Assembly: GCF_012396615.1 (NCBI RefSeq) | Contig: NZ_JAAXPV010000003.1 | Location: 1 to 64,000, forward strand | Direction of reading: 5' to 3' | DNA length: 64,000 bases | From: Rothia terrae | Lineage (GTDB): Bacteria; Actinomycetota; Actinomycetes; Actinomycetales; Micrococcaceae | Shown here: positions 1 through 64,000 of the stretch, one piece after another | How the letters are laid out: each line of letters opens with the position of its first letter | Position numbering within the stretch: position 1 is the first letter of the stretch | Program-made: the position numbers and the translations under genes | The notes under the pieces: model-generated | Told to the model about the DNA's origin: nothing | Database searches by the model: none | What the model saw: only the letters and a program-made list of their open reading frames with translations

Positions 1-254
1 TGGCGGTGAGGCCGGTTGTACGCTGGTGTTGCAACGGTTCTTCCGGTATGGCTTGAGGTTATTTGTAGAGATTTAACGCTCATATTTTTGCCGCTGGTGG
101 GGCCGTTGTCTAGTTGGTGGGTGTGGGATTTGCTCTTACTTTTGAATAAGCCTCATTACTGCTCCTATCTGTAAAATAAAGCAGTGATAGATGTGGATAT
201 TGGGCTGTTCTTAATTGTTTTCAGTTCAACTATTTTTAGAATCGGGAAAAGAAA
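1..254. other. 5' edge of window, no supported gene
   Basis: No start-to-stop gene is supported here. One forward frame is open from the window edge to a TAA near position 76 and could be the tail of an upstream gene, but it is too short to recognise. The rest is AT-rich and probably carries the promoter of the lipoprotein gene that starts at 255. Confidence 0.4.
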
Positions 255-1535
255 ATGATTCGTCATTCTTGCAAAATATTTGCATTTACCATGATTGGTG
301 TTACTGCTCTCATGGGATGCGGTGTCCAGACTAATGAAGAAGCTATCCAAGGAAAAGCACAGGAATCCGCATCTTCTCCGACTTCGCCGTCAACTTCTAC
401 TGCCTCAGAATCTGAAGCTACCTCCCCAAGCCCAACTTCCTCTACGTCTCAAGCCTCCGAAAGTAATCTACTGGTGGCATCAAACTCCGTTGAATCACAG
501 GGCATTACTAAGAAATACAGCATTGATGGCGACGTGTACGATGTTCTTGGCGACCATATTGTAGGGCCCATTTCAACTAATTCAATTGCCGTTGCATCTC
601 TCTCTTCTGGAGATAACCTCGTTGGAATCAGCCTTGAAGATGTACAGCAGTCAAGCGGTCATAAACATGAATCGATTGTTGGGGCTGTTCTGATGAAAAA
701 GAGTGTAATCGTAATAATGTCCTCTTTGGCGGGGGAAGATAAATATAACACCGGTGAAGACGAGAGTGCTTTTGCGGTTTTTGATACTGAAAGCGGTAAA
801 CAAATCGGCGATACAGTCTACTCTGACATATACTCGAGCTCTGCGCGTGATGCTTTAGTCAATAACCAGTCATATACCACGTGGGCTGCCGGGGTACCTG
901 GGGAAAGCTACGTATTGATGAAGGGTCAGGATACCGTCATTAGCAAGGGAGCTGATTCCGGGAATGTAGCAATTTTCGAAGATCAAAAACCGCCTAAGAC
1001 ACAGGTTCTAAGTGATAATGATTTCAAAGTATCCCACGTTTTGCAGGGTGAAAACCTGGTAGCGGTGCCCGGCTATACGCATAACCGTCACACTACACAG
1101 ATTGGCGCTAACCAAGTAATTGCGTATGCTGACGCTGGTAAATATTCCACAGCGACCCCCTTCGTGACTAGCATCGAGGGTGCAGCGAACGCAGCAACCA
1201 CTGGAACTGAATTTCCTATTTCAAACTTTTCGAACCGGGAGAGCTTGAAAAATGGCAACTCTATCGCCTACTCACAGGATTCAAAGAACTACGTATTCAA
1301 TATTGCAGAGGGCACCTCAGTGAACACGGGCGATGTCAAAGGTGATGGGGTAGCACCTGACGGAGTCGTCATGGGAACTAAAGGCACACGCAGCCTTGCT
1401 GTTTTGATGAAGGGCGACAAGGTTCTCGACTTGCCTTCAGATGTTTCTTATAGCTCGAACCATGTTGTGACCGATGAATACGTGATTTTGGAACAGTACG
1501 GTCAGGCATCGATTTACTCGTATTCCTTTAAATAG
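255..1535 (+). CDS. secreted lipoprotein of unknown function
   Basis: A 426-residue protein with a lipoprotein signal peptide: a positively charged start, a hydrophobic core, and a lipobox LMGC with the lipidated cysteine at residue 22. Residues about 34-72 form a Ser/Thr/Pro/Glu-rich linker typical of actinobacterial surface proteins. The remaining 350 residues look like a soluble extracellular domain rich in beta-type segments, but I recognise no family. The ATG at 255 has a purine-rich ribosome site (GGGAAAAG) just upstream. It stands alone and is followed by a long inverted repeat. Function unknown; the lipoprotein call is firm. Confidence 0.8.
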   Translation: MIRHSCKIFAFTMIGVTALMGCGVQTNEEAIQGKAQESASSPTSPSTSTASESEATSPSPTSSTSQASESNLLVASNSVESQGITKKYSIDGDVYDVLGDHIVGPISTNSIAVASLSSGDNLVGISLEDVQQSSGHKHESIVGAVLMKKSVIVIMSSLAGEDKYNTGEDESAFAVFDTESGKQIGDTVYSDIYSSSARDALVNNQSYTTWAAGVPGESYVLMKGQDTVISKGADSGNVAIFEDQKPPKTQVLSDNDFKVSHVLQGENLVAVPGYTHNRHTTQIGANQVIAYADAGKYSTATPFVTSIEGAANAATTGTEFPISNFSNRESLKNGNSIAYSQDSKNYVFNIAEGTSVNTGDVKGDGVAPDGVVMGTKGTRSLAVLMKGDKVLDLPSDVSYSSNHVVTDEYVILEQYGQASIYSYSFK

Positions 1536-1558
1536 GAAACTCCCACATAAGCACCACT

Positions 1559-1622
1559 GTGACCTCAGAAAGCGTCAAAATACACCCACTTTTCGGAGTA
1601 TTTTGACGCTTTCTGAGGTCAC
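1559..1622. repeat. long perfect inverted repeat, likely bidirectional terminator
   Basis: Two 25-bp arms (1559-1583 and 1598-1622) are perfectly complementary around a 14-nt loop. The site lies between the convergent ends of the lipoprotein gene (stop at 1535) and the VIT gene (stop at 1641). There is no run of T after either arm. It is one of a family of such repeats in this window. A transcription terminator acting on both strands is the simplest reading. Confidence 0.7.
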
Positions 1623-1640
1623 TGTGCGTTAGGGGCTGGG

Positions 1641-2420
1641 TTAGGTGACGTTCGTGCCCAGTAGGGTGCCGATCAGCCAGGTTGCCGCCAGCGCCAGCGT
1701 ACCGCCGATAACAACACGTAAGGCGGCGCGTCCGTACTTGGGGGAGCCACCCCACTTAGCGCCCAAAGTACCGGTGATCGCCAGCGCCACCAGTGTTCCC
1801 GCAAATGTTGCAGGAACTCGAATACCTGCCGGCAAAAGCAGAATCAAAAGGGTCGGCAGCAATGCGCCTGCCACGAAGGCTATTGCTGATGAGAAAGCAG
1901 CGGTCCACGGTGAGGGGATGTCTTCGGCGTCGATACCGAGTTCAAAATCCAGGTGGGCGTGCAAAGCGTCCTGCTCGGTGAGCTCGATAGCCGCCGCGCG
2001 AGCTGTCTTTGCGGTGAGACCACGCTGCATGAGGAGGCAGGTGAGCTCATCGAGCTCCTGTTCAGGTTCCTGCTTGAGTTCGGCTTTTTCTTTGGTAATC
2101 AGTGCCTCTTGACTATCTACCTGCGAGGAGACTGAGACGTACTCGCCAAGTGCCATAGAGAGCGCGCCACCGACAACGGCTGCGGCGGCCGCGATGCCGA
2201 TAGTGTGAACAGATGTGGTTGCGCCTGCAACACCAACAACGGTTGCTGCAACGGAGACAATACCGTCATTCGCACCGAGTACGGATGCGCGCAGGCGGTT
2301 GAGCTTCTCTTGGTAGGCGCTATTAACGTGAGCTTCATCGGCGTGCTGGGTGTACTTCAGAGCCGGATCGTGTACAACGGAGGTCAAAAGGTTCGCGCGG
2401 TCTTCAATGGTTACCATCAT
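1641..2420 (-). CDS. VIT1/CCC1-family metal transporter
   Basis: A 259-residue membrane protein of the VIT1/CCC1 (DUF125) family, which moves Fe2+ or Mn2+ out of the cytosol. The conserved N-terminal stretch (LRASVLGANDGIVS) begins the first membrane segment. It is followed by a Gly/Ala-rich second helix and the GEYVSVSSQ motif. An acidic, Glu-rich cytosolic segment follows (about residues 100-160), then three C-terminal helices. The open frame extends 29 codons upstream, but the conserved part begins shortly after the ATG pair at 2420/2417, so I start at 2420. Metal specificity cannot be told from sequence. Confidence 0.85.
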   Translation of the reverse strand: MMVTIEDRANLLTSVVHDPALKYTQHADEAHVNSAYQEKLNRLRASVLGANDGIVSVAATVVGVAGATTSVHTIGIAAAAAVVGGALSMALGEYVSVSSQVDSQEALITKEKAELKQEPEQELDELTCLLMQRGLTAKTARAAAIELTEQDALHAHLDFELGIDAEDIPSPWTAAFSSAIAFVAGALLPTLLILLLPAGIRVPATFAGTLVALAITGTLGAKWGGSPKYGRAALRVVIGGTLALAATWLIGTLLGTNVT

Positions 2421-2477
2421 GGTATTAGTACACACCTGTATCAAAAGTTTTTCTAGCAAGTATTTGTACAGGATCAA

Positions 2478-2497
2478 GTAAGGTAGCGCGTCCTTAC
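2478..2497. promoter_or_regulatory. possible operator upstream of the VIT gene
   Basis: A 6-8-6 inverted repeat (GTAAGG, eight bases, CCTTAC) lies about 60-80 bp upstream of the VIT start. Position and symmetry suit a metal-responsive repressor site, but it does not match the IdeR consensus. The rest of 2421-2739, the divergent space between the VIT gene and sdhC, shows no gene and presumably holds both promoters. Confidence 0.3.
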
Positions 2498-2739
2498 CTT
2501 CAGCCAACCCCTGCCGTTTCGCTCACGATAAGTAGTTCGAGTGTCAGCAGATGAGCAGAACGCTAAGGGCGGGAGAGCGCCACGCATCTGTCTCTGGTTA
2601 GGGTAAAAACCGACAAAACGTAAGAAACAAACATAAACAAATATAGTCGCACACGTCCCTAGGTTTCGTCCTTCAAAAGTGAAAAGCTGAGTATAAGAAA
2701 CCGGTCGCAACCGGCACTCACACACATCAGGAAAAGACG

Positions 2740-3483
2740 ATGGCAAGTTTAGTCTCAACCAAATCTTCACCTCGCGCATCCACTGGCAGGCGCAAGCGTC
2801 CGCTGATTTCAAATGTGCTCGCTAAATACATCATGGCGGTCACGGGCATCATTTTCGGGCTCTTTGTATTCGTGCATATGTACGGCAACCTCAAGGTCTA
2901 TACGGGTCCGGAACATTTCAATGCTTACGCACTGTTTTTGCGTACTCTCTTTGAACCGCTTTTTCCTTATGAGGGTTTCCTCTGGGTTTTCCGCATTGTT
3001 TTGCTCACTTGTTTGATTGGCCATGTTGGATGCGCGTTTCTGATTAGTTCCCGCGCTAAGAAGGCACGCGGTGCGCATAAGCGTCGTGGGCTGCGCGGAT
3101 TCAAGTCTTTCACGGCACGTACGATGCTTGTTACCGGTATCGTGCTTCTGCTGTTCATCATCTTCCACATTCTTGATCTCACCGCTGGCGTCGCTGTTGC
3201 ACCCGAAGGCTTCCAGCACGGTTCTGAGGCGGGGAGCTTCGCCTACCAGAACCTGATCGCAAGTTTTCAGCGACCCCTCGCGTCCTTGGTGTACATCGTT
3301 GCAATGGTCATTCTCTTTTTGCACCTAGCGCACGGCCTGTGGGCAGCGGTTTATGACTTTGGTGTGACCGTCAGCGAGAAAGTACGCTCTTGGATCATCC
3401 TGATTGCCGGCGTATTCGCCCTCATCGTCATGCTGGGCAATATCAGCATTCCCATTGCCGTTCTCACCGGAATCATCTCTTAA
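2740..3483 (+). CDS. sdhC: succinate dehydrogenase cytochrome b subunit
   Basis: A 247-residue integral membrane subunit of the single-protein, cytochrome b558 type that anchors succinate dehydrogenase and passes electrons to quinone. It has five predicted membrane helices with histidines suited to bind haem (in FVHMYGN near residue 46, in IGHVGCAF, in IFHILDL and in HLAHGLW). The first gene of sdhCAB; it ends ten bases before the sdhA start. An AGGAAAAG ribosome site precedes the ATG. Confidence 0.92.
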   Translation: MASLVSTKSSPRASTGRRKRPLISNVLAKYIMAVTGIIFGLFVFVHMYGNLKVYTGPEHFNAYALFLRTLFEPLFPYEGFLWVFRIVLLTCLIGHVGCAFLISSRAKKARGAHKRRGLRGFKSFTARTMLVTGIVLLLFIIFHILDLTAGVAVAPEGFQHGSEAGSFAYQNLIASFQRPLASLVYIVAMVILFLHLAHGLWAAVYDFGVTVSEKVRSWIILIAGVFALIVMLGNISIPIAVLTGIIS

Positions 3484-3493
3484 GGAACCCACC

Positions 3494-5434
3494 ATGACAG
3501 ACATCAAAATTACTTACGGCGACGACATCAGTGGCAATGTACCCGAGGGCGACCCCTCAACAGCGTGGGAGCGTCGCCGCGACGACTACAAACTCGTTTC
3601 ACCGCTGAACCGCCGCAAGTTCAAGGTTATTGTGGTGGGCACCGGTCTTGCCGGTGCAGGATGCGCCGCAGCTCTTGGCGAGCTCGGCTACCAGGTTTCT
3701 AACTACACCTTCCATGACTCATCACGTCGTGCTCACTCGGTGGCAGCGCAGGGCGGTATTAACGCGGCGCGCGCTCGCAAGGTTGATAACGACTCGATTC
3801 ACCGTTTTGTGAAAGACACCGTGAAGGGCGGTGACTTTAGAGGACGCGAGGCGGATGCTTTCCGTCTGGCTGAGGAGTCGGTGCGCGTGATCGACCACAT
3901 GAACGGTATTGGTGCTCCGTTTGCCCGTGAGTATGGCGGCGAGTTGACCACCCGTTCCTTCGGTGGCGTGCAGGTGTCGCGTACGTATTACACGCGCGGT
4001 CAGACCGGTCAGCAGTTGCAGGTCTCTGCGCACCGTGCGCTGCAGCGTCAGGTGGCAGCCGGTACTGTCACCCTGCATACCTACTCCGAGATGCTTGATC
4101 TGATTGTGAAAGACGGTCGCGCTGTCGGTATTGTCTCTCGCAACCTGCGTACCGGCGAAATTACGGCAGAAACGGCGCACGCGGTCGTCTTGGCAACCGG
4201 TGGTTACGGCAACGTCTTCCACAAGTCCACATTGGCTAAGAACTCTAACTGCACCGCCGCCTGGCGCGCTCATCGTCGCGGTGCCTATTTCGCGTCCCCG
4301 GCGTACATTCAGTTCCACCCCACGGCGCTGCCGATTAGCAATAAGTTCCAGTCAAAGACCACGCTGATGTCGGAGTCTTTGCGTAACGACGGCCGTATTT
4401 GGGTACCCAAGAAAGCAGGCGATGACCGCCCTGCCAACGAGGTTCCCGAGGACGAGCGCGACTACTACCTAGAGCGCAAGTACCCGGCATTCGCCAACCT
4501 GACTCCGCGCGATATTGCCTCGCGTGCGGCGCGTGAACAGATTGAATCTGGCCACGGTGTTGGACCGCTCAAGAACTCGGTCTACCTGGATTTCCGCGAC
4601 GCGAAAGCTCGCCTGGGCGTCAAGGTGCTGGACGAACGTTACGGCAACCTTTTTGAGATGTACCAGGACGCCACGGGCGAGGACCCGCACGAGGTTCCCA
4701 TGCGTATTGCTCCCGGTGCCCACTTTGCGATGGGCGGCCTGTGGAGCGACTACGACCAGATGACCAGCATCCCCGGTCTTTTTGTGGGCGGTGAGGCCGG
4801 TTGGGGCTATCACGGCGCTAACCGCCTGGGTGCTAACTCGCTCCTTTCTGCCTGCGTTGACGGCTGGTTCACCCTGCCCTACTCGGTGCCCAATTACCTC
4901 GCGGATCACCTCGGTACCGCCCCGCTCGATGTGCAGGACGCCGCCGTGCAAGAGACCTTGCGCGAGGTGCGCGACCGCGTCCAACGACTGGTGAACATCA
5001 AGGGCAAGACCCCCACGGATCACTTTCACGCTCGTTTGGGCGAGATTTTGTATGAAGGCTGCGGCGTCTCACGCAATGAGGCAAAACTGACTCGCGCTAT
5101 CGAGCAGATTCGTGAGTTGCGTGAGGAGTTCTACCTGGACCTCTTTGTGCCCGGCACCGGCGAAACCTATAACCAGGAGCTAGAACGCGCAGGACGCGTC
5201 GAAGACTACCTCTATCTCGCTGAACTCATGTGCGTGGACGCTCTTGACCGCAAAGAATCAGCCGGCGCGCACTTCCGCGAAGAATATCAAACTGAAGAAG
5301 GTGAAGCGGAGCGTAACGATGATGAATGGTGCTTTGTTTCAGCCTGGGAAGAAGGCGCTAACGGCGAGCATATTCGCCACGCCGAGCCGCTGAACTTCGA
5401 GATCATCAAGCTACAGACAAGGAACTACAAGTAA
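3494..5434 (+). CDS. sdhA: succinate dehydrogenase flavoprotein subunit
   Basis: A 646-residue FAD-binding catalytic subunit that oxidises succinate to fumarate at the membrane. The dinucleotide-binding GTGLAGAG lies at residues 49-56. The HSVAAQGGIN segment begins with His81, the position that carries covalent FAD in relatives. HPTALP and the C-terminal GGEAGWGYHGANRLGANS complete the substrate and FAD sites. The frame is open 30 codons further upstream inside sdhC; I start at the ATG at 3494 because it follows an AAGGAACC ribosome site and gives the normal family N-terminus. Its stop overlaps the sdhB start by one base. Confidence 0.95.
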   Translation: MTDIKITYGDDISGNVPEGDPSTAWERRRDDYKLVSPLNRRKFKVIVVGTGLAGAGCAAALGELGYQVSNYTFHDSSRRAHSVAAQGGINAARARKVDNDSIHRFVKDTVKGGDFRGREADAFRLAEESVRVIDHMNGIGAPFAREYGGELTTRSFGGVQVSRTYYTRGQTGQQLQVSAHRALQRQVAAGTVTLHTYSEMLDLIVKDGRAVGIVSRNLRTGEITAETAHAVVLATGGYGNVFHKSTLAKNSNCTAAWRAHRRGAYFASPAYIQFHPTALPISNKFQSKTTLMSESLRNDGRIWVPKKAGDDRPANEVPEDERDYYLERKYPAFANLTPRDIASRAAREQIESGHGVGPLKNSVYLDFRDAKARLGVKVLDERYGNLFEMYQDATGEDPHEVPMRIAPGAHFAMGGLWSDYDQMTSIPGLFVGGEAGWGYHGANRLGANSLLSACVDGWFTLPYSVPNYLADHLGTAPLDVQDAAVQETLREVRDRVQRLVNIKGKTPTDHFHARLGEILYEGCGVSRNEAKLTRAIEQIRELREEFYLDLFVPGTGETYNQELERAGRVEDYLYLAELMCVDALDRKESAGAHFREEYQTEEGEAERNDDEWCFVSAWEEGANGEHIRHAEPLNFEIIKLQTRNYK

Positions 5435-6186
5435 TGCGTTTAACCATTGAAGTATGGCGCCAAGACAACCCCGAGGTCGAGGGCCATTTTGAGACTCACC
5501 TGGTGGAGGGTGCCCAAGAAGAGATGTCTCTGCTGGAGCTCATTGATTATCTCAACGACCAGCTGGTGTCTGAAGGACGCGAACCCATCGCCTACGATTC
5601 CGACTGCCGCGAGGGCATCTGCGGTACCTGCGGTATCACCGTGAACGACGACGCCCACGGGCCAGTCAAAAACACCCCGTCATGCCGTCAGCACTTGCGT
5701 TCTTTCAAGGACGGCGCGGTACTGCGTCTAGAGCCTTTCCGCTCCGGCGCTTTCCCCGTCATCCGCGACCTCGTCGTCGATCGCTCCGGCATGGATCGCG
5801 TCCTCCAAGCCGGCGGTTATATCTCGGTGGACGCGGGTACCGCCGCGGATGCTGATTCCATGCAGATTGGTCACGGTAGAGCAGAAAAAGCTCTGGACTT
5901 CGCCGCCTGCATCGGCTGCGGCGCCTGTATTTCGGCCTGCCCCAACGGTGCAGCAAACCTGTTCGCGGGTTCTTTGCTCAACCACCTCTCAACCCTGCCA
6001 CAGGGCTCAACCGAGCGATCCAAACGCGCCCGCGCCGTCATTGCCGAACTCGATGAATCCTTCGGCCCCTGCTCCGTCTACGGCGAATGCGCGAAAGTCT
6101 GCCCCGCAGGCATCCCGCTCTCAGCCATCGCGGCAGTCAACCGCGAACGCGCTCGCGCGCTCATTCGCACCGGCAAGGATGACTAA
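5434..6186 (+). CDS. sdhB: succinate dehydrogenase iron-sulfur subunit
   Basis: A 250-residue electron-transfer subunit joining SdhA to SdhC. Cys58, Cys63, Cys66 and Cys84 bind the 2Fe-2S centre in the ferredoxin-like N-terminal domain. Cys159, 162 and 165 (CIGCGAC) with Cys223 suit the 4Fe-4S centre. Cys169, 213 and 219 suit the 3Fe-4S centre. The start ATG overlaps the sdhA stop (TAATG), implying translational coupling. Confidence 0.94.
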   Translation: MRLTIEVWRQDNPEVEGHFETHLVEGAQEEMSLLELIDYLNDQLVSEGREPIAYDSDCREGICGTCGITVNDDAHGPVKNTPSCRQHLRSFKDGAVLRLEPFRSGAFPVIRDLVVDRSGMDRVLQAGGYISVDAGTAADADSMQIGHGRAEKALDFAACIGCGACISACPNGAANLFAGSLLNHLSTLPQGSTERSKRARAVIAELDESFGPCSVYGECAKVCPAGIPLSAIAAVNRERARALIRTGKDD

Positions 6187-6208
6187 AATCTAGCTTGATA
6201 TCACGTTC

Positions 6209-6243
6209 CCTACGCCCGGAATCACGCGGTTTTCGGGCGTAGG
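6209..6243 (+). terminator. terminator-like hairpin after sdhCAB
   Basis: Ten-bp perfect arms (6209-6218, 6234-6243) of GC-rich sequence follow sdhB. The U-tract is weak (ATTAAAG), so termination may be partial and the transporter downstream may be partly co-transcribed. Confidence 0.6.
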
Positions 6244-6312
6244 ATTAAAGGTGAAAACACCACATACCCACGAGTACCTCTGTTCGTCGTAGCGGGGGCA
6301 AAGAAAGCAATC

Positions 6313-7797
6313 ATGGCTTCGACAACTCAACCGGCGAAAACGGCAGAAACCGCCCAGAAAACAGCGCCGGCACCCTCAAAGCAGCGAAACATGGTGATCG
6401 CAAAAGTTGTTGCGATTCTCGCCGTCACGCTGATTCTTTACTTCATGCCCGTGCCCGAGGGCGTTGACCCTCGCGGTATGCACATGGCAGGCATCTTTGC
6501 CGGTACAATTCTCGGCCTGATTCTGCAGCCGCTTCCTACCGCGTCCGTCGCGTTGATTGGTTTGGCTGCCGCAATGATGACAGGCACGATGGCAGCTAAA
6601 AATGAGGCACTCACCGGCTTCGGTAGCTCTACTATTTGGCTGATTGTGGCTGCTTTCTTTATCGCCGACGGCTTCTTGCTCACGGGGCTAGGACGCCGCG
6701 TCGCGCTGATCTTTGTTTCGAAGCTCGGTAAGTCATCGCTTGGTTTGGCTTACGGCATGGCACTCACTGACTTTGTGCTCTCACCGGCGACGCCTTCTAA
6801 CACTGCTCGTGCCGGTGGCGTGGTATACCCCATCGTGAAGTCGCTGGCTGTGGTGAATAATTCTGAGCCCACCACCGATGAATCCCGCAAGCGTCTTGGT
6901 GCTTACCTCTCGTTGACTGCAGTTCAGGTCAACACCATCACCGCGGCTATGTTCGTGACCGCTATGGCGGGTAACCCGCTGGCTGTTGGTTTCGCTGAAA
7001 AGCAGGGCGTGCACATTACCTGGGGCACCTGGGCTTTGGGTGCTATCGTGCCCGGTCTGATCGCTTTGGTCGTGATGCCCTGGGTCATGATGAAGCTCTA
7101 CCCGCCCACACTGCGTGAGACTCCGGACGCACCGGCTCAGGCGCGTCAGCAGCTCAAAGAATCCGGCCCCATGTCACGCGGTGAATGGATCATGCTGGTC
7201 ACCTTTGTGCTTCTGCTGGCGCTGTGGATTCTCGGCTCAACCCTCAAGATTGATGCGACCTCAGCAGCCTTCTTCGGTATCGCTCTTCTTCTGGTGACCA
7301 AGGTTCTGACCTGGAGCGATATGGCTAAAAACTCCGGCGCATGGTCAACCCTCATCTTCTTCTCGGTGCTCGTTGCAATGGCTGAACACCTCAATACCCT
7401 GGGCGTTATCGGCTGGATCGGTACCTCGGTCAGCAACCTAGTAGGCGGTCTGCCGTGGGCTGTCGCCTTTGTGATTCTGTTCCTGGTGTACTTCTACGTT
7501 CACTACTTGTTCGCATCCAACACCGCGCAGATTGTGGCAATGTACGCGGTCTTCCTCTCGGCAGCTATCGCAGCTGGCGCACCTCCCATGTTCGCAGCGC
7601 TCATGCTTGGCTTCGCAGGCAACCTGATTGGCGGTCTGACCCACTACGCATCCGGCCCTGCAGGTGTTGTCTTTGGCTCGGGCTACGTGCCCACCAGCGA
7701 ATGGTTCAAGACCAGCTTCTTAGCATCACTGGTGAATGTGCTCATCTTCGGTGTTATTGGCACCGGCTGGCTGATGCTCATTGGACTGTGGCGCTAA
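6313..7797 (+). CDS. DASS-family dicarboxylate/anion transporter
   Basis: A 494-residue membrane protein of the divalent anion:Na+ symporter (DASS/SLC13) family, similar to bacterial 2-oxoglutarate/malate and citrate carriers. About 12 hydrophobic segments follow a basic, Ala/Pro-rich cytosolic N-terminus of some 25 residues. The family's Ser-Asn-Thr substrate motifs are visible as PATPSNTARAG (about residue 160) and YLFASNTAQI (about residue 400). Its place directly downstream of succinate dehydrogenase suggests uptake of succinate, malate or another C4/C5 dicarboxylate for respiration. The exact substrate is inferred from context only. Confidence 0.88.
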   Translation: MASTTQPAKTAETAQKTAPAPSKQRNMVIAKVVAILAVTLILYFMPVPEGVDPRGMHMAGIFAGTILGLILQPLPTASVALIGLAAAMMTGTMAAKNEALTGFGSSTIWLIVAAFFIADGFLLTGLGRRVALIFVSKLGKSSLGLAYGMALTDFVLSPATPSNTARAGGVVYPIVKSLAVVNNSEPTTDESRKRLGAYLSLTAVQVNTITAAMFVTAMAGNPLAVGFAEKQGVHITWGTWALGAIVPGLIALVVMPWVMMKLYPPTLRETPDAPAQARQQLKESGPMSRGEWIMLVTFVLLLALWILGSTLKIDATSAAFFGIALLLVTKVLTWSDMAKNSGAWSTLIFFSVLVAMAEHLNTLGVIGWIGTSVSNLVGGLPWAVAFVILFLVYFYVHYLFASNTAQIVAMYAVFLSAAIAAGAPPMFAALMLGFAGNLIGGLTHYASGPAGVVFGSGYVPTSEWFKTSFLASLVNVLIFGVIGTGWLMLIGLWR

Positions 7798-7830
7798 GCT
7801 ACGCGCAGGTTCTTTAGCAAGTTTTACCTC

Positions 7831-7888
7831 AAGGACGCGCCGTCCCGCTTCTCCCGCTGGTGTGGGGGAGTGGGGCGGCGCGTCCTTT
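7831..7888 (+). terminator. strong hairpin terminator with inverted AGGACGC pair
   Basis: Twelve-bp perfect outer arms (7831-7842, 7876-7887) enclose a further G/C-rich stem, followed by TTTAG. Each outer arm contains the recurring heptamer AGGACGC in opposite orientation. Confidence 0.75.
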
Positions 7889-7994
7889 AGTGTGCGCTGA
7901 TGTTGGGATGAAAATCGGTGAAAAGAGCACCTGAGATGCAGAAACTTTCCATTACTTGAAAAAGAAAGTGATATTTTCAACCCTAAACCCCTTT

Positions 7995-8017
7995 TTATTA
8001 TGAATAATTCATAATAA
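7995..8017. promoter_or_regulatory. AT-rich palindromic operator upstream of ahpC
   Basis: Eleven-bp perfect arms around a single central A, with core TTATGAATAATTCATAA at 7998-8014. It sits about 60 bp upstream of ahpC and overlaps a plausible -10 element TAAGAT (8015-8020). The shape resembles PerR/FurA-type boxes, which control peroxide-defence genes in other bacteria. Binding protein not in this window. Confidence 0.6.
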
Positions 8018-8075
8018 GATAGATGATGAAGGCGCACGAAGCGCCACGAAAAACATTCACAAAAGAAGGAGCATC

Positions 8076-8666
8076 ATGCCCGTTCTCACCATTGGCGACG
8101 AATTCCCCGAGTACGAGCTCACCGGCGTTATCCCCGGCGACCTCTCAAAGGTAGACGCACAGCAGCCCGAGGACTACTTCACCACCGTCTCATCCAAGGA
8201 CCGCGATGAAGACCAGTGGCGCGTTGTCTTCTTCTGGCCCAAGGACTTCACCTTCGTATGCCCCACCGAAATCGCAGCATTCGGCAAGCTCGCAGACGAA
8301 TTCGAAGCACGCGACTGCCAGGTTATCGGCGCATCCGTTGACAACGAATACACCCACTACGCATGGCGCCGTTCACACGAAGAGTTGCAGGACCTGCCCA
8401 TCGTGATGGCATCAGACCTCAACCGCGAACTCGTAACCGCCCTCGGCATCAAGAACGCTGCAGGCGTAGCAGACCGCGCAACCTTCATCATCGACCCCAA
8501 CAACGTTATCCAGTCAGTATCCATCACCGCTGACTCAGTTGGACGTAACACCGATGAGATCCTGCGCCAGCTCGACGCACTGCAGTCAGACGAACTCTGC
8601 GCATGCAACTGGAAGAAGGGCGCAGCAACCATCGACGCATTCAAGGAAATGGGTGGCGACAAGTAA
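8076..8666 (+). CDS. ahpC: alkyl hydroperoxide reductase peroxiredoxin
   Basis: A 196-residue AhpC-type peroxiredoxin that reduces H2O2, organic peroxides and peroxynitrite in the cytosol. The peroxidatic Cys62 lies in the FVCPTE motif. Resolving cysteines sit in CACNW near the C-terminus (175/177). A strong AAGGAG ribosome site precedes the ATG. The stop codon overlaps the ahpD start by one base, so the two are coupled, as in other actinobacteria where AhpD recycles AhpC. Probably peroxide-induced through the palindrome at 7995-8017. Confidence 0.95.
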
Positions 8667-9199
8667 TGAGCATTGAAAACCTACGCGGCGCACTGCCGTC
8701 ATACGCAAAAGACCTCAACCTCAACCTGTCATCGCTGACTCGCATCAACAACCTGACCGAGCAGCAGCTGTGGGGCACTATTCTGGCAACCGCAGCAGCA
8801 ACCAAGGTTGACTCCGTTGTTGTAGAAATCGCTGAAGAAGCAAAGCAGCACCTCTCAGACGAGGCATTCAACGCGGCTCTCGGCGCAGCAACCATCATGG
8901 GTATGAACAACGTCCTCTACCGCACCCGCGGTTACTTGGACGGTGCCTACGACGATCAGCGCGCAAACCTGCGCATGCAGATCATCGGCAAGTCAGGTGG
9001 CATCGACAAGGTTGACTTCGAGTTCTTCTCACTCGCAGTTTCAGCTGTCAACGGTTGTTCACACTGCCTGTCCGCTCACGAACACGAAGTTCGCGAAGGC
9101 GGCATGAGCAAGGACCAGGTCAACGAGGCAATCCGTATTGCATCAACCATGGCCGGTGTTGCTCAGGGCATCCAGCTCGCTGAGGCACTCGGTGCATAA
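8666..9199 (+). CDS. ahpD: alkyl hydroperoxidase AhpD
   Basis: A 177-residue carboxymuconolactone-decarboxylase-fold protein that reduces AhpC through its CxxC disulfide. The active motif GCSHCLSAH gives Cys131, Cys134 and His138. The frame is open 21 codons upstream inside ahpC; the ATG at 8666 is chosen because it overlaps the ahpC stop (TAATG) and gives the normal AhpD length. Confidence 0.94.
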
Positions 9200-9207
9200 A
9201 TAAAGAC

Positions 9208-9307
9208 TTTGCGCACGGGCTAACCGTACGCAAACTTCAGGACTACCTTCACGGGCGCACACGTCCACTACCCCAAAACATGTGCGCTTGGGAGGTGGTC
9301 CTTTTTT
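9208..9307 (+). terminator. two consecutive hairpins ending ahpCD
   Basis: A first hairpin with 11-bp arms (9208-9218, 9224-9234, one mismatch) is followed by a longer one (about 9239-9264 with 9278-9302) and a T6 run. The second is a classic intrinsic terminator. Confidence 0.8.
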
Positions 9308-9314
9308 ATTTTTA

Positions 9315-9386
9315 CGCCGAGATCCTGATTAATCGCCGAAATCCTGATTTAAAACAGGAACTCGGCGATTAATCAGGATCTCGGCG
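9315..9386. repeat. long perfect inverted repeat
   Basis: Arms of 25 bp (9315-9339, 9362-9386) are perfectly complementary with a 22-nt loop. The loop repeats part of the arm (ATCCTGATT). It follows the ahpCD terminator and lies just upstream of the CPBP gene, so a role as a second terminator or insulator is possible. Confidence 0.6.
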
Positions 9387-9414
9387 GGGTGGAAACTCAG
9401 ATAGGGTGGGAAAT

Positions 9415-10569
9415 ATGAGTACTCAGCCTCGAGAACCGCACTGGCACGACAACCAGCTACCCGCGTCCACCCCTGATGACGGTGCGCCACCCGTTCGCAT
9501 CCCGTGGCAGCAAGAACCCGTGAACCTGCAGGGAAACTACGGACAGGCGCCTGCCGCCGGTGCACTACATCCCAACTCTCAGTCGGCGTACTCCGCCCAT
9601 CGTCCTCCTCACAGTTACCCCGGTATGGAAGCTCACCCGCCGGTGCCTGCGCGTCAACCGGTCACGCGCGTCCTGGGCTATCACCGGTTGTCTCACGCAG
9701 ACCCTAATACCCGCTGGTGGTCGCCACTCGTTGAGGGGCTTATCGGGTTGGGCGTTTTTGCGGGGCTTACTTTCATCATTACGCTACCGCTGTTGGCTGC
9801 GATGTTCGTCGACCCCTACTACGCGAATGTTCTGACGGCACCGGACCCGATGAAGTCTATGACGGATGCGGCGTTTGAGAACCCGTGGATGTTTGCCTAT
9901 CTCTTTGGGTCTATTGCCATCATGTTCCCTGCCTTGTGGGTGGCGCGCCTTTGCATGGGGCCTAAGCCCTGGGGTCTTGTTCATTCAGTGGCAGGACGCA
10001 TGCGCTGGGGCTGGCTGCTGATATGTGCGGGTATTGCGGCTGTAGTTTTTGTGCTTCTTCCAATGATCATCAACGCGGTGCTGGGTGCAGGTGAGGCCCC
10101 GCTTTTGCGTCAGCCACCGCAGCACTTGTGGATTTTTATTGTCTTGCTGCTGACTCTCGTTCCTGTGCAGTGTTATGCCGAAGAGCTCGTATTCCGCGGC
10201 TACTTGATGCAAACTATCGGGCGGTGGCTCAAGCATCCGGCTTTTGCGATTATTTTGCCTGCACCACTGTTTATGATCGGGCATACGTATGATCTGTGGG
10301 GTCAGGCATCGGTGCTGTGCATGGGCGTGGCTGCCGGTTTCTTGGCGTGGCGCACCGGCGGGCTGGAATCAGGAATTGCCCTGCACGCGGTTAATAACAT
10401 CATCGCTATGTTTGGCGGGCTGATGGGAACGGGTGATCCTTTCGTGCAGCAGGGTTCTACTTTTGCCGATTTCGCCGTAGTCTTCGCCATCGAGCTCATC
10501 TATGTGCTGGCTGTGCTGTGGGTAGCCAAGCGTCGTAAAATTCAGCGTACGCGCGAGATTACCTACTAG
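9415..10569 (+). CDS. CPBP-family intramembrane metalloprotease
   Basis: A 384-residue protein with a proline/glutamine-rich cytosolic N-terminus of about 95 residues, then about eight membrane segments. The CPBP (CAAX protease and bacteriocin-processing) core shows EELVFRG with Glu256, Glu257 and Arg261, then GHTYD, then LHAVNN, which together form the metal site. The substrate is unknown; members process peptides or confer bacteriocin self-immunity. The frame can begin at a GTG at 9406, but the ATG at 9415 follows AGGGTGGG at good spacing. Confidence 0.85.
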   Translation: MSTQPREPHWHDNQLPASTPDDGAPPVRIPWQQEPVNLQGNYGQAPAAGALHPNSQSAYSAHRPPHSYPGMEAHPPVPARQPVTRVLGYHRLSHADPNTRWWSPLVEGLIGLGVFAGLTFIITLPLLAAMFVDPYYANVLTAPDPMKSMTDAAFENPWMFAYLFGSIAIMFPALWVARLCMGPKPWGLVHSVAGRMRWGWLLICAGIAAVVFVLLPMIINAVLGAGEAPLLRQPPQHLWIFIVLLLTLVPVQCYAEELVFRGYLMQTIGRWLKHPAFAIILPAPLFMIGHTYDLWGQASVLCMGVAAGFLAWRTGGLESGIALHAVNNIIAMFGGLMGTGDPFVQQGSTFADFAVVFAIELIYVLAVLWVAKRRKIQRTREITY

Positions 10570-10611
10570 CGCACAGTGCCGGATGCGCCAAGCCCGGCGC
10601 AAACCGGCATT

Positions 10612-11484
10612 CTAGCCCTTGGGGGAGAAAATCCACCGTGCGTTGCGGGCTGAGACCTGTACGGGGATCGGCGGGTTGTCACCCTTGATGCTGTAGCTGT
10701 GGGTGTCTTCGCTCTTATCACCTGCGAGAACGTCGAAAAGTTCTGTACCCGAGAGCTCGTCAACGGGGTTTGGATGAGTGTACGCGCCGCTGTCGTAGGT
10801 GCTCCCGTCATCGATGCGCTGTGTGTGGTGGGTGATGCGTGAACCGCTTTTTTCGGGGTCGTAGTAGAAAGCCTGCAGTTGTGAGTCGCTGGCGAAATCA
10901 CCGGTGACGGTGGGCGCGTGTTCCGGCGGATGCACACGGATTTTTCACTGGCTGCCTTCGGGAAGCTCAATCTGAAAAATGTCGTTGTGCTCCTCAAAGA
11001 CGTGAGGCATCCAGAAACTGGCACGGTATTCCTTGCCTGTCTCGTCCCACTGTAGGTCGAATTCTTTACCGACAATGGTGTCGAATTCTCCGTTGTCTTT
11101 CAGTGTTTCAGCGCGGGAGTGCGCGAAGTATCCGGTCCCAGCTTCCGAGGGTGTGAAGATAAGTTCTGCCTAGGCGAGATTGCGGTAGGCGTCGTCTCTC
11201 CTGGCACCGAACATGTATTCACCGTGCGCGGGGGAGCTCTCGGTATCGTCGGTCGCTACATTTTTGGTGTTGTTCGCAGTGAACTCTTTGTAGGAGCCTT
11301 CGGGAAAGTCCCGTGCCTCGGGGTGCTGTGCCGCATCGTACTGCTGGTTGAATTCATCGGTACTCTGCGTGAAAAAATGCGTTGGGAGTGCTATGAGAAA
11401 GACGCCTGCAACGACCAAAATCCCGATGAATGCGAGGACGCACATATACAGAGCGCGTCGAGGAGAAAAACGTTGTGTGCTCAT
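10612..11484 (-). pseudogene. membrane-anchored protein gene broken by two in-frame stops
   Basis: One reading frame of 290 codons is continuous in sense but interrupted by TAG (11170-11172) and TGA (10945-10947). Translation across both stops gives one coherent protein: a basic N-terminus, one membrane helix (about residues 13-33), then an acidic extracellular domain with segments such as VGKEFDLQWDETGKEYRA. No frameshift is needed. The stops sit in the middle of the protein, so the remaining ORFs of 104 and 107 codons are fragments. Family not recognised. Sequencing error at two separate sites is the alternative. Confidence 0.75.
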
Positions 11485-11635
11485 GGAGGGGGTAATCTAT
11501 CTAGCGTGCAGTGTTTGAGGTACACATTACCGAAGTTCTCTTTGCCGTTGCGGAGCTTTATTCTCTCGCGCGCTACATTACGAGCAAACACCGGTCGCCG
11601 TACACAGCAAAATATGGCCGTAGTAATCTAGTGCC

Positions 11636-12946
11636 ATGATCATTGACCCACAGCAGAATATTGAAGATCTCGGCGCTTTTGTTCAGGCGTCGCCCACCTC
11701 GTTCCATGCGGTTGCTGAAGTTGCGTCGCGTCTTGAAAAATCCGGTTTCACTGCCCTCAACGAAGAGGATGCGTGGGGTGCGGATGCCGCGACCGGCAAG
11801 CATTTTGTGGTGCGCGACGGCGCGATTATTGCGTGGGCGGGTGCTGCGCAGGCGGGCAAGGCATCGGGCTATCGCATCCTGGGCGCGCATACTGATTCGC
11901 CGTCGTTCAAGCTTAAGCCGAATTCATCGGTGCGTACTTTTTCGTGGAATCAGGTAGGCGTTGAGATTTACGGTGGCCCGCTGTTGAACTCGTGGCTTGA
12001 CCGCGAGCTGTGTATTGCAGGACGCCTGGCTGTGCTCGATGCGGACGGCAAGGTTGAGCAGCGCCTGGTAACGACCGGCCCGGTGGCGCGTATTGCGCAG
12101 CTGGCTATTCACCTTGATCGCGACGTCAATAACGGGCTCAAGCTTGATAAGCAGAACAATATTTACCCGATTTGGGGCGCTGGCGAGTCGAAGGGTGATG
12201 TGCTCGGTTATCTCTCCGATCAGGTGCAGGGCGAACCCGTCGATTCCCGCCGCATCCTCGGTTATGACCTGCTGCTGGCTGACACCCAAGCACCGCGAAC
12301 CTTCGGCGAGAACAACGAATTTTTTGCGTCCGGACGCCTGGACAACCTGTCATCCGTGCACGCCGGTATGACCGCCCTGCAGCGTTTTGTAGAGTCTGAG
12401 GATTACAAGGACGCCACCCGCACCGTCATGCTCGCTGCCTTTGACCACGAGGAAGTAGGCTCCGAAACTCGCTCCGGCGCGGCTGGTCCCTTCCTCGAGG
12501 ATGTTCTCGTGCGCCTGAGCACAGCACGCGGTGAAAGTGCCGAAGAATACCGCTGTTCCGTTGCAGGCTCCATCTGCCTCTCCTCAGATGCTGGCCACCT
12601 CACCCACCCCAACTACGCGGGGCATCACGATAACAACGTGCGTCCGCAACCGGCATCCGGCCCGCTACTGAAAATCAATGCGGTGCAACGTTACGCCACG
12701 GACGCGATGGGTGCGGGAATCTTCGCTCTGGCCTGCGAAAAGGCTGGCGTGCCCTACCAGGAGTTTGTATCGAATAACAATGTTCCGTGCGGCTCGACCA
12801 TTGGCCCGATTACCGCAACGCGCATGGGCATGCGCACCATCGACGTGGGTATTGGTTTGCTGTCCATGCACTCGGCACGCGAAATGTGCCACGTGAACGA
12901 CATGGCGTACATGACCCGCGCCATTGAAGGTTTCTTCTCGCTCTAA
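11636..12946 (+). CDS. apeB: M18-family aminopeptidase
   Basis: A 436-residue cytosolic aminopeptidase of the M18 (aspartyl aminopeptidase) family, which removes N-terminal residues using two zinc ions. Metal and catalytic motifs in order: AHTDSPSFKL (about residue 85), SGRLDNLSSVHAG (about 235), DHEEVGSETRSGA (about 265), SSDAGHLTHPN (about 315) and SMHSAREMCH near the C-terminus. Length and motif spacing are normal. It is a single-gene unit followed by an inverted repeat. Confidence 0.92.
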   Translation: MIIDPQQNIEDLGAFVQASPTSFHAVAEVASRLEKSGFTALNEEDAWGADAATGKHFVVRDGAIIAWAGAAQAGKASGYRILGAHTDSPSFKLKPNSSVRTFSWNQVGVEIYGGPLLNSWLDRELCIAGRLAVLDADGKVEQRLVTTGPVARIAQLAIHLDRDVNNGLKLDKQNNIYPIWGAGESKGDVLGYLSDQVQGEPVDSRRILGYDLLLADTQAPRTFGENNEFFASGRLDNLSSVHAGMTALQRFVESEDYKDATRTVMLAAFDHEEVGSETRSGAAGPFLEDVLVRLSTARGESAEEYRCSVAGSICLSSDAGHLTHPNYAGHHDNNVRPQPASGPLLKINAVQRYATDAMGAGIFALACEKAGVPYQEFVSNNNVPCGSTIGPITATRMGMRTIDVGIGLLSMHSAREMCHVNDMAYMTRAIEGFFSL

Positions 12947-12952
12947 CCGCTG

Positions 12953-13020
12953 AAAGTTACTCCTAAAATACGTTTGTACTGACACTAGCGTCAGTACTTT
13001 CGCACTATGGGAGTAATTTT
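12953..13020. repeat. long inverted repeat, TTACTCC subfamily
   Basis: Nested arms: outer AAAGTTACTCC with GGGAGTAATTTTTT, inner GTACTGAC with GTCAGTAC, with mismatches between. The same outer and inner elements occur in the repeat at 21268-21339. It lies between the M18 peptidase and the LysE pseudogene and ends in a T6 run on the + strand. Confidence 0.65.
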
Positions 13021-13033
13021 TTGAAAGGATCCC

Positions 13034-13710
13034 ATGCCGCTTTCTATCATCGGCGCGTTCTGGCTCATATCGTTCATGCTTGCGTGGGTGCCCGGCGCAG
13101 ACTGGGCGTACACCATTAACGCGGCAATCAAACACAGGACGCCTGTGCCCGCTGTTGCCGGTGTCTGGGCTTGGGTTACATGATCCTGGCTTTGCTGGCG
13201 GCCGTGGGGGCGTCTGCCCTGATTGCAGGTGTGCCCGGTGCGCTGGCAACGCTCACCATTGTTGGCTCTGTGTACCTGCTCTGGCTAGGTATAACGACGC
13301 TTCTCAACCCGCCCACCCTGCATGGTGTGGTGCCAGAGTGAGCGGGGGACGCCGCATCCGGCGCCCCTATTTCATCCGGTGCATCGGTGCGAGCAACGAC
13401 GCCTGCGCGCCAGTTTTGGACTGGTGCCGGTATTAGCGGCCTGAACCCCAAGGCACTGTTGACGTATGTGGTGTTGCTGCCGCAGTTCACCGCTGCTGAC
13501 AACAGCTGGCCGATGATGATTCAGCTGGGTGTGCTCGGGCTCATCCACACGTTCAACTGTGTGCTGGTCTACCTCATGGTGGGCTTCTCAGCACGCAAGG
13601 TTTTGGGTACGCGTCCTGCTGTTGACCGGTGGGTATCACGTGCGTCCGGCATAGTCATGATCGTTATCGCGGTGACGCTGGTGGGCGAACAGGTAGCGCA
13701 CTGGCTCTAA
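13034..13710 (+). pseudogene. LysE-family amino-acid exporter, broken
   Basis: The frame starting at ATG 13034 encodes a typical LysE/RhtB N-terminus (LAWVPGADWAY) but stops after 49 codons at a TGA near 13181. The family sequence resumes in another frame (GLGYMILALLAAVGASALIAG). The switch is explained by loss of one copy of a tandem CTGG near 13170. That second frame has a further TGA at 13339-13341 and then continues through ISGLNPKALLTYVVLLPQF to 13710. Two independent lesions make a real pseudogene more likely than an error. A good ribosome site (GAAAGGAT) precedes the start. Confidence 0.85.
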
Positions 13711-13719
13711 CTTTTCTTC

Positions 13720-13780
13720 CGCGAGGGGTCATTTATCGTTCAAAATCAGTGGTATTTTGAACGATAAATGACCCCTCGCG
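13720..13780. repeat. long perfect inverted repeat
   Basis: Arms of 27 bp (13720-13746, 13754-13780) with perfect pairing and a 7-nt loop, immediately after the LysE pseudogene. Likely terminator; no T-run. Confidence 0.65.
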
Positions 13781-13874
13781 GCGTTGGTGGTGCAAAGTTC
13801 CAGAAGATGAATCATTTTTTCTGTGACGCAGGCTATGATTTTCGCCCATTTGAGTTTATTCTAGTCCTAAATAA

Positions 13875-13886
13875 AGTCTTTAGACT
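13875..13886. promoter_or_regulatory. palindrome upstream of the sugar ABC ATPase
   Basis: AGTCTTTAGACT is a perfect 12-bp palindrome 35 bp before the ATPase start. The GAGTCTA core (reverse strand) recurs in the divergent ROK/binding-protein promoter at 16384-16401, suggesting one repressor, probably the ROK protein, acts at both. Confidence 0.4.
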
Positions 13887-13920
13887 CTGACTCAAGAACA
13901 CTTGATGAAAGGTGGAGCCG

Positions 13921-15033
13921 ATGGCCGGCATTACTTTCTCAGACGTTACCTGTCGCTATGAAGGCGCTAGCCGCGACTCGGTTTCACACCTCAACCTCGA
14001 TATTAAAGACGGTGAGTTTCTCGTGCTCGTTGGCCCTTCAGGCTGCGGTAAATCCACTGTGCTGCGTATGCTTGCCGGTCTTGAAGAGGTGACCTCCGGC
14101 TCCATTCACATCGGCGATGTAGATGCTACCGACCTTCCTTCCCAGGACCGTGACATCGCAATGGTGTTCCAGAGCTACGCGCTGTACCCTCACATGACGG
14201 TGCGCGATAACATCGCTTTTCCTCTCAAGATGGCGAAGTTCCCTAAAGACAAAATGAACCGTCGCGTGGAAGAAGCGGCACGCTTGCTTGACCTCACCGA
14301 TTACTTGGACCGCAAGCCCAAGGCTCTGTCGGGCGGTCAGCGTCAGCGTGTGGCGATGGGACGCGCGATTGTGCGAGAACCGCAGGTCTTCTTAATGGAT
14401 GAGCCTCTCTCAAACCTGGACGCGAAGTTGCGCGTGCAGACCCGAACCCAGATTTCTGAGCTCACCACTCAGCTAGATGTCACTACGGTTTACGTGACGC
14501 ACGACCAGACTGAAGCGATGACCATGGGACATCGCGTTGCCGTTCTCAAGGACGGCGTCCTGCAACAGGTAGACACCCCTTCTAATCTTTACGACCATCC
14601 GGCAAATGAGTTTGTGGCGGGCTTTATTGGATCGCCTTCCATGAACATTCTCTCGTGTTCGGTAGATACAGACGGTGCACGCCTCGAAAATGCAGTAGTG
14701 CCTGTTCCTGCTGAGGTGCGCTCGCGAATGCATGCCGATGGTGCCATCCACTTGGGCGTCCGACCTGAGGACTTTGAGATTGTGAACCCTGAAGAGGGCT
14801 TTGAGGTGCACGTTGACTTGGTTGAAGAGTTGGGTGCTGATGCCTATATTCACGCTTCTCTGCCGCGGAGCTCCTCCATTAAGCTCAAGAGCCCCAATGT
14901 TGAGCGTCCTGCTCAGATTATTATTCGCACTGATGGTCGTAGCCCAATCAAGCGATTTGACCGCCTGTGGATTGCTCCGCGAGGTATCAGTCACTTCTTT
15001 GATGCTCAGACTGGTGACAGCCTGACTCACTAA
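13921..15033 (+). CDS. sugar ABC transporter ATPase (MsiK/UgpC/MalK type)
   Basis: A 370-residue ATPase that powers CUT1-type sugar importers. Walker A is GPSGCGKST, the signature is LSGGQRQRVAMGRA, Walker B is VFLMDEPLSNLDAK, and the H-loop is VTHDQTEA. A C-terminal TOBE/regulatory domain of about 130 residues marks the MalK/MsiK group. The substrate-specific genes follow at 16439-21253, so it probably energises that importer, though MsiK proteins often serve several. Start chosen at ATG 13921 behind GAAAGGTGGA rather than the GTG three codons upstream. Confidence 0.9.
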   Translation: MAGITFSDVTCRYEGASRDSVSHLNLDIKDGEFLVLVGPSGCGKSTVLRMLAGLEEVTSGSIHIGDVDATDLPSQDRDIAMVFQSYALYPHMTVRDNIAFPLKMAKFPKDKMNRRVEEAARLLDLTDYLDRKPKALSGGQRQRVAMGRAIVREPQVFLMDEPLSNLDAKLRVQTRTQISELTTQLDVTTVYVTHDQTEAMTMGHRVAVLKDGVLQQVDTPSNLYDHPANEFVAGFIGSPSMNILSCSVDTDGARLENAVVPVPAEVRSRMHADGAIHLGVRPEDFEIVNPEEGFEVHVDLVEELGADAYIHASLPRSSSIKLKSPNVERPAQIIIRTDGRSPIKRFDRLWIAPRGISHFFDAQTGDSLTH

Positions 15034-15048
15034 GTGCAAGTAACACAC

Positions 15049-15087
15049 AGCGCCCGAGCAGTGGTTGAGACTGTTCGGGCGCTTTTC
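15049..15087. terminator. hairpin terminator between convergent genes
   Basis: Nine-bp perfect arms (15049-15057, 15075-15083) extended by an imperfect inner stem and followed by TTTTC on the + strand, between the ATPase and the end of the ROK gene. Confidence 0.8.
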
Positions 15088-15101
15088 TTGTGCTTTTGGG
15101 A

Positions 15102-16319
15102 TTAGGTGAGGTCCTCCAGGGCGTTGAGTCGTACTCTTTCTATGGCTGACTGAAGGGCACCGAGTCGCACCGCTTCTTCGCCAATGGTGGATGTTCTGAT
15201 TTCGACCCATGGTGTGTTGAGGTATCTCTGTAGCTGACGGTGAATTTCTGCTGTCTTTCCGCGAAAGGCAGGAGCTGCACCGCCGGCGATATTGATGCGA
15301 TCGAGGTCCAACGGGCCTGCGAGCACGGCGCACACGCGCGCTAATGAATCGGTGAGTTCTGCGACGATGGCGCTGGCAACTGCGTCACCGCGTTCTGCTT
15401 CTGCAAAGACATTTTCGGCGGTGAGTTTTTCCGGTGGCCAGTGGGCTAGCGATGTCGGCTCAGCTTCACTCTTTCGAATGGCCTTCTGACCGGCTGTGCG
15501 TGCTCGGGCGGCAATACCGTCGGTGCCCTTAACGCCGCTGACGATATCGAGAATCCTGAGCTCACCTGCCATGCCGTGGCGCTGTCGAAGGAGGGTTCCA
15601 TTGAGTACAATTCCCGCGCCAAAACGCTCCCCGGCAAGGACAGTGGCAAATGAGGTTCCAGCTAGCGTGGGGTCTGTGCTGAGGTCTGCTAGGGCAGCGA
15701 GGTTGGCGTCATTATCCGCTGTGATGTTCCATGAGAAGTCCTCCCGTAGGGAAGTGAGATCCGGGTTCATGACGCTCCAGAACGTGCTGGTGCCGTCTTT
15801 GGGTGACTTTCCTTCGAAATTGACGGGTGCAGGAACCCCCACCACCACAGTGTGAATGTCGTTGGGTGAGAGGTCCGCGGTGTCTAGAGTCTGCAGGATG
15901 GTTTTGAGAATGTATTCTCTGCGTTCGTTTGCGTTTTTCCAGGTGGCGTTGTAGTTGCGGTGGATAGTTGAAATTTCTGAGCCTGCGAGGTCACTGACGG
16001 TTGCAGATATGCGGTGCTCGCCGGCGTCTACACCGACTACTAGAGCCCGAGATGGGTTGAACTCATAGCGTTTTGCAGGGCGCCCCATGGCATATTCGCC
16101 TGCTTGCCTACTGTCTTGAGCTGAGCGGATCCAGTCTAGATTCTCAAGGTCTTTGCAGAGTGAAAGCACGGTAGCGCGCGTGAGGCCGGTCTTGTCCATG
16201 AGCTCTGAGACGGTGGTTGCTGGGGCTCCCCAGAGGGTGTTGAGAACCGACTGTGCGTTAAGACTGCGTGGTGAGAGGGGTTTGGTGGGTTCAGCTGAGA
16301 TGGGGATGACGGGAGCCAT
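15102..16319 (-). CDS. ROK-family transcriptional regulator
   Basis: A 405-residue repressor-type ROK protein. The N-terminal winged helix (about residues 15-80, TVSELMDKTGLTRATVLSL) binds DNA. The C-terminal sugar-kinase-like ROK domain has VGVDAGEHR in place of the kinase phosphate loop and VVVGVPAPV. The ROK zinc signature (CxCGxxGC) is not evident, so it is an atypical or degenerate member. It diverges from the binding-protein gene with 119 bp between starts, so it very likely controls the alpha-glucoside cluster. ATG 16319 is chosen because AAAGGGG precedes it; the ATG nine codons upstream lacks a site. Confidence 0.87.
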   Translation of the reverse strand: MAPVIPISAEPTKPLSPRSLNAQSVLNTLWGAPATTVSELMDKTGLTRATVLSLCKDLENLDWIRSAQDSRQAGEYAMGRPAKRYEFNPSRALVVGVDAGEHRISATVSDLAGSEISTIHRNYNATWKNANERREYILKTILQTLDTADLSPNDIHTVVVGVPAPVNFEGKSPKDGTSTFWSVMNPDLTSLREDFSWNITADNDANLAALADLSTDPTLAGTSFATVLAGERFGAGIVLNGTLLRQRHGMAGELRILDIVSGVKGTDGIAARARTAGQKAIRKSEAEPTSLAHWPPEKLTAENVFAEAERGDAVASAIVAELTDSLARVCAVLAGPLDLDRINIAGGAAPAFRGKTAEIHRQLQRYLNTPWVEIRTSTIGEEAVRLGALQSAIERVRLNALEDLT

Positions 16320-16383
16320 GGGGGAGTCCCCTTTCTGTAATGCCAATTTTTGTTAATTGTATCCATTGAACTTATTTTATTTA

Positions 16384-16401
16384 GAGTCTATATTTAGTCT
16401 C
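16384..16401. promoter_or_regulatory. candidate ROK operator in divergent promoter
   Basis: An inverted repeat GAGTCTA, four bases, TAGTCTC pairs at six of seven positions. It lies in the AT-rich divergent promoter between the ROK gene and the binding-protein gene, and shares GAGTCTA with the site at 13875-13886. Confidence 0.45.
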
Positions 16402-16438
16402 AATAGAACAAGTGTGCCGCACAACACAGGGAGTAAGT

Positions 16439-17719
16439 ATGGGACGTTCTGGCGCTTCATTACCGCTCATGTCACGACGTAACCTTTTTCAAGCTGGCGC
16501 CCTCGGCGCGTTCGCTTTTGGGCTTTCAGCTTGCGGTTCGTCCTCTGCCCCCACCATTAGCCTCTATCAGTCAAAGCCAGAGGTTATTCCATATTTTCGT
16601 GACTTGGTAAGCTCCTTTAACACCGAGCATCCCGCTATTCACGCAATTCACGATGCCACGAGTAGCCTCTCGGCGAGTTTCGCGCGTGCAACACCGCCAG
16701 ACCTTGGTTGCCTCAACTACAACTTTGAAATGGCACGTTTTCAAGAACGAGGTGAGCTCTCCGACCTCTCAGACTTGCTCCCCGAAGCTAACATTGCCCC
16801 CAGCGTCCTAGAGCTTGTAGACCAGTACCCCACATATCCCGGGCGAACGAGCGTTATCCCTTACTCCATGATGGGCGCGGCAACGTTCTACAACAAAGAT
16901 ATCTTCGATCAGCACGGACTGGACGTGCCGACCACCTACAGTGAGCTGTTGGGAGTCTGCGAAAAACTCAAGAGCGCTGGAGTTACTGCTTTTTACTTCA
17001 CCAGCGCAGACGCGTGGACGCTTGCGCAGGGTATCGCAGACTACAGCATCGGCGGTGCGATTGATGTTGCTGACTTCTTCAAGAGGATGCGCGATTTAGG
17101 CACTGAAGCCTCCAACGACTCTGAGGTTTCATTCTCTAAGAACCTCAAAAAGCCGCTAGAGAAAGCTGTAAAACTTGCCGAGTACACCAACGCGGACGCC
17201 ACCTCTCGCAAGTATGCTGACGGCAACGTTGCCTTCGCAAACGGTGAGGCCGCCATGTACTTGCAGGGACCGTGGGCTATCACCGAAATTATGGCGTTGA
17301 ACCCCAAGATGAACATGGGTATCTTCCCGCTGCCAATGACGGAGAACCCCGAGGACCGTAAGGTGCGCGTCAACCTCGACCTTGCCCTGTGGATTCCCGA
17401 AGGCTCTCAGCATAAGGACGAGGCACGTGAGCTGCTCAAGTACCTCATTCAGCCTGAAATTGCCGATAAATACAACGCTACAAACAATGGCTTTGGTGTG
17501 CGGGCTGATTCTCCCGCAGTCAGCGACGAACGCTTGAAGGACCTTCAGGGTTTCATCGATAAAGCTGCGTTTTACCAGGGAACTTCAACCGCGATTCCCA
17601 AGACAATTCCCTTCGAAAACTATATGCAGAGCATTTTCACCGGGGGAAGCATCGAAGAAACACTGGCAACTCTCGATGGCGATTGGCAGCGCAACGCGCG
17701 TCGTCAAGGAACCAACTAG
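16439..17719 (+). CDS. sugar ABC transporter substrate-binding lipoprotein
   Basis: A 426-residue extracellular binding protein of the CUT1 (family 1) type. The leader carries a twin-arginine-like SRRNLF, a hydrophobic core and a lipobox LSAC with Cys32. The mature part has the usual two-lobe signatures (GDGNVAFANGEAAMYLQGPW-like segment near residue 270, and a C-terminal DGDWQR). It binds the sugar outside the membrane for the two permeases that follow. The substrate is probably an alpha-glucoside, judged from the GH13 enzyme. ATG 16439 follows CAGGGAG. Confidence 0.9.
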   Translation: MGRSGASLPLMSRRNLFQAGALGAFAFGLSACGSSSAPTISLYQSKPEVIPYFRDLVSSFNTEHPAIHAIHDATSSLSASFARATPPDLGCLNYNFEMARFQERGELSDLSDLLPEANIAPSVLELVDQYPTYPGRTSVIPYSMMGAATFYNKDIFDQHGLDVPTTYSELLGVCEKLKSAGVTAFYFTSADAWTLAQGIADYSIGGAIDVADFFKRMRDLGTEASNDSEVSFSKNLKKPLEKAVKLAEYTNADATSRKYADGNVAFANGEAAMYLQGPWAITEIMALNPKMNMGIFPLPMTENPEDRKVRVNLDLALWIPEGSQHKDEARELLKYLIQPEIADKYNATNNGFGVRADSPAVSDERLKDLQGFIDKAAFYQGTSTAIPKTIPFENYMQSIFTGGSIEETLATLDGDWQRNARRQGTN

Positions 17720-17743
17720 GCACCGACACAGAAGAGGAAAATT

Positions 17744-18640
17744 ATGTCGTCTGTAGTTTCAACTACTTCCAAGCGTCGCCGACGCGGGCGCGTAGAACCC
17801 ATGTTCTACTACTTCTTGGTGCCCGCGCTGGTTCTTTTCACCCTGTGCATCACTGTTCCCGCACTGATGGGTATCTACTACAGCTTTACTGACTCTATTG
17901 GTTTCGGTGAATATAACTTTGTAGGTCTCAACAACTACGCGGTGCTCTTTAGCGATCCTGCGATTGTGAAGTCTTACCTGTTCACTATCGGTGTTTCGTT
18001 GCTGACCGTTATTTTGGTGAACGTTATTGCGCTGTTTTTGGCCATCGGACTGACGAGTCAGATTAAGATGCGTACTGCCCTTCGTACTATCTTTGTGCTT
18101 CCGATGGTGGTTTCAGGCATCATTATCTCGTTTGTCTTCCAGTTCATCTTTGCCAACACTGTGCCTGCCGCAGCAGCCAATATGCACTTGCCTTTCCTCC
18201 AAGAATCTATCCTGGCAGATCCTAAACTGGCATGGCTGGCAATCGTGCTGGTGACCACCTGGCAGGCGGTACCGTCAGCAATGCTGATTTATATTGCCGC
18301 ACTGGTGACGATTCCCAACGATGTCTATGAGGCATCGGCACTCGACGGTGCACACTCACCGCAGCAGCTCATGCGCATCACCCTACCCATGATTTCTGGT
18401 TACGTGCTGATTAACGTCATTCTTGGGTTCAAGGGCTTCTTGAGCATGTACGACATCATCGTCGGATTGACCAACGGCGGTCCGGGCACATCAACTCGCT
18501 CGGTAGCAATGACCATCTTCACCGGTTTTGATACCGGCGACTACGCCTACCAGATGGCGAACTCCACTATCTTCTTCATCATCACCCTAGCTATCGCACT
18601 GATTCAGCTGCGTGTATCTCGCGGAAAGGCACAGTTCTAA
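17744..18640 (+). CDS. sugar ABC transporter permease, MalF type
   Basis: A 298-residue permease with six membrane helices. The EAA loop that contacts the ATPase is visible as YEASALDGAHSPQQLMRITL (about residues 205-224). First of two permeases; its TAA overlaps the start of the next gene by one base (TAATG). Confidence 0.92.
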   Translation: MSSVVSTTSKRRRRGRVEPMFYYFLVPALVLFTLCITVPALMGIYYSFTDSIGFGEYNFVGLNNYAVLFSDPAIVKSYLFTIGVSLLTVILVNVIALFLAIGLTSQIKMRTALRTIFVLPMVVSGIIISFVFQFIFANTVPAAAANMHLPFLQESILADPKLAWLAIVLVTTWQAVPSAMLIYIAALVTIPNDVYEASALDGAHSPQQLMRITLPMISGYVLINVILGFKGFLSMYDIIVGLTNGGPGTSTRSVAMTIFTGFDTGDYAYQMANSTIFFIITLAIALIQLRVSRGKAQF

Positions 18641-19536
18641 TGACCGCACAAGTACTGCCCGAAACCCCGCTTCAAGAAGAAGTAAAAAACTCGGCCCCGC
18701 GTCGTCGCATCCGCAAGTCAACCAGCTCAGCGTGGATTAAGACGCTACTTCTTGCACTGTGCTCACTCACTGTCTTGCTGCCCTTCTTGGTCGCAGTCTT
18801 GATGGCTTTCAAAACGACGGATCAAGCAATCCTCAACCAGGCTTTTGCTCTGCCTAAGCCCTGGAGTATTGAAGGATTCAAAGAGGCATGGACACTGACC
18901 AACTTTCCCCGTACTTTCGCGGTATCTGTTCTTATCACGGTCTTCACCGTACTGTTCTCAGTACTGGTCAGCGCCATGGCGTCCTATGCTATCGCTCGTA
19001 ACTGGAAGCGCAAGTTCTTCCGCTTCTCTAGCTACTACCTCATGGCAGCAATGTTTCTGCCCTTCCCCGTGCTGGCACTGTCGCAGGTAAAACTCTCCGG
19101 TTATGTGGGGCTCGATAACCCCGTCGGCGTTATCCTGTTGCACGTCATGTTTGGGTTGTCCTTCAACGTCCTGCTTTTCACCGCTTTTATTCGTTCACTT
19201 CCCGAAGAACTAGAAGAAAGCGCTCGAATGGACGGCGCGTCTCCGTGGCGTACCTTCTGGACCATTATTTTTCCGCTCATGCTCCCCATGAGCGCGACTG
19301 TGGCTATCTTTGCGATGCTGTCATCATGGAATGACTTTATGATGCCGTCCATGATTATCGCGGATCCCAGCTTGCAGACATTGCCTGTAGTACAAAAGAT
19401 GTTCCAGACTCAGTTCTCTAATAACTACAACGTGTCGTTCGCTTCGTACCTGCTAGCGATGGCACCGTCTATTGTTGCTTACATTTTTACCCAGAAATGG
19501 GTGATGTCTGGTCTTACCCAGGGCGCTGTAAAGTAA
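18640..19536 (+). CDS. sugar ABC transporter permease, MalG type
   Basis: A 298-residue permease with a cytosolic basic N-terminus (about 28 residues) and six membrane helices. Its EAA loop reads EESARMDGASPWRTFWTII. It pairs with the preceding permease to form the channel. It is followed after 31 bases by the GH13 gene, so binding protein, both permeases and glucosidase form one operon. Confidence 0.92.
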   Translation: MTAQVLPETPLQEEVKNSAPRRRIRKSTSSAWIKTLLLALCSLTVLLPFLVAVLMAFKTTDQAILNQAFALPKPWSIEGFKEAWTLTNFPRTFAVSVLITVFTVLFSVLVSAMASYAIARNWKRKFFRFSSYYLMAAMFLPFPVLALSQVKLSGYVGLDNPVGVILLHVMFGLSFNVLLFTAFIRSLPEELEESARMDGASPWRTFWTIIFPLMLPMSATVAIFAMLSSWNDFMMPSMIIADPSLQTLPVVQKMFQTQFSNNYNVSFASYLLAMAPSIVAYIFTQKWVMSGLTQGAVK

Positions 19537-19567
19537 ATTTTCCACACAACACTATCTAGGAGAGACA

Positions 19568-21253
19568 GTGACTCAACCCAAGGATTTCAACGGCGAAACC
19601 CCGCTTGGCATTGACCCCGACTGGTGGCGTCAGGCAGTGGTGTACCAGGTGTACCCGCGCTCTTATGCGGACGCGGACGCCAGCGGTATCGGTGACCTCA
19701 AGGGCATTACCTCACGTGTTCCCTACCTCAAAGAGCTGGGTGTGGACGCCATCTGGCTTTCACCGTTCTACCCTTCACAGCTGGCTGATGGCGGTTACGA
19801 CGTTGATGATTACCGCGATGTTGACCCCAAGATCGGCACTTTGGATGACTTCGACAAAATGTCGGCTGCTCTCAAGGAGGCTGGTATCAAGCTGATTGTT
19901 GATATTGTGCCTAACCACACCTCTAATCAGCACGAATGGTTCAAGGCTGCCCTGGCGGCTGGCCCCGGTTCCCCCGAGCGTGACCGTTACATCTTCCGCG
20001 AAGGTAAGGGTGAAAACGGTGAAGAACCACCGAGCGACTGGGTCTCAATCTTCGGTGGTCCCGCATGGGAACGCGTCGAGGATGGCCAGTGGTACCTGCA
20101 CCTCTTCGCCCCCGAACAGCCTGACCTCAACTGGAACAACCCCGACGTCCACGAGGACTTCAAAAAGACCTTCCGTTTCTGGTCAGACCGCGGCGTGGAG
20201 GGCTTCCGCATCGACGTTGCGCACGGTTGCGCTAAAGGCGATATGTGGGGCGACCTTCCCAGCGAGGCTGAGCTTCTTGCCATGCCCAAAGATGGTAACC
20301 ACCCCATCTGGGATCGCGACGACGTCCACGACATCTATAAGGAGTGGCGTGAGGTCTTCAACGAGTACAACCCGCCGCGCACCGCTGTGGCTGAGGCGTG
20401 GGTTGAGACCGACCGACGCCCACCATACGCATCACCCGAAGAACTGGGTCAGGCGTTCAACTTCGACCTTCTTTCAGCGCGTTTCGATGCGGGCGAATTC
20501 AAGAAGATTGTCACCGATAACCTTGAGCTTTCTGCCAAGTCGGGTTCATCATCTACCTGGGTGCTGTCTAACCACGACGTGGTGCGCCATGCAACGCGCT
20601 ACGGTCTTGCTATCGACCCCGAGAAGACGAATGAGCAGGTAGCTCGCGAATGGCTTCTAGCGGGCGGTAGCGAGGATCAGCTCGACCGCGAACTGGGTGA
20701 AAAGCGCGCTCGCGCAGCTACCCTCTTTGAGTTGGCTCTGCCCGGTTCCGCCTACCTCTATCAGGGTGAAGAGCTCGGTTTGCACGAGGTTGCTGACATC
20801 CCTGATGCTGAGCGTCAGGACCCCACTTTCTTCCGCTCACCCGGCGTCAACATCGGTCGTGACGGCTGCCGCGTGCCCCTGCCGTGGACGCGCGAAGGCA
20901 GTTCCTTCGGTTTCGGTGAGGCTAAGGCACATCTGCCTCAGCCGGCATGGTTCGGTGATTACTCTGTCGAGGCGCAGGAGTCGGACGCCGCGTCCACCCT
21001 CAACCTCTACCGTGTGGCCCTTAAGGCGCGACGTGAGTTGCAGACTACCGAGGGGCTGGAATGGCTGGAATCCGGTAGTGAGGACGCGTTGGCTTTCCGT
21101 CGTCCCAACGGCTGGGTGAATTTCACCAACTTCGGTAATGAGCCCGTGCAACTGCCCGCTGAGCTTGCCGTAGGTGAGTTAAAGGTGGCGTCCGCGGACG
21201 TCAGCGGCGATATTGTGCCCGGCGCGACGACGGTTTGGCTGAAGCTGAGCTAG
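19568..21253 (+). CDS. GH13 alpha-glucosidase
   Basis: A 561-residue cytosolic glycoside hydrolase family 13 enzyme of the oligo-1,6-glucosidase/alpha-glucosidase type. Residues: nucleophile Asp in GFRIDVAHG (about 215), acid/base Glu in AVAEAWVE (about 276), and transition-state Asp in LSNHDVVRH (about 337). It hydrolyses alpha-glucosides brought in by the ABC importer to glucose. The start is GTG with an AGGAGAGA ribosome site. Specificity (maltose, isomaltose, sucrose, trehalose) cannot be fixed from sequence alone. Confidence 0.9.
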   Translation: MTQPKDFNGETPLGIDPDWWRQAVVYQVYPRSYADADASGIGDLKGITSRVPYLKELGVDAIWLSPFYPSQLADGGYDVDDYRDVDPKIGTLDDFDKMSAALKEAGIKLIVDIVPNHTSNQHEWFKAALAAGPGSPERDRYIFREGKGENGEEPPSDWVSIFGGPAWERVEDGQWYLHLFAPEQPDLNWNNPDVHEDFKKTFRFWSDRGVEGFRIDVAHGCAKGDMWGDLPSEAELLAMPKDGNHPIWDRDDVHDIYKEWREVFNEYNPPRTAVAEAWVETDRRPPYASPEELGQAFNFDLLSARFDAGEFKKIVTDNLELSAKSGSSSTWVLSNHDVVRHATRYGLAIDPEKTNEQVAREWLLAGGSEDQLDRELGEKRARAATLFELALPGSAYLYQGEELGLHEVADIPDAERQDPTFFRSPGVNIGRDGCRVPLPWTREGSSFGFGEAKAHLPQPAWFGDYSVEAQESDAASTLNLYRVALKARRELQTTEGLEWLESGSEDALAFRRPNGWVNFTNFGNEPVQLPAELAVGELKVASADVSGDIVPGATTVWLKLS

Positions 21254-21267
21254 CCCCCACCTTGCGC

Positions 21268-21339
21268 AAAAAGTTACTCCCAAAGTGCGAACGTACTGAC
21301 GCTAATGTCAGTACAAACGCACTCAGGGAGTAACTTTTT
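21268..21339. repeat. long inverted repeat, TTACTCC subfamily
   Basis: Outer arms of 14 bp (21268-21281, 21326-21339) are perfect. Inner stems GTACTGAC/GTCAGTAC and AGTGCG/CGCACT extend the hairpin to about 28 paired bases. It lies between the convergent glucosidase and nadE genes and ends in T5 on both strands, as expected of a bidirectional terminator. Related to 12953-13020. Confidence 0.75.
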
Positions 21340-21344
21340 CCAGC

Positions 21345-22169
21345 CTAAGCCTTGTACCAGGTATCTGCCGGGGTAACGGGTAGGGCACGCTTGTGGCGTG
21401 AGCGCAGGTACTTGCCTTCGAGGTTCTCGGCGGCAGCGGCATCAATCTGCTTGCCTTCAAGATAATCGTCGATCTGGTCGTAGGTGATGCCGAGCTCGTC
21501 CTCATCGGTGCGGCCGGGCGTACCGTCGAGTAGGTCTGCGGTGGGCACCTTCCCCCCCAGGCGATCCTCAGCACCGAGGGTCTTCAGTAGCAGGCGGTTT
21601 TGACGCTTGTTCAGGCCAGCCAGGGGTAGGACGTCCGCGCCGCCATCGCCGAACTTGGTGAAGAAACCGGTGATGGATTCTGCCGCGTGGTCAGTACCTA
21701 CAACGAGCAGGTTCTTTTCACCTGCAATCGCGTACTGCGCAATCATGCGGGCACGTGCTTTGACGTTGCCCTTGTTGAAGTCTGCGATGTCGCGCAGAGT
21801 TGCCTCGTTGAATGCGGATGCGAAGCCGTCGACCGCGTCACCAATATTGAAGGTGACGGTGTGCTTGGGGCGGATGAACTTGAGGGCTACCTGTGCGTCG
21901 TCTTCGTCTGCCTGGGTTTTGTAGGGTAGGCGCATGGCAACGAAGTCGACGTCGGTGCCTTCGATGGCGAGTTCTTCGACGGCGAGCTGGCAGAGTCGAC
22001 CTGCGAGGGTTGAGTCTACGCCGCCGCTGATGCCGAGCACGAAGCCCTGCGTGCCGGTTGCTTTGAGGTAGTCGCAGAGGAATCGGACGCGTTTGCGGAT
22101 TTCTTCTGCGGGGTCAACCTCAGGGTGTACGCCGAGTTCTTCGATGATTTTCTTCTGGAGTTCGCTCAT
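21345..22169 (-). CDS. nadE: ammonia-dependent NAD+ synthetase
   Basis: A 274-residue enzyme making NAD+ from deamido-NAD+, ATP and ammonia. The PP-loop SGGVDS is at residues 48-53. Length and sequence match the short, glutaminase-free class. The frame is open 34 codons upstream, but the ATG at 22169 gives the standard N-terminus ([12 protein letters not shown]). Confidence 0.94.
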
Positions 22170-22388
22170 ATAACCATGGTAGTCCGTGTGAGCGGGGTTA
22201 TAAAACGTGAGGGCGGCTGGGTTGCTTGTAGTGAAATTGTTTCTAGGCAGTAAGGACGCGGTCTCCTCCACTGCGCTGGTAGGGGCCCGGTAGAGCCAGC
22301 TCTACTCTTTGGGCTTACCCCTGTTGGGCGCGGTTTGGCGCCGATAGACTGGATACATCAGATGTAGTTCCCATGAAAGAGAAGAGCA

Positions 22389-23039
22389 ATGAGCACCTCG
22401 CCCAACCCGGAAAATCCTAATTTCGATAACGAAAACCGCGAAAATAGTGCGGGGCAGAACCCCTACGGTAGCTACCGTCATTCAGAGAACCAGCAGGGCC
22501 AGCGTCAGCAGCCGCGCCAGCTGAATGAGCAGCCCGGCCAGTTTACTCAGCAGCCCGGCAACGTTGGCTTTGGCGGCCAGCAGGGCTATGGGCAGCCTCA
22601 CCACGGCCAGTTCAACCAGAACGCCGGTTTTGGCGGTCAGCAGCAGACTTTTGACGCTTACGGTAATCCCATTCCGTCGGATGCCAAGATGATTGCGGTG
22701 CTCTCGCATCTTTCATCCTTGGTGGCTACGGTTCTCAGCGCGACGTTCTTGAGCTTTGTGGCACCGCTGATTTTCTGGTTTATTTACAAGGATAAGCCGG
22801 GGTACGCGTTTGTGCGCGTGGCATCCGCCGGTGCCTTTAACTTCAACTTCACCATGTGGGTGATCAACATGGCGGCGTGGCTGGTTATCGTGATTACTTT
22901 CGGTATTGCAGCTGTCTTTATGTGGATTGTTTTCTTAGCAACTACCATCGCGATGCTGGTCTTCCATATCATTGCGGCGGTTAAGGCTAATAACGGCGAG
23001 GTCTACAACTATCCCATGCAGATTCGCATCCTCAAGTAG
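22389..23039 (+). CDS. DUF4870 membrane protein
   Basis: A 216-residue protein. Residues 1-95 are disordered and rich in Gln, Asn, Gly and Pro, with repeated QQPG and FGGQQ. Residues about 100-216 form the DUF4870 domain with three membrane helices (MIAVLSHLSSL, then FNFTMWVINMAAW). Function unknown in the family. It stands alone, with an AAAGAGAAG ribosome site. Confidence 0.85.
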   Translation: MSTSPNPENPNFDNENRENSAGQNPYGSYRHSENQQGQRQQPRQLNEQPGQFTQQPGNVGFGGQQGYGQPHHGQFNQNAGFGGQQQTFDAYGNPIPSDAKMIAVLSHLSSLVATVLSATFLSFVAPLIFWFIYKDKPGYAFVRVASAGAFNFNFTMWVINMAAWLVIVITFGIAAVFMWIVFLATTIAMLVFHIIAAVKANNGEVYNYPMQIRILK

Positions 23040-23057
23040 CTAGCTCTGTGTAAACAC

Positions 23058-23104
23058 AAGGAGGCGTGGTGTCTTCTCTTCAGGAGAGGACGCCGCGCCC
23101 CCTT
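23058..23104 (+). terminator. hairpin terminator after DUF4870 gene
   Basis: Imperfect GC-rich stem (AAGGAGGCG... pairing with ...CGCCCCCTT) whose right arm contains AGGACGC. U-tract weak. Confidence 0.6.
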
Positions 23105-23126
23105 GGTATTGGGGCTCTTTAGCGTT

Positions 23127-24317
23127 TTACTTAGCAGTATAAAGTTGCTGAGCTTCCTTATTTTTGATCTGAATCTGCTGAGCCGACGGTAGTGGGCTTT
23201 CTAAATCATCAAAACTATAAGTGCGCGTGAGGTCGGTAGGAACCTTCCAACGCGTACCTGTATCTGCGAGCGAACCGTGTTTTACATCGTAGTACCCGAC
23301 TTTTCCGCTCAGTGCAATACCACGTGCCCCGTGCATCGATCCCACCAAATGATGGTGAAAGCGAGTCGTCAACCATACCTGATGGGGTGCAAATCTAAAC
23401 CCTGAACGCCAGAAATGTGCAAAGGGGATAAACCCATTATCCTCAGAAATGTATTCGCGAAGCGATGCGTAACCAGCGTAATCATCGCCTGGAATTGCTT
23501 CAACGTAGAAAGTCTTTTCGCGTGGAATGCCTAGTTTCTCGATTTGAGCTTTGGCATACGAAATCAGCTGGGTATGAGCATTTTCATCCAAGGCATCATT
23601 CTGGATGCAGATATATAGCTCTGATTCTTCTGGTGTATAACTCTGCTCAGAAAAAGTGGGAACTCCGGTTACGAGATAAGCATCGTCGTAACCGCGCGCT
23701 ATTCCCAGACTGTCTGCGCTTGCCTGATCTCTTACACTGACGTACTCAAAGTCATGAAAGTCTTCAGGAACTCGGGGCATTAAACCTTGTCCAGTAGCAA
23801 GCAGGCGTGCTCCGGAGATTTCACGGGCAGCACGCATCGCATCTACCAGCAGGGTATTCTCCTGCCAGATAGCGTTGACGAACCCACCTCCTAATAAGTG
23901 AATCGTTGTGGCTTCTCGTAGTTCCAAGAGACCAACATCGAATTTAGGAGACCCCAAATCTCTGACCAGCTCAGCTGGAGTGCGGTTTAATCCGTGAACA
24001 TGTTCGTGGATAGCTCGAAAAAGAGTATTAGTGATGTGAAGACGAGGATGTATTCCCTTAAGAAGTGAGGCAACTGTACCAGGTTCTCGCACGTCTAACC
24101 AAACATCAACATCTGGGTGATGTTCTGCTAAAAAATGTAGCCAACGAGCAGCTATGAGTTCATCACCGTAGTTGGGAAAACCAGCCATGGAGATCAAATA
24201 GACAGGACCTTCAAAGGAAGACTCGGGTACGACTTGTGCCTGGGTAGATGCGGATTTTAGTCCGAGAACTTTGGAGAACATAGTGTGAATTTTACTCAGA
24301 AAACAGGGGACGAACAT
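23127..24317 (-). CDS. polysaccharide pyruvyl transferase family protein
   Basis: A 396-residue protein of the PF04230 type (CsaB-like), which transfers pyruvate from PEP to sugars of cell-wall or capsular polymers. It shows the N-terminal GFPNYGDELIAARW motif (family pattern GxxNxGDE), a glycine-rich HLLGGGFVN segment, and the C-terminal TTRFHHHL. It lies just downstream of a subtilase bearing SLH repeats, whose ligand in other bacteria is pyruvylated wall polysaccharide. The start is uncertain: ATG 24317 abuts the upstream terminator, while ATG 24281 is an equal candidate; neither has a strong ribosome site. Confidence 0.8.
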   Translation of the reverse strand: MFVPCFLSKIHTMFSKVLGLKSASTQAQVVPESSFEGPVYLISMAGFPNYGDELIAARWLHFLAEHHPDVDVWLDVREPGTVASLLKGIHPRLHITNTLFRAIHEHVHGLNRTPAELVRDLGSPKFDVGLLELREATTIHLLGGGFVNAIWQENTLLVDAMRAAREISGARLLATGQGLMPRVPEDFHDFEYVSVRDQASADSLGIARGYDDAYLVTGVPTFSEQSYTPEESELYICIQNDALDENAHTQLISYAKAQIEKLGIPREKTFYVEAIPGDDYAGYASLREYISEDNGFIPFAHFWRSGFRFAPHQVWLTTRFHHHLVGSMHGARGIALSGKVGYYDVKHGSLADTGTRWKVPTDLTRTYSFDDLESPLPSAQQIQIKNKEAQQLYTAK

Positions 24318-24323
24318 GGTAAG

Positions 24324-24360
24324 AGGGTGGTCTTAACGGTTTTGCCGTTGAGACCACCCT
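24324..24360 (-). terminator. hairpin terminator of the subtilase gene
   Basis: Sixteen-bp arms (24324-24339, 24345-24360) with one mismatch and a 5-nt loop, just downstream of the subtilase stop and directly before the pyruvyltransferase start. Read-through would be needed for co-transcription. Confidence 0.7.
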
Positions 24361-24389
24361 TCTTAACTTTGCGTTTGGTTCAGTAAGTT

Positions 24390-27300
24390 CTATTTGTTGT
24401 TGAGAACTTGCTGATCAAAGCGGAAGATGAATGCGGCCATCTGACCACGTTCAATGGATGCAGAAGGACGGTACGTGCCGTCGTCCCAGCCGTTGGCGAT
24501 GCCCTGTGAATGCATCCACGCGATTTCTTTGTAGAAGACGTAGTCAGTGGGTACGTCCTTGAACGGTGAGGTTGCCGGTGGGGTGTACTGTGGTGATCCT
24601 GCCATGCGGTAGAAGAATGCTGCCATTTGGCCACGTTCTACTGACGCAGCGGGGTGGAAGGTGCCGTCGTCCCAGCCGTTGGCGATGCCCTGTGAATGCA
24701 TCCACGCGATTTCTTTGTAGAAGACATAGTCAGTGGGTACGTCCTTGAACGGTGAGGTTGCCGGTGGGGTGTACTGTGGTGATCCTGCCATACGGTAGAA
24801 GAAAGCTGCCATTTGGCCACGTTCTACTGACGCAGCGGGACGGAAGGTGCCATCGCTCCAACCGGTAGTGATGCCGCGGCTTGCCAACCAGGAAATCTCG
24901 TTGTAGAACACATAGTCCTTGGGAACGTCGGTAAAGCGAGCGTCCTGAATCTTGATGACGCTGGTCTTGCCAACGCCTACAACCTGAGCCTTAGCGCCGT
25001 CCTCACCTGCATGGATACCGGAGAGATCACCGGTCGCATTATGCATGTGCAGGAACAGAGCCTTGGTGTCGTGCTGTGAGTTACCGAAAGCAACCAGGCT
25101 GGTTTCGGGAGCATCAACGAACAGTGAGCCATTCACGTTCTTATCCGCACCGAATGCGAGTTCCGGATTGACGGGGTTGTAAGAGACCCAGTCAGTGCCT
25201 TCAAAGTCACCCTGCTGTGCCCAGCTGGATGAGAAGACCTTGTAGCGGAAGTTCTGAGCCTGCTCATCGGTAATGCCCAGCTTGTCGTACTGGACGGGCA
25301 GAACCATCGCGTTGGAGTCCATGGTGTTGGTGTCAATATCGCCAAATGAGCCGTTGAGAGGCTGTAGGTCTACGATGTCGAACTTACCCTCTGCGTTGCG
25401 CTTGTGCAGCTCAACTACGGGGTAATCAAGACCGGTGACGCGTGAGGTAATAGCGAAGAAGTCTGCCTGACCGTCATTGTCGATATCGATATCAATCTCG
25501 TAGCCGAAGTTGGGGTTTACGGTGTCCCAGTTACCCCATGAGGTGAGACCGAAGTTCACGAACGCGGGCTGATCCTTGACGCCCGCTGCACGCTGTGCCG
25601 GGATGGTGGAGTTAGCGCCTGCGTACTGCAGATCTGCTGCCTGAGCTGAAGGAATCGGAAGCTTGCCGGTAGGAATACGCGGGCTTTCGATGCCGAGCTG
25701 GAAGGCGCCCAGTGCTGATACGTAGCCGTTCTGGTTGAGTGATGAGCCTGCAAGCTTTACCTTTGCAACCTCTTCATCGGTAGCGAAGTTAATCTTGCTG
25801 TCTTCAACCTTCATGTCAGAGACCGGCTTGGGCGCAATCTGAACGGGAGTGCGCAGCTGCAAGTCGCCGTCGGTCAGAATCAAACGGCTTGAGACGGTTG
25901 AAATGTACTGGCGTGCCTCGTCCAACTGTTTTTCTTCGGTGGAAGCGTCAAGCTGCTTTGCGAGCTTGGAGCCGTCGATAGTTGCAGTCAGAGTGATTTC
26001 AGCGGAGGAGTGCGCACCCACGCTCACCGATGAGGGAGCTGAGATGCTTACGCCTTCCAGGCTGGAGCTGTCTGCCAGCTTGACCTCAAAGGTGCGTGCG
26101 TTATCACCGCGGTTTTCAACGGTGACCTTGCGGGTCAGGGTAGTGGTGTCGCCGTGAGCTACCTCAGCTACGCCGAAGGAGGTTGAAACCTGCTCGGGGC
26201 GGTCTGAGTTGTAGAGGAAGACATCGTCGTTGATAGCTGCCAATGCGTCGATGCGACCCGAGCCTACGCGCTCAACAGAGAATACATCGCCTTCATCGTC
26301 CACGAGATCGTGGTTAGCGGTGTTCATGATTGCTGCCTTGATGTTGGCAGGTGAGTAGTCGCGGTGTGCCTCAAGAACCAGTGCGGCAACACCCGCTACG
26401 TGCGGGGACGCCATAGAGGTACCGGTCATGACGGCGGGGTCTGAGCCACCTGCAACGCCTGCTGACTTAATGGAGGTGCCGGGTGCTGCAACGTCGGGCT
26501 TGGTAAAGCCCTGTGAACCGTGCTGGCCGCGTGAAGTTGAGGGATTCAAGGTGTCGCGTGCGCCGGTCTCAACAGCAACGGTTGACTGCCAATCGGCGTT
26601 GAGCTGGATCTTAGCTCCGCCCTGCTTGACGGCTTCACGAACCTTCTCGGCGCTATCGGAATTGATGCGTACGCCGGGAATGGTGGTGTTGCCAGCGATG
26701 CCGGAATCCTCAAGCTTCACCTGTGATGCTAGAACGACGCCCTTACCGCCTGCTGCCTCAATGTGGTCAAAGCGAACCTTTGAACCGCAGGGGAAGTCAC
26801 CGGTCTCATCTGACCAGTCAATGAAGACCCACTTGCCCGCAAAATCAGTACCGTCGGGGTACGCATCGCAAGCGTAGGGGTTCTCGGGAGTGGTCATGAC
26901 GATTTCGCCGGTCAGCTGATCTTCGGTTGCAGAACCGTAGTCGAAGTTCGCGCTGTAGTCACCAACAACGTCACCGAGCCCCTTGGGCGCAAGAATCTTT
27001 GCCTTGTCACCGTAAGCGTAAGAGCCAATGGAGTTTGCAACGGTTAGCGATGAAATGGTGTTACCGGGGGTACCCAGAATGTTGTAGGTATCGCCTTCGC
27101 CGTTGTAACCGTTAGCGTTACCTGCTGCAATAACGGACAGAGTGCCGTTGCGGTAGAGGGCATCCACGATTGCGTTTTCGGGATCATCAACAGAACCGAA
27201 GTCTGAACCGAGGGACAGGTTGACGATGTCTGCACGGTCTGAGAAGTCGCCGTCACCGTTGGGGTCAAGCGCCATATCCAGTGCCTGGCCGGTGAGGTTG

Positions 27301-28274
27301 GTTGAACCTTCACAACCAAAGACGCGGAAGCTCATGAGCTGCGCCTCAGGTGCTGAACCCGGGCCAATCTTCATGTCTTTGACCTGCTCTGCGGTGAGCT
27401 TGGTGTAATCGCCCTTGAAGGTGGTGCCGTCAGCGTTGACGCCGTAACCAGCGGTGGTGCCTGCAACGTGAGTGCCGTGGCCACCAAGTTCACAGTCAAG
27501 AGGGTTGCTGTCGGGCTGAGGAGCCTTGTCAGCCTGTTCAGCGTCGTAATCATCGCCGGCAAGATCGTAGCCACCCACGAACTTTTCGGGGTCGTAAAGC
27601 TTGCTGTCGGCAGCAGGCATATCCTTAGATGCCTTAGCTGCCTTGTACGCCTCATCGGTGCCCGGGCCACCAAAATCAGCGTGAGTGTAGTCAAGGCCGG
27701 AGTCAATCACTGCTACCTTGACGTCCTTACCGGTGTGGCCGGTCTGAGTCCAAGTATCAATAGCCTTGGTGTCGATGACGGTGCCACCGTTGCTGCGCTT
27801 TTTGGGAATGATGCGGGCAATATGCTCAACATCGCTGCGTCCTGCAAGATCGCGCAGTGCCTGCGCATCGCCCTGAAGTGCCACGCCGCGCACGGTGTTG
27901 TGCGTGGTATAGAGAACCTCAGAGTTTGCCTGATCAGAAACCTGAGCGGCCTGGGATTCCACTGCCTTTTCAATGGACTGCGCCTGTGCAGTTGCCTTGA
28001 CGGGTTCTGACTTGCCTTGGCGAACATTCGCGGGCTGCGTTGCCTCGAATGCGCCGCTGCCTTTGAAGGTGACGAACACGGCTACCTGGCCGGATGCGTC
28101 CTTCAAATTGCCGCTGACCTTAGACGTTGCAGGGTTGGTGACGGTGGGGGTTGCCTTGCTCAAATCCAGCGCCTGAGCAGCGGGGAAGGCTGCAAGCGGT
28201 AGCGCCAAGCTAAGACCCAAAGCCGTGGACGTGCATGCACGCACAAACTTCTTGCGCGGTGATGTGTTTTTCAT
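24390..28274 (-). CDS. secreted subtilisin-like protease with PA domain and SLH repeats
   Basis: A 1,294-residue S8 protease. A signal peptide spans residues 1 to about 35 (AAQA). A propeptide-like region follows. The catalytic triad is Asp191 (AVIDSGLD), His266 (GHGTHVAG) and Ser about 620 (GTSMASPHVAG). A protease-associated domain with paired cysteines is inserted between His and Ser, about residues 440-560. Long beta-rich C-terminal domains follow, then three SLH repeats of about 62 residues (from 1114). It is probably exported and held on the cell wall. Oral Rothia secrete subtilases that degrade gluten; this resembles them in layout. ATG 28274 follows GAGGAACC; the frame is open 16 codons upstream. 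Confidence 0.92.
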   Translation of the reverse strand: MKNTSPRKKFVRACTSTALGLSLALPLAAFPAAQALDLSKATPTVTNPATSKVSGNLKDASGQVAVFVTFKGSGAFEATQPANVRQGKSEPVKATAQAQSIEKAVESQAAQVSDQANSEVLYTTHNTVRGVALQGDAQALRDLAGRSDVEHIARIIPKKRSNGGTVIDTKAIDTWTQTGHTGKDVKVAVIDSGLDYTHADFGGPGTDEAYKAAKASKDMPAADSKLYDPEKFVGGYDLAGDDYDAEQADKAPQPDSNPLDCELGGHGTHVAGTTAGYGVNADGTTFKGDYTKLTAEQVKDMKIGPGSAPEAQLMSFRVFGCEGSTNLTGQALDMALDPNGDGDFSDRADIVNLSLGSDFGSVDDPENAIVDALYRNGTLSVIAAGNANGYNGEGDTYNILGTPGNTISSLTVANSIGSYAYGDKAKILAPKGLGDVVGDYSANFDYGSATEDQLTGEIVMTTPENPYACDAYPDGTDFAGKWVFIDWSDETGDFPCGSKVRFDHIEAAGGKGVVLASQVKLEDSGIAGNTTIPGVRINSDSAEKVREAVKQGGAKIQLNADWQSTVAVETGARDTLNPSTSRGQHGSQGFTKPDVAAPGTSIKSAGVAGGSDPAVMTGTSMASPHVAGVAALVLEAHRDYSPANIKAAIMNTANHDLVDDEGDVFSVERVGSGRIDALAAINDDVFLYNSDRPEQVSTSFGVAEVAHGDTTTLTRKVTVENRGDNARTFEVKLADSSSLEGVSISAPSSVSVGAHSSAEITLTATIDGSKLAKQLDASTEEKQLDEARQYISTVSSRLILTDGDLQLRTPVQIAPKPVSDMKVEDSKINFATDEEVAKVKLAGSSLNQNGYVSALGAFQLGIESPRIPTGKLPIPSAQAADLQYAGANSTIPAQRAAGVKDQPAFVNFGLTSWGNWDTVNPNFGYEIDIDIDNDGQADFFAITSRVTGLDYPVVELHKRNAEGKFDIVDLQPLNGSFGDIDTNTMDSNAMVLPVQYDKLGITDEQAQNFRYKVFSSSWAQQGDFEGTDWVSYNPVNPELAFGADKNVNGSLFVDAPETSLVAFGNSQHDTKALFLHMHNATGDLSGIHAGEDGAKAQVVGVGKTSVIKIQDARFTDVPKDYVFYNEISWLASRGITTGWSDGTFRPAASVERGQMAAFFYRMAGSPQYTPPATSPFKDVPTDYVFYKEIAWMHSQGIANGWDDGTFHPAASVERGQMAAFFYRMAGSPQYTPPATSPFKDVPTDYVFYKEIAWMHSQGIANGWDDGTYRPSASIERGQMAAFIFRFDQQVLNNK
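24393..24935 (-). repeat. three SLH-repeat units, 186-bp period
   Basis: The 3' end of the subtilase gene holds three tandem units of 62 codons (last one shortened). The second unit (about 24564-24749) and the third (24393-24563) are almost identical at the DNA level, implying recent duplication or gene conversion. Each unit carries the SLH pattern FKDVP..FYKEI, G(I/T)..GW.DGT, and VERGQMAAF. Confidence 0.85.
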
Positions 28275-28455
28275 ATGGGTTCCTCGGGGAGTTTCCAAAG
28301 TGGATGTGGTGATATAGTTCACTCACTATTTAGTGGTATGTGTCACCGCTCTGTCAAGGAATCCTGTGAAAAAATCCACCAAATGGGCAAAATGCAGTTT
28401 TCTTACGTCATGAACCTTTTGTGACAAACTGTTCCTTGACGTGCAGAAATACCGG

Positions 28456-29289
28456 CTAGATAAGCTCCAGACGCGCAAAACCCTTATAGAGACCATCCTC
28501 GGTGGCATCCGCAGTTACCCAGTCAGCTGCGTCCTTGGCACCCTGCCCAGAATTACCCATAGCGACGCTACGGGCAGCGTATTCGAACATCGGAATATCC
28601 ACTGCGGCGTCACCAAACGCTACAGTGTCAGCCTGCGATTTATTGAGATGCTCTACCAGCTTTTGCATAGCGGTTGCTTTAGTGATTCCATCAAGCGCTA
28701 AATCGCCAAACAGGGCGTGCTCACCCTTGCCGCCCCAAGTCCCCGCTTTCAAATGAGGAAACTGCTGTTTAGCATCCAGAAAATCCTGGTAATCATGCAG
28801 AACAAAACTGATCTTATTGAGGTCACTGCGGTAGAGTTCGCCGTCAAAAATCATCTCGGGAAAAGCCTTGCGCAAGGTGAAGGACGCGGCGTCCTGGTTG
28901 CCCTTGCCCGCGGCATAGTCGCGAATAGCGGTGGCAGCTCCCTCCTCAAAATCTGGGCTGGCAAACAGGCCGTTATTGCTTTTAAGGAAGAAGGGGAGAC
29001 CTCGGGCTGTCAGCCAATCCACGATGCCCCGCGAATCTTCAGCGGAGATAAGCTGGTGAGCAACCACCTCTTCACGGTGCTCCACGTAGCTACCGTTGCC
29101 GCCAATCAGCCCGTCGACACCGATATCCCAAAGCTCCTGATAAATTTCTGCGCGGCTACGACCGGTACACAAATACACCAGATGCCCGTTGGCGCGCGCG
29201 GCACGGATAGCCTGCACCGCAGAAGCAGGAACCTTGCCTTCGTAATCGCAGACAGTGCCATCGACGTCCAAAAAAATCAGCTGAGACAA
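28456..29289 (-). CDS. HAD-superfamily Cof-type phosphatase
   Basis: A 277-residue cytosolic HAD hydrolase of the Cof/IIB type, acting on sugar phosphates or similar small molecules. Motif I is FLDVDGTV, motif II is the Thr in LCTGRS, and motif IV is FGDAAVDIPMF. A TTG start at 29289 is chosen because GGAGG lies five bases upstream and the DVDGT motif follows within ten residues, as usual for the family. The longer frame starting at 29334 lacks a ribosome site. The 182-bp gap downstream (28275-28455) holds the subtilase promoter; GTCAAGGAA/TTCCTTGAC form a widely spaced inverted repeat there. Confidence 0.82.
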   Translation of the reverse strand: MSQLIFLDVDGTVCDYEGKVPASAVQAIRAARANGHLVYLCTGRSRAEIYQELWDIGVDGLIGGNGSYVEHREEVVAHQLISAEDSRGIVDWLTARGLPFFLKSNNGLFASPDFEEGAATAIRDYAAGKGNQDAASFTLRKAFPEMIFDGELYRSDLNKISFVLHDYQDFLDAKQQFPHLKAGTWGGKGEHALFGDLALDGITKATAMQKLVEHLNKSQADTVAFGDAAVDIPMFEYAARSVAMGNSGQGAKDAADWVTADATEDGLYKGFARLELI

Positions 29290-29340
29290 TTCAACCTCCA
29301 CACAAGTAACTGCACTTTTAAGCCTAGCTACCACCCGCTC

Positions 29341-29397
29341 CGAGAGGTCAATGTAAGACAGTTTTTAACCCCAAACCCGTCCAAAAATGACCTCTCG
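29341..29397. repeat. inverted repeat with long loop
   Basis: Ten-bp perfect arms (29341-29350, 29388-29397) with a long loop that has T5 and A5 runs able to pair. Looks like a degenerate member of the long inverted-repeat family. It lies between the HAD gene and the purA promoter; the rest of 29290-29593 shows no gene. Confidence 0.45.
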
Positions 29398-29593
29398 ACC
29401 ACTCAACCGCAACTTGTCAGCATAAAAACCCGCAAAAGATAGCCCGCCTACACATCAGACGGGTATTCTTAAAAGCTGGTGTGCACTGCACTTATGCCGT
29501 CCAGCAGCGCGGTGTAGAAACCACGCTCACGCACACCGCACCTGCTGTGAAATTCAGCCGGGTGAAGCATCCTTACCAAGGAGTACACATTTC

Positions 29594-30889
29594 ATGCCAG
29601 CGATCGTAATCGTCGGTGCCCAGTGGGGCGACGAAGGTAAAGGCAAAGCAACCGACCTGCTCGGCGGACGCGTCGACTACGTTGTCAAGCCCAACGGCGG
29701 CAATAACGCAGGCCACACCGTTGTTGTCAACAGCCAGAAGTTCGAGCTCAAGCTCCTTCCGGCAGGCATCCTCTCAGAAAACGCTGTACCCGTTATCGGT
29801 AACGGCGTTGTGGTAAACCCCGAAGCTCTCTTCGAAGAAATTGACGGTCTTGAAGCACGCGGTGCAGACACCTCAAAGCTCAAGATCTCAGCAAACGCGC
29901 ACCTGGTAGCGCCCTACCACCAGACCATGGATAAGGTCACCGAACGCTTCTTGGGTAAGCGCGCTATCGGAACCACCGGACGCGGCATCGGTCCCGCTTA
30001 CATGGACAAGGTAGGACGCCTGGGCATCCGCGTTCAGGATATTCTCGACGAGTCTATTCTGCGCCAGAAGGTAGAAGGCGCACTGCGTCAGAAGAACGAA
30101 CTGTTGGTGAAGGTCTACAACCGTCACCACGTAGAAGTTGAAGAAATCGTTGAGTACTTCATGAGCTACGCTGAGCGCCTCAAGCCCATGATTGTTGAGT
30201 CCACTCAGCTACTTAACGACGCGCTGGACGAGGGTAAGAACCTGCTCATGGAAGGTGGCCAGGCAACTTTCTTGGATGTTGACCACGGCACCTACCCCTT
30301 CGTCACCTCATCCAACCCCACCGCTGGCGGCGCATCCGTCGGCTCAGGCGTTGGCCCCACCCGCATCTCACGCGTGATTGGTATTCAGAAGGCATACACC
30401 ACCCGCGTGGGTGCTGGCCCCTTCCCCACCGAGCTCTTCGACGAGATGGGCGAGTTCCTGCAGAAGACCGGCGGCGAGTTCGGCGTGAACACCGGCCGCC
30501 CGCGTCGTTGCGGTTGGTACGATGCTGTGCTGGCGCGTCAGGCAGTGCGCATCAATGGCTTCACCGATCTGTTCATCACCAAGCTGGACGTTCTCACCGG
30601 CCTGGATAAGATTCCGGTATGTGTAGCTTACGACGTTGACGGTGTGCGCTTTGATGAGATGCCCATGACCCAGTCGGACTTCCACCACGCGAAGCCCATT
30701 TACGAGTACTTCGATGGCTGGACCGAGGACATCACCGAAGCTAAGTCACTCGATGAGTTGCCCGAGAACGCTCGCAAGTACGTTGAGAAGCTTGAAGAAA
30801 TCTCAGGATGCCGCATCTCAGCAATCGGCGTTGGCCCCGGCCGCGAGCAGACCATCGTCGTGCGCGACCTTATTGAGGACGAGAAGTAA
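29594..30889 (+). CDS. purA: adenylosuccinate synthetase
   Basis: A 431-residue enzyme that joins IMP and aspartate using GTP, the first step from IMP to [15 protein letters not shown] near the N-terminus contains the catalytic Asp and P-loop; [11 protein letters not shown] and the [14 protein letters not shown] segment bind IMP and GTP. Length is normal. AAGGAG lies about ten bases upstream of the ATG. A monocistronic unit that ends in an inverted repeat. Confidence 0.96.
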
Positions 30890-30899
30890 AAAGAACGAG

Positions 30900-30968
30900 C
30901 TAGCCCCCGATGTTCCGCTCATTCACTGACCTTAAAGTATCAGTGGAAGAGCGAAACACCGGGGGTTA
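30900..30968. repeat. long imperfect inverted repeat, CCGGGGGT subfamily
   Basis: Arms of about 30 bp with a few mismatches (CTAGCCCCCG... with ...CGGGGGTTAG), followed by TTTTT on the + strand, between the convergent purA and SDR genes. The right arm resembles that of the repeat at 32526-32593. A good bidirectional terminator. Confidence 0.7.
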
Positions 30969-30980
30969 GTTTTTAAGAAC

Positions 30981-31754
30981 CTATTTGCTGGGGCGGCTAG
31001 AGCGTGCGAACTGCTCAGCCTTGGCTGCCTCGCTCTGGAACTTCTTCTTGAAAGCGTCGATGCGGGTCTTGAGGTTACCGCCGATCACGTGGTCTTTGCC
31101 AGCCAACAGCGCTTCAACGCCGCGTCGGGCAACCAACGCTGGATCGTTCTTCCAGCTGTTATCACCGAACTTGGTGTTATCCATCTTTGCGGTGTGGTGG
31201 AAGTCAGTGGCGGTTGCACCGGGCAAAAGCGCGGTCACTGAAACGCCGTAATCCTTCATTTCTTCACGCAAACCCTGGGCGAAGCTGTACATGAAAGCGC
31301 GGGTGGGGCCGTAAATAGACTCGAACGGGGTGGGAGTCAAGGCTGACATTGAAGTGGTAATAAGGATGCGTCCACTACGCTGCTTTGCCATAGCGGTCAC
31401 GACCTTCTTCGCGAGCTTAACCTGCGAAGTGACGTTTAAGTTCAGCATATACAGCTCTTCGTCGAGGTCAGTATCGACGAAAGAGCCGCCCAAGCTCTTA
31501 CCCGCGTTGAGTACGGCAATATCCAGCGGGCGTCCTAGCTTTTCAACCTCTGCCCACAGCTGCTCAACGCCGCCATCGGCTGTGAGATCAACCTGCACAG
31601 GGTAGACTTTGCCGCCGTGCAGGTGCTTGCTGGATTCGTGCACGCGATCGGATGCGCCAACGGTGATGATATCGTAACCGCGCTGGGCTAGTTGCTGCGC
31701 AATGTTGAAACCAATACCGGCTGATGAGCCTGTAACCAGTGCCAAGGGAGCCAT
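30981..31754 (-). CDS. SDR-family oxidoreductase with Lys-to-Arg active-site change
   Basis: A 257-residue short-chain dehydrogenase/reductase with a Rossmann fold. The cofactor loop is TGSSAGIG, the NAG motif is LNAGKS, and the catalytic Ser is in ITTSMSAL. The YxxxK motif reads YGPTR: the tyrosine is present but the lysine that orients cofactor and lowers the Tyr pKa is Arg (CGC codon). Substrate unknown. ATG 31754 is chosen since AAAGGT precedes it; the ATG at 31769 would place that site inside the gene. Confidence 0.87.
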   Translation of the reverse strand: MAPLALVTGSSAGIGFNIAQQLAQRGYDIITVGASDRVHESSKHLHGGKVYPVQVDLTADGGVEQLWAEVEKLGRPLDIAVLNAGKSLGGSFVDTDLDEELYMLNLNVTSQVKLAKKVVTAMAKQRSGRILITTSMSALTPTPFESIYGPTRAFMYSFAQGLREEMKDYGVSVTALLPGATATDFHHTAKMDNTKFGDNSWKNDPALVARRGVEALLAGKDHVIGGNLKTRIDAFKKKFQSEAAKAEQFARSSRPSK

Positions 31755-31952
31755 GTTTTTACCTTTCATGTATCAAAAAGTCTTTATACTTATCTTTCTC
31801 TTCCGAACAGTCAAAGTAAAGGTATAAGACGCATCGTTACCGTGTAGCGAACACTGCGAGCGCCGCAGAAAGCGATGCTCGCTAGGACTTTTGCTGCGGG
31901 ATATACGGCATCGGGAGTACCCTAGAGACAAACACCTACCAGAAACGATGCC

Positions 31953-32528
31953 ATGCACAAACTTGCTTCTTTGCTTGCCGAGATTTTCTCTCCGTTTATT
32001 CTCTGCGGAATCCTTATCTCGACCATTGCGCTAGCTACAGACCCGCATCCGCTACCTGCTATTGGGGTTGCCCTGGGTTTTCTTGTTCTGGTGCCGCAGG
32101 TACTATCGGTTCGCCTGTATAAAAGCGGCAAAACCACCGACCGTTTTGTGCAGGTGCGTGAACAGCGCACGCAACTGTACGTCATGACGCTGGTATCCGT
32201 TGTCATCGGATGCCTGCTGCTTAACCTGCTTCCCACAAGCCGTGACGTGCAGCTCATCATGAATACCGCTGCCGCGACTCTGGTCGTTGCGATGCTTCTC
32301 AACTTCATCATCAAAGTCAGTATTCATGCCCTGATGGCGGCGTTGTTCGGGATTGTGTTGCCGGTGTATTTGGGTGGGGCTACGCTCTATTTTGTGGTCG
32401 GGGCACTTATCTGGGCGGTGACTGTCTGGGCGCGCCTGCACAACAAGCGTCATAGTGCGCTCGAACTTGTGTTGGGGACGCTCGTGGGTGGCATCGTTGC
32501 TCTGTTTTACCTGAGCGCGCTGAACTAA
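31953..32528 (+). CDS. PAP2-like integral membrane protein
   Basis: A 191-residue protein with about six membrane helices. The C-terminal RLHNKRHSALELVLGTLVGG resembles motif 3 of PAP2 phosphatases (Arg, His, Asp/Glu spacing), and IHALMAA could stand for motif 2. The KxxxxxxRP motif 1 is not evident, so catalysis is doubtful. Possibly a lipid phosphatase relative. No strong ribosome site precedes the ATG. Confidence 0.7.
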   Translation: MHKLASLLAEIFSPFILCGILISTIALATDPHPLPAIGVALGFLVLVPQVLSVRLYKSGKTTDRFVQVREQRTQLYVMTLVSVVIGCLLLNLLPTSRDVQLIMNTAAATLVVAMLLNFIIKVSIHALMAALFGIVLPVYLGGATLYFVVGALIWAVTVWARLHNKRHSALELVLGTLVGGIVALFYLSALN

Positions 32529-32593
32529 CCCTTGGCGCTGCGCTCATCCACTGGGACTTTAACACCTTGTAGTGAGCGGAACACCGGGGGTAA
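32526..32593. repeat. imperfect inverted repeat, CCGGGGGT subfamily
   Basis: TAACCC...CGCTCA..CACT pairs with AGTG.AGCG...GGGGGT. The right arm shares GCGGAACACCGGGGGT with 30900-30968 apart from small changes. It sits between two + strand genes. Confidence 0.55.
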
Positions 32594-32635
32594 TCGTTTT
32601 CGTGCAACGCCGTGTCCTCACCTAAGATAGAAACC

Positions 32636-33658
32636 ATGTCTTTGCTACTCAATAAAGTAGCCCGCATCGACGGGCCGATTGAAGAAATCGAAACACTGGC
32701 CGAACTGGAAACTAAGTTTTCTGCCGACAGTGATGACCGCGCCTTCATCGGCCTGCTCGACCCAACACACGATGATCTTCAGCTGCTCACCCGCATCTTT
32801 GACCTGCACGAGCTGGCAGTGGAAGACTCCGAACACGGTCACCAGCGCGCGAAGCTCGACCGCTACGGTAGCACCTACTTTCTGGTTCTGCGCCCCACCG
32901 TTTACCTCGACGAGACAGAAGAAGTCCGCTTTGGTGAGACCCATATGTTCGTGGGTAAAAACTTTGTTATTTGGCTGGTAAAGGACGCGCTGCGTTCTCA
33001 AGAAAAAACCCGCAAAGCCATGCAGGACGCCTTCCAAGAAGCACTGGATGAAGAAGGGCGTCCTGTCGTCCCGCTCGTCTTCTTGCACCGCGTCCTTGAC
33101 TCGCTGGTAGATAGCTACTTCCCTGTAATCGAAGGCCTTGAAAATGACGGGGACGAGGTTGAAGATACCCTGTTTGCCGATAATTCAGAGGCCTCCGAAA
33201 TCTCTCAGCGCACCTACGGATTGTTGAATGAGGTGAGCGACTTCAAGCGTGCGGTAAAACCTGTGGGACAGATGCTGGATATTCTGATGGGACGCATCCG
33301 AATCCTTGCCAAGGCGGAAGACAACGAGGAGCAAGTAGAACTCATCCGCCGGTTTAGAGACGTCAACGACCACGTTTTGCACGTCAATGACCGCGTGGAC
33401 GACCTGCGCAACTCCCTAGAAAACGCGCTCGCCGTGAATTCAACCATTGTGGCGGAACGTCAGAACGATGACATGAAGCGTATCTCTGCGTGGGCGGCAA
33501 TTCTGGTTGCTCCCACTATTATCGGCTCAATTTACGGCATGAACTTTGATGATATGCCTGAGCTCCACTGGGCATTTGGCTACCCCGCGTCATTGACGCT
33601 CATGGTTCTTGTGTCCTTTGGGCTGTGGGTTGTGTTCAAGCGTAAGGAATGGCTGTAA
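32636..33658 (+). CDS. corA: CorA-family magnesium/cobalt transporter
   Basis: A 340-residue CorA-type channel for Mg2+ (or Co2+/Ni2+). A long acidic cytosolic domain (about residues 1-275) with coiled-coil stretches is followed by two C-terminal membrane helices. The signature YGMNF lies at the end of the first helix. ATG 32636 is preferred over an upstream in-frame start, as the family N-terminus begins here. Confidence 0.92.
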   Translation: MSLLLNKVARIDGPIEEIETLAELETKFSADSDDRAFIGLLDPTHDDLQLLTRIFDLHELAVEDSEHGHQRAKLDRYGSTYFLVLRPTVYLDETEEVRFGETHMFVGKNFVIWLVKDALRSQEKTRKAMQDAFQEALDEEGRPVVPLVFLHRVLDSLVDSYFPVIEGLENDGDEVEDTLFADNSEASEISQRTYGLLNEVSDFKRAVKPVGQMLDILMGRIRILAKAEDNEEQVELIRRFRDVNDHVLHVNDRVDDLRNSLENALAVNSTIVAERQNDDMKRISAWAAILVAPTIIGSIYGMNFDDMPELHWAFGYPASLTLMVLVSFGLWVVFKRKEWL

Positions 33659-33670
33659 ATTCCTTGAACC

Positions 33671-33730
33671 GTGAGAGGGGAGGGATGTACCGTTTTTAAG
33701 CTCAAAAACGGCACATCCCTCCCCTCTCAC
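33671..33730. repeat. long inverted repeat
   Basis: Arms of 27 bp (33671-33697, 33704-33730) with one mismatch and a 6-nt loop, followed by GTTATTTTT. Immediately after corA; likely terminator. Confidence 0.7.
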
Positions 33731-33818
33731 GTTATTTTTGCAGGTTGCGTTCTGCCTACCCCCACCCGGTGTGTGAAAAAATAGTGGGATAACCCCGTCG
33801 CACTACTTTAGGAACACG

Positions 33819-34580
33819 ATGCTAGAGCATGACTCCTCCCGCGAATTTCATGAAGCCCTCATACCGGCGCTCAGCGCCATGCGAGCAGTTGGTGAAGATT
33901 TTACTCAGCTCATGATGGAATACCAGTTCGGTATCAACGAAGTCATGACAAAGGTGGAGATTCTGCGCCAAGAGTTCATGCAGCGCAACCGCTACAACCC
34001 CATCGAGCACGTTAGCTCACGCATCAAAACCCCCGAATCTATCGCTAAAAAGCTGGTGCGCAAGGGCATCCCACTAGACTCCGAGCAAATCGCGCAAAAC
34101 ATCTTCGATATCGCGGGTATTCGCATCACCTGCAGCTTTATCGCCGACACCTACCGGGTGCTGGACGCGCTCGCCTCCCAGTCTGACATCACGGTTTTGC
34201 AGGTCAAAGACTACATTAAGAACCCCAAACCCAACGGGTATAAGTCTCTGCACGCGATTGTGCAGGTGCCGGTCTTTCTATCTACCGGGCCCAAGGACGT
34301 CGTGGTTGAGCTGCAGATTCGCACGATTGCCATGGATTTTTGGGCGGCTTTGGAACACAAAATCTTCTACAAGTACGAGGGTGAAGTGCCTGATCATTTG
34401 GTCGATGAGCTTACCGAGACCGCTCGCGTTGCCGCCGAATTAGATGAGCGTATGGAACGCCTACATACATCCGTGCACGGTGAAGGCAACGGGCCGCGCA
34501 TCGTGGGTAACGATGAAATCGCGAACTCCGCGCTCCTACAACAATTGTGGGAGATGGCCTCTATCAAACACAAAGACTAG
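33819..34580 (+). CDS. small alarmone synthetase (RelA/SpoT domain)
   Basis: A 253-residue protein consisting of only the (p)ppGpp synthetase domain, as in RelQ/RelP-type small alarmone synthetases. Visible motifs: SRIKTPESIAKKL (ATP-binding), DIAGIRI, the NPKPNGYKSLH loop that holds GTP/GDP, and ELQIRTIAMDFWAALEH with the catalytic Glu. There is no hydrolase, TGS or ACT domain. It makes pyrophosphorylated GDP/GTP under stress. The C-terminal helix and tail (from about 205) resemble the region that makes RelQ tetramers. Confidence 0.9.
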   Translation: MLEHDSSREFHEALIPALSAMRAVGEDFTQLMMEYQFGINEVMTKVEILRQEFMQRNRYNPIEHVSSRIKTPESIAKKLVRKGIPLDSEQIAQNIFDIAGIRITCSFIADTYRVLDALASQSDITVLQVKDYIKNPKPNGYKSLHAIVQVPVFLSTGPKDVVVELQIRTIAMDFWAALEHKIFYKYEGEVPDHLVDELTETARVAAELDERMERLHTSVHGEGNGPRIVGNDEIANSALLQQLWEMASIKHKD

Positions 34581-34690
34581 CCCCTCTCGGGTACCTACAA
34601 TGTCACTAATTTAGATAATCTCTACTGCAGATTTTCTCTTAGCGTTTTGACGTCAGAGTGTGAAAGCGATGTCCCTGATACGGTTCAGAG

Positions 34691-35728
34691 CTATCGAGTG
34701 CGTATCAGCATTATCAGTAAATAGAGGCCGCCTACTGCCCCCATGACTAAACCAACCGGAATCTGAAAAGGGCTCAGCGCATGGGCGGCTATATAATCGG
34801 CGATCTCGAGTAATGTAGCGCCCAGTAGCGAGGATTGACAGAGAGCGATACCCGGTGTCTTCCATGCACGGGTTGCCAACTGCGGAGCAATCAAAGCCAC
34901 GAAACTAATGGGACCGCCCAGCATAATAGCTAGAGCAGTTAATAAAACAGCTGCTCCCACCAGCATATTGAGAGTGGCTTTAGGCGGGATTCCTAAACTA
35001 GAGGCCAGGTCGTCACCCAGTTCTAGAATTCGTAACCGGCGGGTTAAAAGTAGGGTTGCTGGGACGAAGAATAGAATAAGCAGAACCGGCCCCGCCACCA
35101 CATCCCACGTCAACGCGTTCAGAGAACCATAGAGCCATGTTTTAGCGCTCTCTGCGGCGTCCAAATCTGCGCGGGTGAGTAAGTAATCGTTGAGCGACCC
35201 TAACATTGCTCCCACCGCAATACCTATAAGGATCATCTGGTTTCCCAGGGACGTTCCACCATTTTTGGATGCATGACTCGTTAGAAGAAGGACGATGGCC
35301 GCTGTGAGAAAACCTCCTAACACAGCGCCCAGACCGATGCTAATTCCAGGTAAACCAGTAGAATCTGAACTCGTCATAGAGCTAGCGACCAACATAATAA
35401 AGAGCGCGCCGCTAGCAGAACCTGTTGTAAAACCAATAACATCGGGCGACCCCAACGGGTTGCGAGAAACAGACTGGAAGATAGCGCCAGCTAATCCCAG
35501 CGATGCACCCACCGCTCCCGCAGCTACCAGGCGGGGGAGCCGTTGATTGAAAATAATATGTTGATCTAATGCGCTACCGCTACCGGTTAATACTGACCAG
35601 ATATTTCCGCTTTCCACCTGATAGGTCCCCGCCAACAGGGTGAAAAGCGCCATGATCACCAATGTTAATAGACACAAAACCGTCCATGTTTCACGCCGAA
35701 TCTGCACTAGTTCACGCTCTTCCTGCAT
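34691..35728 (-). CDS. iron-siderophore ABC transporter permease (FecCD)
   Basis: A 345-residue permease with about ten membrane helices of the FecCD family. The conserved GPISFVALIAPQLATRAW near residue 265 contacts the ATPase. It overlaps the preceding permease by 17 bases, so both are translated from one mRNA. No ATPase gene is adjacent; it must lie outside the window or be shared. Confidence 0.9.
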   Translation of the reverse strand: MQEERELVQIRRETWTVLCLLTLVIMALFTLLAGTYQVESGNIWSVLTGSGSALDQHIIFNQRLPRLVAAGAVGASLGLAGAIFQSVSRNPLGSPDVIGFTTGSASGALFIMLVASSMTSSDSTGLPGISIGLGAVLGGFLTAAIVLLLTSHASKNGGTSLGNQMILIGIAVGAMLGSLNDYLLTRADLDAAESAKTWLYGSLNALTWDVVAGPVLLILFFVPATLLLTRRLRILELGDDLASSLGIPPKATLNMLVGAAVLLTALAIMLGGPISFVALIAPQLATRAWKTPGIALCQSSLLGATLLEIADYIAAHALSPFQIPVGLVMGAVGGLYLLIMLIRTR

Positions 35729-36890
35729 GCGGAAGGTGCTTTCGCTTAGCGTGGTTCAGAGACTCACTAGGCGCAGTGCAATAGTTTTTTGAGGAGCAGT
35801 CAGCGCGCATTGTTTTGCTAAAGCGAGGTGTCTTAGGGGTTGAATTTATACGCATCACCAGCCACAGCAGAATAGGTGCTCCTATAAAAGCAGTGACGAT
35901 TCCAACCTCGATTTCGTTGGGAATGGCAACGACACGTCCCAAAATATCGGCGCCAAGCATCAGTATAGGACCGGCGATAAGAGACATGGGCAACAGACGT
36001 GAAAGCTTGTTGCCTACTAGTATCCGTAAAGCATGCGGCACTGCTAGACCCACAAAGCTAATTGGACCAGCAAGCGCTGTCGCACCACCGCATAAGAGAG
36101 TAACTGCGGTAAGAGCTGTTACTCGGATAATCGGTAATGGGAGCCCTAAACTAGCAGCACAGTCATCACCCAACGCGAGAACGGATAGCGGTTTGATGAG
36201 TAGTAACCCCGCCACCAATCCAACAAGAATTACGGGGGTAACGGCCGCTATTGAACCGTAAGTGCGCTCAGCAACTGATCCCACCACCCAAAAACGATGA
36301 GAATCAAAAGCTACGGAATTAAACATTGTGATAATGCCAGTAATAGAACCGAAACAGGCGTTTAGCGCAACACCAGCAAGAATAAGTCGAGTCACGGAGT
36401 CCTGTGAGCGACTGCGAGTACTTCCTAGTAAGAAGGATAAGCAGGCAGCTAACGCTGCGCCTGCCAGGGCGAACCACACCTGACCACCGGTGGAAGTTAT
36501 CCCAAAAAATGCTACTGCGCTGACTACAGCTATCGCAGCTCCACTATTTACGCCGAGTAGTCCTGGCTCCGCTAAAGGGTTACGAGTCAGTGCTTGCATG
36601 AGGACACCGGCACTTGCTAAGGATGCGCCCACCACAATGGCAGCAAGTGTACGGGGTAAACGAAGCTTCCAAACGATAATTGATTCAGTAGTAGTGCTTG
36701 GGCTGAAAAGTCCCTGAAAGGTTTCCGTTGGGGTGAGCGCACGAGAACCGATACCTAGAGAAAGTATGATCAGGCACACCAACAGAAGGAGCGAGAGAAA
36801 GGCTATAAGAGGGATTCGTCGGTGCGCAAAGATTGAATGGCGCAGTGAGAATTGGCGTGCGCGAACACGACTGATTCCTACGACTGCCAC
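35712..36890 (-). CDS. iron-siderophore ABC transporter permease (FecCD)
   Basis: A 392-residue FecCD permease, paralogue of the downstream one. The coupling loop reads GPISFVGLAVPHALR near residue 280. The C-terminus extends about 40 residues beyond the last helix into a basic, His-rich tail. Start choice: AGGAGG is followed by TATGGTG; the GTG at 36890 has the better spacing (4 bases), while the ATG at 36893 is only one base from the site. It diverges from the binding-protein gene across an iron box. Confidence 0.88.
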   Translation of the reverse strand: MAVVGISRVRARQFSLRHSIFAHRRIPLIAFLSLLLLVCLIILSLGIGSRALTPTETFQGLFSPSTTTESIIVWKLRLPRTLAAIVVGASLASAGVLMQALTRNPLAEPGLLGVNSGAAIAVVSAVAFFGITSTGGQVWFALAGAALAACLSFLLGSTRSRSQDSVTRLILAGVALNACFGSITGIITMFNSVAFDSHRFWVVGSVAERTYGSIAAVTPVILVGLVAGLLLIKPLSVLALGDDCAASLGLPLPIIRVTALTAVTLLCGGATALAGPISFVGLAVPHALRILVGNKLSRLLPMSLIAGPILMLGADILGRVVAIPNEIEVGIVTAFIGAPILLWLVMRINSTPKTPRFSKTMRADCSSKNYCTAPSESLNHAKRKHLPHAGRA

Positions 36891-36973
36891 CATACCTCCT
36901 AGCAAAAGCCCTCTTGGATAACTATTTCATAAAGTGGATAAAAGCATATATTTATTCGCTAATTCTCTTTAAC

Positions 36974-36992
36974 TTAGGTTACCCTATCCATA
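36974..36992. promoter_or_regulatory. IdeR/DtxR-type iron box
   Basis: TTAGGTTACCCTATCCATA matches the IdeR/DtxR consensus at 15 of 19 positions, with the left half-site intact. It lies between the divergent siderophore genes, and its last base is the A of the binding-protein ATG at 36992. Confidence 0.65.
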
Positions 36993-38038
36993 TGAGCTCA
37001 CGCGAAAAACTGTCCAACGTTATCCTGTCCCGTCGCTCTTTTGCTGCAGTAGGTGGTGCTGGTATCGCCAGCATTCTTTTGGCTGCCTGCGGCTCAGAAA
37101 CGCCCTCTACTTCCTCTGAATCTTCTTCTACCGGGGCAACAACGAGTACTGACCTAGCGCCAGCCTCTCTACCCGATGGCATGGGAACCCCTGCTAAAGA
37201 TGGCGAATTCCCCCGCACAGTAAAGCACTTCCGCGGTGAAACTACTTTGGAAACCAAGCCCAGCAAAATCGTGGTTCTGTCAACCGGTCAATTGGACGAT
37301 ATTCTCGCTTTGGGCATTGTTCCTGCGGCCTCTGCGACTGCTAACGATGCTGATTTAGTACCTACATACCTAGCTGAAAAATATAACGATCAGAAGTCTG
37401 CTCTTGATTCTATGGCGACTGTTGGCACACGCAAAGCACCTGATATCGAAGCAATTGCGAATCTCAAGCCGGATCTAATTCTGATTAACAACACCAACAA
37501 GGATGACTCCCTCTACGAGTCTCTTAAAGCCATCTCACCAACAGTGGTCACTGAGGGTACCGGCGTGAACTGGAAACAGGATTTCTTGCTGATTGCTGCG
37601 GGACTGGGCACCACCGATAAGGCAAATTCATTGCTCAGTGACTACAACACCAAGGTATCTGAGTTGGCCGAAAAGGCATCAGATTCTGACACTTTCTCTT
37701 TCCTCTACGCACAGTCTGATCGCAACCGTGTATTCGCAGCGTCCTCGTTTGTGGGGTCCATTGCAGCAGATGCAAAACTAGCGCGTCCTGAATCTCAGCA
37801 GGTTGAAAAGACCAGTGTTGATATTAGTGCTGAGCAGCTGGATCAGGCAGATGCTAGCTGGATTTTTTACGGCGTTCAAGGCGAGGATGACGCTGCGCTG
37901 AAATCCGAGGCACTCTGGGAGACCTTGAGCGCGGTGCAGAACGATCATGCTGTCAAAGTTGATTCAGATATGTTCTTCTTAAATGCAGGTATAACGGCCG
38001 CTCTTGGTGTGATCGAAGATATTCAGAGCGCCCTATAA
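36992..38038 (+). CDS. siderophore-binding lipoprotein
   Basis: A 348-residue periplasmic-binding-type lipoprotein (PF01497) that captures ferric siderophores for the FecCD permeases. The leader has SRRSFAAVGG (Tat-like) and a lipobox LAAC, then a Ser/Thr-rich linker. The domain begins with KIVVLSTGQLDDILALGI, and IEAIANLKPDLILINN is typical of the family. ATG 36992 is chosen because the 26 codons upstream run through the promoter and would spoil the signal peptide. No ribosome site precedes it and the iron box touches it, so the mRNA may be leaderless. Confidence 0.88.
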   Translation: MSSREKLSNVILSRRSFAAVGGAGIASILLAACGSETPSTSSESSSTGATTSTDLAPASLPDGMGTPAKDGEFPRTVKHFRGETTLETKPSKIVVLSTGQLDDILALGIVPAASATANDADLVPTYLAEKYNDQKSALDSMATVGTRKAPDIEAIANLKPDLILINNTNKDDSLYESLKAISPTVVTEGTGVNWKQDFLLIAAGLGTTDKANSLLSDYNTKVSELAEKASDSDTFSFLYAQSDRNRVFAASSFVGSIAADAKLARPESQQVEKTSVDISAEQLDQADASWIFYGVQGEDDAALKSEALWETLSAVQNDHAVKVDSDMFFLNAGITAALGVIEDIQSAL

Positions 38039-38113
38039 AGTAGCGCTATAGCTGGTTAGTAAAACTTACTAGAGTTTACTGATTTGTACACCGGATAAAA
38101 GCGTAACTTTGTT

Positions 38114-38181
38114 AATACGCCAGAAGGAAGCGGTGGGACACCTTTACTCAAAAATGACCCACCGCTTCCTTCTGGCGTATT
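38114..38181. repeat. long perfect inverted repeat, TACGCCAGAA subfamily
   Basis: Perfect 24-bp arms (38114-38137, 38158-38181) between the convergent binding-protein and aldehyde dehydrogenase genes. The outer ends AATACGCCAGAA recur at 52054-52117. Confidence 0.7.
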
Positions 38182-38193
38182 GAGATACCAGAC

Positions 38194-39570
38194 CTACTGC
38201 TTATGCACTCGCACCAGGTGTTCGTTGGTGAATTCTCGTAGGGCCCAGCGTTCGTTCTCGCGTCCAAAACCTGAGCGGTTGATGCCACCGAACGGGAATG
38301 CTGGTTCTGACTCCATGTGCTTGTTGACGAAGGTCATGCCGGCCTCGATGCGCTCAGCAAACAGGCGTCCGCGCTCCAAATCTTCGGTCCAGACAGACGC
38401 CATGAGACCGAACTCTGTGGCGTTCGCGATGCGCAAGGCGTCCTCTTCATCCTTAGCCTTGAAGACGTTGACGACGGGGCCGAAGATTTCCTCCTGCCCA
38501 GCCTCAGACTCAACATCCACGTCGGTCAGGAGCGCCGGTGACATGAACCAGCCGGGACGGTCCAGCTTCTCACCGCCGGTCACCAAGGTCGCGCCGTTAG
38601 CAACCGCGTCCTGAATCTGCTTGAGAACATCATCGCGAGCTGATTCTGATGACATGGGACCCATGTCGGTGTTGGGGTCGTCGTAATTACCGACGGTCAC
38701 GTTTTCTACGGCTTCCTTGGCGGCTGCCACAAAGTCGTCGTAGTACTCCTCAAGCACAATGATGCGCTTGGGTGAGGTGCAGACCTGACCGGCGTTGGTG
38801 GTGCGGTAGGTCACTGCCTGCTGCGCTAACTTCTTGACATCCGAGGTGTCGAGAACCACGAACGGATCATTGCCGCCGAGTTCCAACACTTGACGCTTGA
38901 GATTTTCACCCGCGATGGACGCGATGGATGCGCCCGCACCCTCAGAGCCGGTGAGCGAGACACCCTTAACGCGGAAGTCCTTAAGAATCTTCTCGGTGTC
39001 TTTGCTGTCCATGTAGATGTTGGTGTATACACCGCGCGGCAGGCCGGCCTCTTCGAGGAGTTCCTGGAACTTCTGTGATGAGACGGGGCAGATGGATGCC
39101 TGCTTCATCAAGATGGTGTTGCCGACCATCAGATTAGGTAGGACAAAGCGCGCGATTTGGTTATAGGGAAAGTTCCATGGCATAACACCCAGCAGAACGC
39201 CCAGAGGCTGGTGAACAACATAGGTGCGCTCAGCACCAGATGCCTCTAGTTCGGTGGGCGCAAGGTGAATGGGCGCCTTGTCAGCGAACCAGCGGGCGGT
39301 GCGGGCAACCTTTTCAAGCTCCGACTTACCTTGTGCTAAGGGCTTGCCCATTTCGCGTCCGATAATGTCTGCGAGCTCATCTGCGTTCTCGTCAACGAGG
39401 TCAGCAAAAGTGCGCAGAACCTTGCCGCGCTGACCGATGGGAGTTGCTTTCCACAGGGTGAAAGCCTCATCAGCAGCGTCGATGATGGCGGGAAGCTGCT
39501 CGGGAGTGAGCGTCTCAAAAGTCTGCTCAACTTCGCCCGTGTTTGCGTTGGTTAGTGCGTATTTACTCAT
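38194..39570 (-). CDS. NAD(P)-dependent succinate-semialdehyde dehydrogenase type
   Basis: A 458-residue aldehyde dehydrogenase. The nucleotide-site MPWNFPYNQIAR, the Glu in LELGGNDPF and the catalytic Cys in NAGQVCTSPKR are in place. The sequence style and length fit the GabD/Sad group (SSA to succinate), but substrate cannot be proven. AT-rich spacer upstream; a monocistronic unit. Confidence 0.88.
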   Translation of the reverse strand: MSKYALTNANTGEVEQTFETLTPEQLPAIIDAADEAFTLWKATPIGQRGKVLRTFADLVDENADELADIIGREMGKPLAQGKSELEKVARTARWFADKAPIHLAPTELEASGAERTYVVHQPLGVLLGVMPWNFPYNQIARFVLPNLMVGNTILMKQASICPVSSQKFQELLEEAGLPRGVYTNIYMDSKDTEKILKDFRVKGVSLTGSEGAGASIASIAGENLKRQVLELGGNDPFVVLDTSDVKKLAQQAVTYRTTNAGQVCTSPKRIIVLEEYYDDFVAAAKEAVENVTVGNYDDPNTDMGPMSSESARDDVLKQIQDAVANGATLVTGGEKLDRPGWFMSPALLTDVDVESEAGQEEIFGPVVNVFKAKDEEDALRIANATEFGLMASVWTEDLERGRLFAERIEAGMTFVNKHMESEPAFPFGGINRSGFGRENERWALREFTNEHLVRVHKQ

Positions 39571-39653
39571 AATGTTAAGCGAATCATCTTTCGTGGATGA
39601 GAGCTAGAGGTTTGTCGTACAGCGAAACATGGGCTGGTTCTTCTGCCACCTCA

Positions 39654-39712
39654 ACTTTCCGTGGATTTACGCTGTAATTTGCGCGTTTTTACAGCGTGAA
39701 TCCACGGAAAGT
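39654..39712. repeat. long inverted repeat
   Basis: Arms of 24 bp (39654-39677, 39689-39712) with one mismatch, upstream of the aldehyde dehydrogenase start. The only member of the long-repeat family here that is not clearly at a gene 3' end, unless it ends an unrecognised transcript. Confidence 0.6.
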
Positions 39713-39960
39713 GCGAAATAGTGTTTTGATGCGGTGCATCCACCTCACAAAAAGGGGCGCTTCATGCCTCTGCTGAGTGCGCTTAAGACCGCATAAAATG
39801 ACATTTAGTAAGCCTAATAAACTAATTATTTTTACTCAGCAAGCTGTCAAAAGAGGCTTCTGACTAGGAGTTAAACCTTTTTAGGTTACTAGAAGTATGC
39901 TTAGTGAAAAGAAGTTTAGAAATTTTCATTTTCCAGCTGATTCTGCCTTTACAAGGCAAT

Positions 39961-40207
39961 ATTCTGCTCTAGAATAAAAAAGGCTCTTACGGAGCTAGCG
40001 TGTAAGAGTCTTCAGCTACTAGAGACGGTCTTCCCTAAACGTTTCTAGAGGATGCTGGAACGGGACTTCTTTGCTCCCTCATTATTGCTTTCCCCCTACA
40101 CAATGAGGTCGAGCGTCCCTGTGGTGTCTCAGCCAGTGCGCTTTAATTCATCTGGCTGAGGCACCCCTTCTAACCGTAGAAACTTGCAAAGTAAACGCTA
40201 AGTTTCT
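39961..40207 (+). ncRNA. candidate structured RNA: chain of six hairpins
   Basis: Successive stems: ATTCT/AGAAT (39961-39975); GGCTCTTAC with GTAAGAGTC (39982-39990, 40002-40010); CTAGAGACG with CGTTTCTAG (40019-40027, 40040-40048); GCTC-CTCATT with AATGAG-GAGC (40073-40083, 40102-40114); 13 bp (40124-40136, 40152-40164); AGAAACTT with AAGTTTCT (40178-40185, 40200-40207). The three single mismatches are all G-U pairs if the + strand is transcribed, but would be C-A on the other strand. It matches no RNA family I recognise (not tmRNA, SRP, RNase P, T-box or ydaO). Confidence 0.45.
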
Positions 40208-40450
40208 CACTGGTAATAAACGATTGTAGGCTAAGAAGTAGTTTATGGCTAGTGTGTTTGCGGTTTTCCCTATCACATTTCTTCATGATGCGAGGATTAA
40301 GCGGACTCTCCTGTGGAGTGCATAGGGTATGGTGTATGAAAAACTACTGGTCAGCCCTAATCTTTTGCCCTCATGCCCTCATCTGCGGTCTTTCCGCATA
40401 CTTAGATAATTTGGGTATCTTTTCTTCATGTTCCCTCCTGAAAGCAGGAG

Positions 40451-40645
40451 ATGACGACCGATTTTAATTCCACTCAGATTTACACCGCTGTTCGTGAGCT
40501 CATTGCCCCGCTGGATGATGACCGCGCGCTCGCCGATGATCTTGCTAGCGCGATTGAACTTGTAGCGGGCGGCGCTATAGCAACCGTTGTTCAGGACGCG
40601 GTTGAGGCAGGTCTTGCAGGTAAAGAAGGTTCATATGTCATCTAA
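40451..40645 (+). CDS. small hypothetical protein upstream of OpuC-type operon
   Basis: A 64-residue acidic protein rich in Asp, Ala and Glu, with codon use like the neighbours. Family not recognised. AGGAG lies directly against the ATG, too close for normal initiation. However, an eight-codon ORF (ATG at 40428) ends at a TGA overlapping this ATG as ATGA, so coupled re-initiation is possible. It precedes the osmoprotectant ATPase by about 60 bases and may belong to the same transcript. Could be a fragment. Confidence 0.5.
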   Translation: MTTDFNSTQIYTAVRELIAPLDDDRALADDLASAIELVAGGAIATVVQDAVEAGLAGKEGSYVI

Positions 40646-40707
40646 ACAGTGATGCCTTCGACACAACCGACAAGTTTGCTTATAAAGTTTTGAATAACCT
40701 AACTCCT

Positions 40708-41787
40708 GTGAAAGATACTGATGTGCTAGATTCCCCTAACGCTATTGAATTCAAGTCAGTCACCAAAAAATACGGTGATGTTGTGGCTGTCGATAACCTC
40801 AACCTGAGCATCCCCCGCGGCAAAATCACCGTATTCGTGGGACCCTCTGGTTGCGGCAAAACCACCTCTTTGCGAATGATTAACCGCATGGTTGAGCACA
40901 CCAGTGGTGAGATCCTGGTCAACGGTGAACCCAATACCGCGCAAGAACCCCACAAACTGCGTCGCTCCATGGGCTATGTGCTTCAGCAGGCTGGTCTGAT
41001 GCCGCATCGTACTATCGTGGACAACATCGCAACCGTGCCTCGCCTCAACGGCACAAGCGCTAAATCAGCGCGCACCGAGGCACTTCAGCTCATGGAAACC
41101 GTCGGCCTCGACACCTCACTGGCAAAGCGCTACCCCGCGCAGCTCTCCGGCGGTCAGGCGCAGCGCGTAGGTGTGGCTCGTGCGCTCGCATCCAACTCAT
41201 CGATCTTGCTCATGGACGAGCCCTTCTCAGCTGTTGACCCCGTTGTCCGTCAGGACTTGCAGAAAGAACTTTTGCGCCTGCAATCAGAGCTTCAGCGCAC
41301 CATTATCTTCGTGACGCACGATATCGATGAGGCTGTTCTGCTCGGTGACTACGTTGCTGTTTTCGCAGTGGGAGGACGCCTCGCTCAGTTTGGCACCCCC
41401 GAAGAAATTCTGCGTGAACCTGCTGATGACTTTGTGGCATCGTTTGTAGGACGCGACCGCGGTATGCGCCGCTTGACGTTCGCGGGCGCATCCGACGTAA
41501 AAATTCACCCGCTGACGAGCCAGCACACTCCGTGGCAACAGTGGGAACTCAAGGTAGAAGACGGCAAACCCGCCGGTTGGATCATTGATGGACGCACCAT
41601 TCCCGGTGGCTCACTCTTTGTCGAGGGCGGCACTTTGCGTGATGCGCTGGACTCGGTGCTGTCATCGCCGTCGGGTGTTGGTGTGGCGGTTGATCGTAAC
41701 GGTAAGGTGCTGGGCTTACTGAAGTCCGAGGACGTTCTTGCCGCCACTGAAGCTGAGCGTCACCGTCGTTACGGGGTGAACGCGTGA
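40708..41787 (+). CDS. opuCA: osmoprotectant ABC transporter ATPase (OpuCA/ProV type)
   Basis: About 360 residues. Walker A is GPSGCGKT, the signature is LSGGQAQRVGVARAL, Walker B is ILLMDEPFSAVD, and the H-loop is VTHDIDEA. Past residue about 240 the C-terminal part is long enough for a CBS-like regulatory region. It energises uptake of glycine betaine, choline or carnitine. The start is uncertain: GTG at 40708, GTG at 40720 or TTG at 40690, none with a clear ribosome site. Its stop overlaps the next gene by four bases (GTGA). Confidence 0.88.
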   Translation: MKDTDVLDSPNAIEFKSVTKKYGDVVAVDNLNLSIPRGKITVFVGPSGCGKTTSLRMINRMVEHTSGEILVNGEPNTAQEPHKLRRSMGYVLQQAGLMPHRTIVDNIATVPRLNGTSAKSARTEALQLMETVGLDTSLAKRYPAQLSGGQAQRVGVARALASNSSILLMDEPFSAVDPVVRQDLQKELLRLQSELQRTIIFVTHDIDEAVLLGDYVAVFAVGGRLAQFGTPEEILREPADDFVASFVGRDRGMRRLTFAGASDVKIHPLTSQHTPWQQWELKVEDGKPAGWIIDGRTIPGGSLFVEGGTLRDALDSVLSSPSGVGVAVDRNGKVLGLLKSEDVLAATEAERHRRYGVNA

Positions 41788-42458
41788 ACTGGCTGATGAA
41801 TAACCTGCCCTATGTGGGGCAGTTGAGCGCGCTGCACCTGTTGCAGTCGATTATTCCGGTAATTGCCGGAACGCTCATTTCAATTCCGATAGCTCGGTTG
41901 GCGGTAGGACGCCGCCGCGATGGACGTTCAACCGCCGGTCACACTGCGGGGTCAGCGTTTAAGCGTGGGGCGGTTGTGAACACTGCCGCGCTGCTGTATA
42001 CCATTCCGTCGCTGGCGCTCTTTGTGCTGATGCCGCTGGTGCTTGGTACCTCGATCACCTCACCGTTGAACGTCTACGTGGCACTCACTATTTACGTGGT
42101 TGCCATGATGGTGCGCTCCGCCGTGGATGCCTTTGAGTCCGTCTCACCGGTCACCCTGGAGTCAGCAACGGCTATGGGTTATAAACCTGTGCGTCGTTTC
42201 TGGGCAGTGGAACTTCCCCTCGCGGTGCCCGTTATGCTGGCGGGTCTGCGCGTGGCTCTCGTTTCGAACATCTCAATGGTGTCGGTGGGTGCAGTGATTG
42301 GTATTCAATCCCTCGGTACGCTTTTTACGGACGGTCTGCGCCGCAACCTACCTGCTGAAATCATCGTCGGTATTGTGGGCACCGTCGTCCTTGCTCTTAT
42401 TCTTGACCGCCTGCTTGCGCTCATCGGCGCGTGGCTCACCCGCTGGAGGAAAGCATGA
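41784..42458 (+). CDS. opuCB: osmoprotectant ABC transporter permease
   Basis: A 224-residue permease with about five to six helices; the EAA-type loop reads ESATAMGYKPVRRFWAVELPLA. GTG start overlapping the ATPase stop; its own TGA overlaps the next ATG (ATGA). Confidence 0.9.
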   Translation: MNWLMNNLPYVGQLSALHLLQSIIPVIAGTLISIPIARLAVGRRRDGRSTAGHTAGSAFKRGAVVNTAALLYTIPSLALFVLMPLVLGTSITSPLNVYVALTIYVVAMMVRSAVDAFESVSPVTLESATAMGYKPVRRFWAVELPLAVPVMLAGLRVALVSNISMVSVGAVIGIQSLGTLFTDGLRRNLPAEIIVGIVGTVVLALILDRLLALIGAWLTRWRKA

Positions 42459-43114
42459 ATATCTTCGATAAGACGTGGGCTTGGTTTACTGCTGACGGCG
42501 CGTGGACGGGCGCCGGTGGTATCTTCCAGCGCGTGGCTGAGCATCTTGGCTACTCGGCTCTTATTTTGCTAATCGCGGCTGTGATTGCTGTGCCGATCGG
42601 TTTGATGGTGGGGCATACCGGACGCGGTGAAAACGTGGTGGTCGCTATCACCGGTGCCTTACGCGCTTTGCCGACTCTCGGTTTGCTGACTCTCTTCGCA
42701 TTGTGGCTCGGGCTGGGGCTGGTGGCCCCGATTGCCGCTCTGGTGATCCTCGCAATTGCGCCGCTTCTGGCAGGCGTCTACTCGGGTATCGCCGCCGTCG
42801 ATAAGGTGACGGTAGATGCTGCTCGTGCCCAGGGCATGACTGAAAGCCAGATTCTGCGCAAGGTTGAGTTGCCGCTGGCGCTTCCGCTGATTTTCGGTGG
42901 CATCCGCAATGCTGCACTGCAGGTTATCGCAACCGTCACCGTGGTCGCCTACATCAACCTAGGTGGTCTTGGCCGCTACCTCATTGACGGTCTTGCTGTG
43001 CGTGATTACCCGCGCATGGTTGCCGCCGTTGTTCTCGTTGCTCTTCTTGCGCTCATTGTGGACGCACTTCTTGCTTTGCTTCAGCGCGCACTTACCCCGC
43101 GCGGAACCCGATAG
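42455..43114 (+). CDS. opuCD: osmoprotectant ABC transporter permease
   Basis: A 219-residue permease partner. The EAA loop reads DAARAQGMTESQILRKVELPLA. ATG 42455 has an excellent GGAGGAAAGC ribosome site; the open frame extends eight codons upstream. Together with the previous permease it forms the channel. Confidence 0.9.
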   Translation: MNIFDKTWAWFTADGAWTGAGGIFQRVAEHLGYSALILLIAAVIAVPIGLMVGHTGRGENVVVAITGALRALPTLGLLTLFALWLGLGLVAPIAALVILAIAPLLAGVYSGIAAVDKVTVDAARAQGMTESQILRKVELPLALPLIFGGIRNAALQVIATVTVVAYINLGGLGRYLIDGLAVRDYPRMVAAVVLVALLALIVDALLALLQRALTPRGTR

Positions 43115-43123
43115 GACTTACCC

Positions 43124-44047
43124 ATGAACACTATGAATCGTCGTCAACTTTTTACTTTGGCAGGGCTAGGCACGGGCGTGCTTGCGCTGAGCGGATGCGG
43201 TCTCTCCGGCGAAACAGCTTTTGGTAGCGGGGGAGTGAGTGACACCGTGACTGTCGGTTCGGCTGACTTCACGGAGTCGCAGATTATCGCTGAAATTTAC
43301 GCGGCTGCTTTGAAGAAGCGCGGTATTAATGCTGAAACTGTTCCCGCTATTGGTGCGCGTGAGGCGTACATCGGTGCGCTCCAAGAAGGAACGGTAGGCG
43401 TTGTGCCTGATTACAGCGGTAACTTGCTACTCTACTTTGATGCGCAGACCAAGGCGCAGGCTCCCGAAGAGATTATGAAAGCTCTTCCTTCTGCTCTTTC
43501 CGATCAGCTTTCGGTGCTTGATCCTTCTCCCGCTGAGAATAAGGATTCGCTGGTGGTCACCGCGGAAGTGGCACAGAAGTTCGGGCTGAAGTCTATTGCA
43601 GACCTCGCCGTGCATAACTCTGAGATAACTCTCGGTGGTCCTCCTGAATTTGCCGAGCGTTCGTACGGTTTGCCAGGGCTGAAAAAGAACTACGGTTTTG
43701 TGCCGGCTAAGTTCTCACCGATTAACGACGGCGGCGGCCCGCTAACTGTGCAGGCGCTCATCGACGATCAGGTACAGACGGCAGATCTTTTCTCCACCGA
43801 TCCTGCGATTGTGAAGAATAACTTTGTGGTGCTGGAGGACCCGAAGAATAACTTCTTGGCTCAGCAGGTTGTTCCCGTGGTGAATGCCAAGCAGGTTTCG
43901 GTGGCTGCTGCCGATGTACTGAATGAGGTGTCTGCCTTGCTGAAGACCGAGGATCTCATCGCTTTGAACGACAGGGTTTCAGGCGAGGAAAAGACTAATC
44001 CGGCTACCGCTGCCAAGGATTGGGTGGATCAGAAGTTAGTAGCCTAG
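43124..44047 (+). CDS. opuCC: glycine betaine/choline-binding lipoprotein
   Basis: A 307-residue OpuAC/ProX-type binding lipoprotein. The leader has NRRQLFTLAGLG (Tat-like) and a lipobox LSGC. The mature domain starts VTVGSADFTESQIIAEIYAAALKK, a hallmark of the OpuCC/OsmF group. The last gene of the operon. Its stop is only three bases from the convergent TetR gene stop, with no terminator between them. Confidence 0.9.
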   Translation: MNTMNRRQLFTLAGLGTGVLALSGCGLSGETAFGSGGVSDTVTVGSADFTESQIIAEIYAAALKKRGINAETVPAIGAREAYIGALQEGTVGVVPDYSGNLLLYFDAQTKAQAPEEIMKALPSALSDQLSVLDPSPAENKDSLVVTAEVAQKFGLKSIADLAVHNSEITLGGPPEFAERSYGLPGLKKNYGFVPAKFSPINDGGGPLTVQALIDDQVQTADLFSTDPAIVKNNFVVLEDPKNNFLAQQVVPVVNAKQVSVAAADVLNEVSALLKTEDLIALNDRVSGEEKTNPATAAKDWVDQKLVA

Positions 44048-44050
44048 CAA

Positions 44051-44638
44051 TCAGTCCATTGGCTTTACGTTCTGAATAGTTAGGGCGTAAGCGTATAAAC
44101 GATTTGCTGTATCTTGGGCTGAGGATTTTCCATTTTCTTGGGTGATTTGTTCAGCGAGAGAGGCCATGACGCCGCCGGTGATAAAGGTGAGTTTTTCTTT
44201 TTCATCGGTCTTGAGTTCTTCATATTTTTCTGCAAAAAGAAAAGAAGCAAGTTTTCTCTTAAGCCACTGCCTCAGTTCATTCCGAGTGCGGTTGAGCTGG
44301 CTTGTATTGCTGAGAACTTCACTGTAGAAATTATGAGATTTTTCAATGTATTCAATCAGTAAGGTCAAAGCCTCTCTCAGACCTTCACTAAAAGCTGGAG
44401 CGTCTTCTTGGTTCATGCGCCGGCTCAGCATATCAATAACGAGAGCCCCATAGGCCGCATCAACATCTGCAAAGTGCTGATAGAAAGTGGGTCGGGAGAC
44501 TCCGGCTTTTTTGCATAGCTGGGATACAGAAATCTTGTCGGGAGGTTCTGTTTGAATGAGTTCTGAAAGCGCTTCTCTCAGGAGAGAGCGAGTCTGAAGT
44601 ACGCGGGGATCTTCTGAGATCTCAGGGCTTTGGGTCAT
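44051..44638 (-). CDS. TetR-family transcriptional regulator
   Basis: A 195-residue repressor. The N-terminal helix-turn-helix (about residues 30-60) reads KISVSQLCKKAGVSRPTFYQHFAD. The helical C-terminal domain (from about 65) would bind a ligand and dimerise. It diverges from two membrane-protein genes, with a double palindrome filling the 71-bp gap, so it almost certainly represses itself and them. The inducer is unknown. Confidence 0.9.
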   Translation of the reverse strand: MTQSPEISEDPRVLQTRSLLREALSELIQTEPPDKISVSQLCKKAGVSRPTFYQHFADVDAAYGALVIDMLSRRMNQEDAPAFSEGLREALTLLIEYIEKSHNFYSEVLSNTSQLNRTRNELRQWLKRKLASFLFAEKYEELKTDEKEKLTFITGGVMASLAEQITQENGKSSAQDTANRLYAYALTIQNVKPMD

Positions 44639-44660
44639 ATGAGCAGTATAACAATGAAGA

Positions 44661-44707
44661 AATGTACTTTACACCTGTAAATTTACTTTACAGGTGTAAA
44701 GTACATT
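44661..44707. promoter_or_regulatory. double palindromic TetR operator
   Basis: The 47-bp site has perfect 21-bp arms around TTTAC. Within it lie two 14-bp palindromes, TTTACACCTGTAAA (44668-44681) and TTTACAGGTGTAAA (44687-44700), with centres 19 bp apart. It ends two bases before the ATG of the membrane protein. Confidence 0.85.
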
Positions 44708-44709
44708 TT

Positions 44710-45888
44710 ATGAACGCGCAAAATTCTTCTGTACCTCCGAAAAAAATTGAACCAAAATTACTGATTGTCATGATGCTGTTCCCACTTTTCATGGCTATCG
44801 CTTACCCTCTCTCCTTTATGGGTGCTTTTCACAATCCGGCACCGCATCAGATGCCGGTGGCAATTATCCAAACTACGGATAACGCCCAACAAATAGCTCA
44901 AGGATTAGAGGCAGAAGCTGAGGACGCAGTGGAGGTCTCTACCGTTCAAGACGTAGAGACAGCTCAAGAAAAGGTTCTGCGCCTCGAAGAACGCGCTGCC
45001 TACGATCCTGCTACGGGAGATTTATACGTCGCCTCGGCTGGTGGGCCGCTCGCCACAAATGCTGCTCAAAGTATTTTTAGTGAGGTTGCGAAGCAATCTC
45101 ATACCGAACTTCATGTACAAAATCTAAAGAAACCTGCGGAGAGCGATTCTCTGGGTACTGCCTATATGTATGGGGTCATGGGTGCGATTATTGCGGGTTA
45201 TATCGCTTCTACTATCATCAATGCGCTAGGCAAAAACACTAAGCTGTGGACAAAGCTTGCTATATTGCTTGGATTTGCTGTACTGGCAGGGATTACCGGA
45301 ACGGCCATCCTCTACGGTTTCTATGGCATCTATACGGAACATTTGGTACCCGTAGCGCTTACTTTTGCCGCCGAGTTTTTTGCTGTCTCCCTCTTCCAAC
45401 TAGGGGCAGCAAGCCTTTTAGGTCTCGCCTCCTCTTTGTTGGGAATCGTGCTCTTTGTGATATTGGGTAACCCTGCGCTGGGGGTTGCAATAACTTCAGA
45501 CATGATGCCTGGTTTCTTCAGTTTCTTACACACCTTATTGCCTTCTGGTGCTGCAGGGGATCTCACTAAGCGCACACTATATTTTGATCATGTGGGAATC
45601 GGACCAGACCTTTTGAACCTTGTCCTATGGGCAATTCTGGGTTCCGCAATGCTGTGGATGGGTTCCTTAAAGACTCCTGAAAAAGGCACAGAACTTATTG
45701 ACTACAGCGCAGAGCATCCTTCAGAGAAAGAACCCTTGCTCACTGCCTATGAAGAAGCTTCCGAAGAAAATATGAAAAAAGACTCTGATGGGCATAATCC
45801 CTTGCCAGACACAGTCGAGAGAAGTCGCGAACAGGCCCCTCACACCAACCTCCCAGAGACCGAGAAGGATGAAAATGACCTCCGATAA
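44710..45888 (+). CDS. membrane protein of ABC-2/DUF3533-like type, subunit 1
   Basis: A 392-residue protein. One N-terminal helix (residues about 20-42) is followed by an extracytoplasmic domain of about 120 residues (MPVAIIQTTDNAQ...YDPATGDLYVASA), then about five helices (from about 160) and a charged cytosolic tail. The layout resembles the YhgE/Pip and DUF3533 relatives of ABC-2 permeases, which often sit beside TetR regulators. Paralogue of the next gene. No ATPase is adjacent. ATG 44710 directly follows the operator and has no ribosome site, so the mRNA may be leaderless. Role in export or stress is inferred. Confidence 0.75.
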   Translation: MNAQNSSVPPKKIEPKLLIVMMLFPLFMAIAYPLSFMGAFHNPAPHQMPVAIIQTTDNAQQIAQGLEAEAEDAVEVSTVQDVETAQEKVLRLEERAAYDPATGDLYVASAGGPLATNAAQSIFSEVAKQSHTELHVQNLKKPAESDSLGTAYMYGVMGAIIAGYIASTIINALGKNTKLWTKLAILLGFAVLAGITGTAILYGFYGIYTEHLVPVALTFAAEFFAVSLFQLGAASLLGLASSLLGIVLFVILGNPALGVAITSDMMPGFFSFLHTLLPSGAAGDLTKRTLYFDHVGIGPDLLNLVLWAILGSAMLWMGSLKTPEKGTELIDYSAEHPSEKEPLLTAYEEASEENMKKDSDGHNPLPDTVERSREQAPHTNLPETEKDENDLR

Positions 45889-47077
45889 TAATGATTCTTC
45901 ATATGAGATAAGTAGCCATTCAACTGGTTCACACCGCGCAAATTCTAGGCAAGAACGCATGCGTAAACATACTCAAAATTCTTACCGGTCCTTAGGGGAT
46001 GCACCACCTGCATCCGGGTTGGGAACGCTTTCTAACCCGACTAAACCACCGAGGAAAATTGACCAACGGTTGACCACTAAGAGAATGGTAACCGCCGGTT
46101 TGTTACTGCCCCTCTTCATGCTTATTTTTCTACCGCTTACATTAACTGGCACTCTGGACGATGTTCATCCCCGGCATATGGATGTGGCAATCATCGGATC
46201 AGAAACAGATGTGCAAAAACAAACCGACGACTTAGACCATCAAACCGCGGGTTCGTTTGATGTTCATCGTGTGGATAATGTGGATGATGCTAAAAATCAA
46301 ATCAATGAGCGGCAAGTGCGTGCAGCTTACAATCCTGCTGAAGGAAAGCTCTATCTAGCAGGAGCAAACGGTAAGCAGGTGAATAGCGCTGTAACTCAGC
46401 TCTTTACACCTGTTGCGCAACAATCTCACCAAGAAATGCAAACTGAAGATATCCAACCCGTGCATGAAGAAGATCCTTCTGGGACCAGTGCGGTCTATCT
46501 TGCTTTAGGAGCTATCTTGGGAGGTTTCATGAGCGGTATGATTCTTGGTTTGCTCCCAGTGGACTCAAAACTCCGTCTGATACTTGGTGTTGCTATGCCG
46601 GTAATTATTGCAACTGCTGAAATCATTATTGGCTGGGCAGTGTTCGGCATTTTCGACGGTTCTGCCATGGGAACTTGGGGCATACTTTACTTGCTTAGCT
46701 TCTCCTGCCTTGCCGTGACCCTGGGCGGCATGCTGGCCATAGGTCCTGCAATGCTACCTATCTCAATTTTCTTGACTTCTTTACTGGGCATGGCAACTTC
46801 AGGGGTGACTGCTCCCTTAGATATGGTGCATGCGTTTTACGCAGGAATTCATCCCTGGCTATTCTCTTCACAAGGTATTGAAGCAGTAAAGAACTCCATT
46901 TACTTCCAAGATATGTCCTTCGCTCAGCCCATATGGGTAATGCTGATATGGGCGGTAGTAGGCATTGTGCTGGCAGTATTTGGTACGGTTCGTCAGAAGC
47001 GTCGTCATCTCTTTGCCACGATGAGTGAGATGGAAGAAGCCCAATTTATGATGGCAGTAGGCGCAGTAGCTCCTTAA
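45875..47077 (+). CDS. membrane protein of ABC-2/DUF3533-like type, subunit 2
   Basis: A 400-residue paralogue of the previous protein. It has a long hydrophilic N-terminus (about 60 residues, KIDQRLTTKRMV before the helix), one helix, an extracytoplasmic domain with the matching MDVAIIGSETD and YNPAEGKLYLAGANG, and about five C-terminal helices. It overlaps the previous gene by 14 bases; ATG 45875 follows AGAAGGA at five bases. The two probably form a heteromeric membrane complex under TetR control. Confidence 0.75.
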   Translation: MTSDNNDSSYEISSHSTGSHRANSRQERMRKHTQNSYRSLGDAPPASGLGTLSNPTKPPRKIDQRLTTKRMVTAGLLLPLFMLIFLPLTLTGTLDDVHPRHMDVAIIGSETDVQKQTDDLDHQTAGSFDVHRVDNVDDAKNQINERQVRAAYNPAEGKLYLAGANGKQVNSAVTQLFTPVAQQSHQEMQTEDIQPVHEEDPSGTSAVYLALGAILGGFMSGMILGLLPVDSKLRLILGVAMPVIIATAEIIIGWAVFGIFDGSAMGTWGILYLLSFSCLAVTLGGMLAIGPAMLPISIFLTSLLGMATSGVTAPLDMVHAFYAGIHPWLFSSQGIEAVKNSIYFQDMSFAQPIWVMLIWAVVGIVLAVFGTVRQKRRHLFATMSEMEEAQFMMAVGAVAP

Positions 47078-47112
47078 TCTTTTCTGAGGTAAAGGACATA
47101 TTCAGTTATTAA

Positions 47113-47157
47113 AAATCCCGCAGAGAGGGTACCAATGGTGCCAACTCTGCGGGATTT
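47113..47157. terminator. hairpin terminator between convergent genes
   Basis: Thirteen-bp perfect arms (AAATCCCGCAGAG with CTCTGCGGGATTT) with A/T runs on both sides; serves the membrane operon and the trehalose operon. Confidence 0.8.
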
Positions 47158-47179
47158 ATTTTAGAAATGGAGTTTTGTA

Positions 47180-49351
47180 TTAAGCCACAGGCTCGCGGTT
47201 ACCCAGGCGCTTCTTCTCAACGGTGCGCTGTTTATCTAGGTCAGCGTCCTTGAATCCGAAGAAGTAAACCAGGCTGAAGGAAACGATTACGGTGGCGATG
47301 GAAGCAATCCAGAAGCCGGTCCATGACTGGTCGGGACCAGTGTCAGGATTAATAAAACTGAAGAAGCCTATCAAAGAGCCGACGAAGCCCCACATATTCA
47401 CGTGCATCAGACCGGTAATGAAACCACCTACAGCTGCACCCACAGAAGCCAATGCGAAAACGCGACCGTACTTGAGGTTAATGCCGTACATAGCGGGTTC
47501 GGTAATGCCGCAGAAACCAGCAATAGCAGCGGAACCGGAGAGGCCCTTCATCTGTTCGTTGCGAGTCTTGGCGAATACTGCCAGAGCACCTGCACCCTGA
47601 GCAACCATGGTTGCTGAGATAATCGCGTTTAAGTAGGAGTGACCCTGCGATGCGATGTCGTTAGCAACAACCGGGATAACTGCCCAGTGCAGACCAAAGA
47701 TAACTAGGCACTGGTAGAAGGCGCCGATAACCAAGCCGGAGATAGCCGGTGAGAGGTCATAAACCCACTGAATGGCATCAGCAATGCCGGTTGAAATCCA
47801 CATGATGATGGGACCAAGAACCACAAGAATCAGGGTTGAAACCACGAAAACTTCAATGAGCGGAACAAAGATCATACGCAGAACGGCAGGAATCCACTTC
47901 TTGAGAACCGGCTCAATCTTAGAGCACAACCAGGCGGCTACGATCATCGGGAAGATGGAGTAGGTGTAGGACGCCATGGGGAAAGGAATTCCGAAGAATT
48001 CTGCGTTGGTAGAGATACCCAGCAGTGAGCCTGTCGCTTCACCCTTCGCCAGCTCGGCAATAGTGGGGTAAGCCAACACGCCACCGATGATGGAGACGAT
48101 AATCGGGTCTGCCCCTAGACGGCGTGCGGCGATGAAGCCCACGAAGATAGGTAGGAAGTAGAAGACGGCGTCGCCCATGGCATTGATGATGGTGAAGGTC
48201 TGCGAATCTTTATCGACCAGCTCGTAATAGGTCAGAATCGTCAAAAGACCCTTGAGTACACCGGATGCAGCCAGAAGACCGATCACGGGCATCATGGAAC
48301 CGGTGATCACACCGATGAGCGAGGAGAAGCCCCACTTGAACCATCCGCCCACACCCGAGGGGCGTTCAGTAGGTTCTGCTTCAGACTCGTTTTCTCCGCC
48401 AGCTTTGCCTGCGCCAATCTGCTTGACGACGGCGTCGTACACGTCTTCAACGGCGGGGCCGATGACTACCTGGTACTGGCCGCCTGCGCGAGCTACGTCG
48501 ATGACGCCGTCGAGGTTTGAGACAGCTGAGTCGTTGGCTTTGTCTTCGTCTTTGAGGTAGAAACGCACCCGGGTGATGCAGTGAATCACGCTCTTGACGT
48601 TTTCTGCGCCGCCGATGTTGTTGAGAATATCCCACGCCAGCGCATCGTAACCGGTAAGGTGCGCGGGGCGTTCAGCGGTGGTTCCCGATGCGTTGGATGC
48701 GGCGGGATCCAGTGCCTGTGCGGTGCTGGTTGCGCCAACGTTGGTGTGTTCAATGTTGCCCGCACGAGCTGCGTTGTGACCGGTTGCAACAGAGCCCGCT
48801 GCAACAGATGCGGCACCTGCGCCAGCACCTACAGCTGCACCCTTACCCGTACCCTGAGCAGTGTTCTGAGAAGCGCCTGCACCCTTAAGATGCGCTACCG
48901 CAGCAACATCGCCAGCGTTAGCAGCACCTGAGTTCACTGACAGCGACTCAAGAGCCTTAGGGGTGTTGGTAATAGCCAGAATCGCGGTGGTGTCTTTGCC
49001 ACCTGCGACCACAGCGTCCAAATCCATGGTCGCAATGGGTTCACCAGCAGTAACGGTGTCACCCTTCGCCACGTTCATAGTGAACGGTGCGCCATCCATC
49101 TCAACGGTATCAATACCCAGGTGAAGAAGAACTTCCACACCGCTATCAGCCTTAATACCTACCGCGTGCTTGGTGGACGCCACCATAGTCACCGTGCCAG
49201 AAACCGGCGCAACAACCTGAGCCTCGGTGGGCTTAACACCAAAACCGTCGCCGAGCTTCTTGCCCGAAAAGACGGGGTCATTGACCTCGCCAATACCGAT
49301 GATTTCACCGCGCATGGGCGCGAGAATCTCGGCGTTCGATGAGTCAGTCAT
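47180..49351 (-). CDS. PTS sugar transporter, fused EIIA-EIIB-EIIC, probably trehalose
   Basis: A 723-residue phosphotransferase-system permease. The N-terminal EIIA(Glc)-type domain (about 1-150) has its active His in LLHLGIDTV. An Ala/Gly-rich linker of about 90 residues follows. EIIB (about 230-310) has the phospho-Cys in IHCITRVRF. EIIC (about 330-710) shows GITEPAMYG. The order A-B-C differs from the usual B-C or B-C-A. It follows treC by 59 bases and so likely imports trehalose as trehalose-6-phosphate. ATG 49351 follows AGGGTGAG; the frame is open 17 codons upstream. Confidence 0.88.
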   Translation of the reverse strand: MTDSSNAEILAPMRGEIIGIGEVNDPVFSGKKLGDGFGVKPTEAQVVAPVSGTVTMVASTKHAVGIKADSGVEVLLHLGIDTVEMDGAPFTMNVAKGDTVTAGEPIATMDLDAVVAGGKDTTAILAITNTPKALESLSVNSGAANAGDVAAVAHLKGAGASQNTAQGTGKGAAVGAGAGAASVAAGSVATGHNAARAGNIEHTNVGATSTAQALDPAASNASGTTAERPAHLTGYDALAWDILNNIGGAENVKSVIHCITRVRFYLKDEDKANDSAVSNLDGVIDVARAGGQYQVVIGPAVEDVYDAVVKQIGAGKAGGENESEAEPTERPSGVGGWFKWGFSSLIGVITGSMMPVIGLLAASGVLKGLLTILTYYELVDKDSQTFTIINAMGDAVFYFLPIFVGFIAARRLGADPIIVSIIGGVLAYPTIAELAKGEATGSLLGISTNAEFFGIPFPMASYTYSIFPMIVAAWLCSKIEPVLKKWIPAVLRMIFVPLIEVFVVSTLILVVLGPIIMWISTGIADAIQWVYDLSPAISGLVIGAFYQCLVIFGLHWAVIPVVANDIASQGHSYLNAIISATMVAQGAGALAVFAKTRNEQMKGLSGSAAIAGFCGITEPAMYGINLKYGRVFALASVGAAVGGFITGLMHVNMWGFVGSLIGFFSFINPDTGPDQSWTGFWIASIATVIVSFSLVYFFGFKDADLDKQRTVEKKRLGNREPVA

Positions 49352-49410
49352 GATCTCACCCTTCATGTGTGTTGATAAATCATTAGTTTTGCTGACAAGC
49401 AAAATAAGCG

Positions 49411-51054
49411 TTAGACCAAGATTGCCATACTCTGGTACGGCGCCAGCTCAATGGTGTTAGTGTCGGGCGAATGGGACTCATAGTTAGAAATCAGCACCTC
49501 ACCGTTCACAAACTCCTGCGGCACATCAACCGTGGTCGTCTCTCCATAGAAGTTATTGAGCACCATCAGCTTATTGCCCTCGTATTCACGAATAAACGCG
49601 TACACCTGGCTATGATCCTCAGCCCACGGCGCATAGCTACCGCGAGCAATCACAGGGTGCTCCTTACGCAGGCGAATCAGCTCCTTGTAATAGGGCAAAA
49701 TCTTGCCGTGCGACTGCTCAGCCTCAACATTGATGTCCTCAAAATCAGTCGGACGCAACCACGGAGTCCCGCTCGTAAAACCAGCGTTCTCACCCGCATC
49801 CCACTGCATCGGCGTACGCGAATTATCACGCGACTTAGTCTTGATAATCTCAAACGCCTCAGAATCACTGAACCCACGCTCATTCAAAATCTTGTTCGCA
49901 TTGTGCGACTCAACATCAACATAATCAGCCATCGAATCGTAATTCGGGTCAACCATGCCGATCTCTTCGCCCATATAAATGTAAGGGGTGCCGCGCGAAA
50001 GGTGCACGGTGGATGCCAGCATCGTCGCGGACTCAACACGGAAGTTCTTCACATCGCCAAAACGGTTGAGCGCTCGCGGCTGATCGTGGTTGTTGAAGAA
50101 CAGCGCGTTCCAACCGTCGCCGTCCTGCACACCCACAGCCCAACCGTGCAACAGGCCCTTGAGCGCCGCGAAATCGAAAGGAACCTTCGACCACTTCTCA
50201 CCGCGGTCATAATCAACCTTCAGGTGGTGGAAGCTGAAAATCATCGACAGCTCTTTATTAGGCGGGTTAGAGTAGCGCACCGCATTAGCAATAGTGGTTG
50301 ATGACATCTCACCCACTGTGATTGACTCGGGGTCATCAGCGAAGGTTGCGCGGTTCATCTCGTAGAGCCAGGGGTGGACGCGCGGGGTGTCGGTGTACAT
50401 GAGCTTGTCGACGGTGCCCTCGGGCGCGTCCAGCAGTACTTCGTCTTTACCGATGACGTTGATGACGTCAAAACGGAAGCCCTTCACACCCTTCTTGCGC
50501 CAGAAATTCACCACGTTAAAAAGCTCTTGGCGCACGCGCGGATTGTGCCAGTTCAGGTCGGCCTGCGTCACGTCATAGAGGTGCAGGTAATAGAGGTTGG
50601 TGTCGCCAAACTGCGCCCATGCCGGGCCACCGAACTTAGATTCCCAGTTGGTCGGAAGCGAACCGTCCGCCTGCAGGGGCTGAAGGTAGAAGAAATCCTG
50701 GTATTCCTTTTCACCCGCCAGCGCACGCTTAAACCATTCGTGTTCGGTTGAAACATGGTTGAAGACCATATCGAACATGACGCCGATGCCGTGCTGCGCG
50801 AGGGCAGCGATGAGTTCGTCAACATCGTCCATGGTGCCCAGGTCTGGGTTGATGTTGTAGTAGTCCGCTACGTCGTACCCGTTATCGCGTTGCGGTGAGA
50901 CAAAGAACGGGTTGAACCACACCATGTCCACGCCCAGCGAGGCAATGTAGGGCACTTTTTCGATAACGCCGCGAAGATCGCCGACGCCGCTGCCCGTTGA
51001 GTCGTAAAACGACTTGGGGTAAATCTGGTAGATGACCTTATCTCGAAAACTCAA
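49411..51054 (-). CDS. treC: alpha,alpha-phosphotrehalase
   Basis: A 547-residue GH13 enzyme. It hydrolyses trehalose-6-phosphate to glucose and glucose-6-phosphate. Catalytic residues: Asp in GFRFDVINVIGK, Glu in TVGEMSST, Asp in FNNHDQPR. The KSRDNSRTPMQWD segment fits the TreC/oligo-1,6-glucosidase group. Start codon is TTG at 51054. Lies between treR and the PTS gene in one operon, which supports the phosphotrehalase call over a plain glucosidase. Confidence 0.9.
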   Translation of the reverse strand: MSFRDKVIYQIYPKSFYDSTGSGVGDLRGVIEKVPYIASLGVDMVWFNPFFVSPQRDNGYDVADYYNINPDLGTMDDVDELIAALAQHGIGVMFDMVFNHVSTEHEWFKRALAGEKEYQDFFYLQPLQADGSLPTNWESKFGGPAWAQFGDTNLYYLHLYDVTQADLNWHNPRVRQELFNVVNFWRKKGVKGFRFDVINVIGKDEVLLDAPEGTVDKLMYTDTPRVHPWLYEMNRATFADDPESITVGEMSSTTIANAVRYSNPPNKELSMIFSFHHLKVDYDRGEKWSKVPFDFAALKGLLHGWAVGVQDGDGWNALFFNNHDQPRALNRFGDVKNFRVESATMLASTVHLSRGTPYIYMGEEIGMVDPNYDSMADYVDVESHNANKILNERGFSDSEAFEIIKTKSRDNSRTPMQWDAGENAGFTSGTPWLRPTDFEDINVEAEQSHGKILPYYKELIRLRKEHPVIARGSYAPWAEDHSQVYAFIREYEGNKLMVLNNFYGETTTVDVPQEFVNGEVLISNYESHSPDTNTIELAPYQSMAILV

Positions 51055-51089
51055 CGTTCTCTCTTTCGTATTGTGTGATGGTGTGGGGT

Positions 51090-51806
51090 TTACTTGCGTC
51101 GTGCAAAATCTTGGTATTTGAACTTGTCAGCGCGATGACGCGACTGTGAGAACTGGAAGGCGGTGGTGTCAGCTAGGTGCGCGATTGAGGTAGTGACCGC
51201 CACGTAGGAGCCTTCGCATAGTCCTAGAAGTTCTTGGTCTTGGGCGTTAGCGGGTTCGACCGTGATTTGTTTGGGGGAGTAGGCAATGGTTAGCCCTAAG
51301 TCGTCTTCGAAGTAGTTGTAGAGGGAGGCTTGCGCGGTGTTCTCAGAGATGGTGGGGACGACGCTTTTGAGAATGAAGTCGTGGTCCACGATGGAGGGTA
51401 GTTTGTTGATGATGCGTACACGCCCAACGTAGGTGCATTTTTGGCCAGGCGTGAGTGATGGGTCGATGTCTTGAAATGGCATCGCGGGTAGCGGGGCGTC
51501 TTCGAGGGCGAAGACGTGGTTTTCTGAGTCGATGCCGTTGTCTTTGAGGAATTCGGTGTAGCTGACGAGGTGTGAGACCGGTAGGGTGTAGCGCGCGGGT
51601 TTGATGACGATGGAGCCTTTGCCCATCATTTTTTGGATGCGGCCTTCGTCGGTGAGTTTTGCGAGGGCTTTGCGTGCTGTTTCGCGGGAGACTTTGTAGT
51701 GTGTGGCGAGTTGGTTTTCGCTGGGGAGCATGTCGCCGACGTTGAATTCGCCGTGGTTGATGCGATGGGCGAGGTCGTTTGCGATGTGCTGGTATTTTCC
51801 TGCCAC
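51090..51806 (-). CDS. treR: GntR-family regulator of trehalose use
   Basis: A 238-residue GntR/HutC-type repressor. The winged helix (residues about 5-70) includes MLPSENQLATHYKVSRETARKAL. The C-terminal UTRA domain would bind trehalose-6-phosphate. The start is GTG at 51806 behind AAGGG; the frame runs 43 codons upstream through the palindromic operator. First gene of treR-treC-PTS, so it regulates its own operon. Confidence 0.9.
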   Translation of the reverse strand: MAGKYQHIANDLAHRINHGEFNVGDMLPSENQLATHYKVSRETARKALAKLTDEGRIQKMMGKGSIVIKPARYTLPVSHLVSYTEFLKDNGIDSENHVFALEDAPLPAMPFQDIDPSLTPGQKCTYVGRVRIINKLPSIVDHDFILKSVVPTISENTAQASLYNYFEDDLGLTIAYSPKQITVEPANAQDQELLGLCEGSYVAVTTSIAHLADTTAFQFSQSRHRADKFKYQDFARRK

Positions 51807-51850
51807 GGTGGGTCCCTTGGGTTGGTAGGTGGACGCGGTTAACTTTACCA

Positions 51851-51864
51851 CCTGTCTAGACAGG
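51851..51864. promoter_or_regulatory. perfect palindrome, probable TreR operator
   Basis: CCTGTCTAGACAGG is a perfect 14-bp palindrome 45 bp upstream of the treR start, positioned to block transcription of the trehalose operon. No second copy was seen near treC or the PTS gene. Confidence 0.65.
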
Positions 51865-52053
51865 CTGGATTTGAAAAATCCGAGTGAGCGAGGAAATAAT
51901 TTTTCAAATCCAGAAAGCCAAGCGCACCTACCCAAACCTGCGCGTCATGTGAAGCGGTGACGATCGACAACTGTGGTTACCGAGCGCGCGAGGAAATAAA
52001 ACCCCGCCCGAGGTAGCCATGCGCACCCCCCACCCGCGCGTCCTCATCACGTA

Positions 52054-52117
52054 AATACGCCAGAAACCTTCAAAATGAGACCTTTTTGACCCCTGTTTTG
52101 AAGGTTTCTGGCGTATT
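52054..52117. repeat. long perfect inverted repeat, TACGCCAGAA subfamily
   Basis: Perfect 22-bp arms (52054-52075, 52096-52117) just beyond the end of the amino-acid permease pseudogene. The outer ends match those of 38114-38181. Confidence 0.7.
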
Positions 52118-52145
52118 AACGGTTTAACGGTGCTGTGCGCTGTGC

Positions 52146-53547
52146 CTAGCTGGTCACCGATGCGTGTGCGCGGTTGTTTTTGCCGAAGATGCGGTAGAGC
52201 ACAAACACAATAATGAACCACAGGGGAGCTACTAGTAGTGAGAATCGAGAGCCTTCACCTAGACCAAGGGCAACGAACACGATGATGAAGAAGCCGATGG
52301 CTGCCCATGCTGAGACGATGCCACCGGGAAGCTTGTACTTAGATTGTGCGTGACGTTCGGGGAACTTCTTGTAGTAGACCAGATAAGAAATGATGATCAT
52401 GATCCACACGGTTAGGTAGAGGACTGCGATAACACCGGCGAGGTTCTCGAATGCTTGGATGGCGGAGTCTGACATTGAGACGAGTGCTAGTGCGGGAAGC
52501 ATCAGAATAGCTGCGAACAGGAGTGATCGCGCGGGTACGCCGAGTTTGCTGAGGTGACCGAAGAACGCGGGACTTTGACCTTCTTTGGAAAGTCCCCACA
52601 TGATGCGTGAGGTGGAGAAGATACCTGAGTTTGCTGAGGACGCTGCGACGGTTAGCATCACAAAGTTGATGAGGTGGAAGGCGATGGGGATTCCAATGTA
52701 CCCAAAGATCTGCACAAAGGGGCTAGTAGATGAGGTGATGGTGTCCCAGGGCTGAACCATCATGATGAGCGCTAGGGATCCTAAGTAGAAGAGGATGATG
52801 CGAGCGGGAATGGAATTAATGGCACGAGGCAGGTTCTTTTTTGGGTCCTCGGTTTCAGCGGCAACTGTGCCAGCAAGCTCAACACCCAAGAAGCTGAAAA
52901 CACCTAGCTGAAAACCGCCGAGTAGGCCTGAGAAACCATGGGGAATAATCCGCCGTGGCTCCACAGGTTGCTAATGCTTGCTGGGCCGTGCCCGTCGGGC
53001 TGGAAGTGAGTAAGGACAAGGACGATTCCTACTACAATCAACGCTACGACGGTCGCGATTTTGATGGTGGCAAACCAGAATTCGATTTCATCGAATGCTT
53101 TAGCTGCCACCAGGTTAACGCCGGTTAGTAGAACAATGATGCACAGTGCGGGAATCCATTTGGGGACGTCAGGGAACCATACGTCTAGATAAACGGTAAT
53201 AGCTACCACGTCGCTGATTGCGATGATGACCCACACCGTCCAATAGGTCCAGCCTATGTAAAATCCTGCCCATGGCCCCACGATGTCATTAGTAAAATCT
53301 GCAAATGATTTGTAAGAGAGATTGGAAAGCAGAATTTCGCCCATTGCACGCATCACTAAAAAGGTGAAGAGTCCGATAAACGCATAGACAAATAGAATGC
53401 TGGGACCGGCAGTCTCGATTGCTAGACCTGATCCCAGAAAGAGGCCTGATCCGAGTGCGATGAATTCGAGATGGCGTCGTTTCAGGGTGCGCTCGAGCTT
53501 GTGCGGTTGCTTGCGGTCGGCGCGACTGACGCGGTGTGTTCAGCCAT
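52146..53547 (-). pseudogene. APC-family amino-acid permease, frameshifted
   Basis: Three frames must be joined. The ATG at 53547 has a good ribosome site (GGAAGGAA) but yields only 21 codons. The permease sequence resumes in a second frame (HKLERTLKRRHLEFIALG, about 53500 down to 52930) and then a third (HGFSGLLGGFQLGVFSFLGVE to 52146). The second shift fits loss of one C from a C5 run near 52938. The usual GxIGTG loop of the first helix is also short (LGSGLFLG), a further in-frame deletion. The intact paralogue is at 57873-59405. Confidence 0.85.
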
Positions 53548-53833
53548 GATGTTCCTTCCAGGGAGATGATTTTTCTTCTTCTCTGAGCATGGAAGAAAAA
53601 TGACCATCGACAACTTTCAGACTGCAGGACATAAAACCACTAAAAAATCTCAAAACACGGACTATTTTCTTGCGGCTACTTGTAGGTATATCTGCTGGGG
53701 TATGACAGTAAGATGCGGAAACCCCGTGGCTCGCACCTGTGAGGCTTCAAGCACTCTGGTAGAGCTGGCTATACCCTTGAAGAGTAGAACCTGCTCCACT
53801 GTTTTAGCGGGTAAAAAGCGAGACGATTGAACC

Positions 53834-55366
53834 ATGACATCGCACAATACTTTTGATAACGAACCAACTGTTCCTCTCGTAGTCGCTCGGGGTGAGGATG
53901 TATTCTCACCGGTACCGCAACAGCCGGAAGACCTGCCTGCCGAGTATGAGACACCTAACCGCCCAAAGAGCCTGTGGCGTCGTATGATGAGCCCGCTGTA
54001 CGCGGTGGGAGTAGGACCTTGGATAGCTTTATTTTCTCTCATTGTTCTAGGGGTTATGAGCTATACGTTTCTTTTACCTGCGCTTCCTTTGGCTGCAGCA
54101 GGTGCTATTTTCGGATCATCAGGTGCTCTTCTTCTTGTTCCGGTTGTGATGCTTTTGGGTTTTCTGACCCTGCCGCTACTTGGGCTATGGTTTGGATATT
54201 TTGAGCGCTGGCGCATTGAACTCGCTGGCCACGGCAAGATTGCTAGCGGGCATGTACCGGTACCGTTGCATAATTTTGGTGAGTGGCTGAAGGTTCGTTA
54301 TACAGAGGCGGCTACGTGGCGCGAGGTAGCATCACTGGTCTTTGGTGCTTTTATGGCGAGCATTGCGGGGCTTATCGTTCTGCTCGAGACCATCATTCTC
54401 ATGATCGCCGGAGTTGTCTGGTACTACCTTGCAATTAATAGAGATCCGTTGAATATCTGGTATGACCCCAGTAGCTTCGGGCTGAACACCATGTTTCAGA
54501 GCCAAGTGGAGCTGTACCGTCACTCAGATCCACTGATGTTCTCGAATCTGAACCTTGACCACCCTAATTGGGTCATCACACCGGATATGTGGTGGCTTGC
54601 TCCGCTGAGTATTTTTATCGTGCTCTTTTTCTTCGCCTACATCAACGGTCTCTTAGCGGCAACGAGTACAACGCTGTCAAAGCTCATTCTGTCCCCGCGT
54701 CCTGAAGAGTATGAACGCAAGGTGGCTAAGCTGACCGCATCACGAACCACCATTGTTGATTCGTTTGAATCGGAACGTCGTCGAATTGAGCGTAACCTGC
54801 ATGACGGTGTACAGCAGGAGCTCGTGAATATTAATCTGCGTCTGGGTTTGGCAGAGATGGAGGCAAAGAATCTGGTAGCACAAGGATTGCCGGTGGAGAG
54901 CATCCAGCAACAGCTCACCCAGTCCAAGACAGAACTTACCCACGCCCTGCAAACCCTGCGTAACACGGTGCGCGGTATCTACCCGGCGGTACTTGAGGAC
55001 CACGGTTTGTATGCGGCGCTTGAGGAGCTAGCACGTCACAGCGTCATTCCCACCAAGCTGAACTTTCAGCTGCGGGAACGTCCTCGTCGCGAGGTGGAAC
55101 GCGTTGCCTACTACACCGTCAATGAGGCGATTACTAATACGCTCAAGCACACTGCGGCCACACGGATTACGGTGAACGTATGGGATTCGCTGACGCACCT
55201 CATGGTTGAAGTAATCGACAATGGTGGCGGGGGAGCGGACCCCAGTGCGGGCACCGGTCTTGCAGGTCTGCGCGAGCGAGCCGAAGCTCTGGGCGGTAAC
55301 GTGCAGGTGACAAGCGTCCCCGGTGAATCAAGCACCATTGCGCTGTCTGTTCCTCTCCACGGTTAG
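53834..55366 (+). CDS. two-component sensor histidine kinase (HisKA_3)
   Basis: A 510-residue membrane kinase. An N-terminal putative sensor domain with four helices (about residues 55-280) is followed by a dimerisation domain with the phospho-His about 323 (RNLHDGVQQE). The ATPase domain has an N-box (NEAITNTLKH), G1 (DNGGGG) and G2 (GTGLAGLRERAEALGG). The response regulator follows 92 bases on. The signal is unknown. Confidence 0.9.
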   Translation: MTSHNTFDNEPTVPLVVARGEDVFSPVPQQPEDLPAEYETPNRPKSLWRRMMSPLYAVGVGPWIALFSLIVLGVMSYTFLLPALPLAAAGAIFGSSGALLLVPVVMLLGFLTLPLLGLWFGYFERWRIELAGHGKIASGHVPVPLHNFGEWLKVRYTEAATWREVASLVFGAFMASIAGLIVLLETIILMIAGVVWYYLAINRDPLNIWYDPSSFGLNTMFQSQVELYRHSDPLMFSNLNLDHPNWVITPDMWWLAPLSIFIVLFFFAYINGLLAATSTTLSKLILSPRPEEYERKVAKLTASRTTIVDSFESERRRIERNLHDGVQQELVNINLRLGLAEMEAKNLVAQGLPVESIQQQLTQSKTELTHALQTLRNTVRGIYPAVLEDHGLYAALEELARHSVIPTKLNFQLRERPRREVERVAYYTVNEAITNTLKHTAATRITVNVWDSLTHLMVEVIDNGGGGADPSAGTGLAGLRERAEALGGNVQVTSVPGESSTIALSVPLHG

Positions 55367-55407
55367 TCCAACGGTTCTCTTTGAGGTCATCAGCTTTTAT
55401 GCATCAA

Positions 55408-55453
55408 TGCCGAGGAAGTGAAGCTGACATCGGGGAGAACCTCGGCACTTTTT
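55408..55453 (+). terminator. intrinsic terminator between kinase and regulator genes
   Basis: TGCCGAGG (55408-55415) pairs with CCTCGGCA (55440-55447), followed by C and T5, ending six bases before the response-regulator ATG. It would uncouple or attenuate regulator expression. Confidence 0.6.
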
Positions 55454-55458
55454 CTAGA

Positions 55459-56121
55459 ATGAAGACTATGCGCATTGTTCTTGCTGAAGATTCCGCCCTT
55501 TTGCGTGAGGGGCTCAAAATGGTGTTGACTCACCTGGGGCACGAGGTCGTGGCATGGTCTGAGGACGCCCCCGGTCTGCTGGATGCCTGCCAGCGACTTG
55601 GCCGCGCCAACATTGACATTGTGCTGACGGACGTCCGTATGCCGCCCACAAATACGTCAGATGGCTTGCAAGCTGCCTTGCAGTTGCGCGAAGCCTACGC
55701 TGACTTGCCGATTCTGGTGCTTTCCCAGTACATCGCATCTGCTTATGCGCGGGAGCTATTTGCCACCAGTGCCACCGGCTTGGGGTACCTGCTCAAAGAT
55801 CGCGTGGGTAACATCGAGGAGTTTGCCCGTGCTCTTACCACAGTCGCCGCAGGCGGCACGGTGATTGATCCGGACGTTATTTCACATCTGATGAACGCGC
55901 CGCAAGAGACCAATAAGCTGGCTGCGCTCACCAGCCGTGAACGCGAGATTCTGGCGCTCATGGCGCAAGGTAAATCGAACGCTGATATTGAAGAAGAGCT
56001 GTTTGTTTCTAGCGCGACGGTGGCAAAACATATCGGTAACGTATTCGACAAACTGGGTCTGCCGCCGGATGCGGGTAACCGACGCGTGCGACCTGTGCTG
56101 ACTTTCTTAGAAGCATCCTAG
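55459..56121 (+). CDS. NarL/LuxR-family response regulator
   Basis: A 220-residue regulator. The receiver domain has the phospho-Asp in IVLTDVRMPP (about residue 58) and the LLKDRV lysine (about 115). The LuxR-type helix-turn-helix spans about 160-215 (LTSREREILALMAQGKSNADIEEELFVS). The ATG at 55459 or 55468 starts it; neither has a ribosome site. Partner of the upstream kinase. Confidence 0.9.
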   Translation: MKTMRIVLAEDSALLREGLKMVLTHLGHEVVAWSEDAPGLLDACQRLGRANIDIVLTDVRMPPTNTSDGLQAALQLREAYADLPILVLSQYIASAYARELFATSATGLGYLLKDRVGNIEEFARALTTVAAGGTVIDPDVISHLMNAPQETNKLAALTSREREILALMAQGKSNADIEEELFVSSATVAKHIGNVFDKLGLPPDAGNRRVRPVLTFLEAS

Positions 56122-56305
56122 TGAACGTGACGAGAATGATTGCTCGATGATGCTGTTTGGGCAGAGTAGCGGCAACCTACTGTTACGCCTTGGGTCTAAC
56201 ATGACGTATTTTTGCGCGCTGAAAAGTCATAAATAAACATAGAGAAATAGCTCGCCATAAACGCGACATCGCTTGGTCGGCGCATCGTGGATGCGGTGTG
56301 ATGGT

Positions 56306-56326
56306 GTTCAACAACGCACGTTGAAC
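56306..56326 (+). promoter_or_regulatory. hairpin/inverted repeat in the first MetE-like leader
   Basis: GTTCAAC, seven bases, GTTGAAC lies 26 bp before the start of the MetE-like gene. It could be an operator of a LysR-type regulator or an mRNA hairpin. Upstream, at 56226-56251, lies a GTCATAAA...TAGC stretch shared with the leader of the second paralogue. Confidence 0.35.
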
Positions 56327-56351
56327 ATTACTCACAGACTAAGGAGCCATC

Positions 56352-57551
56352 ATGGCAATCACTCAGAACACCGATCATTTTCAGAGCACTCACGTAGGGT
56401 CTTTGCCGCGTTCAGAGCGTCTTTTGCAGGCAAACAAGGACCGCCGGGCCGGTGCGCTTAGCGACGCTGATTTTCTCAATGTTTTTACTGAAGAAGTTGA
56501 TGCGATTGTGGCGCGTCAGGCTGAGGTGGGCGTTAGCATCGTCAATGATGGCGAGTACGGGCACACCACGGTGAGCAACAGTGATTACGGTTCATGGTGG
56601 ACGTATTCTTTTGAGCGCACCGGTGGCCTTGAGATTGTTGAAGGCATTACTCCCGAAGAGCTTTTCAAAACTCCGGGTAACGGACGTTTGAATGATTTCG
56701 GTATTCGCCGTGACTGGAACAAGTTCGCGGATTTTTATTCCACGTTGAATCTTCGGAACGAGAATGATGGTGTATTCCCGGTAGCGACAGGCGAGTTGAG
56801 CTACATCGGCCAGGATGAAGTTCAGCGTGATATCTCTGCCCTGAAGTCTGCGGCGCTGAAGGCCGGTGCGCAGGATGCGTTTGTTGCGGCGCTGTCACCG
56901 GGCTCTGCTGCTCGTATCGGTAATAAGTTTTATGCAACCGATGAAGAGTGGATTTACGCGTGGGCTGATGTTCTGCGCGAGGAATATAAGGCCATTGCGG
57001 ATGCCGGTCTGACGATTCAGATTGATGATCCGTCTTTCGCTGAAGCATGGGACCAGCTGGTGCCCGAGCCTACTGTTGATGAGTATTTGAAGTTTACCCA
57101 GTTGGCGTTGGAAGCATTGAACTACGCACTGAAGGATATTTCGCAGGATCAGGTTCGCTACCACCTGTGCTGGGGTTCGTGGCATGGCCCGCACACGACC
57201 GATATTGAACTGAAGCATATTCAGAAGGCGCTGTTTAGCTTGAATGTTGGTGGCTATACCTTTGAGGCTGCAAACGCGCGTCATGCTCATGAGTGGAAGG
57301 TCTGGGAGGGTGTAGATCTTGAGGGTAAGATTCTTTACCCTGGTCTGGTTTCACATTCCACGAATGTTGTGGAGCACCCCGAGTTGGTGGCGCAACGTCT
57401 TGAGCAGTTCGCGTCCGTTGCGGGTAAAGAAAATGTGGTGGCATCGACTGACTGCGGTTTGGGCGGACGCCTTCATGAGGACATCGCGTGGGCAAAACTG
57501 TCGGCGTTAACTGAGGGCGCGCGCATCGCTTCTGAAAAATTATTTTCGTAA
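56352..57551 (+). CDS. MetE C-terminal-like (cobalamin-independent methionine synthase II) protein
   Basis: A 399-residue protein of the Meth_synt_2 family (PF01717), which resembles the catalytic half of MetE. Zinc-ligand candidates are the His and Cys of RYHLCWGSWHG and the Cys of STDCGLGG. STHVGSLPRS opens the barrel. It lacks the N-terminal half that binds polyglutamyl methyltetrahydrofolate in full MetE, so the methyl donor or substrate may differ. A close paralogue lies at 59666, with an amino-acid permease between. AAGGAG precedes the ATG. Confidence 0.85.
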   Translation: MAITQNTDHFQSTHVGSLPRSERLLQANKDRRAGALSDADFLNVFTEEVDAIVARQAEVGVSIVNDGEYGHTTVSNSDYGSWWTYSFERTGGLEIVEGITPEELFKTPGNGRLNDFGIRRDWNKFADFYSTLNLRNENDGVFPVATGELSYIGQDEVQRDISALKSAALKAGAQDAFVAALSPGSAARIGNKFYATDEEWIYAWADVLREEYKAIADAGLTIQIDDPSFAEAWDQLVPEPTVDEYLKFTQLALEALNYALKDISQDQVRYHLCWGSWHGPHTTDIELKHIQKALFSLNVGGYTFEAANARHAHEWKVWEGVDLEGKILYPGLVSHSTNVVEHPELVAQRLEQFASVAGKENVVASTDCGLGGRLHEDIAWAKLSALTEGARIASEKLFS

Positions 57552-57658
57552 GAAAGTGCGTCAAATTTGTAGGACTTCTTACGGCAGGGCGGAAGAACAT
57601 TCTGGCCGCTGAAAGGAGTCGTGCCTTATAAGCGGGTAACTGTAGTGTTCGGTCGGTA

Positions 57659-57698
57659 GCGAACCTGTGAATTTTTATTCACAGGTTCGCATTTTTTT
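57659..57698 (+). terminator. strong intrinsic terminator
   Basis: Fourteen-bp perfect arms (57659-57672, 57677-57690), a 4-nt loop and T7. The rest of 57552-57872 has no gene; it holds the next promoter and hairpin. Confidence 0.92.
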
Positions 57699-57813
57699 GA
57701 GAGTTTGCTCGGTGAAAACCGCACGATTTCAAGATAATAGCTGGTTTTTACTATTCCGCATGAATGTGTAATGAGTGTGAATCACTGCTATTGGTGATGC
57801 ATAGCATCATATG

Positions 57814-57848
57814 TATCGGTCATCAATGTTTCTCAACGATGGCCGATA
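57814..57848 (+). promoter_or_regulatory. leader hairpin upstream of amino-acid permease
   Basis: TATCGGTCAT pairs with ATGGCCGATA (one mismatch), 25 bp before the permease ATG. A short palindrome TGATGC-ATA-GCATCA lies just upstream (57795-57809). One may be an operator and the other an attenuator. Confidence 0.35.
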
Positions 57849-57872
57849 TTTCATGTAAGGATAAAACAGAAT

Positions 57873-59405
57873 ATGACTCAGAATCGCTCTGAGAACCCGG
57901 TATCGTCTGCTGACGACTTCTTTGAAGAAGAGCAGGCGGGCTTTCATAAGTCACTGGGACCGCGCCAGCTTCAGATGATCGCTATCGGCGGCGCTATCGG
58001 CACCGGCCTCTTTCTCGGTGCAGGCGGACGCCTGGCAACTGCAGGCCCCGCACTTGCTTTAAGCTACGCATTTTGCGGTATTTTCGCATTCTTGATTTTG
58101 CGTGCATTGGGTGAGCTCGTTGTTCACCGCCCCTCATCAGGTTCAGTCGTTTCTTACACCCGCGAATTCTACGGCGAAAAAGCTGCGTTCGTTTCGGGCT
58201 GGATGTACTGGATCAACTGGGCAATGACCTCCATCGTTGACTCCACCGCTATCGCGATTTACGTGAAGTGGTTTGGCCAGTACAGCACTTTTATCGCGGG
58301 TATTCCACAGTGGCTCATCGCTCTTCTCGTGATTTTCTTGGTTGTTTCACTCAACCTGATTTCAGTGAAGGTCTTCGGCGAGCTTGAATTCTGGTTCGCA
58401 CTGATCAAGGTCGCAGCTCTTGTTATCTTCTTGATCTTGGCTGTCTACTTCGTTATCTTCGGTACTCCCACCGGTTCAGAACGCGGCTTCTCTTTGATTG
58501 CCGATAACGGTGGCTTCTTCCCGCACGGTATCTTGCCCGCTTTGATCATCATGCAGGGCGTTGTGTTCGCCTACGCGTCCGTTGAGCTCGTCGGTACTAC
58601 CTCGGGTGAAACCAAGGACGCTCGCAAGGTAATCCCCAAGGCAATCAACACCGTGATCTACCGTATTGCGATCTTCTACGTCGGCTCCGTTCTGCTACTG
58701 ACCTTGCTTCTGCCCTACACCGCATTTAGCAAGGACGAATCCCCGTTCGTAACCTTCTTCGGCTCCATCGGTGTTGACTACGCAGCACCTATCATGGAAC
58801 TCGTTGTTATCACCGCAGCACTGTCATCGCTCAACGCTGGCCTGTACTCCACCGGCCGCATCCTGCACTCCATGGCAATGGCTGGCTCAGCACCTGCTTT
58901 CGCTAAGAAGCTCAGCAAGAGCGGTGTTCCCTTCGGCGGCATCTTGCTGACCGCAGGTGTTGCACTTCTCGGTGTTGCCCTGAACGCAATCGTTCCCGAC
59001 CAGGCATTCGAGATCGTGCTGAACCTCGCGTCCTTCGGCATCATCGCGGCATGGGGCTCCATCGTTCTGGCCCACCAGAAGTTCCTGTCGCTGGCAAAGA
59101 AGGGCGTCTACAAGCGTCCTGAATACCGTATGCCCGGCGCGCCTTTCACTGACTGGCTGACCGTCGCATTCTTGATCGGCGTTATCGTTCTGATCGGCCT
59201 GGACTACCCCGTGGGTACCTGGACTCTCGGCGTGATGATCGTCATCGTTGTTCCTGCTCTCATCGCAGGCTGGTACGCAGTGCGCAAGCGCGTTCTGCAA
59301 ATCGCAGCGGAACGCGAAGGCTTTACCGGTCTCAACCCAGTCATCGCGCAGCGTCCTGCAACCTCTTACCTCAAAGAGCACCCGGAACACCATCGTCGCC
59401 ACTAA
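57873..59405 (+). CDS. APC-family amino-acid permease
   Basis: A 510-residue transporter of the amino-acid transporter (AAT) group with about 12 helices. The hallmark [13 protein letters not shown] lies in the first helix; [20 protein letters not shown] and the [15 protein letters not shown] segment are typical. It sits between two MetE-like paralogues and may carry methionine, a methylated relative, or another amino acid; this is context only. Followed by its own terminator. Confidence 0.9.
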
Positions 59406-59416
59406 ATAGTGCGAAT

Positions 59417-59454
59417 ATGCCCCTTACTGCCTACCGGCGGTAAGGGGCATTTTT
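59417..59454 (+). terminator. intrinsic terminator after permease
   Basis: ATGCCCCTTAC (59417-59427) pairs with GTAAGGGGCAT (59440-59450), followed by TTTT. Confidence 0.88.
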
Positions 59455-59665
59455 GCGTCATAAAATGGTCACAAAACGGGGTATATGACCTAGTGAAGCT
59501 ATGTTACTGAAGATTCCGCAATGCGACTTTTTACTGCTTGTGAAGCGTCATAAAACTGCATATAGAAACATAGCGAATAACGCCTTCAACCGCTTTATTT
59601 CACCCCCGCACATGGTGTTTTCTAGGTAGTGACATACAGCCGTATAAACAAAGGAAATACCTATC

Positions 59666-60871
59666 ATGTCACTGAGCACCGATCGCATTTTGACCACCCA
59701 CGTTGGTTCACTTCCGCGCTCACTGAAACTGCAAGAAGCTAATGTCGCTCGCAAGGCTGGCACACTTGATGAAGCTGACTTCCAATCCACCCTTGCCGAT
59801 GAGGTCAAGCAGGTAGTCGCCAAGCAGGTTGAGACCGGAATCGATATCGTCAACGACGGCGAATACGGCCACGCAATGACTCAGGCTGTTGACTACGGTG
59901 CATGGTGGACGTACTCCTTCGCTCGCACTGGCGGCCTTGAGCTGGTTAAGGACGGCAACCCCGCTAACGAGGTTCACCGCTCAACCCCCGGCAACCTGAA
60001 ATACACCACCTTCGGCGATCGTCGTGACTGGACGAAGTTCCGCGATTTTTACACCAGCGAAATTGATACCGGCAATGACCCTGACAGTGCCTTCCCAGTT
60101 GCTACCTCCGAGATTTCTTACATTGGGCAGGACGCGGTTGCCTCCGACGTGCGTAACCTGAAGGCCAGTATTGAGGCGGCAGGCGCATCCGCAGGTTTCG
60201 TTGCGGCGCTGTCACCCGGTTCTGCAGCTCGCGTGGGCAACAAACACTACGCATCCGATAAGGACTTCCAGTTTGCGTGGGCTGAGGTTCTACGCGAAGA
60301 GTACAAGGCAATTACGGACGCCGGTTTGACCCTGCAGATTGATGACCCCTCAATTTCTGAGGGCTGGGACCAGATCAACCCTGAGCCTTCTGTTGAGGAC
60401 TACCTGGCCTTTATCAAGACCTCTGTGGACGCGTTGAACTACGCCCTGGAAGGCATTCCAGAAGACCAGGTGCGCTTTCACCTGTGCTGGGGTTCATGGC
60501 ACGGCCCGCACACCACCGACCTTGAGTTCAAGTACCTGGCAGACACCTTGCTGTCGATCAATGCGCGCGGCTACACCTTTGAGGCCGCTAACGTGCGTCA
60601 CGCGCACGAATGGAAGGTCTGGGAGAACCTGACTCTGCCCGAGGGCAAGTACATTGTGCCCGGCGTTGTCTCGCACTCCACCAACGTGGTTGAGCACCCT
60701 GAGCTGGTAGCTCAGCGCATCGAGCAGTTCGCTTCCGTCGTCGGCAAGGAAAACGTTGTCGCATCCACCGACTGCGGTCTGGGTGGACGCCTGCACCCCG
60801 ACGTGGCGTGGGCAAAGCTGGCGTCGCTGACCGAGGGTGCGCGCATCGCGTCGGAGCGCCTGTTCTCATAA
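59666..60871 (+). CDS. MetE C-terminal-like protein, second paralogue
   Basis: A 401-residue Meth_synt_2 protein very similar along its whole length to the one at 56352 (shared THVGSLPRS, HLCWGSWHGPHTT, STDCGLGGRLH, EGARIASE.LFS). The zinc ligands are conserved, so both are likely active. Both copies have separate leaders with a common element, implying duplication of the gene with its promoter. AAAGGAAA precedes the ATG. Confidence 0.85.
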   Translation: MSLSTDRILTTHVGSLPRSLKLQEANVARKAGTLDEADFQSTLADEVKQVVAKQVETGIDIVNDGEYGHAMTQAVDYGAWWTYSFARTGGLELVKDGNPANEVHRSTPGNLKYTTFGDRRDWTKFRDFYTSEIDTGNDPDSAFPVATSEISYIGQDAVASDVRNLKASIEAAGASAGFVAALSPGSAARVGNKHYASDKDFQFAWAEVLREEYKAITDAGLTLQIDDPSISEGWDQINPEPSVEDYLAFIKTSVDALNYALEGIPEDQVRFHLCWGSWHGPHTTDLEFKYLADTLLSINARGYTFEAANVRHAHEWKVWENLTLPEGKYIVPGVVSHSTNVVEHPELVAQRIEQFASVVGKENVVASTDCGLGGRLHPDVAWAKLASLTEGARIASERLFS

Positions 60872-60880
60872 ACCTGCTTC

Positions 60881-60939
60881 GTACATTATTTTTCCCTTTG
60901 TACATCGATAATCTTTGTACAAAGGGAAAAATAATGTAC
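60881..60939. repeat. long perfect inverted repeat, GTACAT subfamily
   Basis: Perfect 23-bp arms (60881-60903, 60917-60939) beginning GTACAT, ten bases after the MetE-like gene. The same outer ends occur at 62653-62709. Confidence 0.7.
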
Positions 60940-61057
60940 AACACCGCGGGGTTGCGTAAGTAATAAACCTGCTTTTTATATTCATTCTGGAAAGATAAAG
61001 CCTATTAGATGTATCTAATGTTTTGTCCCCCGTACACATTTATAAAAAAGAATGAAT

Positions 61058-62644
61058 ATGAAAACACAATCATGGTAGAAGTTCGGCACCGTCGCTGCCC
61101 TCTCAGCTTCCATGCTCTTCCTCAACGTGCCGGCCTTCGCAGAAGAAGCACCGTCTGCACCACAGCCCACCGAAGTTTATGTATCCGACGCTGAGCGTGA
61201 AACCGGCCAAATGGCGTCAGCGGCATCTGTTGGCGATTCAAACAACCCAGGTTTTAACTGCGAAGCCACACCCAAGATTGAAGCGCATTCATCCAACCGC
61301 GTGTGGAATGCACGTGCAGGAGTACATCAGGACGGCAATGTCACCATGAACGCCAAAAACATTCTGGTTGTCGGTGACTCGCAGGTATGGGGCGGTAACA
61401 CTCCAGATTCAGGCTTGTGGGGTGGTACTCAGGCTGAAATGGGTTCATGGGTTCTGCGCGGCATCAAGCAAACCGGTCTCACACCTATCACCTACCGTTG
61501 CGGTGGAATTGGTTTTGGTAAGTGGCGCCCCAATGTTAGTAGCGACTACTACGGCGGTGTAGTGAGCAATGAATGGGACCTGCCCATGGGCAAGCCGCGA
61601 GCAATCTACATTCAGGGTTCAGGCAACGACTCGTACAACGAAGCAGACCGTCAACGGGCTGTTTCACGTGCACGTGAAACTATCAATAAGCTCCGCCTCA
61701 TTACCCAGATACGCAGATTATTCTGACGGGTCTTATTAGTAATGAAAAGAACTCCAATCACGGTAGCCGAGATGATCTCAGCGAGAAATATTCTGCTTTA
61801 GCTCGGGAAATGAACGTTACTTTTGTCCCCTATCAGCACTGGGTATCAGATTACGGAGTGGGTTATGCGTTATACGATAGCTTGCACTTTCACGATTATT
61901 ACCAGCACCTCCTCGCCACTCCCGTCCGCAATTCCCTGAACGCAGCCCTCGCCGGCTTCACCCTGAAGGGTGGCGTCCAGAGTTATGTGTCTAATAACGG
62001 TGGCGCTGCCTACTTTGGTGTTCCGACTTCTAATGAGACCGCGTCCGTTGATGGGGGGGGTGTGGCAGAGCTTCTCTAACGCTAAGACCGTCTACTGGTC
62101 GCCGTTTGGCGGCACTCACAGCGTCAAGCTCGGTGGTGAGGCAATCGGTAATAGCTTCCGCACCGCTGGTTACGAACGCGGAGTAGGCTACCCCATTGAG
62201 GATGAGACCGCCTACTACTACGGTGCGCGTCAGGTCTTCCAGAAGGCAAATGGTGAGCAGACCCGTTTCTATTGGTCAGCTAATACTGGCTCTCACGCGA
62301 TGAATGGTAATGGCGCGATTTTCAACAAGTGGGTTCAGGCAGGTCACGCACCTACGCTGGGCTTCCCTGCAACTGATGAAATCTCTCGTGAAGGCGGCGC
62401 TCTTCAGTATTTCCGCGCATCCAACGGACGCGAAACCGGCATCTACTGGTCACCGGCTACCGGTGCTCACACCATGAACTCAAAGGGCGCAATCTACAAC
62501 CACTTTGCGCGTACCGGTTACATCGGTAAGTACGGATTTCCGACTACCGATGAGTACACGGATGCTAACGGCGTCACTCACGTGAAGTTCTCGGGTGGTG
62601 CCGACATCACGTGGACGGCACGCGGCGGCGTAGTGGTTCGTTAG
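61058..62644 (+). pseudogene. secreted SGNH hydrolase with LGFP repeats, decayed
   Basis: Reconstructed, this is a signal peptide, an SGNH/GDSL hydrolase domain (VVGDSQVWGG, GSGNDSYNEAD, YDSLHFHDYY) and about four LGFP wall-binding repeats (GVPTSNE, GVGYPIEDE, TLGFPATDE, KYGFPTTDE). Three lesions break it: TAG at codon 7 (61076-61078) in the signal peptide, loss of a C in the run at 61704-61706, and an extra G in a G8 tract (62053-62060). A start at the internal ATG 61112 would lose most of the signal peptide. The G8 tract might slip, but the amber codon argues for decay. Confidence 0.82.
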
Positions 62645-62652
62645 CCCGTTTC

Positions 62653-62709
62653 GTACATCCTTTTCTCTGTGTGCAACGAAAATCGTTGTACACAGAGAAA
62701 AGGATGTAC
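62653..62709. repeat. long inverted repeat, GTACAT subfamily
   Basis: Arms of 27 bp (62653-62679, 62683-62709) with one mismatch and a 3-nt loop, just past the SGNH/LGFP pseudogene. Shares GTACAT ends with 60881-60939. Confidence 0.7.
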
Positions 62710-62847
62710 AAAGCCGTGAGGGAGGACGCGCACCCCCGCGACCACCTGTTCACACTGTGAAATAGATTCTCGCTCATTGGTCGCATCTCTTCAGAAGCGT
62801 AGACTTTTACACAACACACTTGAAGAGACTTGAAGGGAAGAAAAGCA

Positions 62848-64000
62848 ATGCCCCACTTGCGTTCACGCACCTCAACTCACGGTCGCAACATGGCTGGCGC
62901 TCGCGCCCTGTGGCGTGCAACCGGCATGGGAGATAGCGATTTCGGTAAGCCAATTATTGCTATTGCTAACTCCTTTACCCAGTTTGTGCCCGGCCACGTG
63001 CACCTGAAGAATATGGGCTCGCTGGTCGCATCCGCTATTGAAGAAGCTGGTGGCGTTGCTAAAGAGTTCAACACTATTGCGGTGGATGATGGCATTGCGA
63101 TGGGTCATGACGGCATGCTGTACTCCCTGCCGTCGCGTGATTTGATTGCTGATTCTGTTGAGTACATGGTGAATGCGCACCGTGCGGATGCGCTGGTCTG
63201 CATTTCGAACTGCGACAAGATTACCCCCGGTATGCTGATGGCGGCTATGCGTCTGAATATTCCGGTTATCTTTGTCTCCGGCGGTCCTATGGAGTCCGGC
63301 GAGGGCGTTGAGGGCGTCGTTGAGCACCGCCTTGACCTCGTGGATGCGATGGTGATGGCTGTGGATGATTCGGTGAGCGATAACGACCTGGCTCAGATTG
63401 AGAAGAATGCGTGCCCTACCTGTGGTTCGTGTGCGGGTATGTTCACCGCGAACTCCATGAACTGCCTCAATGAGGCTATCGGTTTGGCTTTGCCCGGTAA
63501 CGGCACCACTTTGGCTACTCAGGTGGCGCGTAAGGATCTCTTTGAGAACGCGGGTAAGCAGATTGTTGAGCTTTGCAAGCGTTACTACGAGCAGGATGAT
63601 GAGTCTGTTCTGCCTCGCAACATTGCGACTAAGGCTGCGTTTGAAAACGCTATGGCGTTGGATGTTGCAATGGGCGGTTCTACCAATACTGTTCTGCATA
63701 TCTTGGCAATTGCTAATGAGGGTGAGGTTGATTTCACTCTGGCTGATATTGACCGTATTTCGCGCAATGTTCCTTGCTTGGCTAAGGTTGCGCCGAACTC
63801 CACTAAGTACCACATTGAGCATGTTCACCGTGCCGGTGGCATCCCCGCAATTTTGGGTGAGCTCAACCGCGCCGGTTTGTTGAACACGAACGTCCACTCG
63901 GTGCATGCTGATTCACTGGATCAGTGGTTGAGCGACTGGGATATTCGTTCTGGCGCTGCCACCGATACCGCTAAGGAGCTTTTCTTGGCTGCTCCTGGCG
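62848..64000 (+). CDS. ilvD: dihydroxy-acid dehydratase, 5' part
   Basis: The first 384 codons of dihydroxy-acid dehydratase; the gene runs off the window (family length about 560-620). It forms the 2-oxo acids leading to valine and isoleucine. Iron-sulfur cysteines are in [10 protein letters not shown] and [25 protein letters not shown] and GGSTNTVLH are family signatures. GGGAAG precedes the ATG. Confidence 0.93.

Follow-up and report, generated by a model that had tools for sequence, protein, structure and literature searches.

Bacterial small RNAs built from several hairpins include the CsrB/RsmY sponges and the actinobacterial 6C RNA. The Rothia terrae locus described here resembles them in carrying a row of independent short hairpins within a noncoding region, but differs in that the row has no Rfam match, no relatives found and no established common loop motif, and is known here from sequence alone. 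Two further described systems come close to other parts of the locus. The type II CRISPR-Cas locus of a relative (genome G002, locus L099) shares with it an array-edge stretch of 82 nt that is 66% identical, and the G002 cas genes follow aldH; in contrast, no cas9 match was found in the genome under study (G000), and the spacer lacks a repeat array. Ergothionase-type lyases (PF00221) are represented by a stub that aligns with the C-terminus of the full-length lyases of two relatives, G033 and G030, but only 64 codons are left here, and the relatives' lyases themselves score under the named-lyase cut-offs.

We analysed a stretch of 64,000 nucleotides, hereafter the 64-kb window. Literature searches returned nothing on this locus. 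We tentatively read the hairpin row as a species-specific (orphan) structured RNA of ~230-250 nt (39978-40212), encoded on either strand and lying in a deletion scar, and give this reading somewhat less than an even chance.

The hairpin row and its genomic background

The hairpins lie in an 880-bp spacer (39571-40450) flanked by aldH, an aldehyde dehydrogenase gene on the - strand (38194-39570), and by a 64-codon open reading frame (40451-40645). No recognisable gene was found within this spacer, which bears out the original prediction of 880 gene-free base pairs. The spacer is AT-rich, with a G+C content of 38-49% against 54% for the 64-kb window, and no tRNA or tmRNA was detected in that window. 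The features discussed below are the following.

39571..40450, strand not applicable: spacer as a whole, from aldH to the lyase stub
39791..39872, + strand: 82-nt stretch like the type II CRISPR locus of G002, between anti-repeat and first repeat, 66% identity
39948..39975, + strand: promoter-like site before H2, 10/12 match
39980..40012, both strands: H2 stem-loop, -14.3 kcal/mol on +, -9.7 on -
40019..40048, both strands: H3 stem-loop, G-U on +, -11.3 kcal/mol on +, -6.5 on -
40077..40108, both strands: H4 stem-loop core, A-C on +, G-U on -, -13.7 kcal/mol on +, -18.6 on -
40123..40165, both strands: H5 stem-loop, 14-bp stem, G-U on +, -26.7 kcal/mol on +, -23.4 on -
40178..40207, both strands: H6 stem-loop, -9.4 kcal/mol on +, -10.7 on -
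40223..40251, - strand: promoter-like site upstream of H6, 9/12 match
40451..40645, + strand: C-terminal stub, 64 codons, of an aromatic-amino-acid-lyase-like (ergothionase-type) gene, from protein alignment to G033 and G030
40690..44047, + strand: OpuC-type ABC importer with ATPase, two permeases and binding protein

H2 to H6 are five strong, non-overlapping stems on one uniform stem score, and the outer pairs of H4 extend to 40062-40118. Six stems had been proposed between 39961 and 40207; the five strong ones are real, while the sixth, a short stem at ~39960-39976, is weak (-3.2 kcal/mol on +). Folded as RNA, the segment 39940-40230 reaches -99.6 kcal/mol on + (z -5.0) and -91.8 kcal/mol on - (z -3.1), and 0 of 200 shuffles were equally stable on either strand. 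The broader interval 39850-40450 is also structured, with z values of -4.9 on + and -2.6 on - (20 shuffles per strand), and 39976-40450 gave a z of -3.6 on +.

Measured against its own genome, the segment is moderately unusual by folding energy and unusual by stem arrangement. The comparison set was 130 noncoding windows with little overlap between them, drawn from the 64-kb window plus a further 400 kb of this genome; the target neighbourhood was excluded. Five strong stems within 291 nt were seen in none of the 130, and one window has four; these counts are a description and no clean test, because the stem-score threshold was set after the target stems were known. Mononucleotide shuffles of the target (n = 100) contained no strong stem in 67 cases, one in 32 and two in 1. 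Folding energy is less striking: 18 of the 130 windows had a z equal to or lower than that of the target, their z values coming from 16 shuffles each with a common standard deviation assumed. At least five hairpins in the minimum-energy fold, as in the target, were present in 12 of 130, and the GC-corrected stability of the target was matched by 42 of 228 low-coding windows, a set that overlaps and includes the target's own neighbourhood.

Strand and transcription signals

The original prediction assigned the RNA to the + strand from a bias in G-U pairs. Three stems (at 39980, 40019 and 40123) do carry one G-U pair on +, but the argument is overstated: the stem at 40077-40108 is the reverse case, with A-C on + and G-U on -, and single-stem energies, better on + for H2, H3 and H5, are better on - for H4 and H6. 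The sole U-tract terminator of the spacer, found in a scan with a wider loop limit, is H2 read on the - strand (40012 to 39979, then TTTTTTATT). The same scan found no U-tract terminator on the + strand of the spacer, and a scan with loops restricted to 3-8 detected none in the spacer at all. Such terminators occur at a background rate of 0.235 per kb, both strands counted, in 400 kb of the genome, and no annotated gene upstream would need a - strand terminator at H2.

Together with the promoter-like site before H6, this terminator brackets the stems on -. The promoter-like sites are no evidence by themselves, because the two found compare with a shuffle mean of 1.4, i.e. shuffle level. The + strand folds better as a whole (z -5.0 vs -3.1). 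With G-U pairs, stem energies, terminator and promoter-like sites giving a mixed picture, either strand is therefore possible, and the preference for + is weak. A transcript on - could start at the promoter-like site just before H6 and end at the H2 U-tract terminator; a transcript on + would have the better whole fold and the promoter-like site before H2, and no U-tract terminator. The RNA would in either case be transcribed as a stand-alone unit. If functional, it would most likely be trans-acting or protein-binding, with independent hairpins, and no ligand-sensing leader of the importer.

The stems also read well as inverted repeats at the DNA level, and the strand bias is weak. Both points would suit a function of the DNA itself, in which the stems are palindromes bound by a protein or sites of recombination. 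The stems do not, however, make up a repeat family among themselves, and beyond 15-base matches no further copy was found elsewhere in the genome, which sets them apart from arrays of operators or sites; we consider this explanation very improbable.

Relatives, repeats and mobile elements

No family of Rfam 15 reached its gathering score in the 64-kb window, which rules out a described RNA family and agrees with the earlier failure to recognise ydaO, T-box, tmRNA, SRP or RNase P. A permissive scan of 39560-40700 returned seven matches, all below the gathering score and four of them on a palindrome at 39654-39712. This palindrome, upstream of aldH, is 59 nt long and near-perfect with 24-nt arms, and at least 23 further places in the R. 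terrae genome match it, while at E 0.001 its host spacer is unmatched in any of the other 34 genomes of the genus. In 15 aligned copies the arms are conserved and the loop stands in either orientation, a pattern by which we classify it as a repeat or MITE-like family. The window holds two other long palindromes, at 9315-9386 (36-nt arms without a loop, 92% complementary) and at 13719-13781 (28-nt arms, 7-nt loop, 100% complementary).

Spacer DNA had no match in the other 34 genomes of the genus at E 0.001. At E 10, the interval 39840-40460 produced only short pieces in the genus genomes, the best being 25 nt at E 0.01, and a search with 39860-40460 at E 0.01 in 395 family genomes, themselves a sample of a larger group, matched the own genome only and none of the 394 others. 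Single-sequence covariance models were built for two parts of the row, R1 (40058-40212) and R2 (39976-40118). Besides the own genome, R1 found a stem-sized match in G034 and a weak match in G001 in the genus search (E up to 1), and R2 found one weak match in G014, where 64 nt are squeezed over the whole model at 17 bits. In the family sample (E 0.01, stricter filters), R1 matched 2 of 395 genomes, namely the own genome and G034. The G034 match (22 bits, one stem) sits inside a 603-aa open frame and was rejected as a structural homolog. The G001 locus (L213) scores 28 bits across the whole R1 model when searched alone, whereas 1.1 Mb of background sequence peaks at 15.8 bits. We do not accept it as a homolog, because most of this score comes from one intergenic hairpin, a perfect 14-bp stem flanked by two open frames, with poor pairing elsewhere, including non-standard pairs in the H4 and H6 parts; on the model score, it may serve as the best structural lead.

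With no DNA match in 34 genus and 394 family genomes and no accepted structural relative, the suggestion of a conserved RNA does not hold. Since no relative examined clearly shares the hairpins, they would represent at most a species-specific RNA and no conserved regulator of the importer. A cis-acting leader, in which + strand transcription would cross the stems and the stub to reach opuCA and control the importer, would suit the shared + orientation of hairpins and importer, the position 240-480 nt upstream of the stub and the ATPase gene, and the better whole fold of the + strand. Against such a leader, no sequence is held in common upstream of the orthologous ATPase genes at 29 other genus loci compared, a lyase gene occupies the site in G033 and G030, and the sole U-tract terminator is on the opposite strand. 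We rate it as improbable.

The DNA of 39570-40660 had no match in phage and plasmid records at E 1, and the stub protein had none in plasmid records; a phage or plasmid origin was rejected on these searches. Exact stem patterns were also sought in viral contigs, where H5 and the H6 stretch gave none. H2 occurred in one contig, as a terminator between phage genes with no R1 or R2 match, and H4 in two, one with a single-stem match of 10.7-10.9 bits to the models and the other with none; all three were rejected. No direct-repeat array was found in 39570-40450, only short two- or three-copy families. The motif GCTTCTSACTAGG at 39856, common to G002 and G025, was likewise set aside: the 35 genus genomes contain 28 matches to it and 10 to its reversed control, several of the 28 are copies of one site, and no common context was seen.

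The left part of the spacer resembles the edge of a CRISPR array. The stretch 39791-39872 aligns with L099 6869-6950 (G002) at 39.7 bits, the best of 200 shuffles reaching 31.1, and its E of 0.002 in ~1.4 Mb of searched DNA is second only to that of the stub. Array-flanking sequence is in this way common to the spacer and an intact CRISPR locus, in one relative only, and we take the stretch as a shared flank and no proof of a CRISPR relic. The G002 type II locus itself (L099 2141-7388) comprises cas9, cas1, cas2, an anti-repeat and seven repeats, and lies between aldH and siderophore-type ABC genes; cas9 was matched in 4 of 35 genus genomes, three of these above the cut-off. The DNA upstream of the aldH start is common with G002 over ~40 nt and with G027 over ~20 nt, and the aldH-side match to G033 and R. 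amarae is confined within the gene.

The lyase stub and the deletion scar

The small open reading frame 5' of the OpuC-type importer is located as the original prediction had placed it, but is the remnant of a lyase gene and no operon gene in its own right. Its product is 52% identical over 58 aa to the lyase C-terminus of G033 and 47% over 58 aa to that of G030, and in both genomes the complete lyase gene stands directly before the opuCA ATPase gene. Matches to the stub protein occur in 4 of 35 genus genomes (the own genome, G033, G030 and G003), and in the codon comparison of the stub synonymous sites are saturated or nearly so. The gene order is aldH, hydratase, desulfurase, MFS transporter, lyase and ATPase in G033 (Rothia MAG S11A_Sa_8), and hydratase, desulfurase, lyase and ATPase in G030.

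The relatives' cluster looks like one for ergothioneine catabolism, the alternative being a histidine-type catabolism. The best-scoring family of the G033 hydratase is thiourocanate hydratase, below its cut-off (703.6 against 930), while the protein does pass the cut-off of urocanate hydratase (604.8 against 375); that of the G033 desulfurase is thiohydantoin desulfurase, again below the cut-off (369.2 against 440). The hydratase, desulfurase and lyase proteins of G030 belong to the same Pfam classes as those of G033, and the lyases are full-length PF00221 members, none of which reaches the NCBIfam cut-off for any of the named lyases listed. These lyases have GTG at the position, located by eye, where MIO-dependent lyases have the ASG (Ala-Ser-Gly) tripeptide. 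Ergothionase is reported to be without MIO (PMC13405746).

In R. amarae KJZ-9 (G003, L097), the same site upstream of opuCA holds 91 codons of the lyase end with an internal TAG, and this tail adjoins DNA that by eye resembles a hydratase fragment; the R. amarae locus is, as far as its sequence indicates, an independent erosion of the same cluster. From the stub here, the whole cluster in two relatives and the broken tail in R. amarae, it follows that the hairpins sit in a deletion scar: the spacer marks the place where a cluster resembling those for ergothioneine catabolism has been lost. A further lyase remnant considered at 39904-39972 (C-terminal region) is unproven, as it scores below shuffles and its DNA match to R. 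amarae has an E of 0.064. The spacer was also searched for traces of other genes with 862 open frames taken from 16 related loci, and the best score of 23.9 bits lies within the 21.9-24.6 of six shuffles.

A locus that erodes in more than one species is also where an inert relic might be expected: a piece of some acquired or mobile element, or of CRISPR-flanking DNA, without present function, whose hairpins are inherited terminators and palindromes. The segment is AT-rich and without relatives, its left part resembles the G002 array edge, and hairpin-bearing noncoding DNA is common in the R. terrae genome, all of which would suit such a relic. However, five near-perfect stems in a row would be hard to keep without selection, and there is no phage or plasmid match, no cas9 match in the own genome and no repeat array. 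We regard an inert relic as a serious possibility, which falls short of even odds as well.

The species-specific RNA is placed slightly above it. In its favour are the five stems absent from all 130 background windows, the z values, the H2 terminator on - and the G-U pairs of three stems against one; it is weakened by the lack of relatives, by the 18 of 130 windows that match its energy and by promoters at shuffle level. A fuller version of this reading, in which a new lineage-restricted multi-hairpin RNA of ~230-250 nt, possibly read on - from ~40215 to ~39970, arose or landed in the scar of the ergothioneine cluster beside an importer that may take up ergothioneine, is more doubtful, and we would put it at somewhat under one chance in three.

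The importer (40690-44047) has orthologues that stand behind the lyase, hydratase and desulfurase genes in G033 and G030 (L098, L100), and in PDB comparisons its binding protein is about as close to the ergothioneine transporter EgtUC as to ProX and choline binders. These likenesses make ergothioneine a candidate substrate. Through the stub, an importer annotated for osmoprotectants is linked to ergothioneine-catabolism-like genes, and its substrate becomes testable, independently of how the RNA is read. If transcribed, the hairpin row would be a species-restricted gene for a structured RNA, at a site where the relatives reveal how genes were lost.
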